Of a stretch of 64,000 nucleotides of DNA, positions 1-64,000 are shown in pieces. Below the pieces are notes generated by a model, which made no database searches, had not been told where the DNA came from, and worked only from the letters and a program-made list of their open reading frames with translations. Positions within the stretch are counted from its first letter, which is position 1, and the number at the start of each line of letters is the position of its first letter. The translations under genes were made by a program, and so were the position numbers. Source of the DNA: Nitrobacteraceae bacterium AZCC 1564 (lineage in GTDB: Bacteria > Pseudomonadota > Alphaproteobacteria > Rhizobiales > Xanthobacteraceae); the NCBI GenBank assembly GCA_036924835.1, contig JBAGRR010000001.1, positions 2,046,001 through 2,110,000 of the forward strand, read 5' to 3'.

Positions 1-88
1 AGCCTGTTCGAACGTCGGAATCGGGACACTCTTTTGCGTGAAGAAAACACGCAAAAAAAGAACTGAGAGCGAGATCGGCCTCATAATA

Positions 89-126
89 TCCCGTCGCGTT
101 TTGTTCGCGGCGGGATTTTTTCTTTT
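89..126 (+). terminator. Rho-independent terminator of a gene left of the window
   Basis: A 10-bp stem (TCCCGTCGCG / CGCGGCGGGA, one G-T wobble) around a 7-nt loop is followed by TTTTTTCTTTT on the + strand. It faces the minus-strand gene that ends at 151 and most likely ends a plus-strand transcript that starts outside the window. Confidence 0.7.
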
Positions 127-150
127 GCAGCCAGCGAAATTACGCTGCGG

Positions 151-777
151 TTACATGGGCGGAGCGACCCCATCGCGGCCGATGCTGAGGCGCGCAACTT
201 CGAGCGATCCGTCAGGCTTCTTGGTCGTGATTGCAAACACTGGGACACCCGGCTTGATGTCGGCCCGTGTCGCCGGGACGTAAGTGACGACCTGCGTTTC
301 CGGTGTCACCGTCACTTTCTTCTCACCATTCTTGTAATTCACGGTAAGTGTATGCCCGTCATTCCCGGCTACCGTTTTGCTGTCGACGGCACCATTGGTC
401 ATGCTGCTCTTGGGCTTCAGGTCCCATGGATACGAGCCTTCGCCAGTGCCCCGCATATCCTCAGGAAACACGTGGACCTCGACGGCTTTTTGAGTGCCAT
501 CAGAGCCGGGCACCGTGGTGACGCCAATATAAGAGCCGACCTTGACGTCGGAGAGCGCGATCTTGGCGACGCCGGCGACACGCGCACTTTCCGGCAGATG
601 CACCGAGACTTCCGCGCCATCCCGCGATTTGATGTGAAGCGTTTCCCCATCCAAATTCTCGATCGTGCCTCGAACGCGCGTCGTAGGAACTTGCTGAGCA
701 ATTGCATAGACGGACGACGACAGAACGAGCGCAGAAACAGCGATAGCTCGGAACGAAGCAAGACGATTGAATGGCAT
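151..777 (-). CDS. Exported DUF5666-like protein of unknown function
   Basis: 208 residues with an N-terminal signal peptide (hydrophobic stretch about residues 9-24, likely cleaved after the AIA near residue 27). The mature part holds two small beta-rich units of the form 'GTIENLDGETLHIKSRDG...V' and 'GHTLTVNYKNGEKKVTVTPETQVV', each followed by 'VKVGSYIGV' or 'IKPGVPVFA'. That pattern resembles DUF5666 domains. GGAG lies 8 nt before the ATG, which supports the start. It is probably periplasmic. It has no catalytic motif that I recognise and no operon partner: the next gene is divergent. Family assignment is from pattern only. Confidence 0.75.
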   Translation of the reverse strand: MPFNRLASFRAIAVSALVLSSSVYAIAQQVPTTRVRGTIENLDGETLHIKSRDGAEVSVHLPESARVAGVAKIALSDVKVGSYIGVTTVPGSDGTQKAVEVHVFPEDMRGTGEGSYPWDLKPKSSMTNGAVDSKTVAGNDGHTLTVNYKNGEKKVTVTPETQVVTYVPATRADIKPGVPVFAITTKKPDGSLEVARLSIGRDGVAPPM

Positions 778-949
778 GATTTTTTCTCCAGGGACCCCCT
801 CAATTATCTACGCTTCGCGGACGACATTATTTCGCCGTTCACGCATGTGTGACTGCGTATGCTTCCGGCCGGTAATTACGCGCGATCTTCGATCGTCCGC
901 AACTTCCGGGAAATGCCGCTCAACGAAATTAACTCAGGAGACTTCGCCG

Positions 950-1192
950 ATGCACCGTATGGTTCTGCCATTAGTTCTGTTCGCTTTCACTGCGTTCTCC
1001 GTTCCGGCACTCGCGCAAAGCAACAGAACGCTGACCGGCGCCGCGATTGGTGCAGGTTCTGGCGCCATTATCGCCGGTCCTATCGGCGCAGTTGCCGGCG
1101 GGGTTATCGGGGCAGCTGTCGGCGGGCCCACATTCAGGCGCGGTGGACGCCACTGCTGGCGCGACCGACACCGCGTGCGCCACTGCCGTTAG
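950..1192 (+). CDS. Small exported glycine-zipper protein
   Basis: 80 residues: a signal peptide (MHRMVLPLVLFAFTAFSVPA, cleavage near ALAQ) and then a Gly/Ala-rich zipper about residues 29-60 (GAAIGAGSGAIIAGPIGA, VAGGVIGAAVGG) and a short Arg/Cys/His-rich tail. Glycine zippers of this kind occur in small outer-membrane or periplasmic proteins. AGGAG lies 9 nt upstream of this ATG, so I prefer it to the longer reading with an in-frame start at 767. The stop overlaps the first bases of a Rhizobiales-type repeat, so the tail (RRGGRHCWRDRHRVRHCR) may be altered. Confidence 0.65.
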   Translation: MHRMVLPLVLFAFTAFSVPALAQSNRTLTGAAIGAGSGAIIAGPIGAVAGGVIGAAVGGPTFRRGGRHCWRDRHRVRHCR

Positions 1193-1436
1193 AGCGCTTT
1201 CGGGCGAAGTGGTTAGCTAGTGGTCCGATTCTAACGTTCGCATCCCATCTCGGTAGGTACCCTTGCGAACCTTAGAATCAAAGGACCACTAGCAAATATA
1301 TAATTTGAGTGGAGCTTAAGGATTTGACCTTCGCATCACGAATTCGCGGCAAAGCAGGGGGCGAACGTCAAACCCGCTCCACTCGTTCGCGTGAAGAAAA
1401 CGCGTCAAAACAAAAATCTAAATCAGGACCGCAGCT
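1189..1436. repeat. Common Rhizobiales intergenic repeat split by a palindromic element
   Basis: The left piece (1189-1212, starting AGAGCGCTTTC GGGCGAAGTGG) and the right piece (from 1385, GTTCGCGTGAAGAAAACGCG then TCAAAACAAAAATCT) match, from memory, the two halves of a repeat that is abundant in Bradyrhizobium and relatives, normally joined by only a few bases. Here they are separated by the palindromic element at 1217-1385. A short related piece (GCGTGAAGAAAACACGC) is at 37-53. The identification rests on memory of the repeat, not a search. Confidence 0.55.
1217..1385 (+). repeat. Double-hairpin palindromic element, class B, forward (copy 1)
   Basis: Arm 1 (1217-1292) has ends CTAGTGGTCC / GGACCACTAG and a stem ATTCTAACGTTCGCA / TGCGAACCTTAGAAT. 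The linker is CAAATATATAATT. Arm 2 (about 1306-1385) has ends GAGTGGAGC / GCTCCACTC and a stem GATTTGACCTTCGC / GCGAACGTCAAACC. The end sequences differ from the CTAGTGTCC and CTAGTGTGG of other copies, but both sides changed together, so pairing is kept. It lies inside an older repeat. Confidence 0.85.
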
Positions 1437-1601
1437 CCAGTGTGGTGGTTCAGAAGTTCGTTCCATTTTTCGCGCGAGTCCTTCCAGCGAACTTCTGACC
1501 TAAACCACACTAGAATCATGAATTTACTAGTGTCCTCTCGAATCCAAAGTTCGCTACGGAGCACGCTGCGCGATGAGGCGAACTTTGGATCAGGACACTA
1601 G
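1437..1601 (-). repeat. Double-hairpin palindromic element, class A, reverse (copy 2)
   Basis: In reverse order: arm 2 (1437-1513, stem GGTTCAGAAGTTCG / CGAACTTCTGACC with outer CAGTGTGG / CCACACTAG), linker AATCATGAATTTA, then arm 1 (1527-1601, CTAGTGTCC, stem GAATCCAAAGTTCGC / GCGAACTTTGGATC, GGACACTAG). The right-hand CTAG ends 3 bp before the aroE stop codon. Confidence 0.9.
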
Positions 1602-1604
1602 AGA

Positions 1605-2438
1605 CTATGTCCGTGCCAGATCAGCTTCGACAAGCGCTCGTAATTCCGGCGTGACTTGCGGGCGCTTGCCGAACCAAAGCTCAAAGCCACGCACGGCCTG
1701 GTGGAGGAGCATGCCGAGACCATCCGCGGTCTTGAGACCGCGCGCACGCGCAGCCCCAAGCAACTCGGTTTCGAGCGGAACGTAAACCAGATCCGCAACG
1801 GTTGCGTTTATCGGAAGCAATGTGATGTCCACATCGAGCGCCGGCTGACCCTTCATCCCAAGGGACGTTGTGTTCACCAGAAGCCCAGCGCGCGACAATG
1901 TGCTGTCGATCTGCTCCCACGCCACCGGGTGAACGGAAGATCCGAATTGGCTTGCGAGCGCGTCCGCACGTGACGCCGTGCGATTGGCAAGATGCACGCG
2001 CTTGATGCCGCGTTCGATCAGACCGAAGATCACAGCACGCGCCGATCCGCCTGCACCAAGCACCAGCACATCCTCCGCCGCATCCCAGCCCGGTGCGCTC
2101 GCATCGAGATTGCTGATAAAGCCTTCGACGTCGGTATTGGTCGAACGCAGCGTTCCCCCATCGAAAAAAAGTGTGTTCGCGGCGCCCACGGCCTGCGCGC
2201 GGGCATCGGGAGACGATAACGCCAACGCCTGCTCCTTATGCGGGATGGTCACGTTCGCACCACTGTACCCACGCGCCGCAAGGTTTTTAACGAAATCGGC
2301 GAAATCCGCCGGCTTGACCGCTTCGATGCGGTAGTCGCCGTCGATTCCAAATGTCTTCAACCAAAAATTATGAATGAGCGGGGAACGCGAATGTGCGGCC
2401 GGCCATCCAATCAGGCACGCGGCAGGAGTAAGGCTCAT
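1605..2438 (-). CDS. aroE: Shikimate dehydrogenase (NADP+)
   Basis: Reduces 3-dehydroshikimate to shikimate in the common aromatic pathway in the cytoplasm. Seen: the substrate-binding SRSPLIHN near residue 17, the catalytic Lys in VTIPHKEQ, NTDVEGF with the partner Asp, the NADP-binding GAGGSARAV, and a C-terminal LLHQAVRGFELWFG helix. Length (277 aa) is normal. Two starts are possible: ATG at 2444 and ATG at 2438. A GGAG is 3 nt from the first and 9 nt from the second, so I chose the second. The stop codon lies only 3 bp from a palindromic element, which may have trimmed the original 3' end. Confidence 0.93.
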   Translation of the reverse strand: MSLTPAACLIGWPAAHSRSPLIHNFWLKTFGIDGDYRIEAVKPADFADFVKNLAARGYSGANVTIPHKEQALALSSPDARAQAVGAANTLFFDGGTLRSTNTDVEGFISNLDASAPGWDAAEDVLVLGAGGSARAVIFGLIERGIKRVHLANRTASRADALASQFGSSVHPVAWEQIDSTLSRAGLLVNTTSLGMKGQPALDVDITLLPINATVADLVYVPLETELLGAARARGLKTADGLGMLLHQAVRGFELWFGKRPQVTPELRALVEADLART

Positions 2439-2540
2439 CGGCATGGGCTCCGTGGGTGCCTGCTCAAATCACGCAATCGTAGATTCTGTCAATGCAGAGG
2501 ATTCAAGCGCAGGACCACCAAGCGAAAAAATCTGCATTCG

Positions 2541-2567
2541 CAAAGAAAAACCCGCTCGCGCGGGTTT
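2541..2567 (-). terminator. Terminator of the EF-G-like gene
   Basis: On the minus strand AAACCCGC-GCGA-GCGGGTTT is followed by TTCTTTG. It lies 24 bp past the stop of the EF-G-like gene and separates it from aroE. Confidence 0.8.
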
Positions 2568-2590
2568 CTCTACATGCCTCGAATGGCTTC

Positions 2591-4639
2591 CTATGCCGCG
2601 GCGCGATTAGCAGCGATAATCTGATCCGCCGCTCGGCCCGTCACCTCAGCCATATGATCGAACTGACGGGTGAAGCTGCCCGCTCCGGCTGTTGCCGACC
2701 GCAACTCGACAATCAGGTCGCTTATTTCCGCTTCGGGCATCATTGCCCGAACCAGATCCCATCCTGGCCAATTCTCGCGGGAGTCAAAGCCGAGGATTTG
2801 CCCTCGCCGCCCCGATAGAATCGAATTGATTTTGGCCGTGGCATCGGACGGACAGACAACTTCAACGATGTGGATCGGCTCCAGCAGCACCGGCGCACAC
2901 TGTGGCAATGCTTCACTGATCCCGATGCGCGCCGCAGTGCGAAACGCCTGATCGGACGAATCGACACTGTGATAGGAGCCGTCCACCAATGTCACATCGA
3001 TATCGATGACCGGGAAACCCAACGGCCCCCGTGCCAAACCATCGCCGACCCCCTCCTCCACTGCGCCGATATAGTTTTTCGGCACTGCGCCGCCGACGAT
3101 CTTTTCGTGAAAGGCCATTCCGCCGCCGCGCGACAGTGGCTTTACCTCCAGAACCACGTCGCCAAACTGGCCGTGACCGCCGGATTGTTTCTTATGCCGT
3201 CCGCGCTGCGTGATGGTCTTGCGAATCGACTCCTGATAACCGACCGGCGGCGCATGCTGCTTGATGGTCACACCGAAGCGATCCTGCAGGCGCTCGACCG
3301 CCACCCGCAGATGCATCTCGCCCTGCCCCCACAGCACCATCTGGTGGGTCAGCGCATTGTGCACGATGCTGAGAGAGGGGTCTTCCTCGTTCATTTTGGC
3401 CAGCGCCTGACCAAGTTTGACATCATCCTTGCGCTCCTCCGCCGCCACCGCAGTAGCCAGCACCGGCGGATTAGGGGCGAGGCTTAGCAGCACCTCTGGC
3501 GCGGTCTTTGCCGTTGTTAGAGTCTCCCCGGTCTTGACGGGATCAAGCTTGCCAAGTGCAACCGTGTCACCAGTTGCTGCTGACGATCGCTTGGCATCAC
3601 TGCCGCCATTCGGCGTCGATATTCCGGAGATACGCGCGACACCACCTCCAGAGGCTTGGATCGTGTCGCCATCAGCAATGTGTCCACGCAGGACGCGCGC
3701 CAGTGACAGCTTGCCACCATGCTGCAAGTGATTGGTTTTTATCACATAGGCAAGCGCGGTCTTCTCATCAGACACGCCGAGACGCTTTGCCGTCGCGGCG
3801 ACACCGGGGGCTTCATGCCGCAATGCCTTCAAGAGCCGGAGAACCCCATTCCCACGTGTCGCACAGCCAAGCAGCACGGGACATATTTGCCCTCCACGAA
3901 GTTCGGCGGCCAAGTCGTCAAACACTGCATCTCGCGGCGGCGGAATATCTTCAAGAAGTTGCTCGAGCAGCTGGTCATCATGGTCGGCGAGCTTCTCCAG
4001 CATCGTCAGCCGCGCTTCCTTCTCGCGGTCGAGATCGCCGCCTTCAAGCCCGATGACTTCGGAGGGCATGTGCTCGCGGTACACGAAGGCGCGCTCCAGC
4101 GCGAGGTCGACAAAACCCGCAATAATATCGCCCTTCCAGATCGGAATCTGCCGCAGCACGAGCGGCGTGCGCGATGCCGGCTGCAGCGTCGCCAGAGTTT
4201 CTCGAATTCGCTTGGTCGCTTTGTCGATCTTGTTCAGGAACAGAAAACGAGGGATCTGCAGATCTTCAAGCTCGCGCAGCACAATCTGTAGCTGGGGTAA
4301 TTTCCGCTCGTCGGCTTCGCAAACGACAACCGCGGCATCAATGACGGGAAGCGCCGCGCGCATGTCGTGCACGAACTCCACTGACCCGGGGCAATCGATG
4401 AAAGTGTAGCTATCGCCCATGAAAGTCGTGGTCGCAGCCGTCAGGCTGGTACTCATCTGGTGGCGGCGGGCCTCGGGTGACGCGTCACCGACAGTGGTAC
4501 CCTGTTCCACCGTACCGGATTTTGGGATTGCCGCTGTGCGTGAGAGGATCGCTTCAAGAAGGGTTGTTTTGCCACTTTGGAATGGGCCCACCAGCGCGAT
4601 GCACCGGGGACCGCGGGGACTTCTCAGGTCTTGTCCCAT
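2591..4639 (-). CDS. EF-G-like translation GTPase (divergent FusA paralogue)
   Basis: 682 residues with EF-G domain order: G domain, domain II, then the III-V region with a 'GGHGQFGDVVLEVKPL' segment as in EF-G domain IV and a C-terminal 'SILSGRRGQILGF' as in domain V. The P-loop is GPFQSGKT (18-25), G3 is DCPGS (82-86) and G4 is NKID (136-139). Canonical EF-G has DTPGH at G3, with a catalytic His. Here it is Ser, so GTP hydrolysis or its trigger may differ. It is likely a paralogue of the housekeeping EF-G rather than the main factor, since no rpsL/rpsG/tuf genes are nearby. GGAG lies 6 nt before the ATG. The exact role is unknown. Confidence 0.88.
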   Translation of the reverse strand: MGQDLRSPRGPRCIALVGPFQSGKTTLLEAILSRTAAIPKSGTVEQGTTVGDASPEARRHQMSTSLTAATTTFMGDSYTFIDCPGSVEFVHDMRAALPVIDAAVVVCEADERKLPQLQIVLRELEDLQIPRFLFLNKIDKATKRIRETLATLQPASRTPLVLRQIPIWKGDIIAGFVDLALERAFVYREHMPSEVIGLEGGDLDREKEARLTMLEKLADHDDQLLEQLLEDIPPPRDAVFDDLAAELRGGQICPVLLGCATRGNGVLRLLKALRHEAPGVAATAKRLGVSDEKTALAYVIKTNHLQHGGKLSLARVLRGHIADGDTIQASGGGVARISGISTPNGGSDAKRSSAATGDTVALGKLDPVKTGETLTTAKTAPEVLLSLAPNPPVLATAVAAEERKDDVKLGQALAKMNEEDPSLSIVHNALTHQMVLWGQGEMHLRVAVERLQDRFGVTIKQHAPPVGYQESIRKTITQRGRHKKQSGGHGQFGDVVLEVKPLSRGGGMAFHEKIVGGAVPKNYIGAVEEGVGDGLARGPLGFPVIDIDVTLVDGSYHSVDSSDQAFRTAARIGISEALPQCAPVLLEPIHIVEVVCPSDATAKINSILSGRRGQILGFDSRENWPGWDLVRAMMPEAEISDLIVELRSATAGAGSFTRQFDHMAEVTGRAADQIIAANRAAA

Positions 4640-4888
4640 TGCCGTCTCCTATTCTGGAGCTCGGCCCGCCTCGAACTAATCCCGGCGCAGTGGATTCCGG
4701 TTCGCCGGAAATGCCTTAACTTCAACTGTTGCGCGCATCCCACTGATACCGGCTCCCACTTTTGCAGAATGCGCTCATGCGGGTCGGCGAAGGCGATCGT
4801 CTCAGGGCCATGCCGCGAAGGCAAGTGGGAAACATTCCGCTGCGCAACATGAGTTATTCAGCAAAAGTTGCGGTTCCTGAACAAATCA

Positions 4889-4918
4889 AGCAAAAGGCCC
4901 ACCGATTTCGGCGGGCCC
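4889..4918 (-). terminator. Terminator of the first DUF992 gene
   Basis: Minus strand: GGCCCGCCGAAATC GGTGGGCC followed by TTTTGCTT, 38 bp after the stop codon at 4957. Confidence 0.8.
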
Positions 4919-4956
4919 ATGCAAAGATATTTTGCAAAGATATATCGGATAGCGAT

Positions 4957-5445
4957 TTATCGTCCGATGCGACCGGGACGCAATTCCAGGCTCTGCACGC
5001 CGCCGGCGACACTCAGGCCGGTCTGCCCCTGGACGCTCAGTGGCTGAAGCGCAAAAGAATTCTGCGAACCGCCGATCATCGCATTGCCGCCAAGGCCGAC
5101 GCCAACCGCAGCGCTGGCACTGACGCCGGCGTAGTTGCCGGAGAGGTCACCCATGCCAAGCTGAACGGTGGGTGAAAACACAGCCCAGGACAAAACGGTC
5201 TCATTGGTGATGCCGATATCGAGACCGACCTTGGTGATCTGCGCAGTATAGAGATCATCTGGGCGACCTTGGGATCTGAACACGCAACCAAGATTGGTGA
5301 CCGAACCGACAACCATTCCGACATTTGGACCGCCGCGGCATTCGAGCACGCCGACCTGTGTGCGGCCCGACTGCGCGAAGGAAGAACCTATCGAAGCTGC
5401 GAGCACGGCTGTAGCAAGACCCAGAAAGGATGAAAGGCGACGCAT
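4957..5445 (-). CDS. Exported DUF992 family protein
   Basis: 162 residues with a signal peptide (MRRLSSFLGLATAVLAASIG, cleavage near SFAQ). The mature protein has the DUF992 signature: 'VGVLECRGGPNVGMVVGS', a Cys pair (VLEC and LGCVF), 'FALQPLSVQGQTG', and a Gly-rich stretch about residues 107-130. DUF992 proteins are small periplasmic or surface beta proteins of Alphaproteobacteria without an assigned function. GGAG lies 7 nt upstream. The next gene on the same strand (5629-6156) is a paralogue, and each has its own terminator, so they are separate transcription units. Confidence 0.88.
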   Translation of the reverse strand: MRRLSSFLGLATAVLAASIGSSFAQSGRTQVGVLECRGGPNVGMVVGSVTNLGCVFRSQGRPDDLYTAQITKVGLDIGITNETVLSWAVFSPTVQLGMGDLSGNYAGVSASAAVGVGLGGNAMIGGSQNSFALQPLSVQGQTGLSVAGGVQSLELRPGRIGR

Positions 5446-5582
5446 GAGTGATCTCCGGCTGAATGGCGCGAACTAAACTTCCAATTAAAAGGGCTTGAGT
5501 CATCGCAAAACGAAAGACGATGCATCTAGTCACACCAGGCGGGATTGTTCAATCAGCACTGCTTCACATGATTGAAAATCCA

Positions 5583-5612
5583 ATAAAAAAGGCCCGCTTG
5601 CGCGGGCCTTTT
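5583..5612 (-). terminator. Terminator of the second DUF992 gene
   Basis: GGCCCGC-TTGC-GCGGGCC stem at 5591-5608. On the minus strand it is followed by TTTTTTATT. It lies 17 bp beyond the stop at 5629. Confidence 0.85.
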
Positions 5613-5628
5613 CGCATTATCACGCGAC

Positions 5629-6156
5629 TTAGCGATGGTGATGATGGCGGCGGTGATGCCGAGCATGCCGACGGGGTGGAATATTGGCCGGCTCGAGGTC
5701 GAGGCCGACGATGCCGCCGGTGACATTCACGCCGGTCTGGCCCTGCAGGCTGAGGGGCTGCAGCGCAAAGGAATTCGCGGAGCCGCCGATCAGCAGGTTG
5801 CCGCCGCCGCCGATGCCAAACGACACGTTGCCGCCAACACCACCGTAGTTACCGGCGAGGTCGCCGCGGCCGACACGCTGGGTCGGTGCATGCACAGCCC
5901 AGGCGAGGCTGGTTTGAGCGGTAATGCCAAGGTCCACTCCGAAGCGGGTCACATGCGCGAGGTAAGGCTCAGGACGACGGCCGTTAGCGTTGAAAACGCA
6001 CTCAAGGGTCGTCGCGGAAGCGACGACCATGCCGACGTTCTGACCGCCGTGGCATTCAAGAACGCCGATCTGAACGCGCTGCTCCTGAGCTTGGGCGGAG
6101 GCGAAAGACGCAACGAGCGCCGCAACGGCGGCGCCAACTACTTTAGCAAGACGCAT
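5629..6156 (-). CDS. Exported DUF992 family protein with His-rich tail
   Basis: 175 residues from the ATG chosen here. GGAG lies 10 nt upstream, and the signal peptide then begins directly (MRLAKVVGAAVAALVASFAS, cleavage near AQAQ). A longer reading to 6201 adds 15 residues with no signal character. The body parallels the gene at 4957: 'IGVLECHGGQNVGMVVAS', 'LECVF', 'FALQPLSLQGQTG'. Unlike its paralogue it ends in a basic His-rich tail (RRHARHHRRHHHHR), which could bind metal or an acidic surface. Function is unknown. Confidence 0.88.
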   Translation of the reverse strand: MRLAKVVGAAVAALVASFASAQAQEQRVQIGVLECHGGQNVGMVVASATTLECVFNANGRRPEPYLAHVTRFGVDLGITAQTSLAWAVHAPTQRVGRGDLAGNYGGVGGNVSFGIGGGGNLLIGGSANSFALQPLSLQGQTGVNVTGGIVGLDLEPANIPPRRHARHHRRHHHHR

Positions 6157-6285
6157 GGGATTTAAACTCCAGGTAGTGTTTTCATTGGACGGGCCGGACA
6201 AAAGGGAAGCGCCGTGTCCAAAACATGGCGCTTTCCTTAATTTCTCTCGACCTGAGACTTTTTCCGGTCAGTGTTGCGGCGAAGC

Positions 6286-7925
<1,640 letters not shown>

Positions 7926-8597
7926 ATGTACAAACTCTATTCGATGCAGCGCTCCGGCAACAGTTACAAGGTTCGCCTTGCGCTGGCACTGCTGAACGCG
8001 CCCTATAAGGCTATCGAGGTCGACATCCTGCGCGGCGAAAGCCGCACACCGGAATTCCTGGCGAAAAATCCCAGCGGACAGGTGCCGCTGCTGGAGGTTG
8101 CAGATGGCCGTTATCTGGCCGAATCTAACGCAATTCTGTGGTATGTCGCCATTGGAACGTCGCTGGCACCGGAAGACCGCATCGATCGTGCCCAAGCCTT
8201 GCAATGGATGTTCTTCGAGCAACATGCGCTTGAGCCTAGCGTCGGTGCTGCCTATTTCTGGCTGGTGCTGGTGCGCGGTGGGCGCGACCTACAGACACAC
8301 GCCCTGGAAGACTGGATGGAGCGTGGATATGCCGCGCTGCGGGTGATGGAAAATCACCTCAAGACCCATGACTATTTCGCGGCCGGCCATCTCACCGTCG
8401 CGGACATCGCCCTGTACGGCTACACCCACGTTGCCAACCAGTGTGACTTCGATCTCAGTGGCTATCCCTCAGTGCGTGCCTGGCTAAAACGAGTGGAAGC
8501 GGAGCCCCGCTTCGTCTCCATGAACTGGAGAGCGGCGGATATTCCTGCGCCCGGTACGGTGCCCGGGACGGAAACCGACCTGACCGCCGAAGCGTGA
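7926..8597 (+). CDS. Glutathione S-transferase family protein
   Basis: 223 residues. The N-terminal thioredoxin-like domain has 'MYKLYSMQRSGNSYKVRLAL', a typical start for beta/theta-like bacterial GSTs with a Ser near the active-site position. 'NPSGQVPLLEV', with the cis-Pro, and 'LAESNAILWYV', the gamma-glutamyl-binding ES, follow about residues 48-74. The C-terminal helical domain ends about residue 200 with 'TVADIALYGYTHVA', the GST N-capping box. It probably conjugates or reduces small electrophiles in the cytoplasm; the substrate is unknown. It stands alone. Confidence 0.88.
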   Translation: MYKLYSMQRSGNSYKVRLALALLNAPYKAIEVDILRGESRTPEFLAKNPSGQVPLLEVADGRYLAESNAILWYVAIGTSLAPEDRIDRAQALQWMFFEQHALEPSVGAAYFWLVLVRGGRDLQTHALEDWMERGYAALRVMENHLKTHDYFAAGHLTVADIALYGYTHVANQCDFDLSGYPSVRAWLKRVEAEPRFVSMNWRAADIPAPGTVPGTETDLTAEA

Positions 8598-8765
8598 ATT
8601 TTTAAACCTGTGCTCGGATAGCGGGGATTCCGAGCATAAAGCCTCGGCCAGCGGTCTCGCGCCATATTTTCGCCACAACTTGACCTTCCCCGCCCCAATC
8701 CTGACAGCGGCGTCTGAAACATTCCGGGCAGTGGTGATTCGCCACTCTTTTAAGGATTTACGACC

Positions 8766-8945
8766 ATGGCCCGGTCGCAGATTGCAGGATTAGGTTTCGG
8801 ACTTCGTTCCGTACGCATTGCATCGTCAAAGTTGTCGAATGCCGTCGCGGCCTCGCTCGCGGTGGCCTCGCTGTCATTGTGCCTGATCGTCGCCGTCACA
8901 CTTCTGTCGATCAAGGTTGCAACGGCCATGCCGATTGCAGGCTGA
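8766..8945 (+). CDS. Possible small single-pass membrane protein
   Basis: 59 codons: MARSQIAGLGFGLRS, then a hydrophobic stretch about residues 28-50 (ASLAVASLSLCLIVAVTLLS) and a short tail. AAGGA lies 9 nt before the ATG. No family is recognised. The opposite strand also has an open frame here, but it lacks a ribosome-binding site and is very biased. The good RBS and the compact hydrophobic segment are the only support. Confidence 0.4.
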   Translation: MARSQIAGLGFGLRSVRIASSKLSNAVAASLAVASLSLCLIVAVTLLSIKVATAMPIAG

Positions 8946-9036
8946 AGCGCCACGCTGTTCCCTGCACACGATGATATCCGCGACCGCACGGGGTTTGATC
9001 CGGCTATGCCGATCAGCCTCGCTATAACGATTTCAC

Positions 9037-9203
9037 CCAGTGTGGTGGTTCAGAAGTTCGCCGGATTTTTCCTGCGAGTCCTTCCAGCGAACTTCCGAAC
9101 CTAAACCACACGAGAATCATAGATTTACTAGTGTCCTCTCGAATCCAAAGTCCGCTACGGAGCACGCTGCACGATCAGGTGGACTTTGGATTCGGGACAC
9201 TAG
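9037..9203 (-). repeat. Double-hairpin palindromic element, class A, reverse (copy 3)
   Basis: Arm 2 (9037-9114, CAGTGTGG, stem GGTTCAGAAGTTCG / CGAACTTCCGAACC), linker AATCATAGATTTA, arm 1 (9128-9203, CTAGTGTCC, stem GAATCCAAAGTCCGC with a partly mismatched partner GTGGACTTTGGATTC). It differs from copy 2 at several stem positions, so it is not a recent duplicate of that locus. Confidence 0.88.
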
Positions 9204-9288
9204 CATCAACTGTCCGAGACAGATCGCCGCCTTCGGCAGTTGATGCCAGAATTACGACGTATGATCGCGCATGCGGGGAGACATTAGG

Positions 9289-9465
9289 ATGAAGGCACCG
9301 CTCGTCATTGTCTCAGTATCGCTAACGCTCGCGATCACCGTGATCACGTTGTTCCTGATCATGATGCAGACACGGCGTCAGCCCAACCCGATTGCCCCTC
9401 CGACAAGCCGCCTCAAGATCGAGAGAACAACGGATGCCCCGCGCGTTTCATCCCTTATTCCGTAA
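9289..9465 (+). CDS. Small membrane protein of unknown function
   Basis: 58 residues: MKAPLVIVSVSLTLAITVITLFLIMM forms one membrane helix, followed by a polar Pro/Arg-rich tail of about 30 residues. GGGGAG lies 8 nt before this ATG. An in-frame ATG at 9271 overlaps that same site, so I reject it. The gene ends 12 bp from the convergent transporter gene. No family is recognised. Confidence 0.5.
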   Translation: MKAPLVIVSVSLTLAITVITLFLIMMQTRRQPNPIAPPTSRLKIERTTDAPRVSSLIP

Positions 9466-9476
9466 GCGCCGCGCGC

Positions 9477-10793
9477 TCACTCGGTGCCGTCACCGCGCAG
9501 GTAACCATGGGTCCGTGAGTCGGGCATGATCATCGCAGCGATGAACGAAATCGCGCACATGCCTGTCACATACCAGTAGAAGTTGGCCTCTACTCCGGCA
9601 TTCTTAAACCAAAGGGCCACGTATTCAGCCGAGCCACCGAAAATCGCATTGGCGATTGCATAGGACAAGCCGACACCCAGCGCACGCACTTCCGGTGGGA
9701 ACATCTCGGATTTCACGAGGCCGCTGATCGAGGTGTAGAACGAAACGATCGCCAGCGCAGCAATGATGAGAACATAGGCCATATAAGGGTTGGTCACGCT
9801 TCCGATGGCGTACATGAGGGGCACGGTGCCCAACGTGGCAAAACCACCGAACAGCAGCATCGATGTTTTGCGGCCCCATCTATCCGCCAGCGAACCGAAC
9901 GGCGGCTGCAGGATCATGTAGGTGAACAGTACCGCCGTCATCACCACGTTCGCGGTGCGATCGTTCATGTGCGCAGTGTTCACGAGATATTTCTGCATGT
10001 AGGTGGTGAACGTATAAAAGATCAACGAACCGCCGGCGGTGTAACCAAGCACGGTGAGAAACGCGCGGGTGTGCTTACGGAAGATCTCCCTCAGCGAGCC
10101 TGCCTCTTTGCGAGCGCGGGTGTTGGCAGAGGACGTTTCAGTCAGCGAGGCCCGCAGGAATAGCGCGATCAACGCACAAGCCGCGCCGACAAAAAATGGG
10201 ATCCGCCAGCCCCAGGCCCGCAGATCAGCATCCGAGACAGTCTGCTGGACGATGAGAACCACCAGCGACGCCAGCAACTGACCACCGATCAGAGTTACAT
10301 ACTGAAATGATCCGTAGAAACCACGGTGGCCGGGCAGCGCGACCTCGCTCATGTAGGTTGCACTGGTGCCGTATTCGCCACCGACCGACAAGCCCTGCAC
10401 CATGCGTGCGAGGAGTAGCAAGACCGGCGCAGCAGTCCCGATTGCCGCGTAGGTCGGCAGCAGCGCAATGGCGAGCGAGCCGGCGCACATCATCAGCACC
10501 GAGATCATCATCGAAGTCTTGCGGCCATATTTATCCGCAATAAAGCCGAACAGATAACCGCCGATCGGCCGCATCAGGAAGCCGATGGCGAATACTGCCG
10601 CGGTCTGCAGAAGCTGCGTTGTCTGATTGCCCTTCGGGAAAAAGGCCGGCGCGAAATACAGCGCCGTGAACGCGTAGGCGTAGAAGTCATACCATTCGAC
10701 GAGATTGCCCGAGGAACTGCCGAAGATGGCCCATATCCTTCGCCGACGGTCTGCGCTGTCGCCGACTACAGAAGTATTGGTCACCGTCGTCAT
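9477..10793 (-). CDS. kgtP: Alpha-ketoglutarate permease-type MFS transporter
   Basis: 438 residues and 12 predicted membrane spans. From memory the sequence follows E. coli KgtP closely over most of its length: '[14 protein letters not shown]', '[19 protein letters not shown]', '[16 protein letters not shown]', '[13 protein letters not shown]', '[15 protein letters not shown]', '[19 protein letters not shown]'. The MHS-family signature loop 'ADKYGRKTS' is present. It likely imports 2-oxoglutarate or related dicarboxylates by proton symport across the inner membrane. A GGAG sits about 10 nt upstream of the ATG. The substrate is inferred from similarity. Confidence 0.9.
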
Positions 10794-10827
10794 CGTCTCA
10801 GTTCTCCGTTGGTATCTTCAGACCGCT

Positions 10828-11184
10828 CTATGACCATTTATGAAAGATAAAGAAAGCCCCCAAAGCGATGAATGCGAAGCCGAGAGCGTGGTTCCATCCA
10901 AGCGGCTCCTTCAGGTACAGCACCGAAAATCCGGCAAACACAAGCAGCGTGATGACTTCCTGCATAGTCTTCAGCTGCGCTGCTGAGTAGACCGAGCTGC
11001 CCCAACGATTAGCAGGCACGGCAAGCCAATATTCGAAGAAGGCGATTCCCCAGCTCACCAAGATTACGAGCGGCAAGGAGAACGACTTGAACTTCAGGTG
11101 CCCGTACCAGGCGAAGGTCATGAAGATATTCGACGCAAACAACATGACGATCGGCAGCGCGAATGGCGAGACGGCTTTGGGCAT
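10828..11184 (-). CDS. DUF486 family membrane protein
   Basis: 118 residues with four hydrophobic helices in the small-multidrug-resistance style: 'ALPIVMLFASNIFMTFAWYGHLKF', 'LPLVILVSWGIAFFEYWLAVPANRWG', 'LKTMQEVITLLVFAGFSVLYLKE' and a last helix ending in 'FFIFHKWS'. These motifs match DUF486. The ATG chosen has GAAAGG 6 nt upstream; the longer reading to 11289 has no such site. It is 34 bp after the start region of kgtP on the same strand. Its transport role is not established. Confidence 0.85.
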   Translation of the reverse strand: MPKAVSPFALPIVMLFASNIFMTFAWYGHLKFKSFSLPLVILVSWGIAFFEYWLAVPANRWGSSVYSAAQLKTMQEVITLLVFAGFSVLYLKEPLGWNHALGFAFIALGAFFIFHKWS

Positions 11185-11573
11185 GTGTAACCTTTCGGGA
11201 AAGCAGGCAGGTGAGAATTCTGAACCGTGGTTCGGCAGGCGACAGGACCTTGGAAGAAGGGATATAGCGTCGCGCCGCACCCGTAACATAATAAAGATGT
11301 CACAGGTCTGTAATGCCTCCGGGTTAGCGTTTGGATGCGTTCGGTCCGCTTCCCCCGTCGCGGATCATTCGCTCAAGCGGTCCCCGGTCGCACATCCCCC
11401 CTTTGTGCCGCAAACCGGCCGGGGCCGCATTTTTTTCGAGTCCCCTTCGTGCGTATGCTACGAAAAAACGGCTGCGGAGAGCGGCAGATTTCCACTTTCT
11501 TGGCTTGCGCTCCACCCACTACACCCTGGTTTCCATTGCGGATTTCTCCGCGTCTCTGTCCAACGATGCATCC

Positions 11574-12416
11574 ATGATCCGCACCATTCCCGTCGTATGT
11601 CTTCTGATTGTCTTGTTTCTGATCCTGTTGCCGTTTCAGGTCGCGGGCATTCTGCTTGGCAACCGCTTGCAGCGCGACGTGCCTAATCTGTTTCATCGCA
11701 TCGGTTGCGCATTGATCGGCGTACGCATTACGCAGGTGGGTGAACGCACGCCGAATGGGCCGCTGCTGATCCTGTCCAACCATGCATCGTGGCTCGACAT
11801 TACGGTACTTAGCGCCATCGCACCTGTCGTGTTCGTTTCAAAATCCGAGGTCGCAGATTGGCCGGTGTTCGGCTGGCTCGCGAAGCTCCAGCGCACCATC
11901 TTTATCGAGAGAGAACGCCGCCATAAAACCGGGGAAGCAACCCGCACCATGGCTGACCGCCTTGTGGGCGGCGACGCCGTCGTGTTGTTTCCGGAGGGCA
12001 CGTCCAGCGACGGCATCCGCATTCTGCCGTTTCGGTCTGCGTTGATAGGCGCTGTGCATCACGCCATCGGCGATGCCTCACATCACGATCGCGTCATCGT
12101 ACAGCCGGTCTCCATCGCTTACGTTAATTATGGCGGCATCCCAGTCGGGCGTGCTTTGCGCGATAAAGTGGCTTGGTACGGCGACGCCGACCTGGTGCCG
12201 CATCTGCTGAACGTGCTAGCGGCAGGCGCGGTAGATGTCACCGTCAGCTGGGGAGAGCCGGTCGCTTACGGCATGAGCGCCGATCGCAAGAAGATCGCCC
12301 GCGACGCGGAAACGTCCGTCCGCCGGATGACCGCACGCGCCTTGCGCTCCTCGCCGCAACCGGTATCAATGCCAGAGACGGCGCCTGCGTCGCTCCCTGC
12401 CCTCGAACAAACCTGA
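11574..12416 (+). CDS. 1-acyl-glycerol-3-phosphate acyltransferase (PlsC family)
   Basis: 280 residues. An N-terminal membrane helix (residues 5-28) is followed by the PlsC domain. The HX4D catalytic box is NHASWLD (69-75) and the phosphate-binding box is FPEGTSSDG (139-147). The likely reaction is acylation of lysophosphatidic acid or a lyso-lipid at the inner membrane; an ornithine-lipid-type acyltransferase is also possible. The start was chosen because the hydrophobic anchor begins directly. The longer frame to 11331 codes for unlikely residues, and the RBS here is weak. It is followed after 10 bp by the aldo/keto reductase gene, so they are probably co-transcribed. Confidence 0.87.
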   Translation: MIRTIPVVCLLIVLFLILLPFQVAGILLGNRLQRDVPNLFHRIGCALIGVRITQVGERTPNGPLLILSNHASWLDITVLSAIAPVVFVSKSEVADWPVFGWLAKLQRTIFIERERRHKTGEATRTMADRLVGGDAVVLFPEGTSSDGIRILPFRSALIGAVHHAIGDASHHDRVIVQPVSIAYVNYGGIPVGRALRDKVAWYGDADLVPHLLNVLAAGAVDVTVSWGEPVAYGMSADRKKIARDAETSVRRMTARALRSSPQPVSMPETAPASLPALEQT

Positions 12417-12426
12417 CGGGAAAGTC

Positions 12427-13368
12427 ATGGAAATAAGAAACCTCGGTGGCTCCGGCCTCCGCGTCTCGGCTGTTGGCCTTGGCTGCAATAATTTCGGCCA
12501 GCGCACCGATTTGGAAACGTCACGCAAGATCGTTCACAAAGCGATCGATCTCGGCATCACCCTGTTCGATACGGCTGACATCTACGCCGGCCGCGGCGGA
12601 TCAGAAACCGTCCTCGGCCAGGTGCTCGGTGAGCGGCGCAAGGACATCGTGCTGGCTACGAAATACTCGAAAGAGATGGCGGACGACGGCACCAAACAGG
12701 GCGCCTCGCGCCGCTACATCATGAATGCGGTCGAAGATAGTCTGCGCCGGTTGAAGACCGACTACATCGATCTCTACCAGCAGCATGATTTCGATCCGTT
12801 GACGCCAATCGAGGAAACACTGCGGGCGCTTGAGGATCTTATCCGGCAGGGCAAGGTGCGCTACATCGGCTGCTCGAATTTCCCGGCCTGGCGGATCGCC
12901 GAAGCGCAGTTCACCGCGCGCGGCATCAATACGCATGCCTTCGTGTCGTGCCAGGACGAATACAGCCTCATCGTCCGGGACATCGAAAAAGACCTCTTAC
13001 CTGCTGCGCAGGCCTACAATCTTGGTCTATTGCCGTTCTTCCCGCTCGCCAGCAGCCTGCTCGTCGGAAAGTACAAGCGGGGCGAAGCCCCCTCCGCCGA
13101 CTCCCGGTTCGGAAAGGTCGGATATCTGCGCGACCGTTACATGACCGAAAAGAACTTCGACATTGTGCAAAAGCTGCAGGATTTCGTGAACGCACGCGGC
13201 AAGACCATGATTGAGCTCGCGTTCTCATGGCTCGCGGCGCGGCCGCAGGTGTCGAGCGTGATCGCCGGTGCATCACAGCCTGAGCAAGTGGAGCAGAACG
13301 CCAAGGCCATCAGCTGGAAATTGACGGCGGATGAGATGGCCGAGATCGACAAGATCACTCAGGGCTGA
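12427..13368 (+). CDS. Aldo/keto reductase
   Basis: 313 residues forming one (beta/alpha)8 domain. The catalytic tetrad is visible: D48 (TLFDTADIY), Y53, K79 (ATKYS) and H120 (YQQHDFD). NADPH-binding elements appear as 'GCSNFPAWRI' and, near the C-terminus, 'SSVIAGASQPEQVEQN'. This is the YajO/Tas-like bacterial group; physiological substrates are unknown. The gene starts 10 bp after plsC, overlapping its likely RBS region (GGGAAAGTC before ATG). Confidence 0.92.
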   Translation: MEIRNLGGSGLRVSAVGLGCNNFGQRTDLETSRKIVHKAIDLGITLFDTADIYAGRGGSETVLGQVLGERRKDIVLATKYSKEMADDGTKQGASRRYIMNAVEDSLRRLKTDYIDLYQQHDFDPLTPIEETLRALEDLIRQGKVRYIGCSNFPAWRIAEAQFTARGINTHAFVSCQDEYSLIVRDIEKDLLPAAQAYNLGLLPFFPLASSLLVGKYKRGEAPSADSRFGKVGYLRDRYMTEKNFDIVQKLQDFVNARGKTMIELAFSWLAARPQVSSVIAGASQPEQVEQNAKAISWKLTADEMAEIDKITQG

Positions 13369-13599
13369 CGACTTATCGGTCGCCGTCCCTGTGAATCCGA
13401 ACTGATCGTTTTTATACGTTCAGGGAAGCGGTCCATATTGACCGAGCGTCTGCGCCCGGAGGACAACTCCGAGCGCTTCCAACAAACCAAGGCGCCATCG
13501 AGTGTTGCAAGTCGCGACGCCAGGCGCCGTCCCAGCACCGCGACAGCGCGAAGACGTGATCGATAGCTACACTGTAGAGAAGGTTCTTTGCCTTGTGGC

Positions 13600-14874
13600 T
13601 TACTCGCGGAATGCTCTGAAGGCTCGCCACATTTCAGTCGCGAAGAGTGCCGGCTGCTCGAAAGCGGCGAAGTGTCCGCCTTTATCCACCTCGTTCCAAT
13701 AAAACAGGTTTGACCAGGCTACCTCAGCCCAAGAGCGCGGGGCGTGGAATGTTTCTCCAGGGAAGATGCTGGCCGCCATCGGAAGCTCGATACGTTCAGA
13801 TGCGGCGCGCGAACCCGAGAAAAAAGTGTGCTCCCGGATCGTGCTCCCGACACCCTCCCAGTAGAGGCGCGCGCTGGATGTCCCGGTGCCGGTGAACCAA
13901 TAAATGGAAATATCGTCGAGCATTTGATCCCGAGTGAGAGAGTCCTCCGGACGGCCATGATTGTCCGTCCATTCCCAAAATTTCTCATACATCCACATGG
14001 CCAACGCCACCGGCGAATCGTTCAGCGCATAACCGATCGTCTGCGGTCGCGTGTTCATTTGGTCGGCATACCCGGCCATCTGGTCGAGGTAGTAATTAAT
14101 TGCCTCCAGCGCTTGCTGCTCCTCCTTGTTCGGCTTGGTTGGGAGCACCTCGGGGACAACGAGAGGCAGGTTCACGTGAGCGGCCAACAAACCCTGCGGA
14201 CGCTGGCTGGCCATCGCATGAGTGATGGCCGAGCCCCAGTCCCCTCCCTGCGCCACCCAACGGCTATACCCGAGCCGTTCCTGCATCAGTACTGCCCAGG
14301 CTCGCGCAATGCGCGCTGGATTCCAGCCCCGTTCAGTGGGTTTGTCGGAAAAACCGAAGCCCGGTATCGATGGTACGACCACGTGGAATGCATCTTTCGC
14401 CCCACCACCGAATTTGGTCGGATCAGTCAACCGATCGATGACGTCCAGAAACTCGACCACCGAACCGGGCCATCCATGAGTAAGGAGGATCGGAAGAGCG
14501 TGCGGATGAGGTGACTGTGCATGAATGAAATGAATGCCGATGCCATCGATCCGTGTGCGGAATTGAGAAAAACCGTTGAGGCGCGTTTCAAACTTCCGCC
14601 AGTCGTAGTCATGAATCCAATGGTCGACCAACGATCGCGCGGAAGAGAGCGGGACTCCTTGTGACCAGTCGCTCGCTGTCTCGCGGTCAGGCCATCTGAT
14701 GAGACTCAGACGCAGGCGCAGATCGTCGATGGCGGCTTGAGGGACGTGGACCTCGAAGGGGGCAAGGCTTTCCGTGGCGGTGGATAGTGCCAGCGGTAGG
14801 CGCCCATCCGGATCACCGCCATCAACCGACTGCATGGCGGACGGAGAGGAAGCAGCGGACATATCTAACTCCAT
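13600..14874 (-). CDS. Epoxide hydrolase (alpha/beta hydrolase with EHN domain)
   Basis: 424 residues. The N-terminal epoxide-hydrolase domain (about 38-150) has 'FEVHVPQAAIDDLRLRL'. The alpha/beta hydrolase core has the oxyanion motif HGWPGS (133-138), nucleophile D212 in GGDWGS and the catalytic His H401 in GGHFAAFEQP. It would open epoxides to diols in the cytoplasm. The start has AGGA 7 nt upstream; a second ATG at 14862 also has GGAG. It is divergent from a TetR regulator over 122 bp that holds two inverted repeats, so that regulator probably controls it. Confidence 0.9.
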   Translation of the reverse strand: MELDMSAASSPSAMQSVDGGDPDGRLPLALSTATESLAPFEVHVPQAAIDDLRLRLSLIRWPDRETASDWSQGVPLSSARSLVDHWIHDYDWRKFETRLNGFSQFRTRIDGIGIHFIHAQSPHPHALPILLTHGWPGSVVEFLDVIDRLTDPTKFGGGAKDAFHVVVPSIPGFGFSDKPTERGWNPARIARAWAVLMQERLGYSRWVAQGGDWGSAITHAMASQRPQGLLAAHVNLPLVVPEVLPTKPNKEEQQALEAINYYLDQMAGYADQMNTRPQTIGYALNDSPVALAMWMYEKFWEWTDNHGRPEDSLTRDQMLDDISIYWFTGTGTSSARLYWEGVGSTIREHTFFSGSRAASERIELPMAASIFPGETFHAPRSWAEVAWSNLFYWNEVDKGGHFAAFEQPALFATEMWRAFRAFRE

Positions 14875-14947
14875 AAGATGTCCTGCCAGGGTGGGACAAA
14901 ATCCATATTTGTAGCAGGCATTACAAAATTAGCGCGCCCCCTTTAGC

Positions 14948-14968
14948 CGTTCAAGATTTTTTTGAACG
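14948..14968. promoter_or_regulatory. Candidate TetR operator between epoxide hydrolase and tetR
   Basis: Perfect inverted repeat CGTTCAA-N7-TTGAACG in the divergent intergenic region, 28 bp before the TetR start. A second, imperfect pair flanks it: TTACAAAATTAGCG (14921-14934) and CGCTACAATTTTGGTA (14971-14986). Either could be the operator. Confidence 0.5.
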
Positions 14969-14996
14969 ATCGCTACAATTTTGGTAGAAGAGCTCC

Positions 14997-15584
14997 ATGG
15001 GACGCAAAATCGCATTTGACTACGAACGAGCGCTGGACAGGGCGACGTGGCTGTTTTGGAAGAATGGCTATGCCGAAACGGCGTTGCGCGATCTTTTGAA
15101 GGTCATGGAGATCCGCGAGGGCTCGTTTTACAACACTCACAAGAGCAAGAAACAGCTCTATCTGACGTGTCTGCAGCGCTATGAGGAAACAGTGGTCCGC
15201 ATGCGCCTGCAGACTTTGGCGTCGGCGCCCACAGCGGCTGAGGGAATTCGCGCATTCTTCACGGATGTTCTCGACTGGCTGGATAACCCGAATGCACCGT
15301 CTCGCCTTTGCATGATTGCCGCAATGGCCGCCGAAGAAGTGCTGTCGGAACCTGACCTGCGAAAACGTGCCGAGGACGGTCTGGAAACTGTGCGGGCGCT
15401 CTTGCACGAGCGCCTCCGTCAAGATCGAGACAAAGGGCTGCTGGCGCCAACGCTAGATCCGCAGGTTATTGCATCGGTTATCACCACGTACTTGCAAGGC
15501 CTCTGGCGTATGGCGCTGGTGGACTATGACCGTCCCAGCTTTGAGCGGCAGATCGATGCCTTCTTGACCGGACTGGGACTCTAG
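14997..15584 (+). CDS. TetR family transcriptional regulator
   Basis: 195 residues. The N-terminal helix-turn-helix runs about residues 8-52 ('[44 protein letters not shown]', with the typical FYxHFxSKxxL-like recognition end). The C-terminal ligand domain has '[18 protein letters not shown]', like the AcrR/TetR_C groups. It likely represses itself and the divergent epoxide hydrolase and responds to a lipophilic substrate. That is inferred from the arrangement and from the inverted repeats upstream. Confidence 0.88.
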
Positions 15585-15731
15585 CAGCCAGCCGCCCGAC
15601 GATGCACGTCGTGCGGTGAAGACTGCGGATCAGGCAATCATCATGCTGATGAGAACCTGCGAGACCAATCTCCGCTCGGGCGCATCTCCCGTGGCGCTGT
15701 AACAACGGCGTTCAGGCGAAAGACAGCGGAG

Positions 15732-16979
15732 CTAGACGATCAGGCCTGACGCAGCCTTCACCGCTGCACTGTCCGGAAAAACCGTTTGCGCCAGCACGCG
15801 ATCCCCGATCCCGAGGTGATCGCGCAACACGCCCTTGATGACTCCGCGCAGATCGGCTGTCGGCTTGAGGTCGCGGTTCTCATAGAGGTTTGCAGCCTTC
15901 AATCCCGGCCAGTCGGTGATGATGCGGCCGCCATGCACAGCACCTCCCACAAGCAGAGCGACTGTCCCGGTGCCATGATCGGTCCCTTCAGTCCCATTGA
16001 TGCGCGCGGTGCGGCCAAACTCGGTGGCGACGACAATCACCGTATCGCGCCAGCGATCACCCAGGCCGCTTTCAAATTCCGCGAATGCACCATCGAGCCG
16101 AGACAGCAATTGCGCCAATCTTCCGACGGGGCCTCCCTCTCTGGCGTGAGTATCCCAGCCATCGAAGGCCAATGCCGCAATGCGCGGACCGTCATCCGCC
16201 GCCATGAGCTTCGCTGCTCCTTTGGCCGCCAGACGCATCGCGCCAGCGCCATTCATCCCGGGCTTCGGTTTCATTCCACTGTCGCTGACTGCGATTTTGT
16301 CGATCTGCAAACCCTGCGACAGCGCGGCGGCCAGTGCCGGATCACGATGGCTGTAGAGATTCATCAGCCGCATGGCGGTGTCGTCCGCAGCCTGCGGCAA
16401 AACGGGCGGCACCCAGCCTACTGTAGGAGCGGCGCCACGCAGCACCAGCGGCGTAGTCGGGCCGACTGCCAGACCGCTCATGACACGCTCGCCACGGGGC
16501 AGTGCTTCCAGCGCGCGATTAAGCCATCCGCTTTGCAGTCTTCCCGGGCCTGCAAACCCGCTTTCGAGCACATCCTGTCCATCGAAATGCGATCGCTCGC
16601 GGTAAGGCGTCGCCACCGCGTGCACCACGGCAGCCTTTTTATCCCTATACATCCGCGCAAATTCCGGCATAGCCGGATGGAGCGCGAAGAACGAGTCGAG
16701 CATCGTGGCGGCATACGGACCATCACGCGTCAACGCGATCGATCCGTGCAACTCGGCGTAATCCGGATCGCCAATCGGCGCGACTGTAGCTAACCCATCC
16801 AGCGCGCCGCGCAGAATGACGACCACAAGGCGCGGATCGCGGCCATCTTTCGCCCGCGCAAATTTCGGCAGATAAGCCCAGGCTGAGAAAGCTGCACCAC
16901 CCATAAGCAACGAGCGTCGCGTGACGCCTTGCGCCGTATGGCTTTCGCAGCAATCCATATCGATGTCCGGCATGGTCAT
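15732..16979 (-). CDS. Exported DUF1501 protein
   Basis: 415 residues with a twin-arginine signal (RR at 21-22, TRRSLLMGGAAFSAWAYLP). DUF1501 motifs follow: 'LVVVILRGALDGLATVAP', 'RSHFDGQDVLESG', 'VIVVATEFGRTARINGTEGTDHGTG'. The fold is related to sulfatase/alkaline-phosphatase-like enzymes, but no reaction is known. It overlaps by 4 bp (ATGA) the upstream DUF1800 gene. This pairing is widespread, so the two products likely work together outside the cytoplasm. Confidence 0.9.
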   Translation of the reverse strand: MTMPDIDMDCCESHTAQGVTRRSLLMGGAAFSAWAYLPKFARAKDGRDPRLVVVILRGALDGLATVAPIGDPDYAELHGSIALTRDGPYAATMLDSFFALHPAMPEFARMYRDKKAAVVHAVATPYRERSHFDGQDVLESGFAGPGRLQSGWLNRALEALPRGERVMSGLAVGPTTPLVLRGAAPTVGWVPPVLPQAADDTAMRLMNLYSHRDPALAAALSQGLQIDKIAVSDSGMKPKPGMNGAGAMRLAAKGAAKLMAADDGPRIAALAFDGWDTHAREGGPVGRLAQLLSRLDGAFAEFESGLGDRWRDTVIVVATEFGRTARINGTEGTDHGTGTVALLVGGAVHGGRIITDWPGLKAANLYENRDLKPTADLRGVIKGVLRDHLGIGDRVLAQTVFPDSAAVKAASGLIV

Positions 16980-18469
16980 CTCCTCTGGAATTCCGGCGAC
17001 ATTAACAGCAGAGCGAACGCCTGCTGGCGCGACTCCGCCCGTTCGATGGTCTGACGCGTCTCGGCAGAAGCCGCCTCTCCGGCTGCGACATCGAGCAGCA
17101 TACGCGGGTCAATCGCCTCCGAGATGCGCGATGCCACCTGGGAGGCAATGTCGAGCCGCAGCTTCAATCCCTCAGGCGCAGCCCAAGCCGCATTGGTGTC
17201 GGCAAACCCATTCGGCCCAGCCGGCGTCCATAATGGTTGGCCGAGCAGATTGAGACCACCGAGATAACGCTGCGGATCTTCCGGAATACGCCCCATCAGC
17301 CTGCCGGTGGCAACCAAGAACTCATAGGGCATCCGCATCTTTGTCATCGGTGCATGCCACGCGTCATCGGCCTCGATCAACGCCAGCGTCATCGCCTTGA
17401 GATCACCGTCGGACTTTCTGAAGACATTTCCGAGTTTGGCGACAAGGGCAGGCGGAGGATCATCCGCAACAAAATGGCGGACGAACTTCGTGGCGATGAA
17501 CCGCGCGGTCGATGGATGGCGCGCGATGTCAGCAAGCGCGGCTTCGCCTTGCGGCAAACCAACGTCCTCATAAGTTTTGCCGAGCAGCTTTTGTGGTCCC
17601 GGTTCATGCGCATTCGCATTGAAGACGAACGTGCCGGGAACACCAAGGCGGCCCTCACGGCCGGCGAAGGTCCAGCCCGTGATAATCCTCGCAAGCGAGG
17701 TCACATCAACCTGCGTGTAGCCGCCATGCACACCGAGCGTGTGCAATTCCATGATTTCGCGGGCTAGATTTTCATTGAGGCCGCGCTTGCGATTGAGCCC
17801 CGCGCGAGACTGCGGACCGATCGATTGCTGATTGTCCAGGAAGAACAACATCGCCGGATGCTGTTCGACAGCCTTCAGCAGGTCGCCGAAACGTCCCAGC
17901 ACATGCGGTCGGATCGCCTCTCGCTCGAAAGCACCTGCCCATATTCGTGACATTTCGCCCTTGTTTGCTGAAATGCAGAAATGATTCGACCAGAACGCCA
18001 CCAGCCGTTCAACGAAGCCACACTCCGCCATTGTGGCCCGTTGAATGCGGGCCAGCGCCTCGGCACGATAGGTTTTCTGAATAACGTTGAGCGGCTTCGG
18101 CTCCTTGCGCGGAGGATTGGGCTGCATCGCATCAGGAGACATCGCCCCTGACATCGCCTCCGGCCTCGGCTCGAGTTTCTCATCAGCCGATTTATCATCG
18201 GGCGTAGCAGCAGCGGATTGCGCGGCTTTGGCCGCCATCTCGCGTTGTTGCCTAACCTCCCTCTGATAGTCGAAGACCTCTCGCGCCAGATCAGGCGTCG
18301 ATTGCAAACCAGGGGCATCAAGCAGGGCTGCGCCGGGGCGATCCAGCTCGGCTCTAACAAAGCCGCGGGGATCCGAAGCTGCGCTAGAAAAATCTCCTGC
18401 CGCGCCACCACGCGCGCCGAAACCGAAGCGGTTCAAAGCAACGAGAGCCCCTTGTGGATCGCGCGCCAT
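16976..18469 (-). CDS. DUF1800 family protein
   Basis: 497 residues. The N-terminus has 'VALNRFGFGA', then a low-complexity Pro/Ala/Glu linker about residues 83-123, then the DUF1800 core ('MAECGFVERLVAFWSNHFCISANKG', 'RGLNENLAREIMELHTLGVHGGYTQVDVTSLARIITGWTF', 'IATKFVRHFVADDPPP'). No signal peptide is obvious, so export may depend on its DUF1501 partner. It is translationally coupled (ATGA overlap) to DUF1501. Function is unknown. Confidence 0.9.
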   Translation of the reverse strand: MARDPQGALVALNRFGFGARGGAAGDFSSAASDPRGFVRAELDRPGAALLDAPGLQSTPDLAREVFDYQREVRQQREMAAKAAQSAAATPDDKSADEKLEPRPEAMSGAMSPDAMQPNPPRKEPKPLNVIQKTYRAEALARIQRATMAECGFVERLVAFWSNHFCISANKGEMSRIWAGAFEREAIRPHVLGRFGDLLKAVEQHPAMLFFLDNQQSIGPQSRAGLNRKRGLNENLAREIMELHTLGVHGGYTQVDVTSLARIITGWTFAGREGRLGVPGTFVFNANAHEPGPQKLLGKTYEDVGLPQGEAALADIARHPSTARFIATKFVRHFVADDPPPALVAKLGNVFRKSDGDLKAMTLALIEADDAWHAPMTKMRMPYEFLVATGRLMGRIPEDPQRYLGGLNLLGQPLWTPAGPNGFADTNAAWAAPEGLKLRLDIASQVASRISEAIDPRMLLDVAAGEAASAETRQTIERAESRQQAFALLLMSPEFQRR

Positions 18470-18587
18470 CTGAATTCTCTCGGTTGATCTGGCCGGACTC
18501 CCGACCCAATATACCGTAGCGTCTCGTCAAAGACGCCATCGCCGATGAACAGCGCGTGAAGGGTACGATGCAATTCGGGCTTGTCAG

Positions 18588-18785
18588 ATGACAAATCGGT
18601 TAGAAACCCAGCCTCAACCGCGCACGCTTAATTGTGCGCGGTGCGGAACTGCATTCGCCTGCGATCTGTCCGGGCACTGCTGGTGCGCAGAGGAAACGGC
18701 GAAGCTGCCGATGCCGACAAGCGGCGAGGATTGCCTATGCCGAGAGTGCCTGCGCGCGGAAGCCGCGCGGCACACCAGCGACTGA
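18588..18785 (+). CDS. Cysteine-rich CWC family small protein
   Basis: 65 residues with seven Cys: NCARCGTAFACDLSGHCWC and a later CLCREC. The pattern matches the short bacterial 'cysteine-rich CWC' family, probably a zinc-binding fold. It lies alone between divergent and convergent neighbours, and no RBS stands out. Its role is unknown. Confidence 0.75.
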   Translation: MTNRLETQPQPRTLNCARCGTAFACDLSGHCWCAEETAKLPMPTSGEDCLCRECLRAEAARHTSD

Positions 18786-18857
18786 ATCAGCACTTTATCA
18801 AACGTCAACGTTCCCGCCCTGGCGGAAACGTAGACTGAAATTCCCGAACCAATTCGT

Positions 18858-19553
18858 TTATGCCGCGTAGCTCGGAGATTTCCGCGCCATCCCATCGAAG
18901 GCATCGAGCAATCGTTCGCGCCACGCATAAACGGGGTCGTCCTCCTTCAGCAGCTGGAACGAACTGACCACTCGCGCCCATTGGAACTGCCCAAACACGA
19001 TGTAATCGCCGTAGTTCGGACTGGTGCCGCCGATGAACGGCTGTTTGCGCAACGTGAGCCGTAGCGGATCGAGATATCTGCGAAACGCGTCTACCCGCGC
19101 ATCACGGTCCGCAACAACATCTTCCAGCGACTTTCCGAAACGCGCCTCGCGGCTGGTCCGGAAGTAAGCCTGATCCTTGGGCAATAGGCGTTCGTGAACA
19201 TCGGTCACAATGAAGGACGCGAGATGACCAACCATGACATCGCCCCAGCTGTTGAGCATCCGTGCCATGGCACGGCCGCCCTCTCCCCCGAACAAAGACG
19301 GCCGGTCCGGATAGGTATCCTCGAGATAATTCGCGATCTCCCAGGAGTCCGCGACGGCTCTCTCGCCGTCGAGAAACACGGGCACCTTATCGGAATTATG
19401 CGACTTGATCGCATCCTTCTCGGTGAAGCGCCACGGGATCGTTTCGGCCTTCAATCCCTTATGTGCAAGTGCCATGCGCGTGCGCCAACAATAGGGGCTG
19501 AACACACGCTGCGGATCAGAACCAACCAATTCGAAAAGCTTACGTGCTACCAT
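18858..19553 (-). CDS. Glutathione S-transferase family protein
   Basis: 231 residues from the ATG chosen here. The N-terminal thioredoxin fold has 'LFELVGSDPQRVFSPYCWRTRMALAHKGL' (SPYCWR in the active-site loop) and 'VPVFLDGERAVADSWEIANYLEDTYPDRPSLFG'. The C-terminal helices carry 'FIGGTSPNYGDYIVFGQFQWARVVS'. The open frame continues to 19925, but those 124 residues look like non-coding translation and overlap the divergent gene at 19795, so I reject them. The substrate is unknown; it resembles the lignin beta-etherase-like GST branch. Confidence 0.85.
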   Translation of the reverse strand: MVARKLFELVGSDPQRVFSPYCWRTRMALAHKGLKAETIPWRFTEKDAIKSHNSDKVPVFLDGERAVADSWEIANYLEDTYPDRPSLFGGEGGRAMARMLNSWGDVMVGHLASFIVTDVHERLLPKDQAYFRTSREARFGKSLEDVVADRDARVDAFRRYLDPLRLTLRKQPFIGGTSPNYGDYIVFGQFQWARVVSSFQLLKEDDPVYAWRERLLDAFDGMARKSPSYAA

Positions 19554-19794
19554 CGCGTCACCCAAGGCGGAGAAAGCCGAAGCTACCCCCGGGATTAAAA
19601 GCGTCTGCATGAACCTTGCGGCTTCGCGTCCTGAAGTCAATGGCGCCAATAGGTTCAAACAAAATTCATTCGTCGCATGCAGCCGATAGTGGAAGAATCC
19701 CATTGCATTTTGGTGAATAATGAACCGCACTTCTCTTGCACCACCGTTAGAGTTCCGATGAATCGCACCGCGTACCGGACCAGAGGAGGCAGCA

Positions 19795-20916
19795 ATGACA
19801 ACGGAGTTTGCACGACGTGATTTCCTGAAATTCTCCACGGCTCTTGCAGGCACTGCCGCCTTCGGCAGTTTCTCTTGCGTCGGCATTGCGGGTGCCGCGC
19901 CGATCGAGGTACCAACCATCGACAAATTGTCGATCCGTGTTCTTGTCGATCAGCAGCATGACCAGTTTTTGCGCGGAAGCACCGTCAATGGTGTGGTCCA
20001 TGAAGGACCGGGACCGGCCCGCAGTCCCGACGCTCGCAACGTCCTTCATAACGAATGGGGACTGTCGTTGTTCCTGGAATCGCAGCGCGAACAAGAGCAA
20101 CGCAATATCCTACTCGATTTCGGATACACATCGCCGGCCATCATCAACAATATCGGTCTATTGAATGTCGATCCGGGCAAGCTCAACGCGTTGATCGTCA
20201 GCCATGGGCATATCGACCACTATGGCGGTCTCATCGGCTTCCTCGAAAAATATCGCAGCGTGCTCCCGCCTGACATCAAACTCTATGCCGGCGGCGAAGA
20301 TAATTTCTGCCACCGCGTCAGCCGCACCTCCACCGGGCAATACGGCGAAGGCGGCACACTTGATCGCCGCGACATCGCTGCGCAGAAAGTCCAGACTGTT
20401 CTCTGCGAAACGCCAACCGTGATCGAAGGACATGCCTTCACCACGGGCAAGATCAAGCGCAGCAGCGCCGAGAAGATCTTGCCCAACACGTTCGTCGACT
20501 ACACGCCCGGCAAGGACGGCCCTACTTGCGACTACAGCCACTACACGGCGTCGGAATTGCAGGGCAAAATCGTACCCGATGAGCACGTACACGAACACGC
20601 CACCTGCTTCAATATTCGCGGCAAGGGGCTCGTGGTCATCAGTTCGTGCGGCCATGTCGGGATCGTCAATTCGGTCCGGCAGGCGCAGGAGGTGTCTGGC
20701 GTTCCAAAGGTTCACGCCATCGTCGGTGGCTTCCATCTCGGCCCAGCACCTGCCGACTACCTCAAGCAGATCGTCGGAGAGATCAAGAAACTCGAACCCG
20801 ACGTGGTCATCCCGATGCATTGCAGCGGCTTGAACTTCCTGCTCGAGGCGCGGGCGCAGATGCCTGACAGTGTCATCAATACATCGACCGGCAGCCGGCT
20901 GATCTTTAGCGCATGA
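19795..20916 (+). CDS. Exported metallo-beta-lactamase-fold hydrolase
   Basis: 373 residues with a twin-arginine signal (RRDFLKFSTALAGTAAF). The metal-binding motif HGHIDH is at 137-142 ('LIVSHGHIDHYGGL'). Further ligands are suggested by 'ISSCGHVGIVN', 'IVGGFHLG' and 'VIPMHCSG'. The architecture resembles the group annotated as dihydropterin-ribofuranosylaminobenzene-phosphate synthases, but that name is not reliable for exported bacterial members. GAGGAGG lies just upstream. The stop overlaps the SCO1 start by 4 bp (ATGA). Confidence 0.87.
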   Translation: MTTEFARRDFLKFSTALAGTAAFGSFSCVGIAGAAPIEVPTIDKLSIRVLVDQQHDQFLRGSTVNGVVHEGPGPARSPDARNVLHNEWGLSLFLESQREQEQRNILLDFGYTSPAIINNIGLLNVDPGKLNALIVSHGHIDHYGGLIGFLEKYRSVLPPDIKLYAGGEDNFCHRVSRTSTGQYGEGGTLDRRDIAAQKVQTVLCETPTVIEGHAFTTGKIKRSSAEKILPNTFVDYTPGKDGPTCDYSHYTASELQGKIVPDEHVHEHATCFNIRGKGLVVISSCGHVGIVNSVRQAQEVSGVPKVHAIVGGFHLGPAPADYLKQIVGEIKKLEPDVVIPMHCSGLNFLLEARAQMPDSVINTSTGSRLIFSA

Positions 20917-21536
20917 CCATGCGAGAGATCCTTGCGGCTGCGGCCTTGCTTTGTTGCTGCCTGACCGCACCATCACTGGCGCAGACGTCACCACGGTCTG
21001 CTGCCGAGTTGATGGACGCGGTGATGTGGAATCGCGAGCCGATTGGCGGTCCGTTTGCGTTGACCGATCAAACCGGACAGCAACGCACAGACGCCGATTT
21101 CCGCGGCAAGCTGATGCTCATCTATTTCGGCTTTACCTATTGTCCCGACGTCTGCCCGACAGATCTCCAGGCCATTGGTCTGGCGATGGATAAACTGGGC
21201 GCGAACGCAAAGAACGTGCAACCGCTGTTCATCACACTCGATCCTGAGCGAGACACGGTGGAGCATCTGGCGGAGTACGTCCCGCTGTTTCATCCCAGAC
21301 TGATTGGGTTGACGGGGAGCACCTCCGCCGTCGCACAAGCGGCTGACGCTTACAGAGTCTATTACAAGCGGGTCAATTTCGAAACGACCAAGGCCGATTA
21401 CACCATCGACCACTCGGCGTTCATCTATCTGGTGGATCGCGACGGAAAATATCTCGGCTTTTTCCCGCCCGGCACACCAGCGGAAAAAATTGCGCAAATG
21501 ATCGAGCCATACCTCAAAGGAAAAGACGAACGCTAA
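20913..21536 (+). CDS. SCO1/SenC family copper chaperone
   Basis: 207 residues with an N-terminal signal sequence or anchor (residues 4-23) and a thioredoxin-like domain. The copper ligands are C77 and C81 (CPDVCP) and H167 (TIDHSAFIYL). SCO1 proteins deliver Cu to the CuA centre of cytochrome oxidase or act as periplasmic thiol reductases. It is translationally coupled to the preceding MBL protein. There are no oxidase genes nearby, so the target cannot be told. Confidence 0.92.
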   Translation: MTMREILAAAALLCCCLTAPSLAQTSPRSAAELMDAVMWNREPIGGPFALTDQTGQQRTDADFRGKLMLIYFGFTYCPDVCPTDLQAIGLAMDKLGANAKNVQPLFITLDPERDTVEHLAEYVPLFHPRLIGLTGSTSAVAQAADAYRVYYKRVNFETTKADYTIDHSAFIYLVDRDGKYLGFFPPGTPAEKIAQMIEPYLKGKDER

Positions 21537-21552
21537 CAGCCGCGTTGGGACG

Positions 21553-22458
21553 TCATGGCGCGGCTGTCACCTTGATCGTCTTGGATTCAATTTTCGTGGA
21601 GACCTTTCCCGCAACGCTCGCCACGGTCGAGAATGTGTCTTCGACCTGATGCGTCATACCATTCTCCACGAGAAAGAAGCCCTTGCCGTCCAGCGTCATC
21701 GTCGTTCCTTTCATCAGATGCTCCAGTCGTTCTGGTGTCACCTCGCCTATCGATTTCGCAAGAACTGCCTTGCTGTGTGAGAAGATGAAATCCCTCACCG
21801 ATCCTTCATCAAACGCGCGGACTTCGTGGTAGATCGCCGTTCTCTTCTCAACATCGGTATCGCTTAATGCGAATGACATCTGAGAGCGAAGCGTGGTCCC
21901 GAGTGGGTTATCCGCCGGGCCAGTGCTACGCCGCACCTCGCCCATCTTCATGCCCGTGTTCTGCGATTTGGCCAGCGTTACCATTTCCGTGAGGAAAGAT
22001 GGCGCGGCACGCTCGGCGTCCATAGTCATCAAATCCGACATCATCATGCCGAGTGCGAGGAGCTGCCGCTGACTGTGCTGACCAGATTTCAGCAAACGGT
22101 CCATCGCGACGTGCATTTCAGCCTTAACCGCGTCAAGATTGTCAATCCGAATGGGCTTGCCTGCCGCATCAATCGTTGCACGGATCAAAAGATTCTCGAG
22201 CATCTTGCAGTAAGTGCGCAGCAACGGGACGTTCGGCGAATTACCCTCGACCGAAATCTCTGGTGCAACGTAAGAGATATGGAAGCCTTCGGTCGTCTTT
22301 TCATCAATGGTCATTTCGGCGCGCCCGTTTAACGTCATCGTACGTGCGCCGCTGTCCGGCTTTGTCTCCTCCGTTTTGACCGTGTTCTCGATGATCCAGC
22401 GACTGCCGACCACAGGGTTGTCTGCAAGAAATGCAACCACTTCCCCTGCGGATACCAT
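21553..22458 (-). CDS. Hypothetical protein of unknown function
   Basis: 301 residues, not recognised. AGGAG lies about 8 nt before this ATG; the longer reading to 22638 is not supported. No signal peptide or membrane segment is seen. The N-terminal half ('VVGSRWIIENTVKTEE', 'MTLNGRAEMTIDEKTTEGFHISYV') looks beta-rich, and residues about 95-165 are helical. The gene is convergent with SCO1; a 9-bp stem (ACAGCCGCG / CGCGGCTGT, 21536-21567) spans the junction and its own stop. Confidence 0.65.
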   Translation of the reverse strand: MVSAGEVVAFLADNPVVGSRWIIENTVKTEETKPDSGARTMTLNGRAEMTIDEKTTEGFHISYVAPEISVEGNSPNVPLLRTYCKMLENLLIRATIDAAGKPIRIDNLDAVKAEMHVAMDRLLKSGQHSQRQLLALGMMMSDLMTMDAERAAPSFLTEMVTLAKSQNTGMKMGEVRRSTGPADNPLGTTLRSQMSFALSDTDVEKRTAIYHEVRAFDEGSVRDFIFSHSKAVLAKSIGEVTPERLEHLMKGTTMTLDGKGFFLVENGMTHQVEDTFSTVASVAGKVSTKIESKTIKVTAAP

Positions 22459-22691
22459 CGGCTCACTCCTATTCTTTTGACGTCGTTCATCATGGCATGC
22501 CCCTCCCCCTTTTGTCGCATACAGACCAGCCCGGGTTCGGTGGATCGCTATTCGCGCGAGTTCACCCCGTTCGACCATATTGAAACTTCCGCGAAAGTGA
22601 GACGTCGCGGATCGGTTTCCTTGCAAACTTGATTGCAACTGACAAAGAAAATGCTCTTTTCTGGACGCCCCTCACGTCCCATATTCCGGCC

Positions 22692-25589
22692 ATGGCAAAA
22701 ACTCCCGGCACCCCGAAGAAGCCCCCGAAATCACCTAAATCCAAAGCTCATCGTCCCGATGTGCAGCCGATTGGTCCTGCGTTGGCGGAGCTCTTAAATC
22801 CCGCGATCAATCGCGGGGAAAGCGGGCTGGGATCATCGACCGGCCTGCAGCCGCCGCCGTCAAATTCGAAAGACCGTCGCTCCGGCGGCGAAGCTGCCAT
22901 TCATCGCTCCCGCGCATCGACGCCTAAGACTGTCGGCGACGATACCGGGCCGCGTCCCTATCCACAGCCGGTTGGTCAAGAGCAGGGCTTCGATGAAGCT
23001 CCGCAGGCGAATTACGGCACCAGCGCCACTGTTCCAACCCTCGATCCCGAGCTGGCGAAGCAACTCGGCTATGACGTCGAGGACGACGACTCTTTCCGCC
23101 CTGCGCGCAACAAAATGGAATCGCTGGGCGTCAAGGCAACCGCCGATGCGCTGGAAAACCTGATCCGCGACGGCCGTCCCGAATTTCGCAGGGAAGACGG
23201 CAGTATGAAGGTGTGGACTCCACACCGCCCGCCGCGCCCCGAGAAATCGGAAGGTGGCGTGCACTTTGAGATCAAATCCGACTACAAGCCGAAAGGCGAT
23301 CAGCCACAGGCGATCAAGGAACTGGTCGAAGGTATTCAGCGCAACGACCGCACCCAGGTTCTGCTCGGCGTCACCGGTTCCGGCAAGACCTACACTATGG
23401 CGCAGGTGATCGAGGCGACCCAGCGCCCAGCAATTATCCTCGCGCCGAACAAAACACTCGCCGCGCAGCTCTACGGGGAGTTCAAGAATTTCTTCCCCGA
23501 CAACGCGGTGGAGTACTTCGTCTCATATTACGACTACTACCAGCCGGAAGCCTACGTTCCGCGCACCGACACCTATATCGAGAAGGATTCCTCGATCAAC
23601 GAGCAGATCGACCGAATGCGCCATGCGGCCACGCGCGCGCTGCTGGAACGTGACGACGTCATCATCGTCGCGTCCGTGTCCTGCATCTACGGTATCGGTT
23701 CGGTGGAAACCTACACCGCGATGACCTTTGCAATGAAACGCGGTGAGCGCATAGACCAGCGCCAGCTCATCGCCGACCTCGTTGCCCTGCAGTACAAGCG
23801 CACTTCGGCGGACTTCACCCGCGGCACGTTCCGCGTGCGCGGCGACACCATCGACATCTTTCCGGCGCACTACGAAGATCGCGCCTGGCGCGTGAACATG
23901 TTCGGTGACACCATCGAAAGCATCGAGGAATTCGATCCGCTCACCGGCCACAAACAGGACGAGCTGGAATTCATCAAGGTCTACGCCAACTCGCACTACG
24001 TGACGCCTCGCCCAACCTTGATCCAGGCTATCAAGGGCATCAAGAGCGAGCTGAAATGGAGATTGGATCAACTCAACGCGCAGGGCCGCTTGCTGGAAGC
24101 CCAGCGTCTCGAACAGCGCACGACCTTTGATCTGGAAATGATGGAAGCGACCGGAAGCTGCGCCGGCATCGAGAACTATTCGCGCTATCTCACTGGCCGC
24201 AAACCCGGCGAGCCGCCGCCGACCTTGTTTGAATACGTCCCCGACAACGCGCTGGTGTTCGCCGACGAAAGTCACGTCACGATCCCGCAGATCGGCGCCA
24301 TGTTCCGCGGCGACTTCCGCCGCAAGGCCACACTCGCTGAATACGGCTTCCGCCTGCCTTCCTGCATGGACAACCGTCCATTGCGGTTCGAGGAGTGGGA
24401 CATGATGCGCCCGCAATCAATCGCGGTGTCGGCAACCCCTGGCGGCTGGGAGTTGAACGAGAGCGGCGGCGTATTCGTCGAACAGGTCATCCGCCCAACC
24501 GGACTGACGGACCCGCCAGTCAATATCCGCCCTGCCCGCACGCAGGTGGACGACCTCGTTGGTGAGGTGCGCGAAACTGCACGCAAGGGTTATCGCTCGC
24601 TGATCACGGTGCTGACCAAGCGCATGGCAGAGGACCTCACGGAATATCTGCACGAGCAAGGCATCCGCGTCCGCTACATGCACAGCGATATCGATACCAT
24701 CGAGCGCATCGAGATTATCCGCGACCTTCGCCTTGGGGCATTCGATGCCCTGGTCGGCATCAACCTGCTGCGCGAAGGTTTGGACATTCCGGAGTGCGCA
24801 CTGGTTGCGATCCTTGACGCTGACAAAGAAGGTTTTCTGCGCAGCGAGACATCGCTGATCCAGACCATCGGCCGCGCCGCGCGCAACGTCGACGGCAAGG
24901 TCATTCTCTATGCCGATCAGATGACCGGTTCGATGGAACGCGCCATTGCGGAAACCGATCGCCGCCGCGAGAAGCAGGTTGCCTACAATGAAGCCAATGG
25001 CATCACGCCGGAAAGCGTGAAGAAATCGATCGGCGACATTCTCAACAGCGTCTACGAGCGCGACCACGTGCTGGTGGAAGTTGGCGACGGCGGCGTGGCC
25101 GATGATGTCATCTCCATTGGCCACAACTTCGAGGCGGTGCTCGCCGACCTTGAAACCCGCATGCGCGAGGCAGCGGCCGACCTCAACTTCGAAGAAGCCG
25201 CCCGGCTGCGCGATGAGGTCAAGCGTCTGCGCGCGACAGAAATGGCTGTGGTGGATGACCCCACCGCAAAGCAACGGGTCGTTGCCAGCAAGGCCGGCGC
25301 CTATGTCGGCCAGAAGAAGTATGGCGAGGCCGCCAACTTGCCGCCGAAGCAAAGCAAATCACGCGTGCATAAGCCCGATCTCGACGAGATGGGCATCGCA
25401 ACCTGGCATGAGGTGAAGCCGGAGCGCTCCGGCCGCGCCAAGCCGCGCAAGCCGACACTCGATGAAATGGGCCCCGGCACCGAAAGCCGGATCTATCAGC
25501 CGAAGTCGATGCGCGAGGGCGGTCAAGAGCATTCAGGCCGCTCGACGGGAGGCGCACCGGGCAAACGCGGCGGCTGGAAGCGGCGATAG
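22692..25589 (+). CDS. uvrB: UvrB, excinuclease ABC subunit B
   Basis: DNA-damage recognition helicase of nucleotide excision repair. The conserved core begins about residue 192 ('[17 protein letters not shown]'). It has Walker A GVTGSGKT near 226, the beta-hairpin '[12 protein letters not shown]', motif II 'VFADESH', motif VI 'QTIGRAARN' and a C-terminal UVR domain ('[17 protein letters not shown]') that binds UvrC. At 965 aa it is far longer than E. coli UvrB (673). About 190 extra N-terminal residues are Pro/Lys-rich, and about 115 follow the UVR domain with the motif KPxLDEMG twice (about 893 and 920). Such extensions occur in other Rhizobiales. The start at MAKTPG is the first with no odd residues; upstream there is no clear RBS. 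Confidence 0.95.
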
Positions 25590-25668
25590 CATTTCAGGCG
25601 ATGATCTTCCCCACAGGGACGACAATAGCTATGAAAAGCCGTTGCCGAAGACATGAAAGAATTCCAGC

Positions 25669-26028
25669 GTGCCTCCCTCGCCCTCCATCACTTACGATGA
25701 CTTCGCCAAAGTGGACCTCCGTGTCGGCCGCGTTTTGGAAGTCCAGCCCTTTCCAAAGGCACGGAATCCGTCATGGAAAGTCCGTGTCGATCTCGGCGAA
25801 CTGGGTGAGAAGTGGTCGAGCGCGCAGATCACCAACTACACAGCAGATCAACTGGTCGGCTCGCTTGTCATCTGTGTCTGCAATTTTCCGTCGCGCAATA
25901 TTGCTGGCTTCCTGTCGGAAGTCCTGATCCTCGGTGCGCCCGATGCTGACAACAAGGTAATCCTGCTTTCGCCGCGGAAGGACAACGACGGGCGCGACAT
26001 CGTTGCGCCCGGTGCGAAAGTCTACTAA
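25669..26028 (+). CDS. csaA: CsaA-like tRNA-binding domain protein
   Basis: 119 residues making up one OB-fold tRNA-binding domain. Seen: 'FAKVDLRVGRVLEV', 'PFPKARNPSWKVRVDLGELG', 'SSAQITNYTADQLVGS', 'CNFPSRNIAGFLSEVLILG'. These match CsaA, a dimeric tRNA-binding protein reported to have chaperone or secretion-linked activity. The start is GTG; an ATG 16 nt upstream is out of frame. It lies 79 bp after uvrB. Confidence 0.88.
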   Translation: MPPSPSITYDDFAKVDLRVGRVLEVQPFPKARNPSWKVRVDLGELGEKWSSAQITNYTADQLVGSLVICVCNFPSRNIAGFLSEVLILGAPDADNKVILLSPRKDNDGRDIVAPGAKVY

Positions 26029-26126
26029 CAGCTAAAGATCATTGTTGCCGTTGCATTCTTATCTGTGAAATCCAGCCATTCTCTTCAAAAAAGAAACAAC
26101 AGTGCTTTTGATTTATCGATTCTTCA

Positions 26127-26822
26127 ATGCAACTGCGGATGTTGATTTTGACCGCACTATTCGCGCTGTCGTCATATGACGCTCACGCGCAACTGTTTGG
26201 GAAGAAACACGACGGCGCTCCGACAATTGCAAAAAGTAAGCCCGCGCGGGATACGTCCCTCAACAGCCTCCAGGATGCGCCGGCTGCTTCGGTGCGGACC
26301 TGTGCAGGCCCGTTCGCCAAAGACACAAGCCACGCGCGACTGATCAGCGAGTTTGGTGAACGCAATGTCGCGTTCAAGGACGTTGAAGGCGCAGAAGGCA
26401 TCAAACAAAAAGCAACCGTGATCTTCGACGACGACCTGACCAAGCGGATCGTGATCTACTGGGACGACATGAAGACGCGCTCGAAGCCGGCGAAAATCGT
26501 GATCAGCGCGCCATCGACCTGGCTTGGGCCAGGCGGCATTCGCAATGGCTTACCGGTCAAGGATCTTGAGAAAATCAACGGCGGCTCATTCAGCATTAAA
26601 GGTTTTGGCGGAATCGGCAACGGCGGCGTTTCCGGACTGAAAGGAAAGCTCGCAGATATCCCAGGCGGCTGCAAACTCGTGATTCACGTCGAGCCCGGCG
26701 TCGCCAATCCGCTGCCTATCAAATTTGCGGCGATCACCGGCAATCTCATTATCCCGTCGTCGAACTCGCTGATGCGTCGCGCACGACCGCAGGTGAGTAA
26801 CTGGAGTATTATCTATCCTTAA
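26127..26822 (+). CDS. Exported protein of unknown function
   Basis: 231 residues with a signal peptide (MQLRMLILTALFALSSYDAHA, cleaved before QLFGKK). The mature part has one Cys near 60 and one near 182, a segment 'ATVIFDDDLTKRIVIYWDDMKTRSKPAKIVIS', and a Gly-rich loop 'IKGFGGIGNGGVSGLKGKL'. The layout is that of a small periplasmic beta protein. I do not recognise the family. The gene stands alone. Confidence 0.7.
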   Translation: MQLRMLILTALFALSSYDAHAQLFGKKHDGAPTIAKSKPARDTSLNSLQDAPAASVRTCAGPFAKDTSHARLISEFGERNVAFKDVEGAEGIKQKATVIFDDDLTKRIVIYWDDMKTRSKPAKIVISAPSTWLGPGGIRNGLPVKDLEKINGGSFSIKGFGGIGNGGVSGLKGKLADIPGGCKLVIHVEPGVANPLPIKFAAITGNLIIPSSNSLMRRARPQVSNWSIIYP

Positions 26823-26965
26823 CGTCGTGTCGTTATGTGAAACGATATTCAATCCCACCTCAAACAAATGTTTGATTGCGGAAGGACTCCGGTAACCTTT
26901 GCAGGACGTCCGGCTTGATCCACATCGGGTTCCCCTTTAGGAAGCGCCCCGCTGTGGAGACCCGA

Positions 26966-27424
26966 ATGACTGACCAACAGTCTATGCAATGCGTTCTGAA
27001 TTTCCTTGATGCTTTCTATAAGGGCGATGTTCCGCGCCTCGAAGCATGTTGCCACGATGGCTTCACGTCCATCATTCACGCGCCGGTCGACATCTTTCCG
27101 CACCTTGGGCTGAAAGAAGGTAAGTCGTGGATCGCACAAGCCGTTCGCATTCAACAAGAACGTTACTCAGCGCGGCGCTATACGTTGCAGTCCATCGTCG
27201 TAGACGGCGACCAGGCGGCAGCGTTGATGCAAGTGAACCTGACAAAGCGCAGCGACCAACGTATCCTGCAATTCGCAGTTGCCGATTTTTACGGGTTGCG
27301 CGACGGACTCATTCTGAACCACCAATCGCTTTTCGACTCGTTTGATTTTCTTCAGCAGGTGCTTGGCCGCGATCTCACGGTCGAGTTTGCCAGAAGCGTG
27401 AAGATCGCCATGGACGGCAAGTAA
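26966..27424 (+). CDS. SnoaL-like (NTF2-fold) protein
   Basis: 152 residues. GGAG lies 7 nt before this ATG; the frame to 26876 is not supported. The NTF2/SnoaL pattern is visible: an N-terminal helix 'CVLNFLDAFYKGDVPRLEACCHDGF', then 'HLGLKEGKSWIAQAVR' and a strand-rich second half ('VADFYGLRDGLILNHQSLFDSFD'). Functions in this fold range from isomerases to small binding proteins, so none is assigned. It has a diverged relative at 27999-28430. Confidence 0.7.
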   Translation: MTDQQSMQCVLNFLDAFYKGDVPRLEACCHDGFTSIIHAPVDIFPHLGLKEGKSWIAQAVRIQQERYSARRYTLQSIVVDGDQAAALMQVNLTKRSDQRILQFAVADFYGLRDGLILNHQSLFDSFDFLQQVLGRDLTVEFARSVKIAMDGK

Positions 27425-27539
27425 AGACGGAGGCGTCCATCGCTTGTATGGTGGGCGACTACGACATCCGAATAAGCACACCCGTCTGTGGTCTCGGCCG
27501 TGAACGCGTTTCGCCATCTCCGCAACAATGATCGATTGA

Positions 27540-27789
27540 ATGTGGACACGACGACAAAAGCGGCGGTGGCATCGGGTTGTGTTTTTCGGCGTTCTGGGAG
27601 GTATCGGTGGTCTCACCGTCGGTGGCGCGCGCCGAGCCTCCTCGCAAGCATCGCGTGGATCAGTATTTTCAAGCCGGGCGATTTCGAAGGTATGCCGTGA
27701 CAATGGTACTCTTCGTGTCCAGTCCGATAGGAATAATCGTCGGCGGGCTTGTTGGCGCCGTGCACGAGGCCCATCACCGACAGCGATGA
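27540..27789 (+). pseudogene. Possible decayed small membrane protein gene
   Basis: Three consecutive hydrophobic segments lie in three different frames: 'RRWHRVVFFGVLGGIGGLTVGG' (from 27540), 'SLLASIAWISIFKPGDFEGMP' (about 27638-27700), and 'VTMVLFVSSPIGIIVGGLVGAV' (about 27697-27765, ending at 27789). Read together they look like one small membrane protein with two frameshifts. No intact ORF or RBS supports an active gene. The rest of the 574-bp gap (27425-27998) shows nothing else. Confidence 0.35.
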
Positions 27790-27998
27790 GTCTTTTTAAG
27801 CATCGTAAATGGATGGTTGCCATTTAGGCAGCACCTACGCTTTTCAGCATTTGTGCGATGCAATAACGACGGTTGTGCGACGCCCACAAAACACGTAATC
27901 AAATTTTCAACGGTGGGAATTCCAGCATTCCGGCGCGGCGTCCGTGACGATGCCCTATCGCCATTTGCTGTTTGCTAAAGACATTTCAGGGTTAACCA

Positions 27999-28430
27999 AT
28001 GACAGAGCACAGTCTCTGGCGTTTCGCGCGCGCATTGCATCGCTCGCTCAGCGAACGCCAAACCGATCAGCTTGAAGCGGTTCTCGATGAGAATGTCGAT
28101 TGGGCGATCTATGGTCCGATCGACATGTTCGCGTTTTTTGGCCTGCGCCGTGGCAAGCACGCTGTCATCGACACTGTCCGGCAAATTGGCGACGCTATTC
28201 GCCTTCATCGCTTTGAGCGGGAAGCAGTCATGCTGGCCGACGACTCCGCAGCGTCCTTAATGCGGTATTCTTTGACGCCGGCCAATTCCAGCAGGCCCAT
28301 CAGCGTCCGCGTGGCGCAGTTCACGCATTTCCGGGCCGGACGCCTGACCAACCTGCGCGCCGTCATTGACACGTTCGACCTCGTCGAACAGTCGCTCGGC
28401 CGGCAGATTCATCTGCCGAAAATCGCATAA
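27999..28430 (+). CDS. SnoaL-like (NTF2-fold) protein
   Basis: 143 residues; N-terminal helix 'LWRFARALHRSLSERQTDQLEAVLDENVDWAIYGPIDMFAFFGLRRGKHAVIDTVRQIGDAIRLHRFE' reduced here to its key parts: 'VDWAIYGPIDMFAFFG', 'RRGKHAVIDTVRQIG'. The second half has 'RVAQFTHFRAGRLTNLRAVIDTFDLVEQ'. The 'PVDIFPHLGLKEGK' of the gene at 26966 aligns with 'PIDMFAFFGLRRGK' here, so the two are paralogues. The ligand is unknown. Confidence 0.75.
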   Translation: MTEHSLWRFARALHRSLSERQTDQLEAVLDENVDWAIYGPIDMFAFFGLRRGKHAVIDTVRQIGDAIRLHRFEREAVMLADDSAASLMRYSLTPANSSRPISVRVAQFTHFRAGRLTNLRAVIDTFDLVEQSLGRQIHLPKIA

Positions 28431-28618
28431 TCCAAGCGTCGGACTGTCCTGGATCGCCCGGCCAGTGTCCCGAAACGCTGTTGGAACAGGCGCGCGTCGC
28501 GTCACCAAAACTTGTGCTAACGATGGTGAAGCATGTGTCACGGGTGACATCGAAAGGTGGTATTAACCCGCAACATTCGAGATCTGACCTGACCGCGACT
28601 ATACCGATACGACGTGAA

Positions 28619-29557
28619 ATGCCGCTGGGAATGACCGCTCTGCAAATCCGATCGCTGTCACTGCGCCTGCCGGCAATCGCCCTGGCCGCATGGTGCGGCA
28701 TGGTGCTGTCTGCATCCGCGCAGACAGAAGATCCTTGGGCAGGCATCACGGCATCGCAGCGGCAAGAACAAGCGTCCCCAGGGGAGGGGCCCTCTCCTGG
28801 GGAGACGTCTGCAGCCAATGAGACCGCTGCGCCGGCGGACATCGATTGGGAAGCCCTTAACGCCGACTTTGCTGCGGTGACCAGCAAACAAGCAAAGCTC
28901 AAGCAAAAGAAGTCCGCCGTTCCGATTGGAGACCCCTGGTCCTGGACGCGATCGAACAATCCGGACGGATCTTCATCGGTCGCGATCAAACAGCCGATCA
29001 CGCCATTCTGGGATACCCGCGTCGGCGCAGACTTAAACGTGACCACACAAATGCCGACGACATCGTGGCAGGCGCTCTATCAGAAAATCGAGAATCAGTC
29101 GTCCCAGTCATCCGGTAGCGCCTGGGCTGCGATGACCGCGCCTGGTCTCGGCTTCATCTGGGACAAGACGGCTATTGAAGCGCGGACCGACCCCACCCAG
29201 GACCAGAGCAAATTTGGAACGACGTTGAGCAAATCGTTGCCACTGTGGACCGACCAGTATTCGCTGACCTTGCAGAACGGCTACAACGTCACCCAGCAGA
29301 CTTTGATCCCTGTCTTCGGACTAGGCCATACCGTACGCACCTACGAGCTCGACCAGACCGCCAAGATCAGCTTCGCCGCGACTGGCACCAGCCTTATTGC
29401 CGGACAGACCCATTCGACCGCCGACGATAAATGGCTGCGCAGGATTGGAGCCGAACAGAAACTTTTCGGCGGCGTCAGTGTCACCGGGACCGTCAGCGAG
29501 ACCCCGGAAGGCATCCCCAACAGCAGCCTGACGGCCGGCTTCAAACGCAGTTGGTAA
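28619..29557 (+). CDS. Exported, probably outer-membrane beta protein
   Basis: 312 residues from this ATG (MPLGMTALQIRS); ATG at 28631 is an equal alternative. A signal peptide covers about residues 10-35 (LPAIALAAWCGMVLSASAQ). The C-terminal half is a series of amphipathic strands ('YSLTLQNGYNVTQQTL', 'LDQTAKISFAATGTSLIA', 'GVSVTGTVSETPEGI') and ends in '...FKRSW', an aromatic last residue as in many outer-membrane barrels. A GC-rich palindrome near its N-terminus codes for SPGEGPSPGE. No family is recognised. Confidence 0.65.
   Translation: MPLGMTALQIRSLSLRLPAIALAAWCGMVLSASAQTEDPWAGITASQRQEQASPGEGPSPGETSAANETAAPADIDWEALNADFAAVTSKQAKLKQKKSAVPIGDPWSWTRSNNPDGSSSVAIKQPITPFWDTRVGADLNVTTQMPTTSWQALYQKIENQSSQSSGSAWAAMTAPGLGFIWDKTAIEARTDPTQDQSKFGTTLSKSLPLWTDQYSLTLQNGYNVTQQTLIPVFGLGHTVRTYELDQTAKISFAATGTSLIAGQTHSTADDKWLRRIGAEQKLFGGVSVTGTVSETPEGIPNSSLTAGFKRSW
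28774..28806. repeat. GC-rich palindrome inserted in frame in the gene at 28619
   Basis: GTCCCCAGG then GGAGGGGC, followed by GCCCTCTCC and TGGGGAGAC, forms a long near-perfect hairpin. It codes for SPGEGPSPGE without breaking the frame and lies between the signal peptide and the mature domain. Confidence 0.6.
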
Positions 29558-29812
29558 ACTTCATTTACCGTATTCCAAATCTGGCCGGTGAATCACTCCG
29601 TCATTGCCTCATATTGGCCGCGATGCGGTCATGATCGGCTGGACTGATAGCACCGGTAATTTCGTGCGGGGGACAGCCGCTCGCTCACCAGGGGTATGCG
29701 CCGGAAAATGCGGAGCAGTTTTCGGACAATGCCCCGCTCCTATTCTTGAGAACCGATCACGTTCGATGGGGATTGCTCCGATCCCAGCGTGATCCAACGA
29801 AAGGGACAGCCG

Positions 29813-30235
29813 ATGAACGTTCAGGCAGAGAAGCCAGAATTGACAGATGAGGACAAGAACCTTGCAGCCGCTTCCGAGGTTGAAGCAGGAATCCGCGACT
29901 TCGTCCGCAAGGACATCGCTTATCTCCGCAGACCTTCGACAAGCTCAGCACCGCTGAGCACCACTGAGCCGGTGGATTCGCTTGCCGAGGCAACGGTCAA
30001 CAATGTCAACACGCTGATCCAGCGCGTTGCCGGCGCATCGCTGCAAGAGATCGAAACCCTGATCTCGGAGCTGGAAGGCCTCCGTAACCTCATGCACAAT
30101 GAAGGGCAGCGCGTGCAGCGTGAACTCGCTGCTTACGCCCAACTGAGCCAGACGGCGATGAAGTCGACACGCATGATCGCGGACAATCTGCAGCAGTGGA
30201 AGCGCGCTGCGCCGGAGCTGCCACGCGAGGAGTAA
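29813..30235 (+). CDS. Small coiled-coil protein of unknown function
   Basis: 140 residues, cytoplasmic, no signal peptide. Mostly helical: 'DEDKNLAAASEVEAGIRDFVRKDIAYL', then a Ser/Thr/Pro insert, then 'VNNVNTLIQRVAGASLQEIETLISELEGLRNLMHNEGQRVQRELAAYAQL', described here by its heptad-like spacing of Leu/Ile. AAAGGG lies about 7 nt before the ATG. The insert 'PSTSSAPLSTTEP' (about 44-56) is coded by a palindromic repeat. A strong terminator follows. Function is unknown. Confidence 0.65.
   Translation: MNVQAEKPELTDEDKNLAAASEVEAGIRDFVRKDIAYLRRPSTSSAPLSTTEPVDSLAEATVNNVNTLIQRVAGASLQEIETLISELEGLRNLMHNEGQRVQRELAAYAQLSQTAMKSTRMIADNLQQWKRAAPELPREE
29943..29959. repeat. Small palindrome inside the coiled-coil gene
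   Basis: GCTCAGC-ACC-GCTGAGC, preceded by CCTTCGACAA and followed by a further CACTGAGC. It codes for part of the Ser/Thr/Pro insert that interrupts the helical protein. It resembles a palindromic repeat that has entered the gene in frame. Confidence 0.45.
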
Positions 30236-30261
30236 TTTCCCGCATATTAGCTTGATCTATC

Positions 30262-30302
30262 AAATCCGCCGTCTTTCTCTCGGGAAAGCGGCGGATTTTT
30301 CG
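30262..30302 (+). terminator. Terminator of the coiled-coil gene
   Basis: AAATCCGCCG / CGGCGGATTT stem at 30262-30298 with an inner CTTTC / GAAAG extension, followed by TTTTTCG, 27 bp after the stop codon. Confidence 0.88.
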
Positions 30303-30369
30303 TATGGACCATGAACCCCGGACGGCCCGGACTCGACCCATTAACAACCTGCTTCGGTTGTGAGGGGAC

Positions 30370-30516
30370 ATGTCTGTGACCACGATCCGGCCAAACGAAA
30401 CCGACCCGATTATCGGCAGCAAACCACAGTCTCAGTCGCTGGGAAAACTGTTGCTGCGCTTTATTCTGTTGCTGGCTGTAGCAATCGCGATCCTGGCAAT
30501 CGCCTGGAGCCGGTAG
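30370..30516 (+). CDS. Possible small tail-anchored membrane protein
   Basis: 48 residues: a polar start MSVTTIRPNETDPIIGS and one C-terminal membrane helix (LLLRFILLLAVAIAILAIAW) with a final Ser-Arg. GAGGGG lies 3-4 nt before the ATG. It has the layout of a tail-anchored or small inner-membrane peptide. No family is recognised. It sits between a terminator and a convergent gene. Confidence 0.5.
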   Translation: MSVTTIRPNETDPIIGSKPQSQSLGKLLLRFILLLAVAIAILAIAWSR

Positions 30517-30546
30517 CGTGCGACAGACCGAAGTTCGCCTCAAACA

Positions 30547-31026
30547 TCACATCGCTGGCCGTCTCGGGACAAAGACCGATGCCGCGAACGAAAAGGCCAA
30601 CTCGCCCCGTTGATTGATGCCGGTGTTGTGGAAATTGACGATGCCCCACTGCGGCCGCGATTCCAGTGCGCGAGTCTCCACCACTTCCGAGGCATATGTC
30701 AGCGTGTCTCCAGCAAGCACCGGCTTCAGCCATTTCAAATCGCGAAATCCCGGTGAAGGCCCTGATGCGACCGGCTTTTCGCCACGTGCAATCATCTCCG
30801 CAACCTCGCGCTGAATCGCTGCAACAGTGAGCTTCATATAGACCGCCGAAACATGCCAACCCGACGCGGCGAGACCTCCGAACACCGACTTGCGCCCTGC
30901 TTCCTCGTCGAGATGAAACGGCTGGGGATCGAATTGCAGAGCAAATTTCTTGATCAGGTCCGCGGTAAAAGTGAACGATCCAAGCTCGCGGCGGTAGCCG
31001 ATTTTTACGTCTTCAAAATATGGCAT
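30547..31026 (-). CDS. MaoC-like hot-dog domain protein
   Basis: 159 residues, one hot-dog fold of the MaoC / (R)-hydratase group. Seen: 'FTADLIKKFALQFDPQPFHLDEEAGRKSVFGGLAASGWHVSAVYM', in which the D-x5-H ('DPQPFHLD') hydratase-type residues are present, followed by 'FRDLKWLKPVLAGDTLTYASEVVETR'. Likely acts on acyl-CoA thioesters. Its neighbour 9 bp upstream in the operon is a paralogue; the pair may form a heterodimer. Confidence 0.9.
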   Translation of the reverse strand: MPYFEDVKIGYRRELGSFTFTADLIKKFALQFDPQPFHLDEEAGRKSVFGGLAASGWHVSAVYMKLTVAAIQREVAEMIARGEKPVASGPSPGFRDLKWLKPVLAGDTLTYASEVVETRALESRPQWGIVNFHNTGINQRGELAFSFAASVFVPRRPAM

Positions 31027-31035
31027 CGCCTACCT

Positions 31036-31494
31036 TCAGTTCGCGCCAAGCGCCGTGCGCTTAAACACCATGATGGGAAGCTTGGCGATCATCAGTGTCT
31101 GTCCTGACGCGTTGCGCATATCGTTCTTAATGGTCACAAAGCCGAGCTCAGGACGGCTTTTGGACTCGCGCTTTTCGAGCACCTCAACGGTCACGGTCAG
31201 ATCATCGCCCGGCCGCAGCGGCGACACCCAGCGCACTTCATCGACGCCCGGCGCGCCGCTCGAGGCAATCCGTCGAATGAAGCCATCCCAAGATATCCGC
31301 ATCAGCAACGCGCACATGTGCCAGCCGGAGCCGGCAAGCCCTTTCAGCAACGAGTGCTTAGCCGCCTCCTCGTCGAGATGCATTGGCTGCGGATCGTACT
31401 CGGTGGCAAACGCGATGATGTCCTCATGCGACACATGGTGGGGACCAAAGGTCCCGAATGGACCAGGCTGAAAGTCTTCAAAGGTGAGCTGCAT
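31036..31494 (-). CDS. MaoC-like hot-dog domain protein
   Basis: 152 residues from the first ATG; a TTG four codons earlier extends it but no RBS favours it. Motifs: 'HEDIIAFATEYDPQPMHLDEEAAKHSLLKGLAGSGWH', with the same 'DPQPMHLD' catalytic residues, and 'VRWVSPLRPGDDLTVTVEVLEKRESK'. It is the first gene of a two-gene operon with the paralogue at 30547. An enoyl-CoA hydratase-type reaction is inferred from the family. Confidence 0.9.
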   Translation of the reverse strand: MQLTFEDFQPGPFGTFGPHHVSHEDIIAFATEYDPQPMHLDEEAAKHSLLKGLAGSGWHMCALLMRISWDGFIRRIASSGAPGVDEVRWVSPLRPGDDLTVTVEVLEKRESKSRPELGFVTIKNDMRNASGQTLMIAKLPIMVFKRTALGAN

Positions 31495-31730
31495 TGCTTT
31501 GATCAAGTTGTGGAAAGGGCTGAGTTTGGCCGTTATTCGTCAATAGCTCAAGTCGCGCAGCGTATCTACGCGTCGACTCGGAATTCCCTGGATGCAGGTT
31601 TCGCGCGTTTCTGCGGTGTGCAACAAATGACAAGTTTCCGGCGATCGCGGCGTCCGTCACGCCTCGATTGCTCGCGGCGCCCCTGCTATCGCTCGTCGCT
31701 TTACATTTGAAGTTAACTGGAGAATAACCC

Positions 31731-32036
31731 ATGTTCCATTTTCAGGATCTCTTCCGGTGGGACCGATTTATCGCCCCCACGATCATCAAGTCATTTTACT
31801 GGCTCGTCATAGCGCTGATCGCGCTGTTTGGGATTTCCAGTATCTTTTCCGCACTGACCTTGATGGCGGTGAGTCCGTTTGGCGGCTCCATCCTGCTGCT
31901 GGCCGCCCTGGCCGGCATTGCGGTCGGAATCATCTTCGCACGCATCGCTGCGGAATTGATCCTGATCATTTTCCGGATCAACGAGCATCTCGGCGCGATC
32001 CGCGAGCAAGGCCAGGACCGGCAACAACATTATTGA
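31731..32036 (+). CDS. DUF4282 family membrane protein
   Basis: 101 residues: an amphipathic N-terminus (FHFQDLFRWDRFIAPTIIK), two membrane helices (residues 20-45 and 52-80), and a polar tail '...RIAAELILIIFRINEHLGAIREQ', the DUF4282 signature. AACTGGAG lies upstream of the ATG. It is a small inner-membrane protein of unknown role and stands alone. Confidence 0.85.
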   Translation: MFHFQDLFRWDRFIAPTIIKSFYWLVIALIALFGISSIFSALTLMAVSPFGGSILLLAALAGIAVGIIFARIAAELILIIFRINEHLGAIREQGQDRQQHY

Positions 32037-32071
32037 ACGATGTGATGCGAGGCGCATGAGCCGTAGAAACG

Positions 32072-32101
32072 GACGAACGCGCGATTAGCCGCACGTTCGT
32101 C
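32072..32101. terminator. Hairpin between convergent DUF4282 and ychF genes
   Basis: 12-bp arms GACGAACGCGCG / CGCACGTTCGTC with a 6-nt loop and one mismatch on the + strand that becomes a G-U pair on the minus-strand RNA. Only short T runs follow on either side, so it may serve as a weak shared terminator. Confidence 0.5.
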
Positions 32102-32162
32102 TTAAAGAAAATACTAAGGCAAGCTCAACAGCTACCCCAGCACGCGAGTCATCTACGACGAC

Positions 32163-33260
32163 TTAGTTGTTAAATCTGAAGTGCATGACGTCACCGTCAG
32201 CGACCACGTACTCCTTGCCTTCCAGCCGTAGCTTGCCGGTGTCGCGGGCGCCCGCTTCGCCGTTATTCGCGACATAATCGTCATAGGCAATGGTCTCGGC
32301 GCGGATGAAGCCCTTCTCGAAATCGGTATGGATGACGCCCGCAGCTGCTGGCGCTTTGGTGCCCTTGGTAATCGTCCAGGCGCGCGCTTCCTTCGGACCG
32401 ATCGTGAAGTAGGTAATCAGATGCAAAAGCTCGTAACCTGCGCGGATCAGACGGTCGAGACCAGCTTCCTCCAACCCGAGGGTATCGAGGAAATCTGCGC
32501 GCTCTTCACGTGACAGTGTCGCGATCTCGGATTCGATCTTGGCAGAGATAACCACCGCGACCGCGCCTTCCTTCTTCGCATATTCCACAACCTGCTGCGA
32601 AAACGAATTGCCGGTGGCAGCAGAGCCCTCCTCGACGTTGCAGACATAAAGAACGGGCTTTGAGGTCAGCAGGCCGAGCATGCGGAAGTTGCGCTCTTCC
32701 TCTGGCTTGCGTTCCATGCCGCGCGTCGGCTTGCCATCCCGCAGCAGCTTGAGCGCACGCTCGACCAGTTCGAGTTGCTCCTTGGCGTCCTTGTCGTTGC
32801 CCTTGGCCTTCTTTGTCAGGTTGTCGACGCGCTTCTCGAGACTGTCGAGATCCGCCAGCATCAGCTCCGTCTCAATGGTCTCGATGTCGGCGAGCGGTGC
32901 AATCTTCCCCTCGACATGGGTGATGTCGGAATCCTCGAAGCAGCGCACCACATGTGCGACTGCATCAACCTCACGGATGTTGGCCAGAAACTGGTTGCCG
33001 AGGCCCTCGCCCTTGGACGCACCACGCACCAAACCGGCGATATCCACGAACGTCAGTTGCGTCGGAATGATCTGCGCCGACTTGGCGACGGCTGCAAGCT
33101 TCTCCAGGCGCGGGTCGGGCACCGCCACCGCACCGACGTTCGGCTCGATGGTGCAGAACGGATAGTTCGCCGCCTGTGCCGCCGCCGTTTCAGTCAGCGC
33201 ATTGAACAAGGTGGACTTGCCGACATTGGGCAGTCCGACGATACCGCATTTGAATCCCAT
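32163..33260 (-). CDS. ychF: Ribosome-associated ATPase YchF (Obg family)
   Basis: 365 residues. G1 is 'GLPNVGKSTLFNAL', G3 'DIAGLVRGASKGEGLGN' and the atypical G4 'YVCNVEEG', which explains the ATP preference of this family. The C-terminal TGS domain has 'LHLITYFTIGPKEARAW', 'GVIHTDFEKGFIRAE' and ends 'DGDVMHFRFNN'. It binds ribosomes and is linked to stress responses. AGGAC lies 6 nt upstream. It is on the same strand as pth and rplY, 26 bp after pth. Confidence 0.96.
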   Translation of the reverse strand: MGFKCGIVGLPNVGKSTLFNALTETAAAQAANYPFCTIEPNVGAVAVPDPRLEKLAAVAKSAQIIPTQLTFVDIAGLVRGASKGEGLGNQFLANIREVDAVAHVVRCFEDSDITHVEGKIAPLADIETIETELMLADLDSLEKRVDNLTKKAKGNDKDAKEQLELVERALKLLRDGKPTRGMERKPEEERNFRMLGLLTSKPVLYVCNVEEGSAATGNSFSQQVVEYAKKEGAVAVVISAKIESEIATLSREERADFLDTLGLEEAGLDRLIRAGYELLHLITYFTIGPKEARAWTITKGTKAPAAAGVIHTDFEKGFIRAETIAYDDYVANNGEAGARDTGKLRLEGKEYVVADGDVMHFRFNN

Positions 33261-33286
33261 AATCTGTCCTGACGTGAAGGGCGCGA

Positions 33287-33895
33287 CTACTTATCGCCGC
33301 CGTTATCCTTGTCCAATGCAAACCCTTTGGCCTGCATCGCGAGATGCACTTTGTTCTGGAACGATGAATCCTTGTTGGTCACCAGCAAGGCCGCATTGTC
33401 CGTAATGGCATCGCACAGCGCCTCGACCCATGGCCGCTCGGCTTTGGCGAAATCGTTCAGCACATGGGCATGCACGAATTCTTTGACGCCTGGATGGCCG
33501 ACACCGAGCCGCACACGACGGTAGTCGTTACCGACATGCGCCGAAATCGAACGAAGCCCGTTGTGTCCGGCGATGCCGCCGCCAACCTTCACGCGCACCT
33601 TGGCGGGCGGCAATTCGATCTCATCATGAAACACGACGATATCGCCAACCCCAAGCTTGAAGAAATTCGCAGCCTCGCTCACAGCGCGACCGGATTCGTT
33701 CATGTAGGTGGAAGGCTTAAGCAGAATGACGCGCTCGCCGTCGAGTGTGCCTTCCGAGGTCTCCCCCTGAAAGCGGCGGCGCCACGGTGCGAAACCGTGA
33801 CGCCGCGCAATATCGTCGACAACCATGAACCCGATGTTGTGCCGGTTGCCCTGGTACTTCGTGCCGGGATTGCCCAGTCCGACGAACAGGCGCAT
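33287..33895 (-). CDS. pth: Peptidyl-tRNA hydrolase
   Basis: 202 residues. Releases tRNA from peptidyl-tRNAs that drop off the ribosome. Seen: '[18 protein letters not shown]' with catalytic His19 and Asn9, '[10 protein letters not shown]', 'VFHDEIELP' with the Asp partner, and '[13 protein letters not shown]'. The length is near 190 plus a short polar tail. It follows rplY by 21 bp and precedes ychF, a common order in this class. Confidence 0.96.
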
Positions 33896-33916
33896 GGCGA
33901 GGGTTCTCGCGGTCGC

Positions 33917-34612
33917 TTACTTCTTCTTGTCGCCGCCGGCCGCAGGCGCCTTCGCACCAGCAGCCGGAGCCGCTGCTGCACCAGCCGCAGGCGCCGCACC
34001 AGCTGCAGCAGCTTCTGCAGCACCGGCAGCCTTGGTCTCTTCGGCATAACCCGACGGCGGAACGACGGTAACCAGCGTCTGGTCGTCGCGCGAAACCGCC
34101 TTCACACCCTTCGGCAGCTCCACATCGCTGAGGTGGATCGAGTTGTTGATTTCGAGCTTCGAAACGTCGACCTCGATGAACTGCGGGATGTGCTCGACAT
34201 CCGCTTCCAGATCAACGGTGTGGTTGACGATGTTGACCGTGCCACCACGCTTCACGCCCGGCGAGACTTCGGCGCCCGTTACGTGCAGCGGAACGCTGAC
34301 GCGGATGGTTGCGCCCTGGGCCAGACGCAGGAAGTCGACGTGAATCGGGAAATCCTTCACCGGATCCAGCGCGTAGTCACGCGGAATGACGCGATGCTTC
34401 TTGCCATCAAGGTCGATGTTGAAAAGCGTGGTGAGGAAGTGACCAGCGAAAATGCTCTGACGCACGGCCTTGTCGTCGAGCGAGATGGTCAGCGGGGGCT
34501 GGTTGTCACCATAGATCACGGCTGGCACGCGGCCAGCACGGCGCTCTGCGCGGGCGGCCCCCTTGCCGGCCTTCGGACGCGCGGTCGCCTTCAATTCCTT
34601 GACGGTCGCCAT
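33917..34612 (-). CDS. rplY: 50S ribosomal protein L25 (long CTC form)
   Basis: 231 residues. The N-terminal L25 domain binds 5S rRNA ('GAARAERRAGRVPAVIYGDN', 'TLFNIDLDGKKHRVIPRDYALDPVKDFPIHVDF'), followed by the beta domain of the CTC/TL5 form and an Ala/Pro-rich tail of about 35 residues ending GGDKKK. AAGGA lies 9 nt upstream. First gene of the rplY-pth-ychF run. A 7-bp hairpin in its leader (34645-34661) could influence transcription. Confidence 0.95.
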   Translation of the reverse strand: MATVKELKATARPKAGKGAARAERRAGRVPAVIYGDNQPPLTISLDDKAVRQSIFAGHFLTTLFNIDLDGKKHRVIPRDYALDPVKDFPIHVDFLRLAQGATIRVSVPLHVTGAEVSPGVKRGGTVNIVNHTVDLEADVEHIPQFIEVDVSKLEINNSIHLSDVELPKGVKAVSRDDQTLVTVVPPSGYAEETKAAGAAEAAAAGAAPAAGAAAAPAAGAKAPAAGGDKKK

Positions 34613-34644
34613 TGTCGAGTTTCCTTAAAAGCTTGAAAAGTGAA

Positions 34645-34661
34645 GGGCCGCAAAGCGGCCC
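34645..34661. other. Strong hairpin in the rplY upstream region
   Basis: GGGCCGC-AAA-GCGGCCC, 33 bp upstream of rplY. On the + strand it is followed by GGTTTT, on the minus strand by TTCACTTTT. It could be a leader structure of rplY mRNA or a terminator remnant. Confidence 0.35.
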
Positions 34662-34816
34662 GGTTTTCCGCCGCAGCAAGCCTCCAGGGGTGCGGGGGCC
34701 GCGGACCGGCGGTTCTTAGCGCCAAAGGGCCGAAAAGACAAGGAAATGTGCCGGTTTTATCGTCCGTTTTGGCCTGAAAAAGCGGCCTCGAAGGCTGAGA
34801 ACCCGGCTGGAGCGCC

Positions 34817-34985
34817 CTAGTGTCCCGGTTCTAACGTTCGCATCACTTTGCAGCGCTCTCGTTTGCGAACGTTAGAACCAGGAGGGACACTAGCAACTCT
34901 ATGAAGCTAGTGCGCTTTTCGGATTTGACGTTCGTACTGAGGACTCGCCGCAATATTGGTACGAACGTCAAATCCAGCGCACTAG
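34817..34985 (+). repeat. Double-hairpin palindromic element, class B, forward (copy 4)
   Basis: Arm 1 (34817-34893): CTAGTGTCC, stem GGTTCTAACGTTCGCA / TTGCGAACGTTAGAACC, GGACACTAG. Linker CAACTCTATGAAG. Arm 2 (34907-34985): CTAGTGCGC, stem GGATTTGACGTTCGTAC / GTACGAACGTCAAATCC, GCGCACTAG. The arm-2 ends differ from other copies on both sides in a matching way. Confidence 0.92.
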
Positions 34986-35186
34986 GCAAGCAACCGGTCC
35001 TTAAATCATCACCTTCGCCCTTAAGGAAAAACTTCCATTTGGCCCATACGCTTAGGCCATATTTTTGCGGGTTGGTTGGTGCACCGAGGCGGTTTTCATT
35101 CCGCCGTCGCTTTTTAAGCGGAACTTCTCATTCGTCTCGGAGTGCCGACAGAAGCGTTTTCGTTATGTCTCATTGGGGTCGTCGCC

Positions 35187-36263
35187 GTGCAGAACGCCGA
35201 AACTTCCCTGTTTGACGAACTGGATACCGCCCTTCGCAGCGGATCGCCGGGACGGCGCGTCACCCTACTCCGGCGCGTTACGGATCTCTTTCTGTATGAC
35301 GCCAATCGACTAAGCGAAGAGCATGTCAGCATTTTCGACAATGTGCTCTGCCATCTCATTCGCGAGATCGAAACCAGGGCGCTGGTCGAAATCAGCAGCC
35401 GCCTGGCACCCATCACCAATGCGCCAGTGGACCTCACGTGCCAACTGGCCGGGCATCACGACATCGCCGTTGCCGGCACGATGCTGTCGATCTCGCCTCG
35501 TCTAACAACGGATGACCTCGTTAATTTCGCAAAGACAAGGAGCCAAGCGCATCTGTTTGCCATTTCCGAACGCGCTTCGATCGCTCCAGCGATCACGGAT
35601 GTGCTTCTCGATCGCGGAAATCGCGCCGTGATCCACAACGTTGCCATCAATGCAGGTGCATGCCTATCCGATCACGGCTTTGCAGCGCTTCTCAAGGCAT
35701 CCGAGACCGACGACAGCCTCGCGGAAAAAGCCGGACTGCGGCTCGATCTGCCGCCGCATGTTCTCAAGGAGCTTCTGTTGCGCGCAACTGACGCTGTTCG
35801 ATCACGTCTGTTTTCACGCGCACCGTCTGAACTTCAGGCCGAAGTCCGACGCATACTGCACATCGCGGCCAATGACGCCGGTTGGGAGACGCGCGCGCCT
35901 CAAGACTATGTCTCCGCAAAACGATTTGTGGAGTTGTTGAAGGAACGAGGCGAACTGAACGAGGCAGTGTTGCTGAAATTTGCCCAGACGCGGAAATATG
36001 AAGAGACGACCGCCGCGCTCGCATCGCTGTCCTCCGCTCCGCTCGAAATCATCAAGCCACTCATGGAGAGCCCGCGCGACGATGGCCTCCTGATCCCCTG
36101 CAAAGCGGCCGGTTGCTCCTGGGAGACTCTGCGCGCCATTCTGGAATGTAAAACGCCGCCCGGCGCCACCCACAAAGATCTCGATAAACTCGAGGCTGCT
36201 TTTGCGAAGCTTTCGAGGTCGAGCGCGCAACGTTTGTTGCGCTTCTGGCAAATCCGACACTAA
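35187..36263 (+). CDS. DUF2336 domain protein
   Basis: 358 residues from a GTG with GGGGTC about 8 nt upstream. An in-frame GTG at 35142 has no usable RBS. The DUF2336 pattern is clear: 'LFDELDTALRSGSPGRRVTLLRRVTDLFLYDANRLSEEHVSIFDNVLCHLI' in its key parts, then HEAT-like helical repeats ('HDIAVAGTMLSISPRLTTDDLVNFAKTRSQAHLFAIS', 'DVLLDRGNRAVIHNVAINAGA'). Alphaproteobacterial DUF2336 proteins are of uncertain role. No signal peptide. It stands alone. Confidence 0.85.
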   Translation: MQNAETSLFDELDTALRSGSPGRRVTLLRRVTDLFLYDANRLSEEHVSIFDNVLCHLIREIETRALVEISSRLAPITNAPVDLTCQLAGHHDIAVAGTMLSISPRLTTDDLVNFAKTRSQAHLFAISERASIAPAITDVLLDRGNRAVIHNVAINAGACLSDHGFAALLKASETDDSLAEKAGLRLDLPPHVLKELLLRATDAVRSRLFSRAPSELQAEVRRILHIAANDAGWETRAPQDYVSAKRFVELLKERGELNEAVLLKFAQTRKYEETTAALASLSSAPLEIIKPLMESPRDDGLLIPCKAAGCSWETLRAILECKTPPGATHKDLDKLEAAFAKLSRSSAQRLLRFWQIRH

Positions 36264-36419
36264 ACGGCTGCAGCCCGCACTGTGAAGGCCCAGCGTTCAC
36301 GGGCAGCGCCGGGCGTTGTCGACATCTCCGATTCGGCGCCGAGACACACAACTGCCTCGCAGGACGCCCCGGATAGAGCTCCTCACGCCATCGTGCTTGC
36401 TCCGCCCATCCATTTTGGC

Positions 36420-36438
36420 TATGTTATAACATAACATA
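36420..36438. promoter_or_regulatory. Zur box upstream of the zinc metallochaperone gene
   Basis: TATGTTAT-AAC-ATAACATA, a perfect inverted repeat 66 bp before the zigA start. It matches the alphaproteobacterial Zur operator type (palindromes around ATGTTATA / TATAACAT). It would repress the gene when zinc is sufficient. Confidence 0.78.
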
Positions 36439-36504
36439 CACGGAAGTCCCGCATGCCGCCCCGGCGCCTGTCTCGCATCTCCTTGAAAAGGCTGTTCGAT
36501 TCCC

Positions 36505-37713
36505 ATGAAAAAACTGCCCGTCACCGTGCTCTCCGGCTTCCTCGGAGCTGGGAAAACCGCCCTCATGAATCATGTGCTCAACAACCGGCAGGGCCTGCGA
36601 GTGGCTGTGATCGTGAACGACATGAGCGAGGTGAACATCGACGCGGATCTCATCCGCGATGGTGGTGCGAACCTGTCACGGACTGACGAAACGCTGGTCG
36701 AGATGACCAACGGGTGTATCTGCTGCACGTTGCGGGACGACCTGCTCAAAGAAGTCCGCCAACTCGCTCAGGATCAACGTTTTGATTATCTGCTGATCGA
36801 ATCCACCGGCATTTCCGAGCCCCTGCCCGTCGCAGCAACCTTCGACTTCCGTGATGAAAGCGGCCAAAGCCTCGGCGACGTCGCCAAGCTCGACACTATG
36901 GTCACGGTGGTCGATGCCGTGAACCTGCTTCGAGATTACGCGTCGCACGATTTCCTGCGGGATCGCGGTGAATCCCTCGGCGAGCAAGACAAGCGCACGC
37001 TGGTCGACCTGCTCGTCGATCAGATCGAGTTTGCCGATACAATCGTGCTCAATAAGGTTGATGATGCCACGCCGGCACAGCGCGAGGCCGCACGAAGCAT
37101 TCTCAAGGCGCTCAATCCCGAAGCAGAGATTATCGAGGCCAATTTTTCAAAGGTGTCGCTGAACAAGATTTTGAATACGGGGCGTTTCGATTTCGAGAAG
37201 GCACAACAGCACCCGGTATGGTTCAAGGAACTTTACGGCTTCGCCAGCCACGTCCCAGAAACAGAAGAGTACGGCGTCAGCAATTTCGTCTATCGTGCGC
37301 GCCGTCCGTTCGACCCGCAGAAATTTCACGCCTTTATCACATCAAGTTGGCCCGGCGTCATTCGCGCCAAAGGTCATTTTTGGCTAGCGACGCGACCACA
37401 ATGGGTCGGTGAGCTCAGTCAGGCCGGCGCCATCGTGCGCAACGAAGCCATGGGCTTCTGGTGGGCGGCTATCCCGAAGGAGCGCTGGCCGGATCATCCG
37501 GAATGGCGCGCGGCCATCGAAAAGAACTGGTCGGAGGTATGGGGCGACCGGCGACAGGAAATCGTCTTCATCGGCCACGGCATGGATCGCGCTGAACTCA
37601 CACGCCGCCTCGATGCATGCCTGGTCACCTCCGGCAAAGCCGGCGCGATGGATGTCGAGGCGTGGGCCAAACTGCCGGATCCGTTTCCGATCTGGCGGCG
37701 CGCGGCCGCATAG
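36505..37713 (+). CDS. zigA: Zinc metallochaperone GTPase, COG0523 family
   Basis: 402 residues. P-loop GFLGAGKT (11-18), the family metal motif CxCC at C71-C73-C74 ('MTNGCICCTLRDD'), 'IESTGISEPLPVAATF' and the guanine-specificity 'NKVD'. A C-terminal CobW_C domain follows ('GVSNFVYRARRPFDPQKFHAF'). The start 'KKLPVTVLSGFLGAGKT' and 'VAVIVNDMSEVNIDA' resemble the ZigA group, which moves zinc to client enzymes under zinc shortage. A Zur box lies upstream, which fits. The symbol is by resemblance. Confidence 0.9.
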   Translation: MKKLPVTVLSGFLGAGKTALMNHVLNNRQGLRVAVIVNDMSEVNIDADLIRDGGANLSRTDETLVEMTNGCICCTLRDDLLKEVRQLAQDQRFDYLLIESTGISEPLPVAATFDFRDESGQSLGDVAKLDTMVTVVDAVNLLRDYASHDFLRDRGESLGEQDKRTLVDLLVDQIEFADTIVLNKVDDATPAQREAARSILKALNPEAEIIEANFSKVSLNKILNTGRFDFEKAQQHPVWFKELYGFASHVPETEEYGVSNFVYRARRPFDPQKFHAFITSSWPGVIRAKGHFWLATRPQWVGELSQAGAIVRNEAMGFWWAAIPKERWPDHPEWRAAIEKNWSEVWGDRRQEIVFIGHGMDRAELTRRLDACLVTSGKAGAMDVEAWAKLPDPFPIWRRAAA

Positions 37714-37929
37714 CTCTTCGAACGAAGCCGGCTAGACACAAAGCGATCGGTCGTGTCGATGCGCTTGCGGCGCAGATGGCGCAGTTCCGCCACGACCCCG
37801 TGCGATCCGAAATCCGCGAGCGAACATCGCACAGAAGAAAAGGCAGCGAATTAGCTGTCTTCGATTTCAAACTTTATTAAGGAATGGCGCGAAGGGAACC
37901 AGGGTTGCGCGAACGGCCCGCTGTTTTTC

Positions 37930-37946
37930 TTAACGATAATCGTTAA
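37930..37946. promoter_or_regulatory. Perfect palindrome upstream of the HD-GYP gene
   Basis: TTAACGAT-A-ATCGTTAA, 66 bp before the start codon. The spacing between the TTAA halves is 9, so it is not a CtrA box. It may be an operator or part of the promoter. The 299-bp gap it lies in (37714-38012) holds nothing else that I see. Confidence 0.4.
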
Positions 37947-38012
37947 GGGTCGAGAACAGTTTTTTCGGTACCACTTTGGGCTGCATCTACCGAACGCCCC
38001 GAAGAGGACGAC

Positions 38013-39104
38013 ATGGCCCTGGCGGAAAGATCTCAAAAAAAGAGACGCCTGCTGCTTGCATCGGACATCGAGGATCAAAGCGAAGAGCTCGCGGACATCC
38101 TGCGCAATGCCGGCAACGTCGAAACAATCTCGATTTTCGACCTCCCCGATCATCCGGCAAGCGACTTCTCGGGCGTGGTCGTCGATATCGACCTCACCTC
38201 CGTCGAAGCGGTTCAACGCGTTCGCACTAAACTCACTCGCAAGGCCTATCAAGCCCTGCCGCGGCTGTTCGTGCTCGCGGACTCATTGCACCACGGGTCC
38301 GCGCAGGCATGGGCGCTCGGCGCGACCGATACCATTCAGCGGCCGTTCGATCCCGACAGCATCCTGCATCGTATCCGTCACGCTTTTCCCGAGACCCCGG
38401 AAGACGAGCATACCAGCGCGGCAAGAATTCTCGCCAAGGGCGTCGCTGCCGCGCAGGCTGTGATGGTCAAAATCTTCCAGCGGCTACCGGCAGGCACGCC
38501 TCTCACCTTTGAGGATGTGATGAAAGCCGAGGCGCAGATCCTTGAAGCGCTCAAGCGAAGCTCGCTGAAGGACTGGCTCGCTGCGGTCAGCAAGCATCAC
38601 AAGCGCAGCTATCGGCATACGCTCGTTGTGACGGGTTACGCGGTCGCATTCTCTCAGTATCTCGGCATGCGCGATGAGGACCAGCGCCGGATTGCGCGCG
38701 CGGCACTCGTCCATGACGTCGGCAAAGCCTTCATTCCGGTCATCATCCTCGAGAAATCCGGAGAGCTGACCGACGAAGAGAATGCCATCATGGCAGAGCA
38801 TGTCCGCCTGGGTTACGACGCGCTCAAGAAGCAGGGCGGATTCCCCGGAGAAATGCTCGACGTCGTGCTGCATCATCACGAGATGCTGGACGGCACTGGA
38901 TACCCTGACGGCCTTCTTTCCGACCGCATCAGCGACATCGTCCGCATCATTACCTTGGTTGACACCTACGCGATGCTGATGGAGCCGCATGACGACATGC
39001 CTGTTATGACTCCTGACCAAGCATTTGGAGTCATGGAATTGATGAACGGAAAGCTCGACAGCGCACTGCTGCAAGCCTTCCGCCCGGTGGCATTCGGAGT
39101 TTAA
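38013..39104 (+). CDS. HD-GYP domain protein with degenerate receiver-like N-terminus
   Basis: 363 residues. Residues 11-125 look like a receiver fold ('RLLLASDIEDQSEELADIL', 'GVVVDIDL' with D58/D60, 'TDTIQRPFD' where receivers have KPF). Residues 185-340 are an HD-GYP domain: HD at 234-235 ('ALVHDVGKAFIP'), HHHE at 287-290 and DGTGYP at 293-298. Such domains hydrolyse cyclic di-GMP, so it likely lowers c-di-GMP. Unusual is the missing Lys of the receiver, so phosphorylation is doubtful. A perfect palindrome lies upstream. Confidence 0.88.
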   Translation: MALAERSQKKRRLLLASDIEDQSEELADILRNAGNVETISIFDLPDHPASDFSGVVVDIDLTSVEAVQRVRTKLTRKAYQALPRLFVLADSLHHGSAQAWALGATDTIQRPFDPDSILHRIRHAFPETPEDEHTSAARILAKGVAAAQAVMVKIFQRLPAGTPLTFEDVMKAEAQILEALKRSSLKDWLAAVSKHHKRSYRHTLVVTGYAVAFSQYLGMRDEDQRRIARAALVHDVGKAFIPVIILEKSGELTDEENAIMAEHVRLGYDALKKQGGFPGEMLDVVLHHHEMLDGTGYPDGLLSDRISDIVRIITLVDTYAMLMEPHDDMPVMTPDQAFGVMELMNGKLDSALLQAFRPVAFGV

Positions 39105-39135
39105 GCTCTCTCACATTCGAGCGCGCTGACCAGCT

Positions 39136-39302
39136 CTAGTGTCCCGAATCCAAAGTCCGCACTATCGTGCAGCGCGCTCCGCAGCGGAATTTGGATTCGA
39201 GAGGACACTAGTAAATCTATGATTCTAGTGTGGTTCAGGTTCAGAAGTTCGCTGGAAGGACTCGCAGGAAAAATCGGGCGAACTTCTGAACCACCACACT
39301 AG
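39136..39302 (+). repeat. Double-hairpin palindromic element, class A, forward (copy 5)
   Basis: Arm 1 (39136-39211): CTAGTGTCC, stem GAATCCAAAGTCCGC / GCGGAATTTGGATTC, GGACACTAG. Linker TAAATCTATGATT. Arm 2 (39225-39302): CTAGTGTGG, stem GTTCAGAAGTTCGC / GCGAACTTCTGAAC, CCACACTAG. It begins 32 bp after the HD-GYP stop codon and forms, with copy 6, direct repeats around the tautomerase gene. Confidence 0.93.
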
Positions 39303-39373
39303 GTGCTTCACCTCTTGCAACGATGCAACGATAAGCAGACATCTTCTGTAATCATCAACACAGGAGCGATGCC

Positions 39374-39754
39374 ATGCCCTTCGTCCGCATTGATCTCGCC
39401 AAAGGAAAAACACCCAGCCATCGCAAGGCAATCGGCGAAATCGTCTACAAGGCGATGACCGAGATCATCAATGTACCCAAGGACGACAAATTCCAGGTCA
39501 TCACCGAGCACGAGGCGGACGACCTGAATTTTCCCGAAAGCTATCTTGGCATCACCTACAGCAAGGACATCGTCTTCATTCAAATCACCCTCAACACCGG
39601 GCGAACGATCGACATGAAGAAGGCGTTCTACAAGCGCATTGCGGACGATCTGCACGAGCAGCTCAAGATCCGCCGCGAAGACATCATTATAAATCTGGTT
39701 GAAGTCGCCAAAGAGAACTGGTCATTCGGGAACGGCATCGCACAGTACGGTTGA
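39374..39754 (+). CDS. Tautomerase family protein (4-oxalocrotonate tautomerase-like)
   Basis: 126 residues starting MPFVRIDL, which leaves Pro as the N-terminal catalytic residue after Met removal, as in this superfamily. The length fits the double-length Tautomerase_2 group ('KFQVITEHEADDLNFP', 'YSKDIVFIQITLNTGRTIDMKKAFYKRIADDL'). Two direct copies of the palindromic element flank it: one 71 bp upstream, the other 6 bp downstream. AGGAG lies upstream of the ATG. The substrate is unknown. Confidence 0.9.
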   Translation: MPFVRIDLAKGKTPSHRKAIGEIVYKAMTEIINVPKDDKFQVITEHEADDLNFPESYLGITYSKDIVFIQITLNTGRTIDMKKAFYKRIADDLHEQLKIRREDIIINLVEVAKENWSFGNGIAQYG

Positions 39755-39760
39755 CGTGCA

Positions 39761-39928
39761 CTAGTGTCCTGAATCCAAAGTTCGCCTCATCGTGCAGCAC
39801 GTTCCGAAGCGAACTTTGGATTCGAAAGGACACTAGCAAATTTATGATTCTAGTGTGGTTGAAGTTCAGAAGTTCGCCGGAAGTGACTTGCAGGAAAAAA
39901 CGAGCGAACTTCTGAACCACCACACTAG
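39761..39928 (+). repeat. Double-hairpin palindromic element, class A, forward (copy 6)
   Basis: Arm 1 (39761-39836): CTAGTGTCC, stem GAATCCAAAGTTCGC / GCGAACTTTGGATTC, GGACACTAG. Linker CAAATTTATGATT. Arm 2 (39850-39928): CTAGTGTGG, stem TTCAGAAGTTCGC / GCGAACTTCTGAA, CCACACTAG. It is the cleanest copy, squeezed between the tautomerase stop (6 bp) and the convergent YdeI-type gene stop (2 bp). Confidence 0.95.
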
Positions 39929-39930
39929 CG

Positions 39931-40596
39931 CTATTTCGTCTTGGGAGAAGCCTTCCGCGGATAAATCGTTTCGCCACGACTCAGCATCGTGACGAACGTT
40001 TCGATGCGGCGGGCGCGCGTTTCCGCCTTCTTTGCGGTGTGGACGCGATGCAGGATCGCGTAGCGGTTGACGCTGTCCAGTGTCGCAAAGAAGCTCTTGG
40101 CTTTCTTATCCCGCGCTAATGCGGCATCGAGATCTTCTGGAACCGTTGCCGTGCTTTGCGGCGCGTAGGCTGCATCCCACCTGCCGTCCGATTTCGCTTG
40201 CTCAACATGACGCAGGCCTGCGGCCGTCATACGCCCTTCCTTCATGAGCGCGAGGGCACGATCGCGATTCTTTCCCGACCATTTGCTGCTGGCCTTGCGC
40301 GGCGTGAAGCGGACCAGCCACCAATCCTCGTCAAATTTGTCGAGTTGACCATCGATCCAACCATGACAAAGCGCGCCGTCGATGGCTTCCTGGCGAGAGA
40401 CACTCGCTGCCTTTGCCGATTTCTTGGCAAGCTTGAGCCACACGCCGCGCGACGTTCCAGGCTGCGCTTTGAGCCAAGATTCCCACGCCTCCAGCGAGGC
40501 GAACGCCTTGATCGGAAGATCGCGTGAAGGCTTAGCTTTGGAAGGCTTGGCCTTGGAAGACTTAACGTTAGAAGATTTGGCGTCGCCGACCGTCAT
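39931..40596 (-). CDS. YdeI/OmpD-associated family protein
   Basis: 221 residues. A Lys/Ser-rich start (AKSSNVKSSKAKPSKAKPS) with a repeated KAKPS is followed by the YdeI domain: 'FASLEAWESWLKAQPGTSRGVWLKLAKK', 'EAIDGALCHGWIDGQLDKFDEDWWLVRFTPRKASSKWSGKNRDRA', then a C-terminal 'VPEDLDAALARDKKAKSFFATLDSVNRYAILHRVHTAKKAETRARRI'. The family is named for association with polymyxin or porin phenotypes; the biochemistry is unclear. It overlaps the ubiK stop by 4 bp, and its own stop is 2 bp from copy 6. Confidence 0.87.
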   Translation of the reverse strand: MTVGDAKSSNVKSSKAKPSKAKPSRDLPIKAFASLEAWESWLKAQPGTSRGVWLKLAKKSAKAASVSRQEAIDGALCHGWIDGQLDKFDEDWWLVRFTPRKASSKWSGKNRDRALALMKEGRMTAAGLRHVEQAKSDGRWDAAYAPQSTATVPEDLDAALARDKKAKSFFATLDSVNRYAILHRVHTAKKAETRARRIETFVTMLSRGETIYPRKASPKTK

Positions 40597-40856
40597 GTTT
40601 CCGCGACAGGGCTTAGCTTCTTCTCAAGAGCCTCGATGCGCGCCTTGAGGGCGTCGTTTTCCTCGCGCGCGAGACGGGCCATATCCTTGACCGCCTCGAA
40701 TTCTTCGCGCTTGACGAGATCGAGATCGCGAAGGATGCGCTCCGCCTGACCGCGGATCACAGTCTCCATTTCGCGCTTCACACCCTGCGCAGCGCCCGCC
40801 GCATCGTTCATCAACCGCGCAACGTCGTCAAAAAACCGATTGGTGGTCTGCGTCAT
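40593..40856 (-). CDS. ubiK: UbiK-type accessory factor (ubiquinone biosynthesis)
   Basis: 87 residues from the ATG; GGAG lies 8 nt upstream, and the extension to 40862 begins with TTG. The start 'MTQTTNRFFDDVARLMNDAAGAAQGVKREMETVIRGQAERIL' in part and a C-terminal coiled coil ('EENDALKARIEALEKKL') match the UbiK/YqiC (BMFP) family, which helps late ubiquinone-ring steps at the membrane. It overlaps the downstream YdeI-like gene by 4 bp. Confidence 0.85.
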   Translation of the reverse strand: MTQTTNRFFDDVARLMNDAAGAAQGVKREMETVIRGQAERILRDLDLVKREEFEAVKDMARLAREENDALKARIEALEKKLSPVAET

Positions 40857-40980
40857 AATCAAACTCCGAAAGACGATTTGCCGCTCGCGGCCCGTTCAGA
40901 CAATGGTGATAGCGCAGCCGCGACGCAAGATGTAAGAAGCCCAAATCGAGCCCGTCATCCTTGCCGGAACCAGTCCGTTC

Positions 40981-41826
40981 ATGATGCTCACCATCACATT
41001 CCCCGTCTTCGACCCTGTCGCCATCGCCATTGGGCCGATCGCGATCCGGTGGTACGCGCTCGCTTATATCGGCGGTATTGTACTCGGCTGGATCTATGCA
41101 CGCAAAATCATTCGCAGCGAACGGCTGTGGGGTGGTAAGGCACCGTTCACAGTGGTCGATTTCGATGATTTCATCCTGTGGGTGACGCTCGGCATCATCC
41201 TCGGCGGCCGCACCGGCTATGTGTTGTTTTACAATCTTCCTTATTTTGCCCAGCATCCGACCGAAATCTTCGAACTCTGGAAAGGCGGCATGTCTTTCCA
41301 TGGCGGCTTCACAGGCTGCGTTATCGCTGTGCTGCTGTTTGGCTGGAAGCGTAACATTTCTGTCTTGTCGCTCGGTGACGTGACCTGCGCGGTTGGGCCG
41401 ATTGGTTTGCTGCTCGGACGTCTGGCGAACTTCATCAACAGCGAATTGTGGGGCCGCCATGCGGACCCGAGCCTGCCCTGGGCGATGATTTTCCCCAATG
41501 GCGGGCCGCTGCCGCGCCATCCGAGCCAGCTTTACGAAGCCGGGCTCGAGGGCATCGTGCTGTTCATCATTCTAGCGCTTCTGATTCGCGCCGGTGCGCT
41601 GAAACGCCCCGGTTTCATCATCGGTGCGTTTGCAACGTTCTATGGCATTTTCCGTATTATAGGTGAATTCTTCCGTGAACCCGATCCGCAGCTCGGCTTT
41701 CTGTGGGGCGGATTGACGATGGGAATGTTACTGTCGATTCCAATGATCATCGTGGGTATCGCGTTCATGCTCACCGCATGGAAGCGGGGCCCCCGAAATA
41801 CCGATGTTGGAGCAACCGGGGCGTGA
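40981..41826 (+). CDS. lgt: Prolipoprotein diacylglyceryl transferase
   Basis: 281 residues with seven membrane helices. Transfers diacylglyceryl to the lipobox Cys in the inner membrane. Seen: '[16 protein letters not shown]', the conserved '[11 protein letters not shown]' with the essential His, '[13 protein letters not shown]' with the essential Arg and Asn, and '[13 protein letters not shown]'. The next two genes (MidA-type methyltransferase and pgeF) follow on the same strand. Confidence 0.96.
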
Positions 41827-41869
41827 AGTTGGGAACGCTGGTTGCTCGAACGTAGCCTGAAAGATCGCC

Positions 41870-43009
41870 GTGCCCGATTATGGTCCCCTTGAAACCTTGA
41901 TCCGCAACCAGATCGCGAAGAGCGGCCCGATGCCGGTTTCGCGTTACATGCAGATGTGTCTGACGCATCCGCAGTATGGCTACTACCTGAAGCGTGACCC
42001 ACTTGGGCGCGACGGCGATTTCATTACCGCGCCTGAAGTCAGTCAGATGTTCGGCGAACTGGTAGGCCTGTGGGCAGCGTCAGTCTGGAATGCCATGGGC
42101 ATGCCCGAGCATGTCATGTTCATCGAGTTGGGGCCGGGCCGCGGCACCATGATGGCAGATGCGCTTCGCGCGATCCGCATTCTCCCGGCTTTTCATCAAG
42201 CCATCAGCGTCCATCTGGTCGAAGCGAGTCCGACGCTACGCGAACAACAACGCATCAAGCTCGGTGATGCGGCCCATGTCGAATGGTATGGAAGCCTCGA
42301 CGAGGTTCCGGAGGGCCCCGCCATCATTCTCGCCAACGAGTATTTCGATGCGCTGCCGATCCATCAGGCGGTGAAACGCGAAACCGGATGGCACGAGCGG
42401 GTCATCGAAGTGGATGATGAGATCTTTGCCTACGGCGTGGCGAAGGATCCGATGCCGCGCTTCGAAGTCCTGTTGCCGCCGCAAGTGCGCGCCGCCCCCA
42501 ATGGGGCGATCTTCGAATGGCGACCCAATACCGAAATCATGACAATCGCACGCCGCGTCCGCGATCAGGGTGGCGCTGCGCTGATCATTGATTACGGTCA
42601 TGTCCGCAGCGACGCGGGAGACACGTTCCAAGCTGTCGCAAAGCACGCCTTCGCCAACCCGCTGCAGCATCCCGGCGACGCCGACGTCACCGCACATGTG
42701 GATTTTCAGGCGCTGGCGCGTGCAGCCGAGGATATCGGTGCGCGTGCACATGGACCGGTCGAGCAAGGCGCGTTTCTCAACCGGCTCGGCATCGAAACCC
42801 GCGCTCATACGCTGATGAAGAACGCATCTCCGGAACAGGCGGCAATCATTTCGTCGGCGTTGAAGCGCCTGACAGGTTCAGGAAAAGAAGGAATGGGATC
42901 GCTCTTCAAGGTGCTCGGGATTTCCCATCCCGCGATCGAAGTGCTTGCAGCACTGTCCGATCACGAGCCGGCCATGGGCGGCACGCTCAACGGGGTGCTC
43001 AAGCCATGA
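41870..43009 (+). CDS. MidA/NDUFAF7-type SAM-dependent methyltransferase
   Basis: 379 residues with a GTG start. The SAM-binding motif is 'FIELGPGRGTMMADAL'. Other family marks: 'MPVSRYMQMCLTHPQYGYYLKRDPLGRDGDFITAPEVSQMFGEL' in its key parts, 'ANEYFDALPIHQAV' and 'ALIIDYGHVRSDAGDTFQAV'. In mitochondria NDUFAF7 dimethylates an Arg in complex I; the bacterial role is inferred to be similar. The stop overlaps the pgeF start by 4 bp (ATGA). Confidence 0.92.
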   Translation: MPDYGPLETLIRNQIAKSGPMPVSRYMQMCLTHPQYGYYLKRDPLGRDGDFITAPEVSQMFGELVGLWAASVWNAMGMPEHVMFIELGPGRGTMMADALRAIRILPAFHQAISVHLVEASPTLREQQRIKLGDAAHVEWYGSLDEVPEGPAIILANEYFDALPIHQAVKRETGWHERVIEVDDEIFAYGVAKDPMPRFEVLLPPQVRAAPNGAIFEWRPNTEIMTIARRVRDQGGAALIIDYGHVRSDAGDTFQAVAKHAFANPLQHPGDADVTAHVDFQALARAAEDIGARAHGPVEQGAFLNRLGIETRAHTLMKNASPEQAAIISSALKRLTGSGKEGMGSLFKVLGISHPAIEVLAALSDHEPAMGGTLNGVLKP

Positions 43010-43773
43010 AGTTCGGATCGCCTTTGTTGCTGGCCGTGCCGGGCATACGGCATGCATTCTTCACCCGTGAAGGCGGCGTTTCAGGCGGCATCTATGCCAG
43101 TCTCAATGGCGGCGTCGGGTCCAAAGACGATCCCACGCATGTCGCGGAAAACCGCCGGCGCATGGCAGAAGAGCTCAGGGTCAAGCCCACGGATTTCCTG
43201 ACCGCATTTCAAATTCATTCGCCCGATGTCGTGGTCGCGACCGAACCATGGGATACGGCGTCACGCCCTCACGCCGACGCCATGGTGACCAAGACACCTG
43301 GCCTCGCCCTCGGTGTTTCCGCAGCCGATTGTGGGCCGGTGCTGTTCGTCGACCCGCAGGCACGCGTCATCGGAGCCACACATTCCGGCTGGAAGGGCGC
43401 GATCGGCGGCGTGCTTGAATCAACCATCACCGCCATGGAGGGGCTTGGTGCCGCGCGCGACAACATTATCGCGGCTGTCGGGCCGCTGATACGGCAGCAG
43501 AGCTATGAGGTTGGCGCGGAATTCGTCGCGCGCTTTACCGAGGCCGATCCGCACAATGCTGCATTTTTCGTCCCTTCGTCGCGCGCAAACCACTCGATGT
43601 TCGACCTCGCCGGGTACATCCGGCAGCGGCTGGAACGCGCAGGCATTTTGATGATCGACGATGTCGATGTCTGCACCTACGCCGACGAACGGATGTTCAG
43701 CTACCGCCGATCAGTCCACCGCAATGAGCCGGACTACGGCCGCAACATCCACGCCATCGTGCTGGAAGGGTAG
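43006..43773 (+). CDS. pgeF: Peptidoglycan editing factor (laccase-domain, YfiH type)
   Basis: 255 residues. Seen: 'HAFFTREGGVSGGIYASLNGG', 'QIHSPDVVV', the metal/active-site region 'VSAADCGPVLFVDP' and 'ATHSGWKGAIGGVLE', and 'DVCTYADERMFSYRR'. In E. coli the homologue removes wrongly incorporated amino acids from peptidoglycan precursors, and related proteins have purine nucleoside phosphorylase activity. Translationally coupled to the methyltransferase. It converges on the glycosyltransferase gene, 2 bp apart. Confidence 0.94.
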   Translation: MKFGSPLLLAVPGIRHAFFTREGGVSGGIYASLNGGVGSKDDPTHVAENRRRMAEELRVKPTDFLTAFQIHSPDVVVATEPWDTASRPHADAMVTKTPGLALGVSAADCGPVLFVDPQARVIGATHSGWKGAIGGVLESTITAMEGLGAARDNIIAAVGPLIRQQSYEVGAEFVARFTEADPHNAAFFVPSSRANHSMFDLAGYIRQRLERAGILMIDDVDVCTYADERMFSYRRSVHRNEPDYGRNIHAIVLEG

Positions 43774-43774
43774 G

Positions 43775-45379
43775 TTAACGAACAGATTGTTCGGCTTCCG
43801 ATGTCATGAACTCTCTGGATGGTCCACGACGAGGACCCGATGTCCGCTCTGGCTGGATGCGGGTGGATGGCAGCACAATGAGTGCTGCGATCTTCTTCGT
43901 GAGCCCGGGCTGCCCCCACAGACTGGTCTGTAATGTGAATTCGGAACGGATGAACGGCTCTGGCCTAAGGCTATCCATCCAGCCGATGCAACGAGCGTCT
44001 CCGACGAAGCACATCGCCGCCCATCCATCTTCGTTCGTCAATTGCGGTTCACCGAGTGAAAGGCGATAACGTGGATGATCCGGGCTGTAGAATGCAGTCG
44101 CAAACGCAAGATTGTCATCACCAGTAATGGTTGTGAATGGCATGTCGGTTGCTTCCCGCCACTGCTTAGTGATCTCCAGTGCCGCTCCACTCAGGAAATT
44201 CCTGTTCATGCCAAATGCATTCGTATTGCGATAGATCGCATGGAATGGCGCGGCGATCACGCACACCAACACAATTGCTAATACGGCGACCGCAAGGTTG
44301 ACCGTATCGAACCGTTCGATTTTGAATGTTGTTGCCGCCACTGCGATCACGACCGGCAGGAATAGTCCCTGCAAGCTCCAGAGCGGAGGAAGGTCGGTAC
44401 CGAGCGCGATAGCAACCAATGGCGGGAGTGCGATCGTGACAGCAAAAATCCAGGCCAGGAGCGTCAATCCGGTGTCAGGTCGGCGAAGATCCGAGACAAA
44501 CTTCTTCAGGTGCGATCGGACCATCAGACAAAAAGCGAAAGCCGGGAGCGCCAGATAGCCGGCCACCCCCAACGCAAATTGAATGGCTTCCTTGATTGAG
44601 TTTGCCCGCGTACTTCCGCCATGGGCCGCGAGCGCATAGTCAAACGGCGTCGAACCTGTAGTGACAAGCCACCACAGATGCGGGCCCAGCACCAGCAGCC
44701 CCACGATGGCGGATATCCACGGCGCCGGCGACATGAAATAGGTTCGGCGCTGGGGATGGGCTGCAGCCGCGATGACGAAGCCCACGAGCAGGAAGACCGA
44801 GTAATATTTGCCCAACATTGCCAAGGCGCTCGCCGCACCGGCGGCAATGGACCAAAGCAACTTTCGCGTCTCGAACGAGCGCAGAAAGCAATAGGTCGCC
44901 AAAGGCCAGGTCGCCAACAGCACGGTGTTGGCATTGAAGCGCGGCGCGTGAAACTGATACGCAGGCAACAAAAACAGCAACAGCAGGATGACGAGGCGCT
45001 TGTCGCCGCGCACAAAGCGGCGGCTAACAAGGTCGATGATGCTGAGCGCCAGAGCGGAATTCAGCATGGCGAGAAGATGAAACGACCAGTCAGCAGGCGG
45101 AAACACGAGGCTCCACACCCCTGCAATCCAGCCCATGAGTGGGGGATGCTTCGCATGCCCCCACGCGAATTCGCGTCCGAGCGACCAAGTTTCCAGGACG
45201 TCAGGATGGAGATCGCCACTCTGATAGGCGACGATCAGAAATGCCGTCCAAATCACAACGAAAGCCGACAGAAAAGCTTTCAGGGCCCAGCCCTGGTCCA
45301 CTCCATCGAGCCACCACTCAAAGGGTCTGCGCCAGCGCGACGCGTGAAATGAGGCCACTTCGGCCGAGGCAGGAATCAT
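43775..45379 (-). CDS. Membrane glycosyltransferase, GT39/ArnT-like (PMT_2)
   Basis: 534 residues with about 10-12 membrane helices and a soluble C-terminal part. The N-terminal luminal motif around 'GDLHPDVLETWSLGREFAWGHAKHPPLMGWIAGVWSLVFPP' has the acidic residue and 'KHPPLMGW' typical of GT-C enzymes. The last 100 residues are periplasmic ('PFTTITGDDNLAFATAFYSPDHPRYRLSLGEPQLTNEDGWAAMCFVGD' in part). It likely transfers a sugar from a polyprenyl phosphate to lipid A or another surface acceptor; the acceptor is unknown. Confidence 0.85.
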   Translation of the reverse strand: MIPASAEVASFHASRWRRPFEWWLDGVDQGWALKAFLSAFVVIWTAFLIVAYQSGDLHPDVLETWSLGREFAWGHAKHPPLMGWIAGVWSLVFPPADWSFHLLAMLNSALALSIIDLVSRRFVRGDKRLVILLLLFLLPAYQFHAPRFNANTVLLATWPLATYCFLRSFETRKLLWSIAAGAASALAMLGKYYSVFLLVGFVIAAAAHPQRRTYFMSPAPWISAIVGLLVLGPHLWWLVTTGSTPFDYALAAHGGSTRANSIKEAIQFALGVAGYLALPAFAFCLMVRSHLKKFVSDLRRPDTGLTLLAWIFAVTIALPPLVAIALGTDLPPLWSLQGLFLPVVIAVAATTFKIERFDTVNLAVAVLAIVLVCVIAAPFHAIYRNTNAFGMNRNFLSGAALEITKQWREATDMPFTTITGDDNLAFATAFYSPDHPRYRLSLGEPQLTNEDGWAAMCFVGDARCIGWMDSLRPEPFIRSEFTLQTSLWGQPGLTKKIAALIVLPSTRIQPERTSGPRRGPSREFMTSEAEQSVR

Positions 45380-45602
45380 CTAAAGCAACAATCAAGAATC
45401 GATGCCGCCATTTATAAAAAAAGATGGTTTATAACTGGTAAACCTTTTGTTTTTCTTATCTTTTTGCGGACCATTTATTAACGGCGCGTCGTAGAGGCAC
45501 GTCTTCGCCCTAGACGTTAATGCATTTTAACGATATCGCTCCGCCCGTCCTGCAGAACCGGATTTGAAACTGCGGACAGGTGATGTTCGGGCGACGACAG
45601 GC

Positions 45603-46217
45603 ATGAATTCCGTAGCGAGTACGACGGTTTGGGGATCGCTGCGCTACCTGCGCCTTTGCGTCCTCTTCGCTCTGCTTTGCATTACATCGGGCTGCATGGC
45701 GACGGGATCAGGACCCACACCGGCCAGTGCCAGCTTCGGGCCCACGGTCGCCTTCGAGTCGGTCGATGGTCCACCCCCGCAGGTGTTTGATCGTCTGGTC
45801 CGCGCGCTGGAAACGGAATCCGCAGGCCGGAGCTTCACCGTTGTGTCCCGCGAGGCCGGTGCCACATATCGCGTCCGCAGCTATCTGTCTGCGCAGGTGG
45901 AACGCGGCAAGACCACCATCGCCTGGGTCTGGGATGTCTATGATCGCGACCAACAGCGCGCACTGCGCCTGAGCGGCGAGGAGCCTGCCGGCAAAGCTGG
46001 CCGGGATGCCTGGAGCGCGGCTGACGACCAAATGATGCGGAAGATCGCGCAGGCAGGCCTCGGCGGGCTAAGCGCGGTGATGAGCGGAGCTGCCGCTCCG
46101 GTCCCAGACGCCCCGATTCCAGCAGCGCCATCCTCGGGACCTGCCATCGCCCAGGCGGATTCGGAGCAAACCGAGCCTACTGCCGAGACCACGGCCCTCG
46201 CCTTCAGTGCCCATTAA
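45603..46217 (+). CDS. Probable lipoprotein of unknown function
   Basis: 204 residues from this ATG. The N-terminal hydrophobic stretch ends ITSGCMATG, a near-lipobox (T-S-G-C instead of L-A-G-C). The middle has 'VSREAGATYRVRSYLSAQVERGKTTIAWVWDVYDRDQQRALRLSGEE'. The C-terminal 60 residues are Ala/Pro-rich and disordered-looking. I do not recognise a family. It is an outer-membrane-attached protein if the lipobox works. The upstream region is AT-rich. Confidence 0.7.
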   Translation: MNSVASTTVWGSLRYLRLCVLFALLCITSGCMATGSGPTPASASFGPTVAFESVDGPPPQVFDRLVRALETESAGRSFTVVSREAGATYRVRSYLSAQVERGKTTIAWVWDVYDRDQQRALRLSGEEPAGKAGRDAWSAADDQMMRKIAQAGLGGLSAVMSGAAAPVPDAPIPAAPSSGPAIAQADSEQTEPTAETTALAFSAH

Positions 46218-46349
46218 GGATGCAGGCCCCCGAAGCCGCGGTTTTTGCAGGAAAATCGCAGGCTTTGTATTGCCAGCCTTGTCATCTCCTTGTTATCACC
46301 TCGCGCGCGCGGGACAGCGCGGGTAAATCCAGTTCCATAGGTAGCTGAT

Positions 46350-47345
46350 ATGTTGAAGAGCGTTTCCCCCATATCACGAGGAGAGGCTGCCATTTCAGCG
46401 AAAAACGGTTCCATCAAGCTGGTCGCAGGCAATTCGAATCCTGAATTGGCCCAGGCTATTTCGTCATGGCTTAACGTGCCGATGACGAAGGCGAGCGTGC
46501 GCCGCTTTGCGGACATGGAAGTGTTCGTCGAGATTCAGGAAAATGTGCGCGGCTCGGACGTCTTTATCCTCCAGTCGACGTCATATCCCGCGAACGACCA
46601 CCTGATGGAACTGCTGATCATCACCGACGCGCTGCGCCGCGCCTCCGCGCGCCGCATCACCGCGGTGATCCCCTATTTCGGCTATGCCCGGCAGGACCGC
46701 AAAGCCGGTCCTCGCACGCCGATTTCAGCAAAACTAGTGGCGAACCTGATCACGCGCGCTGGCGCCGATCGCGTCATGACGCTCGATCTGCATGCCGGCC
46801 AGATCCAGGGCTTCTTCGATATTCCGACCGACAACCTTTATGCCTCGCCGGTCATGGTGCGCGACATCAAGGAGCGGTTCGATCTCACCAACTTGATGGT
46901 GGTGTCGCCGGACGTCGGCGGCGTGGTGCGCGCGCGCGGTCTTGCAAAGCGCATCAATGCACCGCTGGCGATCATCGACAAGCGCCGCGAACGTGCCGGT
47001 GAATCCGAAGTGATGAACGTGATCGGCGATGTGGCCGGCTACACCTGTATCCTGATCGACGACATCGTGGACTCTGGCGGCACGCTGGTGAACGCGGCCG
47101 ACGCCCTGCTCGCTAACGGCGCGAAGGATGTCTACGCCTACATCACCCACGGTGTCCTTTCCGGCGGCGCGGTCGCGCGTATCACCTCCTCCAAGCTCAA
47201 GGAGCTGGTGATCACGGACTCGATCCAGCCGACAGAAGCCGTCCGCAAGGCTGCGAACATCCGGACGATTTCAATTTCCGCCCTGATCGGCGAAGCCATT
47301 GGCCGCACCGCGTCCGAAGAGTCCGTCTCCAGCCTGTTCGACTGA
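46350..47345 (+). CDS. prs: Ribose-phosphate pyrophosphokinase
   Basis: Makes PRPP from ribose-5-phosphate and ATP for nucleotide, His and Trp synthesis. Seen: '[12 protein letters not shown]', '[24 protein letters not shown]', the catalytic flexible-loop residues around '[12 protein letters not shown]' and the PRPP motif '[12 protein letters not shown]'. The start is uncertain. The ATG at 46350 gives 14 unusual residues. A strong SD (GAGGAGAGG, 46378-46386) lies 5 nt before an in-frame ATT (46392), where the sequence [10 protein letters not shown] begins. Relatives begin [10 protein letters not shown], as far as I recall. The coordinates given are the conservative ATG. Confidence 0.95.
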
Positions 47346-47824
47346 CGAGCCCGTCCCCGATACTGACCTTCCCAGCGCCGTTTCAAAACCGAGGCGTATG
47401 CGCCGGTTATTCAAGACCTCGTGTGCATTTCTCACAACACCAGTGAACGATCGACTAGTCCCCTCGGTGCGTTGGCAGCCCCCACAGGACCGGCGACCAA
47501 ACTCGTATCGCGCGAACTGAACCTCACCAGACTCGCCCCTCGGGAATCCGATTCCGTTTTGTTCTCATTTGAAGTGACATTGCCGGGCTCTACCTGTTGA
47601 TGACAGACAAATTTCTGCCGATTGCCTGTGGACGGGATTCGGCGTGGCGTTGCGCGGATTCCGCAAATCACTGATCAATCCTGACACAAGGTTGACGCGG
47701 CGGCGCACACGATTCAGACTTCGATCGGTGCTTCGCCAAGTGGTTTCCTTGCGGCGACGGTGATCGCGCGTTTCTTGCGTTTCGTTTCGCGTTCCATCCC
47801 ACCACAGCACAGGATGAAGGCAGC
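47346..47824. other. Gene-free stretch between prs and the YbjN gene
   Basis: 479 bp with no ORF carrying an RBS, no palindromic element and no strong terminator. Both overlapping open frames on the minus strand have poor codon use. I see nothing functional here. Confidence 0.5.
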
Positions 47825-48325
47825 ATGTCCCTTCTGGACATCACAACGGATTCGCGGAACAGCCCGCTCACGGTTGTCGAAGACATCGCGTCTTCGAATG
47901 ACTGGACATTCGAGCGCTCCGGACAGGATGAGGTCACCATCCTCTCCCGCGGTCAGTGGACCGACTACCAACTTTCGTTCACCTGGATGAGTGAGATCGA
48001 CGCGCTGCATCTCGCGTGCACATTCGACATGAAAATTCCGGAGATGCGGCGGGCGGAAACTCAGCGCCTCATCGCTGCGATCAATGAGCAGTTGTGGATC
48101 GGCCACTTCGATGTGTGGACGACCACCGGATCGGTCATGTACCGGCAGGCGCTGCTCCTCCCGGGCGGGATGCTAGCCTCGCCTACTCAATGCGAGATGA
48201 TGCTGGAAGGCGCACTGCATGCGTGCGAGCGCTACTATCCCGCTCTGCAGTTCGTGGTGTGGGCCGGAAAGACAGCTTCGGAAGCCATGGCCGCGGCGCT
48301 GTTCGATACGGCGGGCGAAGCGTAG
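47825..48325 (+). CDS. YbjN domain protein
   Basis: 166 residues. The YbjN (sensory transduction/secretion-chaperone-like) fold is indicated by 'VVEDIASSNDWTFERSGQDEVTI', 'WTDYQLSFTWMSEIDALHLACTFDMKIPEMRRAETQRLIAAINEQLWIGHFDVW' in its key parts, and 'YRQALLLPGGMLASPTQCEMMLEGALHACERYYPALQFVVW'. No catalytic residues are known; it probably binds proteins. It is 15 bp upstream of a GNAT gene on the same strand. Confidence 0.88.
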   Translation: MSLLDITTDSRNSPLTVVEDIASSNDWTFERSGQDEVTILSRGQWTDYQLSFTWMSEIDALHLACTFDMKIPEMRRAETQRLIAAINEQLWIGHFDVWTTTGSVMYRQALLLPGGMLASPTQCEMMLEGALHACERYYPALQFVVWAGKTASEAMAAALFDTAGEA

Positions 48326-48340
48326 CGCTTTAGAGGACTT

Positions 48341-48763
48341 GTGAACATCCCGACGATTGTGGTCACGGATTCGCCGAGCAGCGCGGATCGCGATGCCATC
48401 ACTCAGGCCTTGGTCGCATTCAACGACAAGGCAGCAGGCCCATCGGGCTTTCAGCCGCTTGCTGTTCTGGTCCAGGACGCTGACGGCAACACCGTCGGCG
48501 GCTTATGGGGCAAGACGAGCTACGACTGGCTTATCGTCGAACTGTTCGTCGTGCCGGAGCAATTCAGAGGACAGAACCTCGGCTCCAGCATCCTATCCCG
48601 CGCAGAGGACGCCGCTCGCGAACGCGGCTGCATTGGTGCCTGGCTCGACACCTATGAATTCCAGGCACTCGAGTTCTACAAAAAGCAGGGCTACGAACTC
48701 TTCGGAACGGTCGAAGATCACCCGCGTGGATCGCACCGCTTCTTCGTCAAGAAGCGCTTTTAG
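48341..48763 (+). CDS. GNAT family N-acetyltransferase
   Basis: 140 residues with a GTG start; GAGG lies 5 nt upstream. The acetyl-CoA motif is 'LFVVPEQFRGQNLGSSIL' (RGQNLG), followed by 'ARERGCIGAWLDTYEFQALEFYKKQGYELFGTVED'. The acceptor is unknown. The stop codon TAG is the first TAG of a palindromic element (48761), so the element defines the 3' end. Close relatives may end a few residues differently. Confidence 0.9.
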   Translation: MNIPTIVVTDSPSSADRDAITQALVAFNDKAAGPSGFQPLAVLVQDADGNTVGGLWGKTSYDWLIVELFVVPEQFRGQNLGSSILSRAEDAARERGCIGAWLDTYEFQALEFYKKQGYELFGTVEDHPRGSHRFFVKKRF

Positions 48764-48834
48764 CGTGGTGGTTCAGAAGTTCGCTCGATCTTTCCAGCAA
48801 GTCCTTCCAGCGAACTTCTGAACCACCACACTAG
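48761..48834 (-). repeat. Solo arm 2 of the palindromic element, class A
   Basis: TAGCGTGG then stem GGTTCAGAAGTTCGC / GCGAACTTCTGAACC and CCACACTAG. The internal sequence orientation is that of a reverse copy, but no linker or arm 1 follows (GATAAGCAAAGC instead). It is either a deletion remnant or an independent single-hairpin insertion. The left TAG is the stop codon of the GNAT gene. Confidence 0.9.
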
Positions 48835-48954
48835 GATAAGCAAAGCATCCCACGCGTAAACTTGCGAATCCCGCCTTGTTGCAGGCGTCCTAACGGCATA
48901 CAAAATTCTCCGCACTGAAGCCCGCCTCGCAAGGCGCGACACGAGCACCAAATC

Positions 48955-49788
48955 ATGACGTCATCATCCGCCGATGCATTGAAAAATTTTCACGGCACCA
49001 TCCTCCTCGCCGGCGCAGGAAAGATGGGCGGAGCCATGCTCTCCGGCTGGCTCGCGCAAGGGCTCGACGCGAAGCGTGTCGCGGTGCTCGAACCGAACCC
49101 GTCGGATGAAACGCAGGACTTCGAGGCCCGCGGTGTCCGCCTTAATCCTGCTGCCAAGGACGCTGGCACCGTGGACGTTCTGGTTCTTGCGGTAAAGCCG
49201 CAGATGTTTGCGGAAGCCGGCCCGCAGTTGAAACCATTCATTTCGCCGACCACGCTCGTGGTGTCGATCATGGCGGGGACAACGATCGCAACGATCGAAG
49301 GTATTTGCGGCGGCAGGGTGATCCGCGCCATGCCGAACACGCCCGCCGCCGTTGGCCGTGGCATTACGGTCGCCGTGCCATCAAAAGACGTCTCGGCGGA
49401 TCAGCGGACAACAACCGATGCCCTGCTGAGCGCTATCGGTGCAGTCGAATGGATCGGCGATGAAGCGTTGATGGACGCTGTGACAGCGGTGTCAGGCTCC
49501 GGACCCGCTTATGTGTTCCTGCTTGCTGAAGAGCTCGCACGGGCTGGCATTGCGGCAGGACTGCCGGCGGCGCTCGCCACAAGGCTTGCTCGCGAAACAG
49601 TCGCAGGCTCGGGCGAACTCCTGCATCGCTCGCATCTGGACAGTGCCACACTGCGCAAGAACGTGACGTCACCCGGCGGCACCACGGCCGCTGCGCTCGA
49701 AGTTCTGATGGGGGCAGACGGTTTCGAGCCGCTGCTCAAGCGCGCCGTTGCAGCCGCGACCAAGCGATCGAACGAGCTGGCAAAATAA
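48955..49788 (+). CDS. proC: Pyrroline-5-carboxylate reductase
   Basis: 277 residues. Last step of proline synthesis, NADPH-dependent. Rossmann motif 'ILLAGAGKMGGAMLSGWL', conserved 'AVKPQMFAEAGPQL', 'RAMPNTPAAVGRG', and the C-terminal dimer helices 'VTAVSGSGPAYVFLLAEEL' and 'VTSPGGTTAAALEVL'. It is monocistronic between the palindromic arm and the convergent histidine kinase. Confidence 0.95.
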   Translation: MTSSSADALKNFHGTILLAGAGKMGGAMLSGWLAQGLDAKRVAVLEPNPSDETQDFEARGVRLNPAAKDAGTVDVLVLAVKPQMFAEAGPQLKPFISPTTLVVSIMAGTTIATIEGICGGRVIRAMPNTPAAVGRGITVAVPSKDVSADQRTTTDALLSAIGAVEWIGDEALMDAVTAVSGSGPAYVFLLAEELARAGIAAGLPAALATRLARETVAGSGELLHRSHLDSATLRKNVTSPGGTTAAALEVLMGADGFEPLLKRAVAAATKRSNELAK

Positions 49789-49816
49789 ACTCGCCGTTCC
49801 GGCTTCAGCAAGGTGC

Positions 49817-51205
49817 CTATACCGGCACTCGCACGCTTGCGCGCAATCCGCCCATCGGGCTGTTGCCAAGGGTGATATCGCCACCGTGGGATCGGGCAAT
49901 GTCGCGCGCGATCGCAAGACCAAGCCCGGTGCCGCCTTCGTCCTGATTGCGCGCGTCGTCGAGACGCAGGAACGGCTTGAACACTTCCTCGCGCATGTGC
50001 TGGGGGATGCCCGGACCGTCGTCATCGATCGTCACCGTCAGATAGCGATGATCACGATGCCCGGTGATGTTAATAGTGTCAGCGTGCCGCGCGGCGTTCG
50101 ACACGAGATTGGCAAGGCAGCGCTTGAACGACGCGGGCTTCACCGTCACCACGGGAAGCCCGTGGAACGTTACGGTGGCGACATGCCCTTGCCGCTCGGC
50201 ATCGCTGCGCAACTCTTCCAGCGCCTGCTCCATGTCGGTCGGCCGTGCGTGTTCGCCGCCGTCTCCCCGTGCGAAAGCAAGATACGCCTCCAGCATGCCG
50301 CTCATTTCGTCGACATCCTTGCGCATGCCGTCGACTTCTGGACTGTTGCCGATCAGCGCAAGCTCGAGCTTGAAGCGGGTCAGGATTGTGCGCAGATCGT
50401 GCGAGACGCCAGCCAGCATGGCGGTACGCTGCTCGATGGCGCGCTCCACACGTGCCTTCATTTCCATAAAGGCGTGTGCCGCGCGTCGCACCTCGCGTGC
50501 ACCACGCGGACGAAAGTCCGGCGCCTCGCGGCCCTTGCCGAAATTCTCCGCGGCATCCGCCAAGCGAAGGATCGGCTTGATTTGATTGCGAAGGAACAAC
50601 ACGGCGACGATCAGAAGGATCGACGATGTGCCCACCATCCAGAACAGGAAGATCTCCGAATTCGACGCATAAGCCGCACTCCGTTGCGCGAACACGCGCA
50701 TCACGGAGTCATCAAGCTTGATACGGATCTCCACCAGCGATGACCGCCCGACCGTATCGATCCAGAAAGGACGTCCGATCTGACGGCCGAGTTGCACGGA
50801 CAAAGCCTGATCCAACAGCGAGAAAAACGGCTTTGGTCCCGGCGGCGGCATATCGTTGACGGGCAGGAAATCCACTACCAGGCCAAGCCGCTGCTGCGCG
50901 ATCCGGCGCAATTGCGTGCGATCCTTGTCCTGCGGATAGGTCTTGTAGATGTCGATCAGCGAAGCCACGTCTTGCGTGACGGCCTGGGACAGGCGCCTTG
51001 TCACTGTGTTCCAGTGCCGCTCCATGAAGACGAACGCGACGACCGACTGCAGGATCACCATCGGAACGATGATGATAAGGAGCGCGCGAGCATAGAGCCC
51101 CTTCGGCATCAACTCCTTGAACCACCGCCCCATCCACCCGCTCGCGAGAGAGACGCGGCGCGACGCTGTGCGAATGATGGTGAGGCCGGTATCGAGCGTG
51201 CTCAT
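49817..51205 (-). CDS. EnvZ-type sensor histidine kinase
   Basis: 462 residues from the ATG chosen; the longer frame overlaps the response regulator. Two membrane helices (about 40-60 and 190-212) bracket a periplasmic domain. A HAMP domain follows ('NQIKPILRLADAAENFGKG'), then the dimerisation box 'VSHDLRTILTRFKLELALIG' with the phospho-His, and the ATPase boxes 'NLVSNAARHA', 'DDDGPGIP' and 'GTGLGLAIARDIARSHGG'. The H-box normally reads HDLRTPLT; here the Pro is Ile. It is 19 bp after the OmpR-type regulator gene. Confidence 0.92.
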   Translation of the reverse strand: MSTLDTGLTIIRTASRRVSLASGWMGRWFKELMPKGLYARALLIIIVPMVILQSVVAFVFMERHWNTVTRRLSQAVTQDVASLIDIYKTYPQDKDRTQLRRIAQQRLGLVVDFLPVNDMPPPGPKPFFSLLDQALSVQLGRQIGRPFWIDTVGRSSLVEIRIKLDDSVMRVFAQRSAAYASNSEIFLFWMVGTSSILLIVAVLFLRNQIKPILRLADAAENFGKGREAPDFRPRGAREVRRAAHAFMEMKARVERAIEQRTAMLAGVSHDLRTILTRFKLELALIGNSPEVDGMRKDVDEMSGMLEAYLAFARGDGGEHARPTDMEQALEELRSDAERQGHVATVTFHGLPVVTVKPASFKRCLANLVSNAARHADTINITGHRDHRYLTVTIDDDGPGIPQHMREEVFKPFLRLDDARNQDEGGTGLGLAIARDIARSHGGDITLGNSPMGGLRASVRVPV

Positions 51206-51224
51206 GACAGCGTGTCCGGGCGGC

Positions 51225-51950
51225 TCAAGGCGAAGCGACGAGACGATAGCCAATGCCACGCACGGCTTGCAGGAACAGCGGGTTAGCTGGATCTCGCTCG
51301 ATCTTGCGGCGCAGCCGATTGATCTGCACGTCCACCGCGCGTTCGTTGGTGTTACCATCACCGCCTGTCAGCGCGCCGCGCGGCACAGTTTCGCCCGGCG
51401 TCGCCGCGAGAATACGCAGCATGTCGCGTTCACGGTCGGTCAGATGGATCACGTTCTCGCCGTCACGCAGTTCGCCACGCTCAAGGTGATAAACGTATGG
51501 GCCGAACGCGACCGACTCCACCGCGGGGGCGGCGACCGGCGCCGCACGCTTGAGAATGTTGGCTATGCGCAGCACCAGCTCACGAGGTTCAAACGGCTTC
51601 GCGACATAGTCATCGGCACCGATTTGCAGTCCCTCGATGCGGCTTTCCGCTTCGCTGCGCGCTGTGAGCATGATGATCGGCACTCCGGAGTCGGCACGAA
51701 GTGAACGTGCGAGATCGAAACCGGTCTCGCCCGGCATCATCACATCGAGGATCAGGAGATCGAAATGCAGTCCAACCAGCTTCGCGCGGGCATCGACTGC
51801 GCTCTTCGCTGTGGTGACGCGATAGCCTTCTCCCGCGAGGAAACGCGACAACAGGTCGCGGATGCGGCGGTCGTCGTCGACTAGCAGCAGATGGGGCGCA
51901 TCATCGGCAGGCTCGGCCCGCGCGCGGTCCGTAATCGCGGCATCGATCAT
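51225..51950 (-). CDS. OmpR family response regulator
   Basis: 241 residues. The receiver domain has acidic DDD near residue 25, the phospho-acceptor in 'LLILDVMMPGE' and the Lys in 'YVAKPFEPREL'. The C-terminal winged helix has 'HLTDRERDMLRILAATPGETVPRGAL' and the recognition helix 'RAVDVQINRLRRKIERDP'. It partners the kinase at 49817. The gene overlaps the MarR gene by 4 bp (ATGA), so translation of the regulator is coupled to MarR. Confidence 0.94.
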   Translation of the reverse strand: MIDAAITDRARAEPADDAPHLLLVDDDRRIRDLLSRFLAGEGYRVTTAKSAVDARAKLVGLHFDLLILDVMMPGETGFDLARSLRADSGVPIIMLTARSEAESRIEGLQIGADDYVAKPFEPRELVLRIANILKRAAPVAAPAVESVAFGPYVYHLERGELRDGENVIHLTDRERDMLRILAATPGETVPRGALTGGDGNTNERAVDVQINRLRRKIERDPANPLFLQAVRGIGYRLVASP

Positions 51951-52504
51951 TTTATGTCCCTTGCCGCTCGCCGGCTGCTCTTCAGGATCACGTCCAGCAC
52001 CTTGTCAGGATCGTCATGGTCAATCATGGCCAGCAGGAACTGACGCGTTCCATCTGCCCCAGCAGGACTGACGCCCTCCAGCGCCCGGTTGATACGGGCG
52101 GTCTGCAGGCCGGCCAGCTTTGCAACAAGGGCCTCGCCTTTGGCGGTGGCGAAAAGAAGACGTTGCCGGCGGTCCGCATCGCCGGCCTTCTGAACGATAT
52201 AGCCTTCGTCCAGAAGCTGCTTGAGGACCCTGCCAAGCGACTGCTTTGTAATTCGAAGCACATCCAGCAAATCGGCAACCTTCAGCCCCGGATAGCGCGT
52301 CACGAAATGCACTACCCGGTGATGAGCCCGGCCGAAGCCGAACTCCTCCAGGACATGATCGGCGTCCCCGACAAAGTCCCGGTAAGCGAAAAATAGCAGC
52401 TCGATGATGTCCCACCGCTGGTCGGCGGATGCCGCGGAACCCGAAGCTCCGCCTTCTGCGGGGGTCTGCCCTGTGCGTGGCGCGTTGAAATTTATGTCAG
52501 TCAT
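51947..52504 (-). CDS. MarR family transcriptional regulator
   Basis: 185 residues from the ATG at 52504; a longer reading to 52549 adds residues that run into a palindrome. The winged-helix core has 'FGFGRAHHRVVHFVTRYPGLKVADLLDVLRITKQSLGRVLKQLLDEGYI' (key parts) and the wing 'DADRRQRLLFATAKGEALV'. It likely controls its own operon with the two-component genes, and perhaps the divergent ilvE, through the palindrome at 52548. The ligand is unknown. Confidence 0.9.
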   Translation of the reverse strand: MTDINFNAPRTGQTPAEGGASGSAASADQRWDIIELLFFAYRDFVGDADHVLEEFGFGRAHHRVVHFVTRYPGLKVADLLDVLRITKQSLGRVLKQLLDEGYIVQKAGDADRRQRLLFATAKGEALVAKLAGLQTARINRALEGVSPAGADGTRQFLLAMIDHDDPDKVLDVILKSSRRAARDIK

Positions 52505-52547
52505 GTTGACATATTTCGGTTTCAATGTTACAAAAAACTCAAGCTTC

Positions 52548-52569
52548 ACGAAATATTCGGATATTTCGT
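52548..52569. promoter_or_regulatory. Candidate MarR operator between marR and ilvE
   Basis: Perfect inverted repeat ACGAAATAT-TCGG-ATATTTCGT, 44 bp upstream of the marR start. A further half-like site, ATATTTCGG (52511-52519), lies closer to the start. The size and symmetry fit a MarR dimer site. Confidence 0.6.
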
Positions 52570-52742
52570 CACCTGCGGCGCTTGGGAAGCCAGGAAACCC
52601 CAGTCCTTGGCAAGCTCCAAAGTGAATTTTCTCGCCGTGCGATTGTCGATAGACATTCCACGAAACATACTGGACTTAACCGCTCACGTAAAACAAAGGG
52701 CGCACCGCCGGCTCTGGGACCGGCCGATCTGGAGACAAAGCG

Positions 52743-53633
52743 ATGGGAGTGTCGTTCGACAAAATTGATGGCGTCATCTGGTATGACGGCAAACTGGTGC
52801 CGTGGGCCGACGCCAATGTCCACGTCCTGACCCATGGTCTGCACTACGGAAGCTCCGTATTCGAGGGTGAGCGCGCCTATGGCGGCGAAATCTTCAAATG
52901 CACCGAGCACTCCGAGCGCCTGAAGCGATCGGCCGAACTGCTTGATTTCGAGATCCCTTATTCGGTCGCCGAGATCGACGCGGCCAAGAAGCTGGTGATC
53001 GAAAAGAACAATCTGCCAGACTCCTACGTCCGCGCAATTGCTTGGCGCGGCTCGGAAATGATGGGTGTTTCGGCTCAAAGCAACACCATTCATCTCGCAA
53101 TCGCCTGCTGGAGCTGGCCAAGCTATTTCAGCCCGGCCGAACGCCTCAAGGGCATCCGCATCGGTCTTGCCGACTATCGCCGGCCCGACCCGAAGACGAT
53201 CCCGGCCTTGGCCAAGGCTGCTGGCCTTTACATGATCTGCACGATCTCCAAGCACAAGGCAGAACGCGAGGGCTATGCCGACGCCATGATGCTGGACTGG
53301 CAGGGCCGTGTTGCCGAATGCACCGGCGCCAACATCTTCTTCGTCAAGGATGGCAAAATCCATACCCCGATTGCCGACTGCTTCCTGGCAGGCATCACCC
53401 GCGCGACGGTGATCGATCTCGCCAAGCGCCGTGGCATCGAGGTGATCGAGCGCCGCATCATGCCGGAAGAGCTGGACGGCTTCACGGAGTGCTTCGTGAC
53501 CGGCACTGCTGCGGAAGTGACTCCGGTTTCGCAAATCGCGAATTGGAAGTTTACGCCCGGTGCAATCAGCGAGCAGCTGATGAACGACTACACCGCTGAA
53601 GTGCAGCCGAAGGGCAAGCAGGCCGCGGCATAA
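52743..53633 (+). CDS. ilvE: Branched-chain amino acid aminotransferase
   Basis: 296 residues, fold-type IV PLP enzyme. Transfers amino groups in the last step of Ile, Leu and Val synthesis. Seen: 'LTHGLHYGSSVFEGERAYGG', the PLP Lys K158 in 'LAKAAGLYM', the PLP-contacting E192 in 'VAECTGANIFFV', and 'TGTAAEVTPVSQI'. AGACAAAGCG lies upstream. It is divergent from the MarR operon, as in relatives. A strong hairpin follows the stop. Confidence 0.95.
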   Translation: MGVSFDKIDGVIWYDGKLVPWADANVHVLTHGLHYGSSVFEGERAYGGEIFKCTEHSERLKRSAELLDFEIPYSVAEIDAAKKLVIEKNNLPDSYVRAIAWRGSEMMGVSAQSNTIHLAIACWSWPSYFSPAERLKGIRIGLADYRRPDPKTIPALAKAAGLYMICTISKHKAEREGYADAMMLDWQGRVAECTGANIFFVKDGKIHTPIADCFLAGITRATVIDLAKRRGIEVIERRIMPEELDGFTECFVTGTAAEVTPVSQIANWKFTPGAISEQLMNDYTAEVQPKGKQAAA

Positions 53634-53646
53634 AGACTCCGACAAT

Positions 53647-53679
53647 GCAGCACGCTGAGCACTGGACTTAGCGTGCTGC
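53647..53679 (+). terminator. ilvE terminator hairpin, T tract lost
   Basis: GCAGCACGCT / AGCGTGCTGC, a perfect 10-bp stem with a 13-nt loop, 14 bp after the ilvE stop. No T run follows. Instead, CTAG of a palindromic element begins 3 bp later, so an insertion may have moved or replaced the T tract. Confidence 0.5.
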
Positions 53680-53681
53680 CA

Positions 53682-54007
53682 CTAGTGCGGTAGATCTGAC
53701 GTTCGTATCAGTATTAACCGCTGGTCCATCATACGAACGTCAGATCCAAAACCGCACTAGATTCATATTTTTGCTAGTGTCCCTTAGGTTCCGACATTCG
53801 TAAACAAGCTAGTGTCCCGTCTCCGAATAACCGCCTCATTTGCGGCGCGCTCGCACAGTCATTCGGAGACGGGACACTAGCAGAATCAAAATGCTAGTGT
53901 GGCTTTGTCTCGCAATTGCCGATGAGAAACCAGCCGCAAGAGAGATCGGCAACTGCGAGACGCCACACTAGCCGCAAACCAAACGAATGTCAGAACCGGG
54001 ACACTAG
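53682..54007 (-). repeat. Double-hairpin palindromic element, class B, reverse, split by another copy (copy 8)
   Basis: Arm 2 (53682-53760): CTAGTGCGG, stem GATCTGACGTTCGTAT / ATACGAACGTCAGATC, CCGCACTAG. Linker ATTCATATTTTTG. Arm 1 begins at 53774 (CTAGTGTCC, stem GGTTCCGACATTCGT) and resumes after the nested class C copy with its partner ACGAATGTCAGAACC and GGACACTAG (54007). Without the insert the element is 163 bp, like the others. Its right end codes for the last residues of the MATE protein. Confidence 0.93.
53809..53971 (+). repeat. Double-hairpin palindromic element, class C, nested (copy 8b)
   Basis: Arm 1 (53809-53880): CTAGTGTCC, stem GTCTCCGAATAACCGC-like / TCATTCGGAGAC, GGACACTAG. 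Linker CAGAATCAAAATG. Arm 2 (53894-53971): CTAGTGTGG, stem GTCTCGCAATTGCCGAT / ATCGGCAACTGCGAGAC, CCACACTAG. It sits in the loop of arm 1 of copy 8, between GTAAACAAG and CCGCAAAC. If the CTAG at one border belongs to the target, the empty site would read AACAAG-CTAG-CCGCAAAC. Confidence 0.95.
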
Positions 54008-55387
54008 CCCGAGTTGATCGCGCCTGATCCAGCGCGCCATCATCACGCAGGCCACCACCGCGAGACCGGTGGCAAGACCGATCCAGACGCCGAGCCCCTC
54101 AAAGCCCATTCTGAATGCGAAGAATAGGCTCATCGGCATTCCGACGCCCCAATACCCGATAGCAGCATAGATCATCGGTACATGCGTATCCTGAAGGCCG
54201 CGCAGCATGCCGGCTCCGACCGCCTGCGCGCCATCCACGATCTGAAACATGGCGGCGCAAAACAGGAACGTTACTGCGGTATTCACCACCGTCATGTTGG
54301 TCGGATCCGCAACATCAATGAAGGCGCTGATCAACACCCGCGGCATGGTCATCATCACCACGCTCATCGTCGCCATGAACATCATGGCGAGCGCGAATGC
54401 GGTCCAGCCCGCGCGGGTGACCGCATCTCGATCCCGCGCACCGTGCGCTCGGCCGACGCGCACGGTAGCCGCCTGGCCAAGACCCATGGGCACCATGAAC
54501 GACGCCGACGCAATCTGAATCGCGATGGAATGCGCGGCGATGGCCGTCGCGCCGAATTGGCCCATCAGAAAAACAGCGGCGTTGAAGACGGTCACCTCGA
54601 ATGCAATCGTGGCTCCGATCGGCAGGCCAAGCCGCCACAGTGCGACAAGACGTGGCCAGTCCGGCCGCCACCAGCGCCCGAACAGATGATAGCGGCGCAG
54701 CCACCTGTTCAGGATCACCACCAGCGCAAGCCCGCAAAACAGAAACGCGTTCGAAAACGAAGTGGCGAGGCCTGATCCCTTCAGCCCGAGCGCCGGCAAA
54801 CCGAAATGGCCGAACACAAGCCCCCAGTTGGCTGCGATGTTGAACAGGATTGCCGTGGCGGTCACGATCAATGCCCAAAGCGGACGCTCCAGTGCCGAGA
54901 CAAAGGCACGCAACACGACGAAACCGAGAAAGGGCAGGAATCCCCATTGCAAATGGCGCACGAACGTTTGTGCATCGGCTGCGAGCTGCGGCTCCTGACC
55001 GAACCAGAGCAGGATCGTCTCACTGTGCCAGAGCACAATCCAGCTTGGCAGCGATATGATCACAGCCGTCCATAATCCCTGCCGAAACGTGCGCCGCACC
55101 TCACGCAGGACATGCTGCTTGCGGCCGAACGCCTCCGCCATCATTGGCGACGTTGCCGTAACGAGGCCGATGGCGAAAATGTGGAGCGCAAAATAGAGAT
55201 TCACGCCGAGCGCCGCCGCTGCCAGCGCGGATGATCCCAACCGGCCGATCATGATGATGTCGGTCGTCGTCAGCGCGATCTGCGCGAGATTGGTGAGAAC
55301 CAGCGGCCAGCCTAGCGACAGCATCGCCCGGAGTTCGCCGAGCCATGCAGCACGCGATAGCGCATTTTGGTGGGGATTAAACAGCAT
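53990..55387 (-). CDS. MATE family multidrug efflux protein
   Basis: 465 residues with 12 membrane helices in two MatE halves. Seen: 'GWPLVLTNLAQIALTTTDIIMIGRLG', 'GLVTATSPMMAEAFGR', and in the second half 'LGLPIGATIAFEVTVFNAAVFLMGQFG' and 'GLGQAATVRVGRAHGARD', the NorM-type pattern. Drug/cation antiport across the inner membrane is the family role. The last five codons (LVSRF) and TGA come from the end of a class B palindromic element (CTAGTGTCC-GGTTCTGA on this strand). Confidence 0.92.
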   Translation of the reverse strand: MLFNPHQNALSRAAWLGELRAMLSLGWPLVLTNLAQIALTTTDIIMIGRLGSSALAAAALGVNLYFALHIFAIGLVTATSPMMAEAFGRKQHVLREVRRTFRQGLWTAVIISLPSWIVLWHSETILLWFGQEPQLAADAQTFVRHLQWGFLPFLGFVVLRAFVSALERPLWALIVTATAILFNIAANWGLVFGHFGLPALGLKGSGLATSFSNAFLFCGLALVVILNRWLRRYHLFGRWWRPDWPRLVALWRLGLPIGATIAFEVTVFNAAVFLMGQFGATAIAAHSIAIQIASASFMVPMGLGQAATVRVGRAHGARDRDAVTRAGWTAFALAMMFMATMSVVMMTMPRVLISAFIDVADPTNMTVVNTAVTFLFCAAMFQIVDGAQAVGAGMLRGLQDTHVPMIYAAIGYWGVGMPMSLFFAFRMGFEGLGVWIGLATGLAVVACVMMARWIRRDQLGLVSRF

Positions 55388-55490
55388 GCTGACCGGTTAC
55401 ACCGGCACAGGCCGATTTGCTACAGTCGTCGTAACGGAACTGCGAAGCGGTGCGTGGGCACCGACCTAAACGACTGGATGCTGATCAGCG

Positions 55491-56504
55491 CTACTTGAGC
55501 GCTTCCGCCGGCACCCAGAACACTTCGCCTTCGGAATCATCCGTATCGAGCCAGAGCAACGGCAATTGCGGAAATGCGTCATCAAGCAGTTCACGGCCAC
55601 GACCGATTTCACATAACAAACCGCCGTGCGGTGTGAGATGCCGGCCCGCCTCGTTCAAGATCCTGCGCACGATATCGAGGCCGTCGATTCCGCCATCGAA
55701 CGCCATCGCCGGCTCGTGACGGCACTCGAGCGGCAGCCCCGCCATGCCGCCCGCGTCGACATAAGGCGGATTGGTGATGATCAGGTCGTAGCGCGCATCG
55801 CTGACCGCGTCGAACAGATCGCCCTGGTAGAGCGAGACCCGATCCTCAAGTCCGTAATCCGACACATTGCGTGCAGCAACCGCCAACGCATCCTTGGAAA
55901 GATCCACCGCATCGACGCTGGCATTGTGGAAGGTTTGGCTCGCGAGAATAGCCAAGCATGCGGACCCGGTGCACAAATCGAGGACGCGTTCAACCGAACC
56001 CGGATCATCGATTAACGAAGCGCCTTCGTCCTCTGTCTGGCCGCTAAAATGCGAGTCCAGCAGCTCGCCGATGAACGAGCGCGGCACGATTACCCGTTCA
56101 TCAACATAAAACGGCAAGCCGCGCATATAGATCTTGTTGACGAGGTAGGCCGATGGCTTTCGCGTCTCGATGCGTTGCGCGATCAGGTCCAGAATGCGTC
56201 CAGCTTCATGCGAGGTGACGCACGCAGTGGCAAACATCTCGAATTGGTCGGGACGAAGATGCAGCGTCTCGCACACCAGGAATGCTGCCTCAGCGACGGG
56301 ATCGGTGGTGCCGTGCGCAAACACGACCTGGGCCTCGGAGAAACGGCTCACGGCATAACGGACCAGATCCAGCAGTGTTCGCAGCTCACCCGGCGCCGCC
56401 CTGACAGGCTTCGCAACCTTAAGAGGCTTTTTGGATGCTTTTTTCGCACCAACAGGACGCTTAGCAAACGCCTTCGCGGCAATGGACTTCGATTTTTTTG
56501 CCAT
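55491..56504 (-). CDS. prmB: Ribosomal protein L3 glutamine methyltransferase
   Basis: 337 residues from the ATG; a TTG one codon earlier is not preferred. N5-methylates a Gln in L3 using SAM. A Lys/Ala-rich tail (residues 1-40) precedes the domain with 'VLDLCTGSACLAIL', the SAM motif, and the substrate motif 'IITNPPYVDAGGM' (NPPY). The basic N-terminus is longer than in E. coli PrmB and may bind RNA. It lies 24 bp downstream of moaE on the same strand. Confidence 0.93.
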   Translation of the reverse strand: MAKKSKSIAAKAFAKRPVGAKKASKKPLKVAKPVRAAPGELRTLLDLVRYAVSRFSEAQVVFAHGTTDPVAEAAFLVCETLHLRPDQFEMFATACVTSHEAGRILDLIAQRIETRKPSAYLVNKIYMRGLPFYVDERVIVPRSFIGELLDSHFSGQTEDEGASLIDDPGSVERVLDLCTGSACLAILASQTFHNASVDAVDLSKDALAVAARNVSDYGLEDRVSLYQGDLFDAVSDARYDLIITNPPYVDAGGMAGLPLECRHEPAMAFDGGIDGLDIVRRILNEAGRHLTPHGGLLCEIGRGRELLDDAFPQLPLLWLDTDDSEGEVFWVPAEALK

Positions 56505-56528
56505 CAAACTCTTCAGTATCTTTATGCC

Positions 56529-56993
56529 TTACGGCTTCCAGCGCGCCGCTGCTTCATCGTCATGGGCCTGCGCCTCGACCCATGCGTTGCCGCCTGCGCG
56601 TTCTTCCGATTTCCAGAAGGGGGCATTGGTCTTCAAGTAGTCCATTAAAAATTCCGCCGCCTGAAACGCGGCCTGCCGATGGGCGGAGGCGGTCAGCACC
56701 AACACGATATTGTCGCCTGGCACAACGCGGCCGTAACGATGGATCACTGTGATCCCCGTCAGCGGCCAACGCGTCTTCGCGTCATCCACGTGACGTGCGA
56801 TCTCGGCCTCGGCCATGCCGGGATAATGCTCAAGAGTCATCGCGGCAATAGCGTCGCTGCCCTCGCCGCCCCGGCAAATTCCCGAGAAGCTGACCACCGC
56901 GCCGATATCGGTACGGCCCTTGGTCATCGCCGCCATTTCCGCAGCGATGTCGAAATCAGCGGTCTGAAGGCGAATGGTCACCGGACAAGTCAT
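56529..56993 (-). CDS. moaE: Molybdopterin synthase catalytic subunit
   Basis: 154 residues. Seen: 'VSFSGICRG' (active-site entrance), 'MTLEHYPGMAE', 'VIHRYGRVVPGDNIVLV', 'AAFQAAEFLMDYLKTNAPFWKSE' with the conserved Lys residues that attack the MoaD thiocarboxylate. Adds sulfur to precursor Z. It is 7 bp downstream of moaD. Confidence 0.95.
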   Translation of the reverse strand: MTCPVTIRLQTADFDIAAEMAAMTKGRTDIGAVVSFSGICRGGEGSDAIAAMTLEHYPGMAEAEIARHVDDAKTRWPLTGITVIHRYGRVVPGDNIVLVLTASAHRQAAFQAAEFLMDYLKTNAPFWKSEERAGGNAWVEAQAHDDEAAARWKP

Positions 56994-57000
56994 GGAAAAT

Positions 57001-57252
57001 TCATCCGCCCGTCATCGGCGGAAAGAACGCAATCTCACGTGCGCCTATGATCACAGCGTCGGGCTTTACATGGCTGTGATCGATCGCGGCGCGAATCATA
57101 CGCGGCGAGGCAAAGGCATTGGCATATTCCTCGCCCCGGGCCACCAACCATTCCACGAGGTCGGCAACCGTACGCACATTGGCCGGAGGATCGATGGTTT
57201 CCTCAGCCTTGCCGACGCGCTCGCGCACCCAAGCGAAATAGAGAACCTTCAT
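57001..57252 (-). CDS. moaD: Molybdopterin synthase sulfur carrier subunit
   Basis: 83 residues, ubiquitin-like fold: 'MKVLYFAWVRERVG' start, 'VADLVEWLVARGEEYANAF', and the C-terminal 'FFPPMTGG', whose last Gly is thiocarboxylated. It overlaps the pgsA stop by 4 bp and feeds MoaE encoded just downstream. Confidence 0.95.
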   Translation of the reverse strand: MKVLYFAWVRERVGKAEETIDPPANVRTVADLVEWLVARGEEYANAFASPRMIRAAIDHSHVKPDAVIIGAREIAFFPPMTGG

Positions 57253-57863
57253 CGGTCCTCCTCAGTGAGATGATGGATTCCCGCACGCATGTAATCCCAC
57301 CCCGTATAGATGGTGAAGATCGCTGAAATCCACAACAAGGTAATCCCGATCAGGATCGTTTGCGGCAAGATCTGCTCTCCGGCTTCACCTGCGATCAGGA
57401 AACCAATAGCCACGAGTTGGACAGTGGTCTTCCACTTCGCCAACTGAGAGACCGGCACGCTGACACGGAGGGCCGCCAAGTATTCACGCAGACCCGAGAC
57501 CAGAATCTCGCGGCAGAGAATCACGATCGCGGCCCACAGCGACCATCCGCGGATGGTCTCGTCCGCCGCCAGCATCAGCAGACACGACGCCACCAGGAGC
57601 TTGTCAGCGATTGGATCGAGCATCCGGCCAAATGCCGATTGCTGGTCCCACATCCGCGCATAGTAGCCATCAAGGAAGTCGGTGACGCCGGCAGCAATGA
57701 AGATAAACAGCGCGACCCAGCGCAGCCACAGCGGCGCCCCCAAGAGGGACTGGGCATACATACAACCGATTACCACCGGGACCGCCACGATCCGGGAGTA
57801 GGTGAGGATGTTGGGCAACGACAGCGATCGTTTCGCTGGCTTTCTGGCGACGACACTGGTCAT
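57249..57863 (-). CDS. pgsA: CDP-diacylglycerol-glycerol-3-phosphate 3-phosphatidyltransferase
   Basis: 204 residues from the ATG (a TTG lies four codons earlier). The CDP-alcohol phosphatidyltransferase motif D-G-x2-A-R-x8-G-x3-D-x3-D is seen in 'DGYYARMWDQQSAFGRMLDP' followed by IADKL. Five to six membrane helices. Makes phosphatidylglycerophosphate in the inner membrane. The order uvrC-pgsA-moaD-moaE recurs in relatives. It lies 111 bp after uvrC. Confidence 0.94.
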   Translation of the reverse strand: MTSVVARKPAKRSLSLPNILTYSRIVAVPVVIGCMYAQSLLGAPLWLRWVALFIFIAAGVTDFLDGYYARMWDQQSAFGRMLDPIADKLLVASCLLMLAADETIRGWSLWAAIVILCREILVSGLREYLAALRVSVPVSQLAKWKTTVQLVAIGFLIAGEAGEQILPQTILIGITLLWISAIFTIYTGWDYMRAGIHHLTEEDR

Positions 57864-57974
57864 GGGTGTTACCAATACTGCGAAAGCTCCCGCGTCAACA
57901 GTCAGCGGCGGTATTTTGGACAGGTCGGAAGACAGAATTCATCTACACGTAATTTCCTGCCGAAAAATGATCCG

Positions 57975-60059
57975 TCAGCCGTTGTTGGGGTGGAAAAAAT
58001 CGAAAATCTTGCGTGCACTCTCGGCGCTGACACCGGGAACCTTGCCGAGATCGGCCAGGGAAGCCCGCTCGATCTCCTTGAGGGTCCCGAAATGATGAAG
58101 CAAGGCACGCTTGCGGGACGGCCCGATGCCGGGGATCTCCTGCAATCCGGCCTCGCGAATGTCTTTCTTGCGCAGCTTGCGATGTGATCCGATCACGAAG
58201 CGGTGCGCCTCGTCGCGCAGCCGCTGGATGAAATACAGCACTGGATCGCGCGGTTCGAGCTTGATCGATGGCCGGTCTGGCATGAACAGGGTCTCACGCC
58301 CCGCATCGCGGTCGGGCCCCTTGGCTACGGCGATCAGTGAGACCTGGGTCAGGTTCAATTCCGTGAAAATTGCACGTGCCGCATTCAACTGGCCCTGTCC
58401 GCCATCGATGATGACAAGATCGGGCCATCGCGGCACCGTGTCTTCGGACTCTTGCGGCGAATGAGGTTCGCTGTCCTGAGGCGCTTCATTCAGCAGCCGC
58501 TTGAAGCGGCGCTCCAGCACCTCGCGCATCATTGCGTAATCGTCCCCCGGCGTCAGCCCTTGCGACTTGATGTTGAATTTCCGGTACTGATTTTTCAGCA
58601 GACCATCGGGTCCGGCAACAATCATCGCGCCAACAGCGTTGGTGCCTTGAATGTGGCTATTGTCGTAGACCTCGATACGACGAGGCACGCGCGGCAGAGC
58701 GAGCGTCGCGGCGAGACCCTGCAACAGTCGCGCTTGCGTCGCGGTGTCGGCCAGCTTGCGTCCCAGCGCCTCGCGCGCATTGGTCAATGCATGCGCGACA
58801 AGTTCTTTCTTCTCGCCACGTTGCGGTGTCGCGACCTCGACCTTGAAACCTGCCTTCACACTCAATGCTTCGGCGAGCAGTTCCTGATCATCGACACGAT
58901 GCGAAAGCAGGATCTGCTTCGGCGGCGGTTTGTCATCGTAGAACTGCGACAGGAACGACCCGAGCACTTCTTCCGGCGCGAGCGATTTGTCGGCGCGCGG
59001 GAAATAAGCGCGGTTGCCCCAGTTCTGCCCTGTCCGGAAGAAGAAAACTTCGACACACGTGTATCCACCTTCCTGATGGAGGGCGAACACATCCGCCTCC
59101 TCCACAGTGCGCGGATTGATGCCCTGCTGGGACTGAATGGCCGATAGCGCTGCAAGGCGATCACGATAGAGTGCCGCGCGCTCGAATTCGAGGTCGTTCG
59201 ACGCCTTTTCCATCTCGGCCGCAAGCAGTTCCTTCACGGCGCGGCTGCGTCCGGACAAAAAGTCGCTCGCTTCGCGCACCAGCTCCGTGTAGCCGGGAAA
59301 ATCGATCTCGCCTGTGCATGGGCCGGAGCAGCGCTTGATTTGATACAGGAGGCATGGCCGCGTCCGGCTCTCGAAGAATGAATCCGTGCATGAGCGCACG
59401 AGGAACGCGCGCTGCAACGCTGTGATCGTGCGGTTCACCGCTCCCACCGATGCGAACGGTCCGAAGTAGCGGCCCGGCCGCGTCTGGGCACCGCGATGCT
59501 TGAGAATCTGAGGCGCCCAGTGATCGCCCGTGATCAGAATATAGGGGAACGATTTGTCGTCCCGCAGCAGCACGTTGAAGCGCGGACGCAGTTGCTTGAT
59601 CAGATTGGCTTCAAGCAGCAGGGCTTCGGTTTCCGTCGCGGTCGAAACGATTTCCACCGCGACGGTCGCGGCAATCATTCGTGCGATCCGCGCCGGATGA
59701 CCGGTGGGCCGCGCATAAGACGACAGTCGCTTTTTGACGCTCTTCGCCTTGCCCACATAGAGCACATCATTTGCAGCGTTCAGCATGCGATAGACGCCGG
59801 GCGCTGTCGGCGCGAGTTTCACCGCGCGTTCGATTGCCGCACGGCCGGCAGCAAGCGTGCCCTCCGACGCTGGCTCGTCAGGCTCGTCGATCTGCTCCGG
59901 AAGACGGCCCTCGTCGTCCTCGTCAGTGGAGGTCGCATCGGCAGACATCGTGGCGGGGTCCACGTCCTGACCGCCCAAGTTCCCTGACGAAAGGTCCCGC
60001 GGTTGTGTCTGGAACGCCGGATCCTTCGGCTGCGAGGGATCAGTATTGTCGTGAGTCAT
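57975..60059 (-). CDS. uvrC: UvrC, excinuclease ABC subunit C
   Basis: 694 residues. Makes both incisions in nucleotide excision repair. An acidic N-terminal extension of about 80 residues (rich in Asp, Glu, Pro) precedes the GIY-YIG nuclease ('[20 protein letters not shown]'). Then a Cys-rich segment ('[17 protein letters not shown]'), a UVR domain ('[16 protein letters not shown]'), the RNase H-like domain with '[14 protein letters not shown]', and C-terminal helix-hairpin-helix motifs ('[20 protein letters not shown]'). The extension is unusual compared with E. coli. Confidence 0.96.
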
Positions 60060-60181
60060 GATTGGAATTTATGTACTGCGAGCGGATTGATCCAGCGCAG
60101 GGCTTGCACGGAAAAGCCCATGTCGCGCCCAATGCCGGTCAAAGACGGATTGCAAAGACGCGGCGCGAACCGGCTGTGGCG

Positions 60182-60348
60182 CTAGTGTCCCGAATCCAAA
60201 GTCCGCCTCATCGTGCGGCGCGCTCCTTAGCGGACTTCGGATTCGAGAGGACACTAGTAAATATATGATTCTAGTGTGGTTTAGGTTCAGAAGTTCGCTG
60301 GAAGGACTCGCGGGAAAAATCGGGCGAACTTCTGAACCACCACGCTAG
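60182..60348 (+). repeat. Double-hairpin palindromic element, class A, forward (copy 10)
   Basis: Arm 1 (60182-60257): CTAGTGTCC, stem GAATCCAAAGTCCGC / GCGGACTTCGGATTC, GGACACTAG. Linker TAAATATATGATT. Arm 2 (60271-60348): CTAGTGTGG, stem GTTCAGAAGTTCGC / GCGAACTTCTGAAC, CCACGCTAG. It lies 123 bp upstream of uvrC. Confidence 0.93.
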
Positions 60349-60394
60349 CGCTTTTAACACTTTCTTAGGGACGTTAATGGGGCGGCAACCCGCG

Positions 60395-60410
60395 TTAACG
60401 AGCGCTTAAC
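60395..60410 (+). promoter_or_regulatory. CtrA box upstream of the outer-membrane protein gene
   Basis: TTAA-CGAGCGC-TTAAC, an exact match to the CtrA consensus TTAA-N7-TTAAC, 134 bp before the ATG at 60544. CtrA is the alphaproteobacterial cell-cycle regulator. A near-box TTAATGG is 20 bp upstream. It could act on the plus-strand gene. Confidence 0.7.
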
Positions 60411-60543
60411 GTAAAACTCTCGATAAATTTTTCACAGAAAAGGTGGAATTCCGTAACCATGACGGACCCACCGCGGCAGCCCGGCTGCGCCTGCAGATGA
60501 ACTAAACCCGGCGATTCCGGGCACGTGCGTGAGGGAAGTAAGA

Positions 60544-61173
60544 ATGAGTAAGACGGCATTTGGCGGAGCGATCGTCGCCGCGATTTGCATGACCACATCT
60601 GCACAAGCAGCGGACTATTACGGCAACCGGCCTTATGCCCAGCAGCCTTACACCGTCAGCCAACCTCTCACGAACAGCTGGATCGGCCCCTATATCGGCG
60701 GCAATCTCGGATACAGCTGGGGTGACATGACCCACAATCCCGCCAAGCCGGCAGGCGTACTGGGCGGCATTCAGGCCGGCTATAATTGGCAGTCCGGAGC
60801 ATTGGTCTTCGGTGTCGAGGGCGACCTTCAGATCAATGGCGCCGAGGACACCTTCGCTCCCTGGAAGTTTTCCAACCCATGGTTCGGCACGGCTCGCGGC
60901 CGTATCGGCTATGCCTTCAACAACATCCTGCTCTACGGCACCGGCGGCCTCGCATTCGGCGGTTTGAAGGGTGAGAACTATTTCCTTTCAGAGAGCCACA
61001 CGGGACTCGGCTGGACCGTGGGCGTCGGTGCAGAGGTTGCTCTCACTCAGCGCTGGTCCGCCAAGATCGAGTATCTTTATGTAGACCTGTCCGACAGAAA
61101 TTTTTCGATCACCGGTCTGCCTAATGGCTACGAATTCAACACGGTGCGTGTGGGCGTGAACTATCGGTTCTGA
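60544..61173 (+). CDS. Outer-membrane beta-barrel protein (Omp25/31-like)
   Basis: 209 residues from the second in-frame start; GAGGGAAG lies upstream, whereas the GTG at 60529 overlaps it. A signal peptide ends near AQAAD. The barrel begins after 'WIGPYIGGNLGYSWG' and shows alternating strands with aromatic girdles: 'GGIQAGYNWQSGALVFGVEGDL', 'ARGRIGYAFNNILLYGTGGLAFGG', 'WTVGVGAEVALTQRWSAKIEYLYVDL', and the C-terminal 'VRVGVNYRF', ending in Phe. This is the Rhizobiales OMP_b-brl type. A strong terminator follows. Confidence 0.9.
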   Translation: MSKTAFGGAIVAAICMTTSAQAADYYGNRPYAQQPYTVSQPLTNSWIGPYIGGNLGYSWGDMTHNPAKPAGVLGGIQAGYNWQSGALVFGVEGDLQINGAEDTFAPWKFSNPWFGTARGRIGYAFNNILLYGTGGLAFGGLKGENYFLSESHTGLGWTVGVGAEVALTQRWSAKIEYLYVDLSDRNFSITGLPNGYEFNTVRVGVNYRF

Positions 61174-61196
61174 TCACGCGTCGTCATAGGACCTTC

Positions 61197-61224
61197 AAAT
61201 CCCGGGTTCTGCCCGGGATTTTCG
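61197..61224 (+). terminator. Terminator of the outer-membrane protein gene
   Basis: ATCCCGGG-TTCTG-CCCGGGAT (61199-61219) followed by TTTTCG, 26 bp after the stop codon. Confidence 0.85.
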
Positions 61225-61349
61225 TTAGAGCAGCCGCATTCGTGCTCCAAACAATCGCGATCAACGGATGCCATTGAATGAATGCCGCGCGCCAGCATCG
61301 ACGCGACGACGCGACAAGCAACGGCTATCGTGCCCGCGTTAGTGCAGGA

Positions 61350-61565
61350 TCAGGACGAAACCACCAGATCAACCGCTTTCGGTCCCTTGCCCTTTTTATC
61401 GGGCTCGACCTCGAAAGTGATGCGCTGTCCTTCCGCCAGATTCTTCAGCCCGGCGCGCTCGACTGCCGTGATGTGCACAAAGACATCACGACCGCCATCA
61501 TCCGGTTTGATGAATCCATAACCACGTTCCGCATTGAAAAACTTGACGGTCCCCGTCATGGCCAT
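61350..61565 (-). CDS. Cold-shock domain protein (CspA family)
   Basis: 71 residues from the ATG with GGAG 7 nt upstream; the longer frame has no RBS. RNP motifs are 'GYGFIKPDD' (RNP1, KGFGFI-like) and 'DVFVHITAVE' (RNP2). The opening 'GTVKFFNAERGYGFI' and the end 'KGPKAVDLVV' fit the family. It binds single-stranded RNA and DNA and is usually an RNA chaperone. Stands alone. Confidence 0.94.
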   Translation of the reverse strand: MAMTGTVKFFNAERGYGFIKPDDGGRDVFVHITAVERAGLKNLAEGQRITFEVEPDKKGKGPKAVDLVVSS

Positions 61566-61836
61566 CGGGAAACTCCTACCGCATTGCTCCACCGTTGCGC
61601 TAACACGCAGCGGCCCGACCGGACATTCACCTGCCGGAACGCATCGGCCTGGGAGCAGTCCGGGAAAACCGGATTACGCTCGAGGCCTCGTCATTCCGCC
61701 GCCCCCATTTGCGGGCGCGGGACGTAAAGCCAGCCATCACATGACCAGCATAATACGGTTCGTGTCAGATTGACTACGGCGCTTTTGGCCTCGCTTTGAG
61801 CGCAATTCCGGCCATACCCAAAATGGGTGATGCCGA

Positions 61837-62700
61837 TCAGCCCCGGAGCGCGTCCACCCGGAAGCGCCCCGCGCCCCCCTGCCCCAGCGGCTTTTCCAGT
61901 TCGTGCAGGATCGCCTTCAATTCAGCGGCCAGCGTCCATGGCGGATTGACGATCAAGAGACCCGTCGAGACCAGCCCGGAGTCTGCCGTTTGCGGCGCCA
62001 CGCTGAACTCCACGCGCAGGCATTTGGCTTCGCTCCCCCCGCCCGCATTCGCAACCCGCGCAACGCGATCGGCCAGTGTCTCGGCTGCGCGGCGCTCCTT
62101 GATCGGATACCACAGCATATAAATACCGGTCGGCCACTTTCCGTGCGCTGCGGCAAACCCGTCGGCAAGCCGCGTAAATTCATCGCGGCTCTCAAAAGGC
62201 GGATCAACCAGCACCAGCCCTCGACGCTCATTCGGCGGCACGAACGCAGGCAACGCCATCCAGCCATCGAGGTCTACGACGCGCCCCTGAGGATCGCGAT
62301 GCAATGCACGGATCAGTTGCTTTCGAGCCTTCGGTTCGAGTTCGCAAGCGACAAGGCGATCTTGCGGGCGCAATAGGGCCCGGGCGATCAATGGTGAGCC
62401 AGGGTAAGCTGTGAGGTCACGCTGGGGATTGAAGGCGCGCACGATATCAAGATAGGGCGCGACGAGCGTCATCACCGAATCTGACAGCCGAGCCTGCATC
62501 AGTCGCGCGATGCCCGTTCGCCATTCGCCGCCGCGCTCGGCCTCATCGCTTGTGAGATCGTAAAGCCCCGCCCCGGCATGCGTATCGATCACGCGAAACG
62601 CGGCAGGCTTCTCGTGCAGATAGCTCAGGATGCGCGCCAGCGTGATGTGCTTGATCACATCAGCAAAGTTTCCGGCGTGAAAGGCGTGGCGATAGTTCAT
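61837..62700 (-). CDS. rlmJ: 23S rRNA (adenine2030-N6)-methyltransferase
   Basis: 287 residues. N6-methylates a 23S rRNA adenine with SAM. Seen: 'MNYRHAFHAGNFADVIKHI', 'RVIDTHAGAGLYDL' (SAM motif), the catalytic 'LVLVDPPFE' (DPPF), and 'YPIKERR'. The C-terminus holds 'LLIVNPPWTLAAELKAILHELEKPLG'. It is a monocistronic gene. Confidence 0.94.
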   Translation of the reverse strand: MNYRHAFHAGNFADVIKHITLARILSYLHEKPAAFRVIDTHAGAGLYDLTSDEAERGGEWRTGIARLMQARLSDSVMTLVAPYLDIVRAFNPQRDLTAYPGSPLIARALLRPQDRLVACELEPKARKQLIRALHRDPQGRVVDLDGWMALPAFVPPNERRGLVLVDPPFESRDEFTRLADGFAAAHGKWPTGIYMLWYPIKERRAAETLADRVARVANAGGGSEAKCLRVEFSVAPQTADSGLVSTGLLIVNPPWTLAAELKAILHELEKPLGQGGAGRFRVDALRG

Positions 62701-62870
62701 GCCGCGACAGTTACGACATCGGCGCGGGAAAGTAACGCAGGGATAATGGCTCCCTTACTCGCTAAGGGGCAGCGAGAGTGCTCCTCTTCCAGCCTCGCGG
62801 ACGTGCCCGGGATTTAAGGCACGGGTGCCGCTCCGAAACAAATTCGAGCGGCACCTCTATAATCGTAGGA

Positions 62871-63644
62871 TTATCCGCCGCGTACCGGCGGCATCAGCAC
62901 ATTGTCGCGACGGCAAGCGCGACGATCGATTTCCTCACAGGCGCGGAATTGCAGATCCTTGCTCATGCAGATTCGCACTTCGCTAAGGCGACGGCTGTCG
63001 CAGGTCACCGAGATCGCTGAACTGCTGAGGCCGGGATTGACCTTGATGAAGGCTTCCTCGATCGCGGCCGGGGCGACCGTGAGCGGATCCGAAAGATCCA
63101 GGAATTCGGTTGGAATCTTGACCGCCGCGCGAGCCTTGCGGATCGTCTCGAAATACGCGCGCGCGCCAAGCCCGGAACATGTGCCGTGCTTGTCCCATTC
63201 GTTATAGATTAGCCCTGGCGCCGGCATGAGATCGAGCATCGACGACATCACATTGCGCGCGAGTCGCGGCGCCGGCCTCTGGCAGTAATTCGGAAAACCG
63301 CGCTCGTATTGCGGCCACAACCCGTGGACCACGAACGAATAAGGTCGCCCCTTGCACTGAGCCCGAACACCGCGACTGGAGTTGCCCTGCTCTCCTGCGG
63401 CTTCGCAGAACGATGGCGACCATGACAGCGACAATACGTAGAAATCGAACTCGCCTGGCGCGTTCTGGCGATGATCCTGCGCCTGGGCGACGTCATTGCC
63501 TGTCAAACCGGCGAGGATGAGCCCCAACAAAGCCGCGGTGATCACCGGTCGAAGCGCCGCCGGCCAAGTCGCCCTTAGAAATCGCCGTGTGGGAAGCCCG
63601 CGCTTGTGCCCACCCGCCGCGTCAGCGGTCATCAATCCGGTCAT
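62871..63644 (-). CDS. Ribonuclease T2 family protein
   Basis: 257 residues with a signal peptide or anchor (residues about 20-52, 'PAALRPVITAALLGLILAGL'). The two conserved active-site segments are CAS1 'VVHGLWPQY' and CAS2 'YNEWDKHGTCSG', with the catalytic His residues. Cys pairs suggest disulfides in the periplasm. It would cleave single-stranded RNA, with a nutritional or scavenging role inferred. The ATG is 24 bp from a palindromic element. Confidence 0.92.
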   Translation of the reverse strand: MTGLMTADAAGGHKRGLPTRRFLRATWPAALRPVITAALLGLILAGLTGNDVAQAQDHRQNAPGEFDFYVLSLSWSPSFCEAAGEQGNSSRGVRAQCKGRPYSFVVHGLWPQYERGFPNYCQRPAPRLARNVMSSMLDLMPAPGLIYNEWDKHGTCSGLGARAYFETIRKARAAVKIPTEFLDLSDPLTVAPAAIEEAFIKVNPGLSSSAISVTCDSRRLSEVRICMSKDLQFRACEEIDRRACRRDNVLMPPVRGG

Positions 63645-63668
63645 TTGAACGCCCCCTACCTGTAACGC

Positions 63669-63831
63669 CTAGTGTCCCGTCTCCGAATAACCGCCCATTT
63701 GCGGCGCGCTCGCACGGTTATTCGGAGACGAGGAACACTAGCAAAATCAACATGCTAGTGTGGCTTTGGCTCAAATTGCCGATAAGAGACTAGCCGCAAG
63801 AAAAATCGGCAATTGCGAGCCGCCACACGAG
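63669..63831 (+). repeat. Double-hairpin palindromic element, class C, forward (copy 9)
   Basis: Arm 1 (63669-63741): CTAGTGTCC, stem GTCTCCGAATAACCGC / GGTTATTCGGAGAC, then GAGGAACACTAG (one extra base in the end). Linker CAAAATCAACATG. Arm 2 (63755-63831): CTAGTGTGG, stem GGCTCAAATTGCCGAT / ATCGGCAATTGCGAGCC, CCACACGAG. It differs from the nested class C copy at scattered positions. Confidence 0.92.
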
Positions 63832-63877
63832 GAGAGCCTAATTAGCCCCGGAACAATATTCAAGAACATTTCAAGAA

Positions 63878-63911
63878 CAAAAATCGCCGCACCATAAAAG
63901 TGGAGCGGCGA
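63878..63911 (-). terminator. Terminator of the partial gene at the right edge
   Basis: On the minus strand TCGCCGCTCC and GGTGCGGCGA pair around an 8-nt loop, and TTTTTGTTC follows. It lies 27 bp past the stop codon of the partial gene at 63939. Confidence 0.75.
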
Positions 63912-63938
63912 CCGGTCATCGAACAGTAATGGGGTAGC

Positions 63939-64000
63939 TTACGGCCTAGCGGCCCTGCAGCGCGGATTGTAGGCCCAGTTGCGGTCGAGACCGACCACGC
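63939..64000 (-). CDS. 3' end of a gene that continues beyond the window
   Basis: The minus strand carries an open frame ending GLDRNWAYNPRCRAARP and TAA at 63939-63941. The terminator just after it supports a real gene end. Only about 20 codons are in the window, so no family can be assigned. Confidence 0.45.
   Translation of the reverse strand, partial: VVGLDRNWAYNPRCRAARP

Follow-up and report, generated by a model that had tools for sequence, protein, structure and literature searches.

Complete two-hairpin repeats of the genome of Nitrobacteraceae bacterium AZCC 1564 appear to insert as whole pairs at CTAG, a conclusion that is well supported. One nested copy was analyzed in a stretch of 64,000 nucleotides (contig JBAGRR010000001.1, positions 2,046,001 to 2,110,000; "the window" throughout the paper), where a pair termed class C resides in the loop of a pair termed class B. 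The basic unit of approximately 160 bp carries no gene and consists of a hairpin X, an AT-rich spacer of 12-13 nt and a hairpin Y, with bulges directed inward. The nested locus and the further copies of the window are organized as follows:

53682..54007, no strand: class B pair (hairpin Y, spacer, hairpin X) whose X loop contains a nested class C pair
53682..53760, no strand: class B hairpin Y, with CTAG at both feet and a bulge on the spacer side
53761..53773, no strand: AT-rich spacer of the class B pair, 13 nt
53774..53808, no strand: left half of class B hairpin X as far as the insertion point in the loop, compared with 28 uninterrupted loops
53809..53971, plus strand: inserted class C pair, with border CTAGs at 53809-53812 and 53968-53971
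53809..53880, plus strand: class C hairpin X
53881..53893, plus strand: spacer of the class C pair, 13 nt
53894..53971, plus strand: class C hairpin Y
53972..54007, no strand: right half of class B hairpin X, with CTAG at its end
53990..54007, minus strand: final codons and stop (TGA) of the minus-strand ORF 53990-55387, supplied by the element
1217-1601, 9037-9203, 34817-34985, 39136-39302, 39761-39928, 48760-48834, 60182-60348 and 63669-63831: further double-hairpin copies of several classes in the window

The initial annotation had described a complete class C element (53809-53971) breaking a class B hairpin at 53808, and the sequence reads exactly in this way. The two halves of the B stem (53787-53801 and 53983-53997) are 93% paired (14/15) across a distance of 181 nt. 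Using class B as query, 30 of the 40 listed places were fetched, which provided 29 class B loci besides the window copy (L050-L078). The X loop was uninterrupted in 28 of these 29 loci, the remaining one (L074) being truncated there; the tally includes one locus read by eye (L056). An arrangement shared by all class B copies, which the initial annotation had named as the sign of a fused repeat, was thus not observed. At the insertion point the 28 uninterrupted loops carried CTAG in 14, CTAA in 4 and other 4-mers in 10 cases, some of the latter representing a subclass with a different loop. The insert of the nested copy is flanked by CTAG on either side versus one 4-mer in the uninterrupted loops, and one of its two border CTAGs corresponds to this single 4-mer. 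Consequently, the net gain amounts to 159 bp and the restored B pair to 167 bp, which agrees with a comparison B pair at 782907-783074 (168 bp); the length of 163 bp given initially for the restored class B element had to be corrected. The role of CTAG as border and target was supported and refined to one 4-mer in the empty and two CTAGs in the filled state, with which an element of 163 bp that moves with its ends included and an element of 159 bp are both compatible. The proposed search for an empty site succeeded for the paralogous B loops, which represent the uninterrupted state, while no orthologue of this copy was found.

The pattern CTAGTG-N54-80-CACTAG matched 732 stretches in the AZCC 1564 genome compared to 42 for the backwards pattern, an imperfect control since it holds GATC instead of CTAG. 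A hairpin census of 1.264 Mb of this genome (600001-1400000, the window and 2800001-3200000) yielded 287 hairpins, and in 115 couples of neighbours the spacer measured 10-16 nt, mostly 12-13 nt. The detector employed overlooks some hairpins; in the first 400 kb it identified 77 hairpins versus 5 in the reversed sequence at the census threshold, and 86 versus 16 at a looser threshold. With a stricter rule 16 hairpins were detected in the window. A candidate autonomous unit at 1143-1147 kb was rejected, as its first hairpin has its own partner that was overlooked by the detector. In each of the 9 four-hairpin chains of the census, precisely one CTAG is shared and two spacers are present, and judged from their sequence the chains look like the products expected when a whole pair enters at the foot CTAG of another pair. 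Nesting in the chains was reciprocal, with C found within D and D within C. At a further locus (L408) a D pair is located within a B pair and the CTAG of the B loop was left untouched. Moreover, mixed pairs were observed at three loci of the AZCC 1564 genome (L409, L410, L412), where a class A or C hairpin X comes after a class B hairpin Y and its spacer; an exchange of arms or the partial deletion of a nest would give this appearance.

The same C-in-B nest was present at three loci with unrelated flanks, namely the window copy (L001), L002, where the B hairpin Y is absent beside the nest, and L003, where the left B arm is a hybrid resembling a short deletion. In a tree of 30 of the 40 class C copies listed, the three nested C parts formed one clade (support 0.969). 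Among the same 30 copies, the nested ones were 0.969-0.994 identical to one another and at most 0.934 identical to any other copy. The occurrence of one C clade in unrelated flanks suggests that the nest arose in a single insertion and that the composite spread afterwards. A second composite family, class E within class A with CTAA/TTAG at the junction, was seen at 645600-646060, 674660-675110 and 3006390-3006647, the last copy having the appearance of a deletion-made fusion. The CTAA feet shared by two E copies were rejected as proof of a foot travelling with the element, because both copies represent the same E-in-A arrangement.

Orthologous sites were analyzed using 40 stretches around elements of four related genomes. 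A total of 18 elements were inspected, and 13 with both outer CTAGs were used. Nine genomes were searched with the joined flanks of these elements, and 60 junction-spanning sites were fetched, those omitted being mostly weaker or partial matches. An uninterrupted orthologous site was found in at least one relative for all 13 tested elements, with presence/absence differences in flanks up to 97-99% alike. The 4-mer at the 60 empty sites was CTAG in 19, TTAG in 7, TCAG in 6 and other or gapped in 28 cases, and 8 of the 13 loci had at least one CTAG-bearing empty relative. At one locus (L271) all 4 empty sites carried CTAG in near-identical flanks. A fourteenth site (L255:2703) carried the element in 2 genomes, while the 13 others inspected were uninterrupted and all lacked CTAG at this position; in the closest empty relative, compared by eye, the length equalled the filled flanks plus one 4-mer. 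The element at this site is common to the genomes G013 and G019 and absent from G041 despite 97% likeness to the left flank of G013, for which exchange between species or loss are possible reasons. For polymorphic sites, pairwise alignment provided no usable case and BLAST break points provided one. In the target-duplication comparison one 4-mer in the empty state faced two CTAGs in the filled state, and one outer CTAG could belong to the element itself. The nine four-hairpin chains and the uninterrupted orthologous sites support the initial proposal that the full pair moves as one.

How the pairs are moved is a separate question, for which we lean towards a predicted DDE-type enzyme that acts in trans, integrates the complete pair at CTAG and generates a CTAG on either side. 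A complete two-hairpin repeat would enter an older copy at the loop CTAG present in many uninterrupted copies, and the transposase would make a staggered cut at this CTAG leading to a 4-bp target duplication; we infer both this chemistry and the enzyme. Each copy adds several CTAGs to an otherwise CTAG-poor genome, making the copies probable landing sites for one another, and this would account for nests and chains as well as for composites seemingly spread as units. In the 1.264 Mb analyzed, 479 of 1160 CTAGs were located inside detected hairpins, and outside of them CTAG reached 0.49-0.68 of the Markov expectation. The target behaviour resembles that of MITEs. We are aware of the fact that 41 of the 60 empty sites and 14 of the 28 B loops are not exactly CTAG, which counts against insertion at CTAG. 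Furthermore, the X and Y arms represent inverted repeats related to each other, but their outermost bases differ beyond TG, which is unusual for the ends of DDE elements.

The transposase search covered the profiles PF01797, PF00665 and PF01609, by which a mobiliser of another family may be missed, and no parent insertion sequence was found with them. The target motif of IS481-type (rve) elements is centred on CTAG; a mobiliser of this type was rejected, as the AZCC 1564 genome contains one sub-threshold rve fragment. Two IS5-type DDE matches were obtained in this genome, one of them intact (L246). The latter was rejected as parent, since its ends (TAGCAGGCTGTTGAAGAAGTC) are unrelated to the hairpin ends and no CTAG duplication accompanies it. 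When 0.46 Mb and 91 short stretches were compared, all matches of at least 350 bp came from overlapping stretches of the same place.

The serious alternative, in our view possible though less probable, is that the pairs are REPIN-like units transferred in single-stranded form, with an HUH enzyme recognizing the hairpins and performing the joining at CTAG. Of the two outer CTAGs, one would then have been the target and one would be a cleavage site belonging to the element, and the same one-to-two CTAG pattern is predicted. The inverted two-hairpin build agrees with such a process, the bulges pointing toward the spacer in 97 of 115 pairs (3' side of the first hairpin, 5' side of the second). So does the covariation of the stems: at stem positions 7-9, pairing was observed in 276, 273 and 277 of the 287 hairpins, whereas independence of the two sides would give 138, 86 and 136. 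The pairs were of several types, and related copies enter this count many times; template-switch correction could be another source of this covariation. CTAG was present on both feet in 207 of the 287 hairpins. Where both feet of one hairpin had changed (24 hairpins), they were complementary in 16, versus a mean of 1.35 and a maximum of 7 in shuffles. These covarying feet, which also favour an HUH enzyme, are one outer and one inner foot of the pair, a relation that plain target duplication does not predict, while the two outer feet of a pair agreed in 1 of 4 cases. No YTAA pairs were seen among the outer feet of the 115 pairs. For TnpA-REP and IS200/IS605, the recognition of hairpins and the use of guide tetranucleotides have been described (PMC8266576).

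An HUH enzyme of the Y1 type is opposed by the profile searches. PF01797 (Y1/RAYT) gave no match in the AZCC 1564 genome, a search that a very divergent enzyme could escape, and it was found in 3 of the 29 genomes of the genus and in none of the five hairpin-richest. The Y1 loci of the relatives hold 0-2 CTAGs each. A RAYT was rejected as mobiliser on account of the missing Y1 in AZCC 1564 and the few CTAGs at these loci. In addition, no clear orientation bias was seen among the 40 class C places listed (20 plus, 20 minus) or in the three census segments (XY/YX 25/35, 22/13 and 5/1), which speaks against HUH transfer, though a nearly symmetric element may show none. Along the AZCC 1564 contig the GC skew reverses its sign near 2.88 Mb, from the 2.8 to the 2.9 Mb bin, probably marking a replication origin or terminus.

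It appears improbable that the repeats are kept mainly for a function in the cell, as terminators or mRNA 3' ends, and spread by recombination or local copying. Such a function would fit the strong fold of 53682-54007 as single-stranded DNA (z -15.2; equalled by 0 of 100 shuffles), in which B hairpin Y stands beside a B hairpin X that encloses both C hairpins in its loop. It would also fit the covarying stems, for which template-switch correction could do likewise, and the position of the nested copy between convergent ORFs in the ORF table. The minus-strand ORF 53990-55387, MATE-like when read by eye, obtains its stop codon from the element, and the ends of its relatives differ by eye. However, the presence/absence at orthologous sites and the whole-pair nests show insertion, which function alone leaves unexplained, and the Rfam search of the window found no family at gathering score. 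Least credible of all, and very improbable, is a fused compound repeat that never was an insertion: the same arrangement recurs at three loci, but nearly all other B loops are uninterrupted, C copies outside of nests are frequent and nests of other classes are located at different CTAGs.

Beyond AZCC 1564, the exact-foot pattern was found in 28 of the 29 genomes of the genus with 1 to 732 copies, one genome having none. In 20 of the 29 the count did not exceed that of the imperfect backwards control, so that presence can be deduced from the counts by themselves only for the richer genomes; in several hairpin-poor genomes the listed matches still read as the same hairpins. Plasmids of Roseibium and Labrenzia carry a full pair of the same build (L224, about 5002-5168). 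This pair occupies one conserved intergenic site in 9 of 9 Roseibium/Labrenzia records covering the region, and therefore the plasmids provide no empty site. The plasmid L224 and eight further Roseibium/Labrenzia plasmids share the architecture with a different lower stem, and class C and class B queries gave no match to the plasmids. A similar hairpin was present in 1 of 80 named loci, a Stappia locus. Phage records searched with the class A pair gave no match, and viral contigs yielded 0 matches to one hairpin pattern and 4 to another. The four viral contigs (L421, L422, L423 and L424; GC 0.60-0.68) carry related CTAG-footed hairpins, and by eye no transposase was recognised in them. Viral contigs are a possible route between species.

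The double hairpins share properties with several known repeats. Like REPINs with their RAYT/TnpA-REP they are short, non-coding and present in hundreds of copies as an inverted palindrome pair with a spacer, and further common features are the doublet as replicating unit, bulged stems and compensatory changes (PMC3116915, PMC8266576). The inverted palindrome doublet as a unit was indeed recovered here in 115 pairs and in whole-pair insertions. In contrast to the GTAG foot described for REPINs (PMC3116915, PMC8266576), CTAG is located on both sides of each hairpin, the arms are hairpins with a length of about 75 nt, one CTAG is gained at empty sites and no Y1 transposase was detected in the AZCC 1564 genome. 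As short non-coding mobile units (~160 bp; presence/absence at 13 of 13 orthologous sites) the pairs also resemble MITEs. CTAG/YTAA duplications were reported for the active MITEPsy1, and the IS5-family MITEs resemble our units in their size of about 100-160 bp and the lack of genes; their 4-bp duplication, with CTAG or YTAA as target there (PMC3189936), would correspond to the one predicted here. Unlike MITEPsy1 (PMC3189936), the repeats form two separate hairpins with different ends by eye, and no parent IS was found. With respect to IS5-family MITEs, defined by a CTAG/YTAR target and IS5-like ends, they share CTAG and lack the ends.

The alphaproteobacterial CGTC REPs are likewise palindromic dimers said to be without a dedicated transposase; they possess a CGTC tag and stems of 8-9 bp, compared to CTAG feet and longer stems here, and the word CTAG is absent from the main text of their description (PMC3733652). 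The PATEs and SMRs of Haloquadratum are similar in being transposase-free and in small repeats entering palindromes of other elements; they differ in that PATEs are described without terminal inverted repeats and SMR/PATE insertions without target duplication (PMC3119063). Br-REP1 and Br-REP2 of Bradyrhizobium are intergenic hairpin repeats of related bacteria, but the printed consensus shows no CTAG feet and, by eye, no likeness to the arms described here (PMC5082802). A description of CTAG-footed double hairpins was not found in the open-licence literature as far as it was accessible, which is weak evidence of novelty.

Taken more broadly, we tentatively consider these repeats as genus-wide mobile double hairpins, also occurring in Stappiaceae, for which CTAG may serve as target, border and foot, which may be moved by a non-Y1 enzyme that reads folded DNA, and of which nested composites may act as new mobile units. 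The nests constitute a relative-age record of repeat mobility, and the empty site is directly provided by each host copy that lacks an insert. AZCC 1564, in which 732 intact hairpin matches were found along with few transposase genes in three profile searches and no detected Y1, makes the mover of transposase-less palindromes testable. Finally, mutual targeting, with the copies supplying a large share of the CTAGs, would offer small repeats a simple way of developing into composite mobile units.
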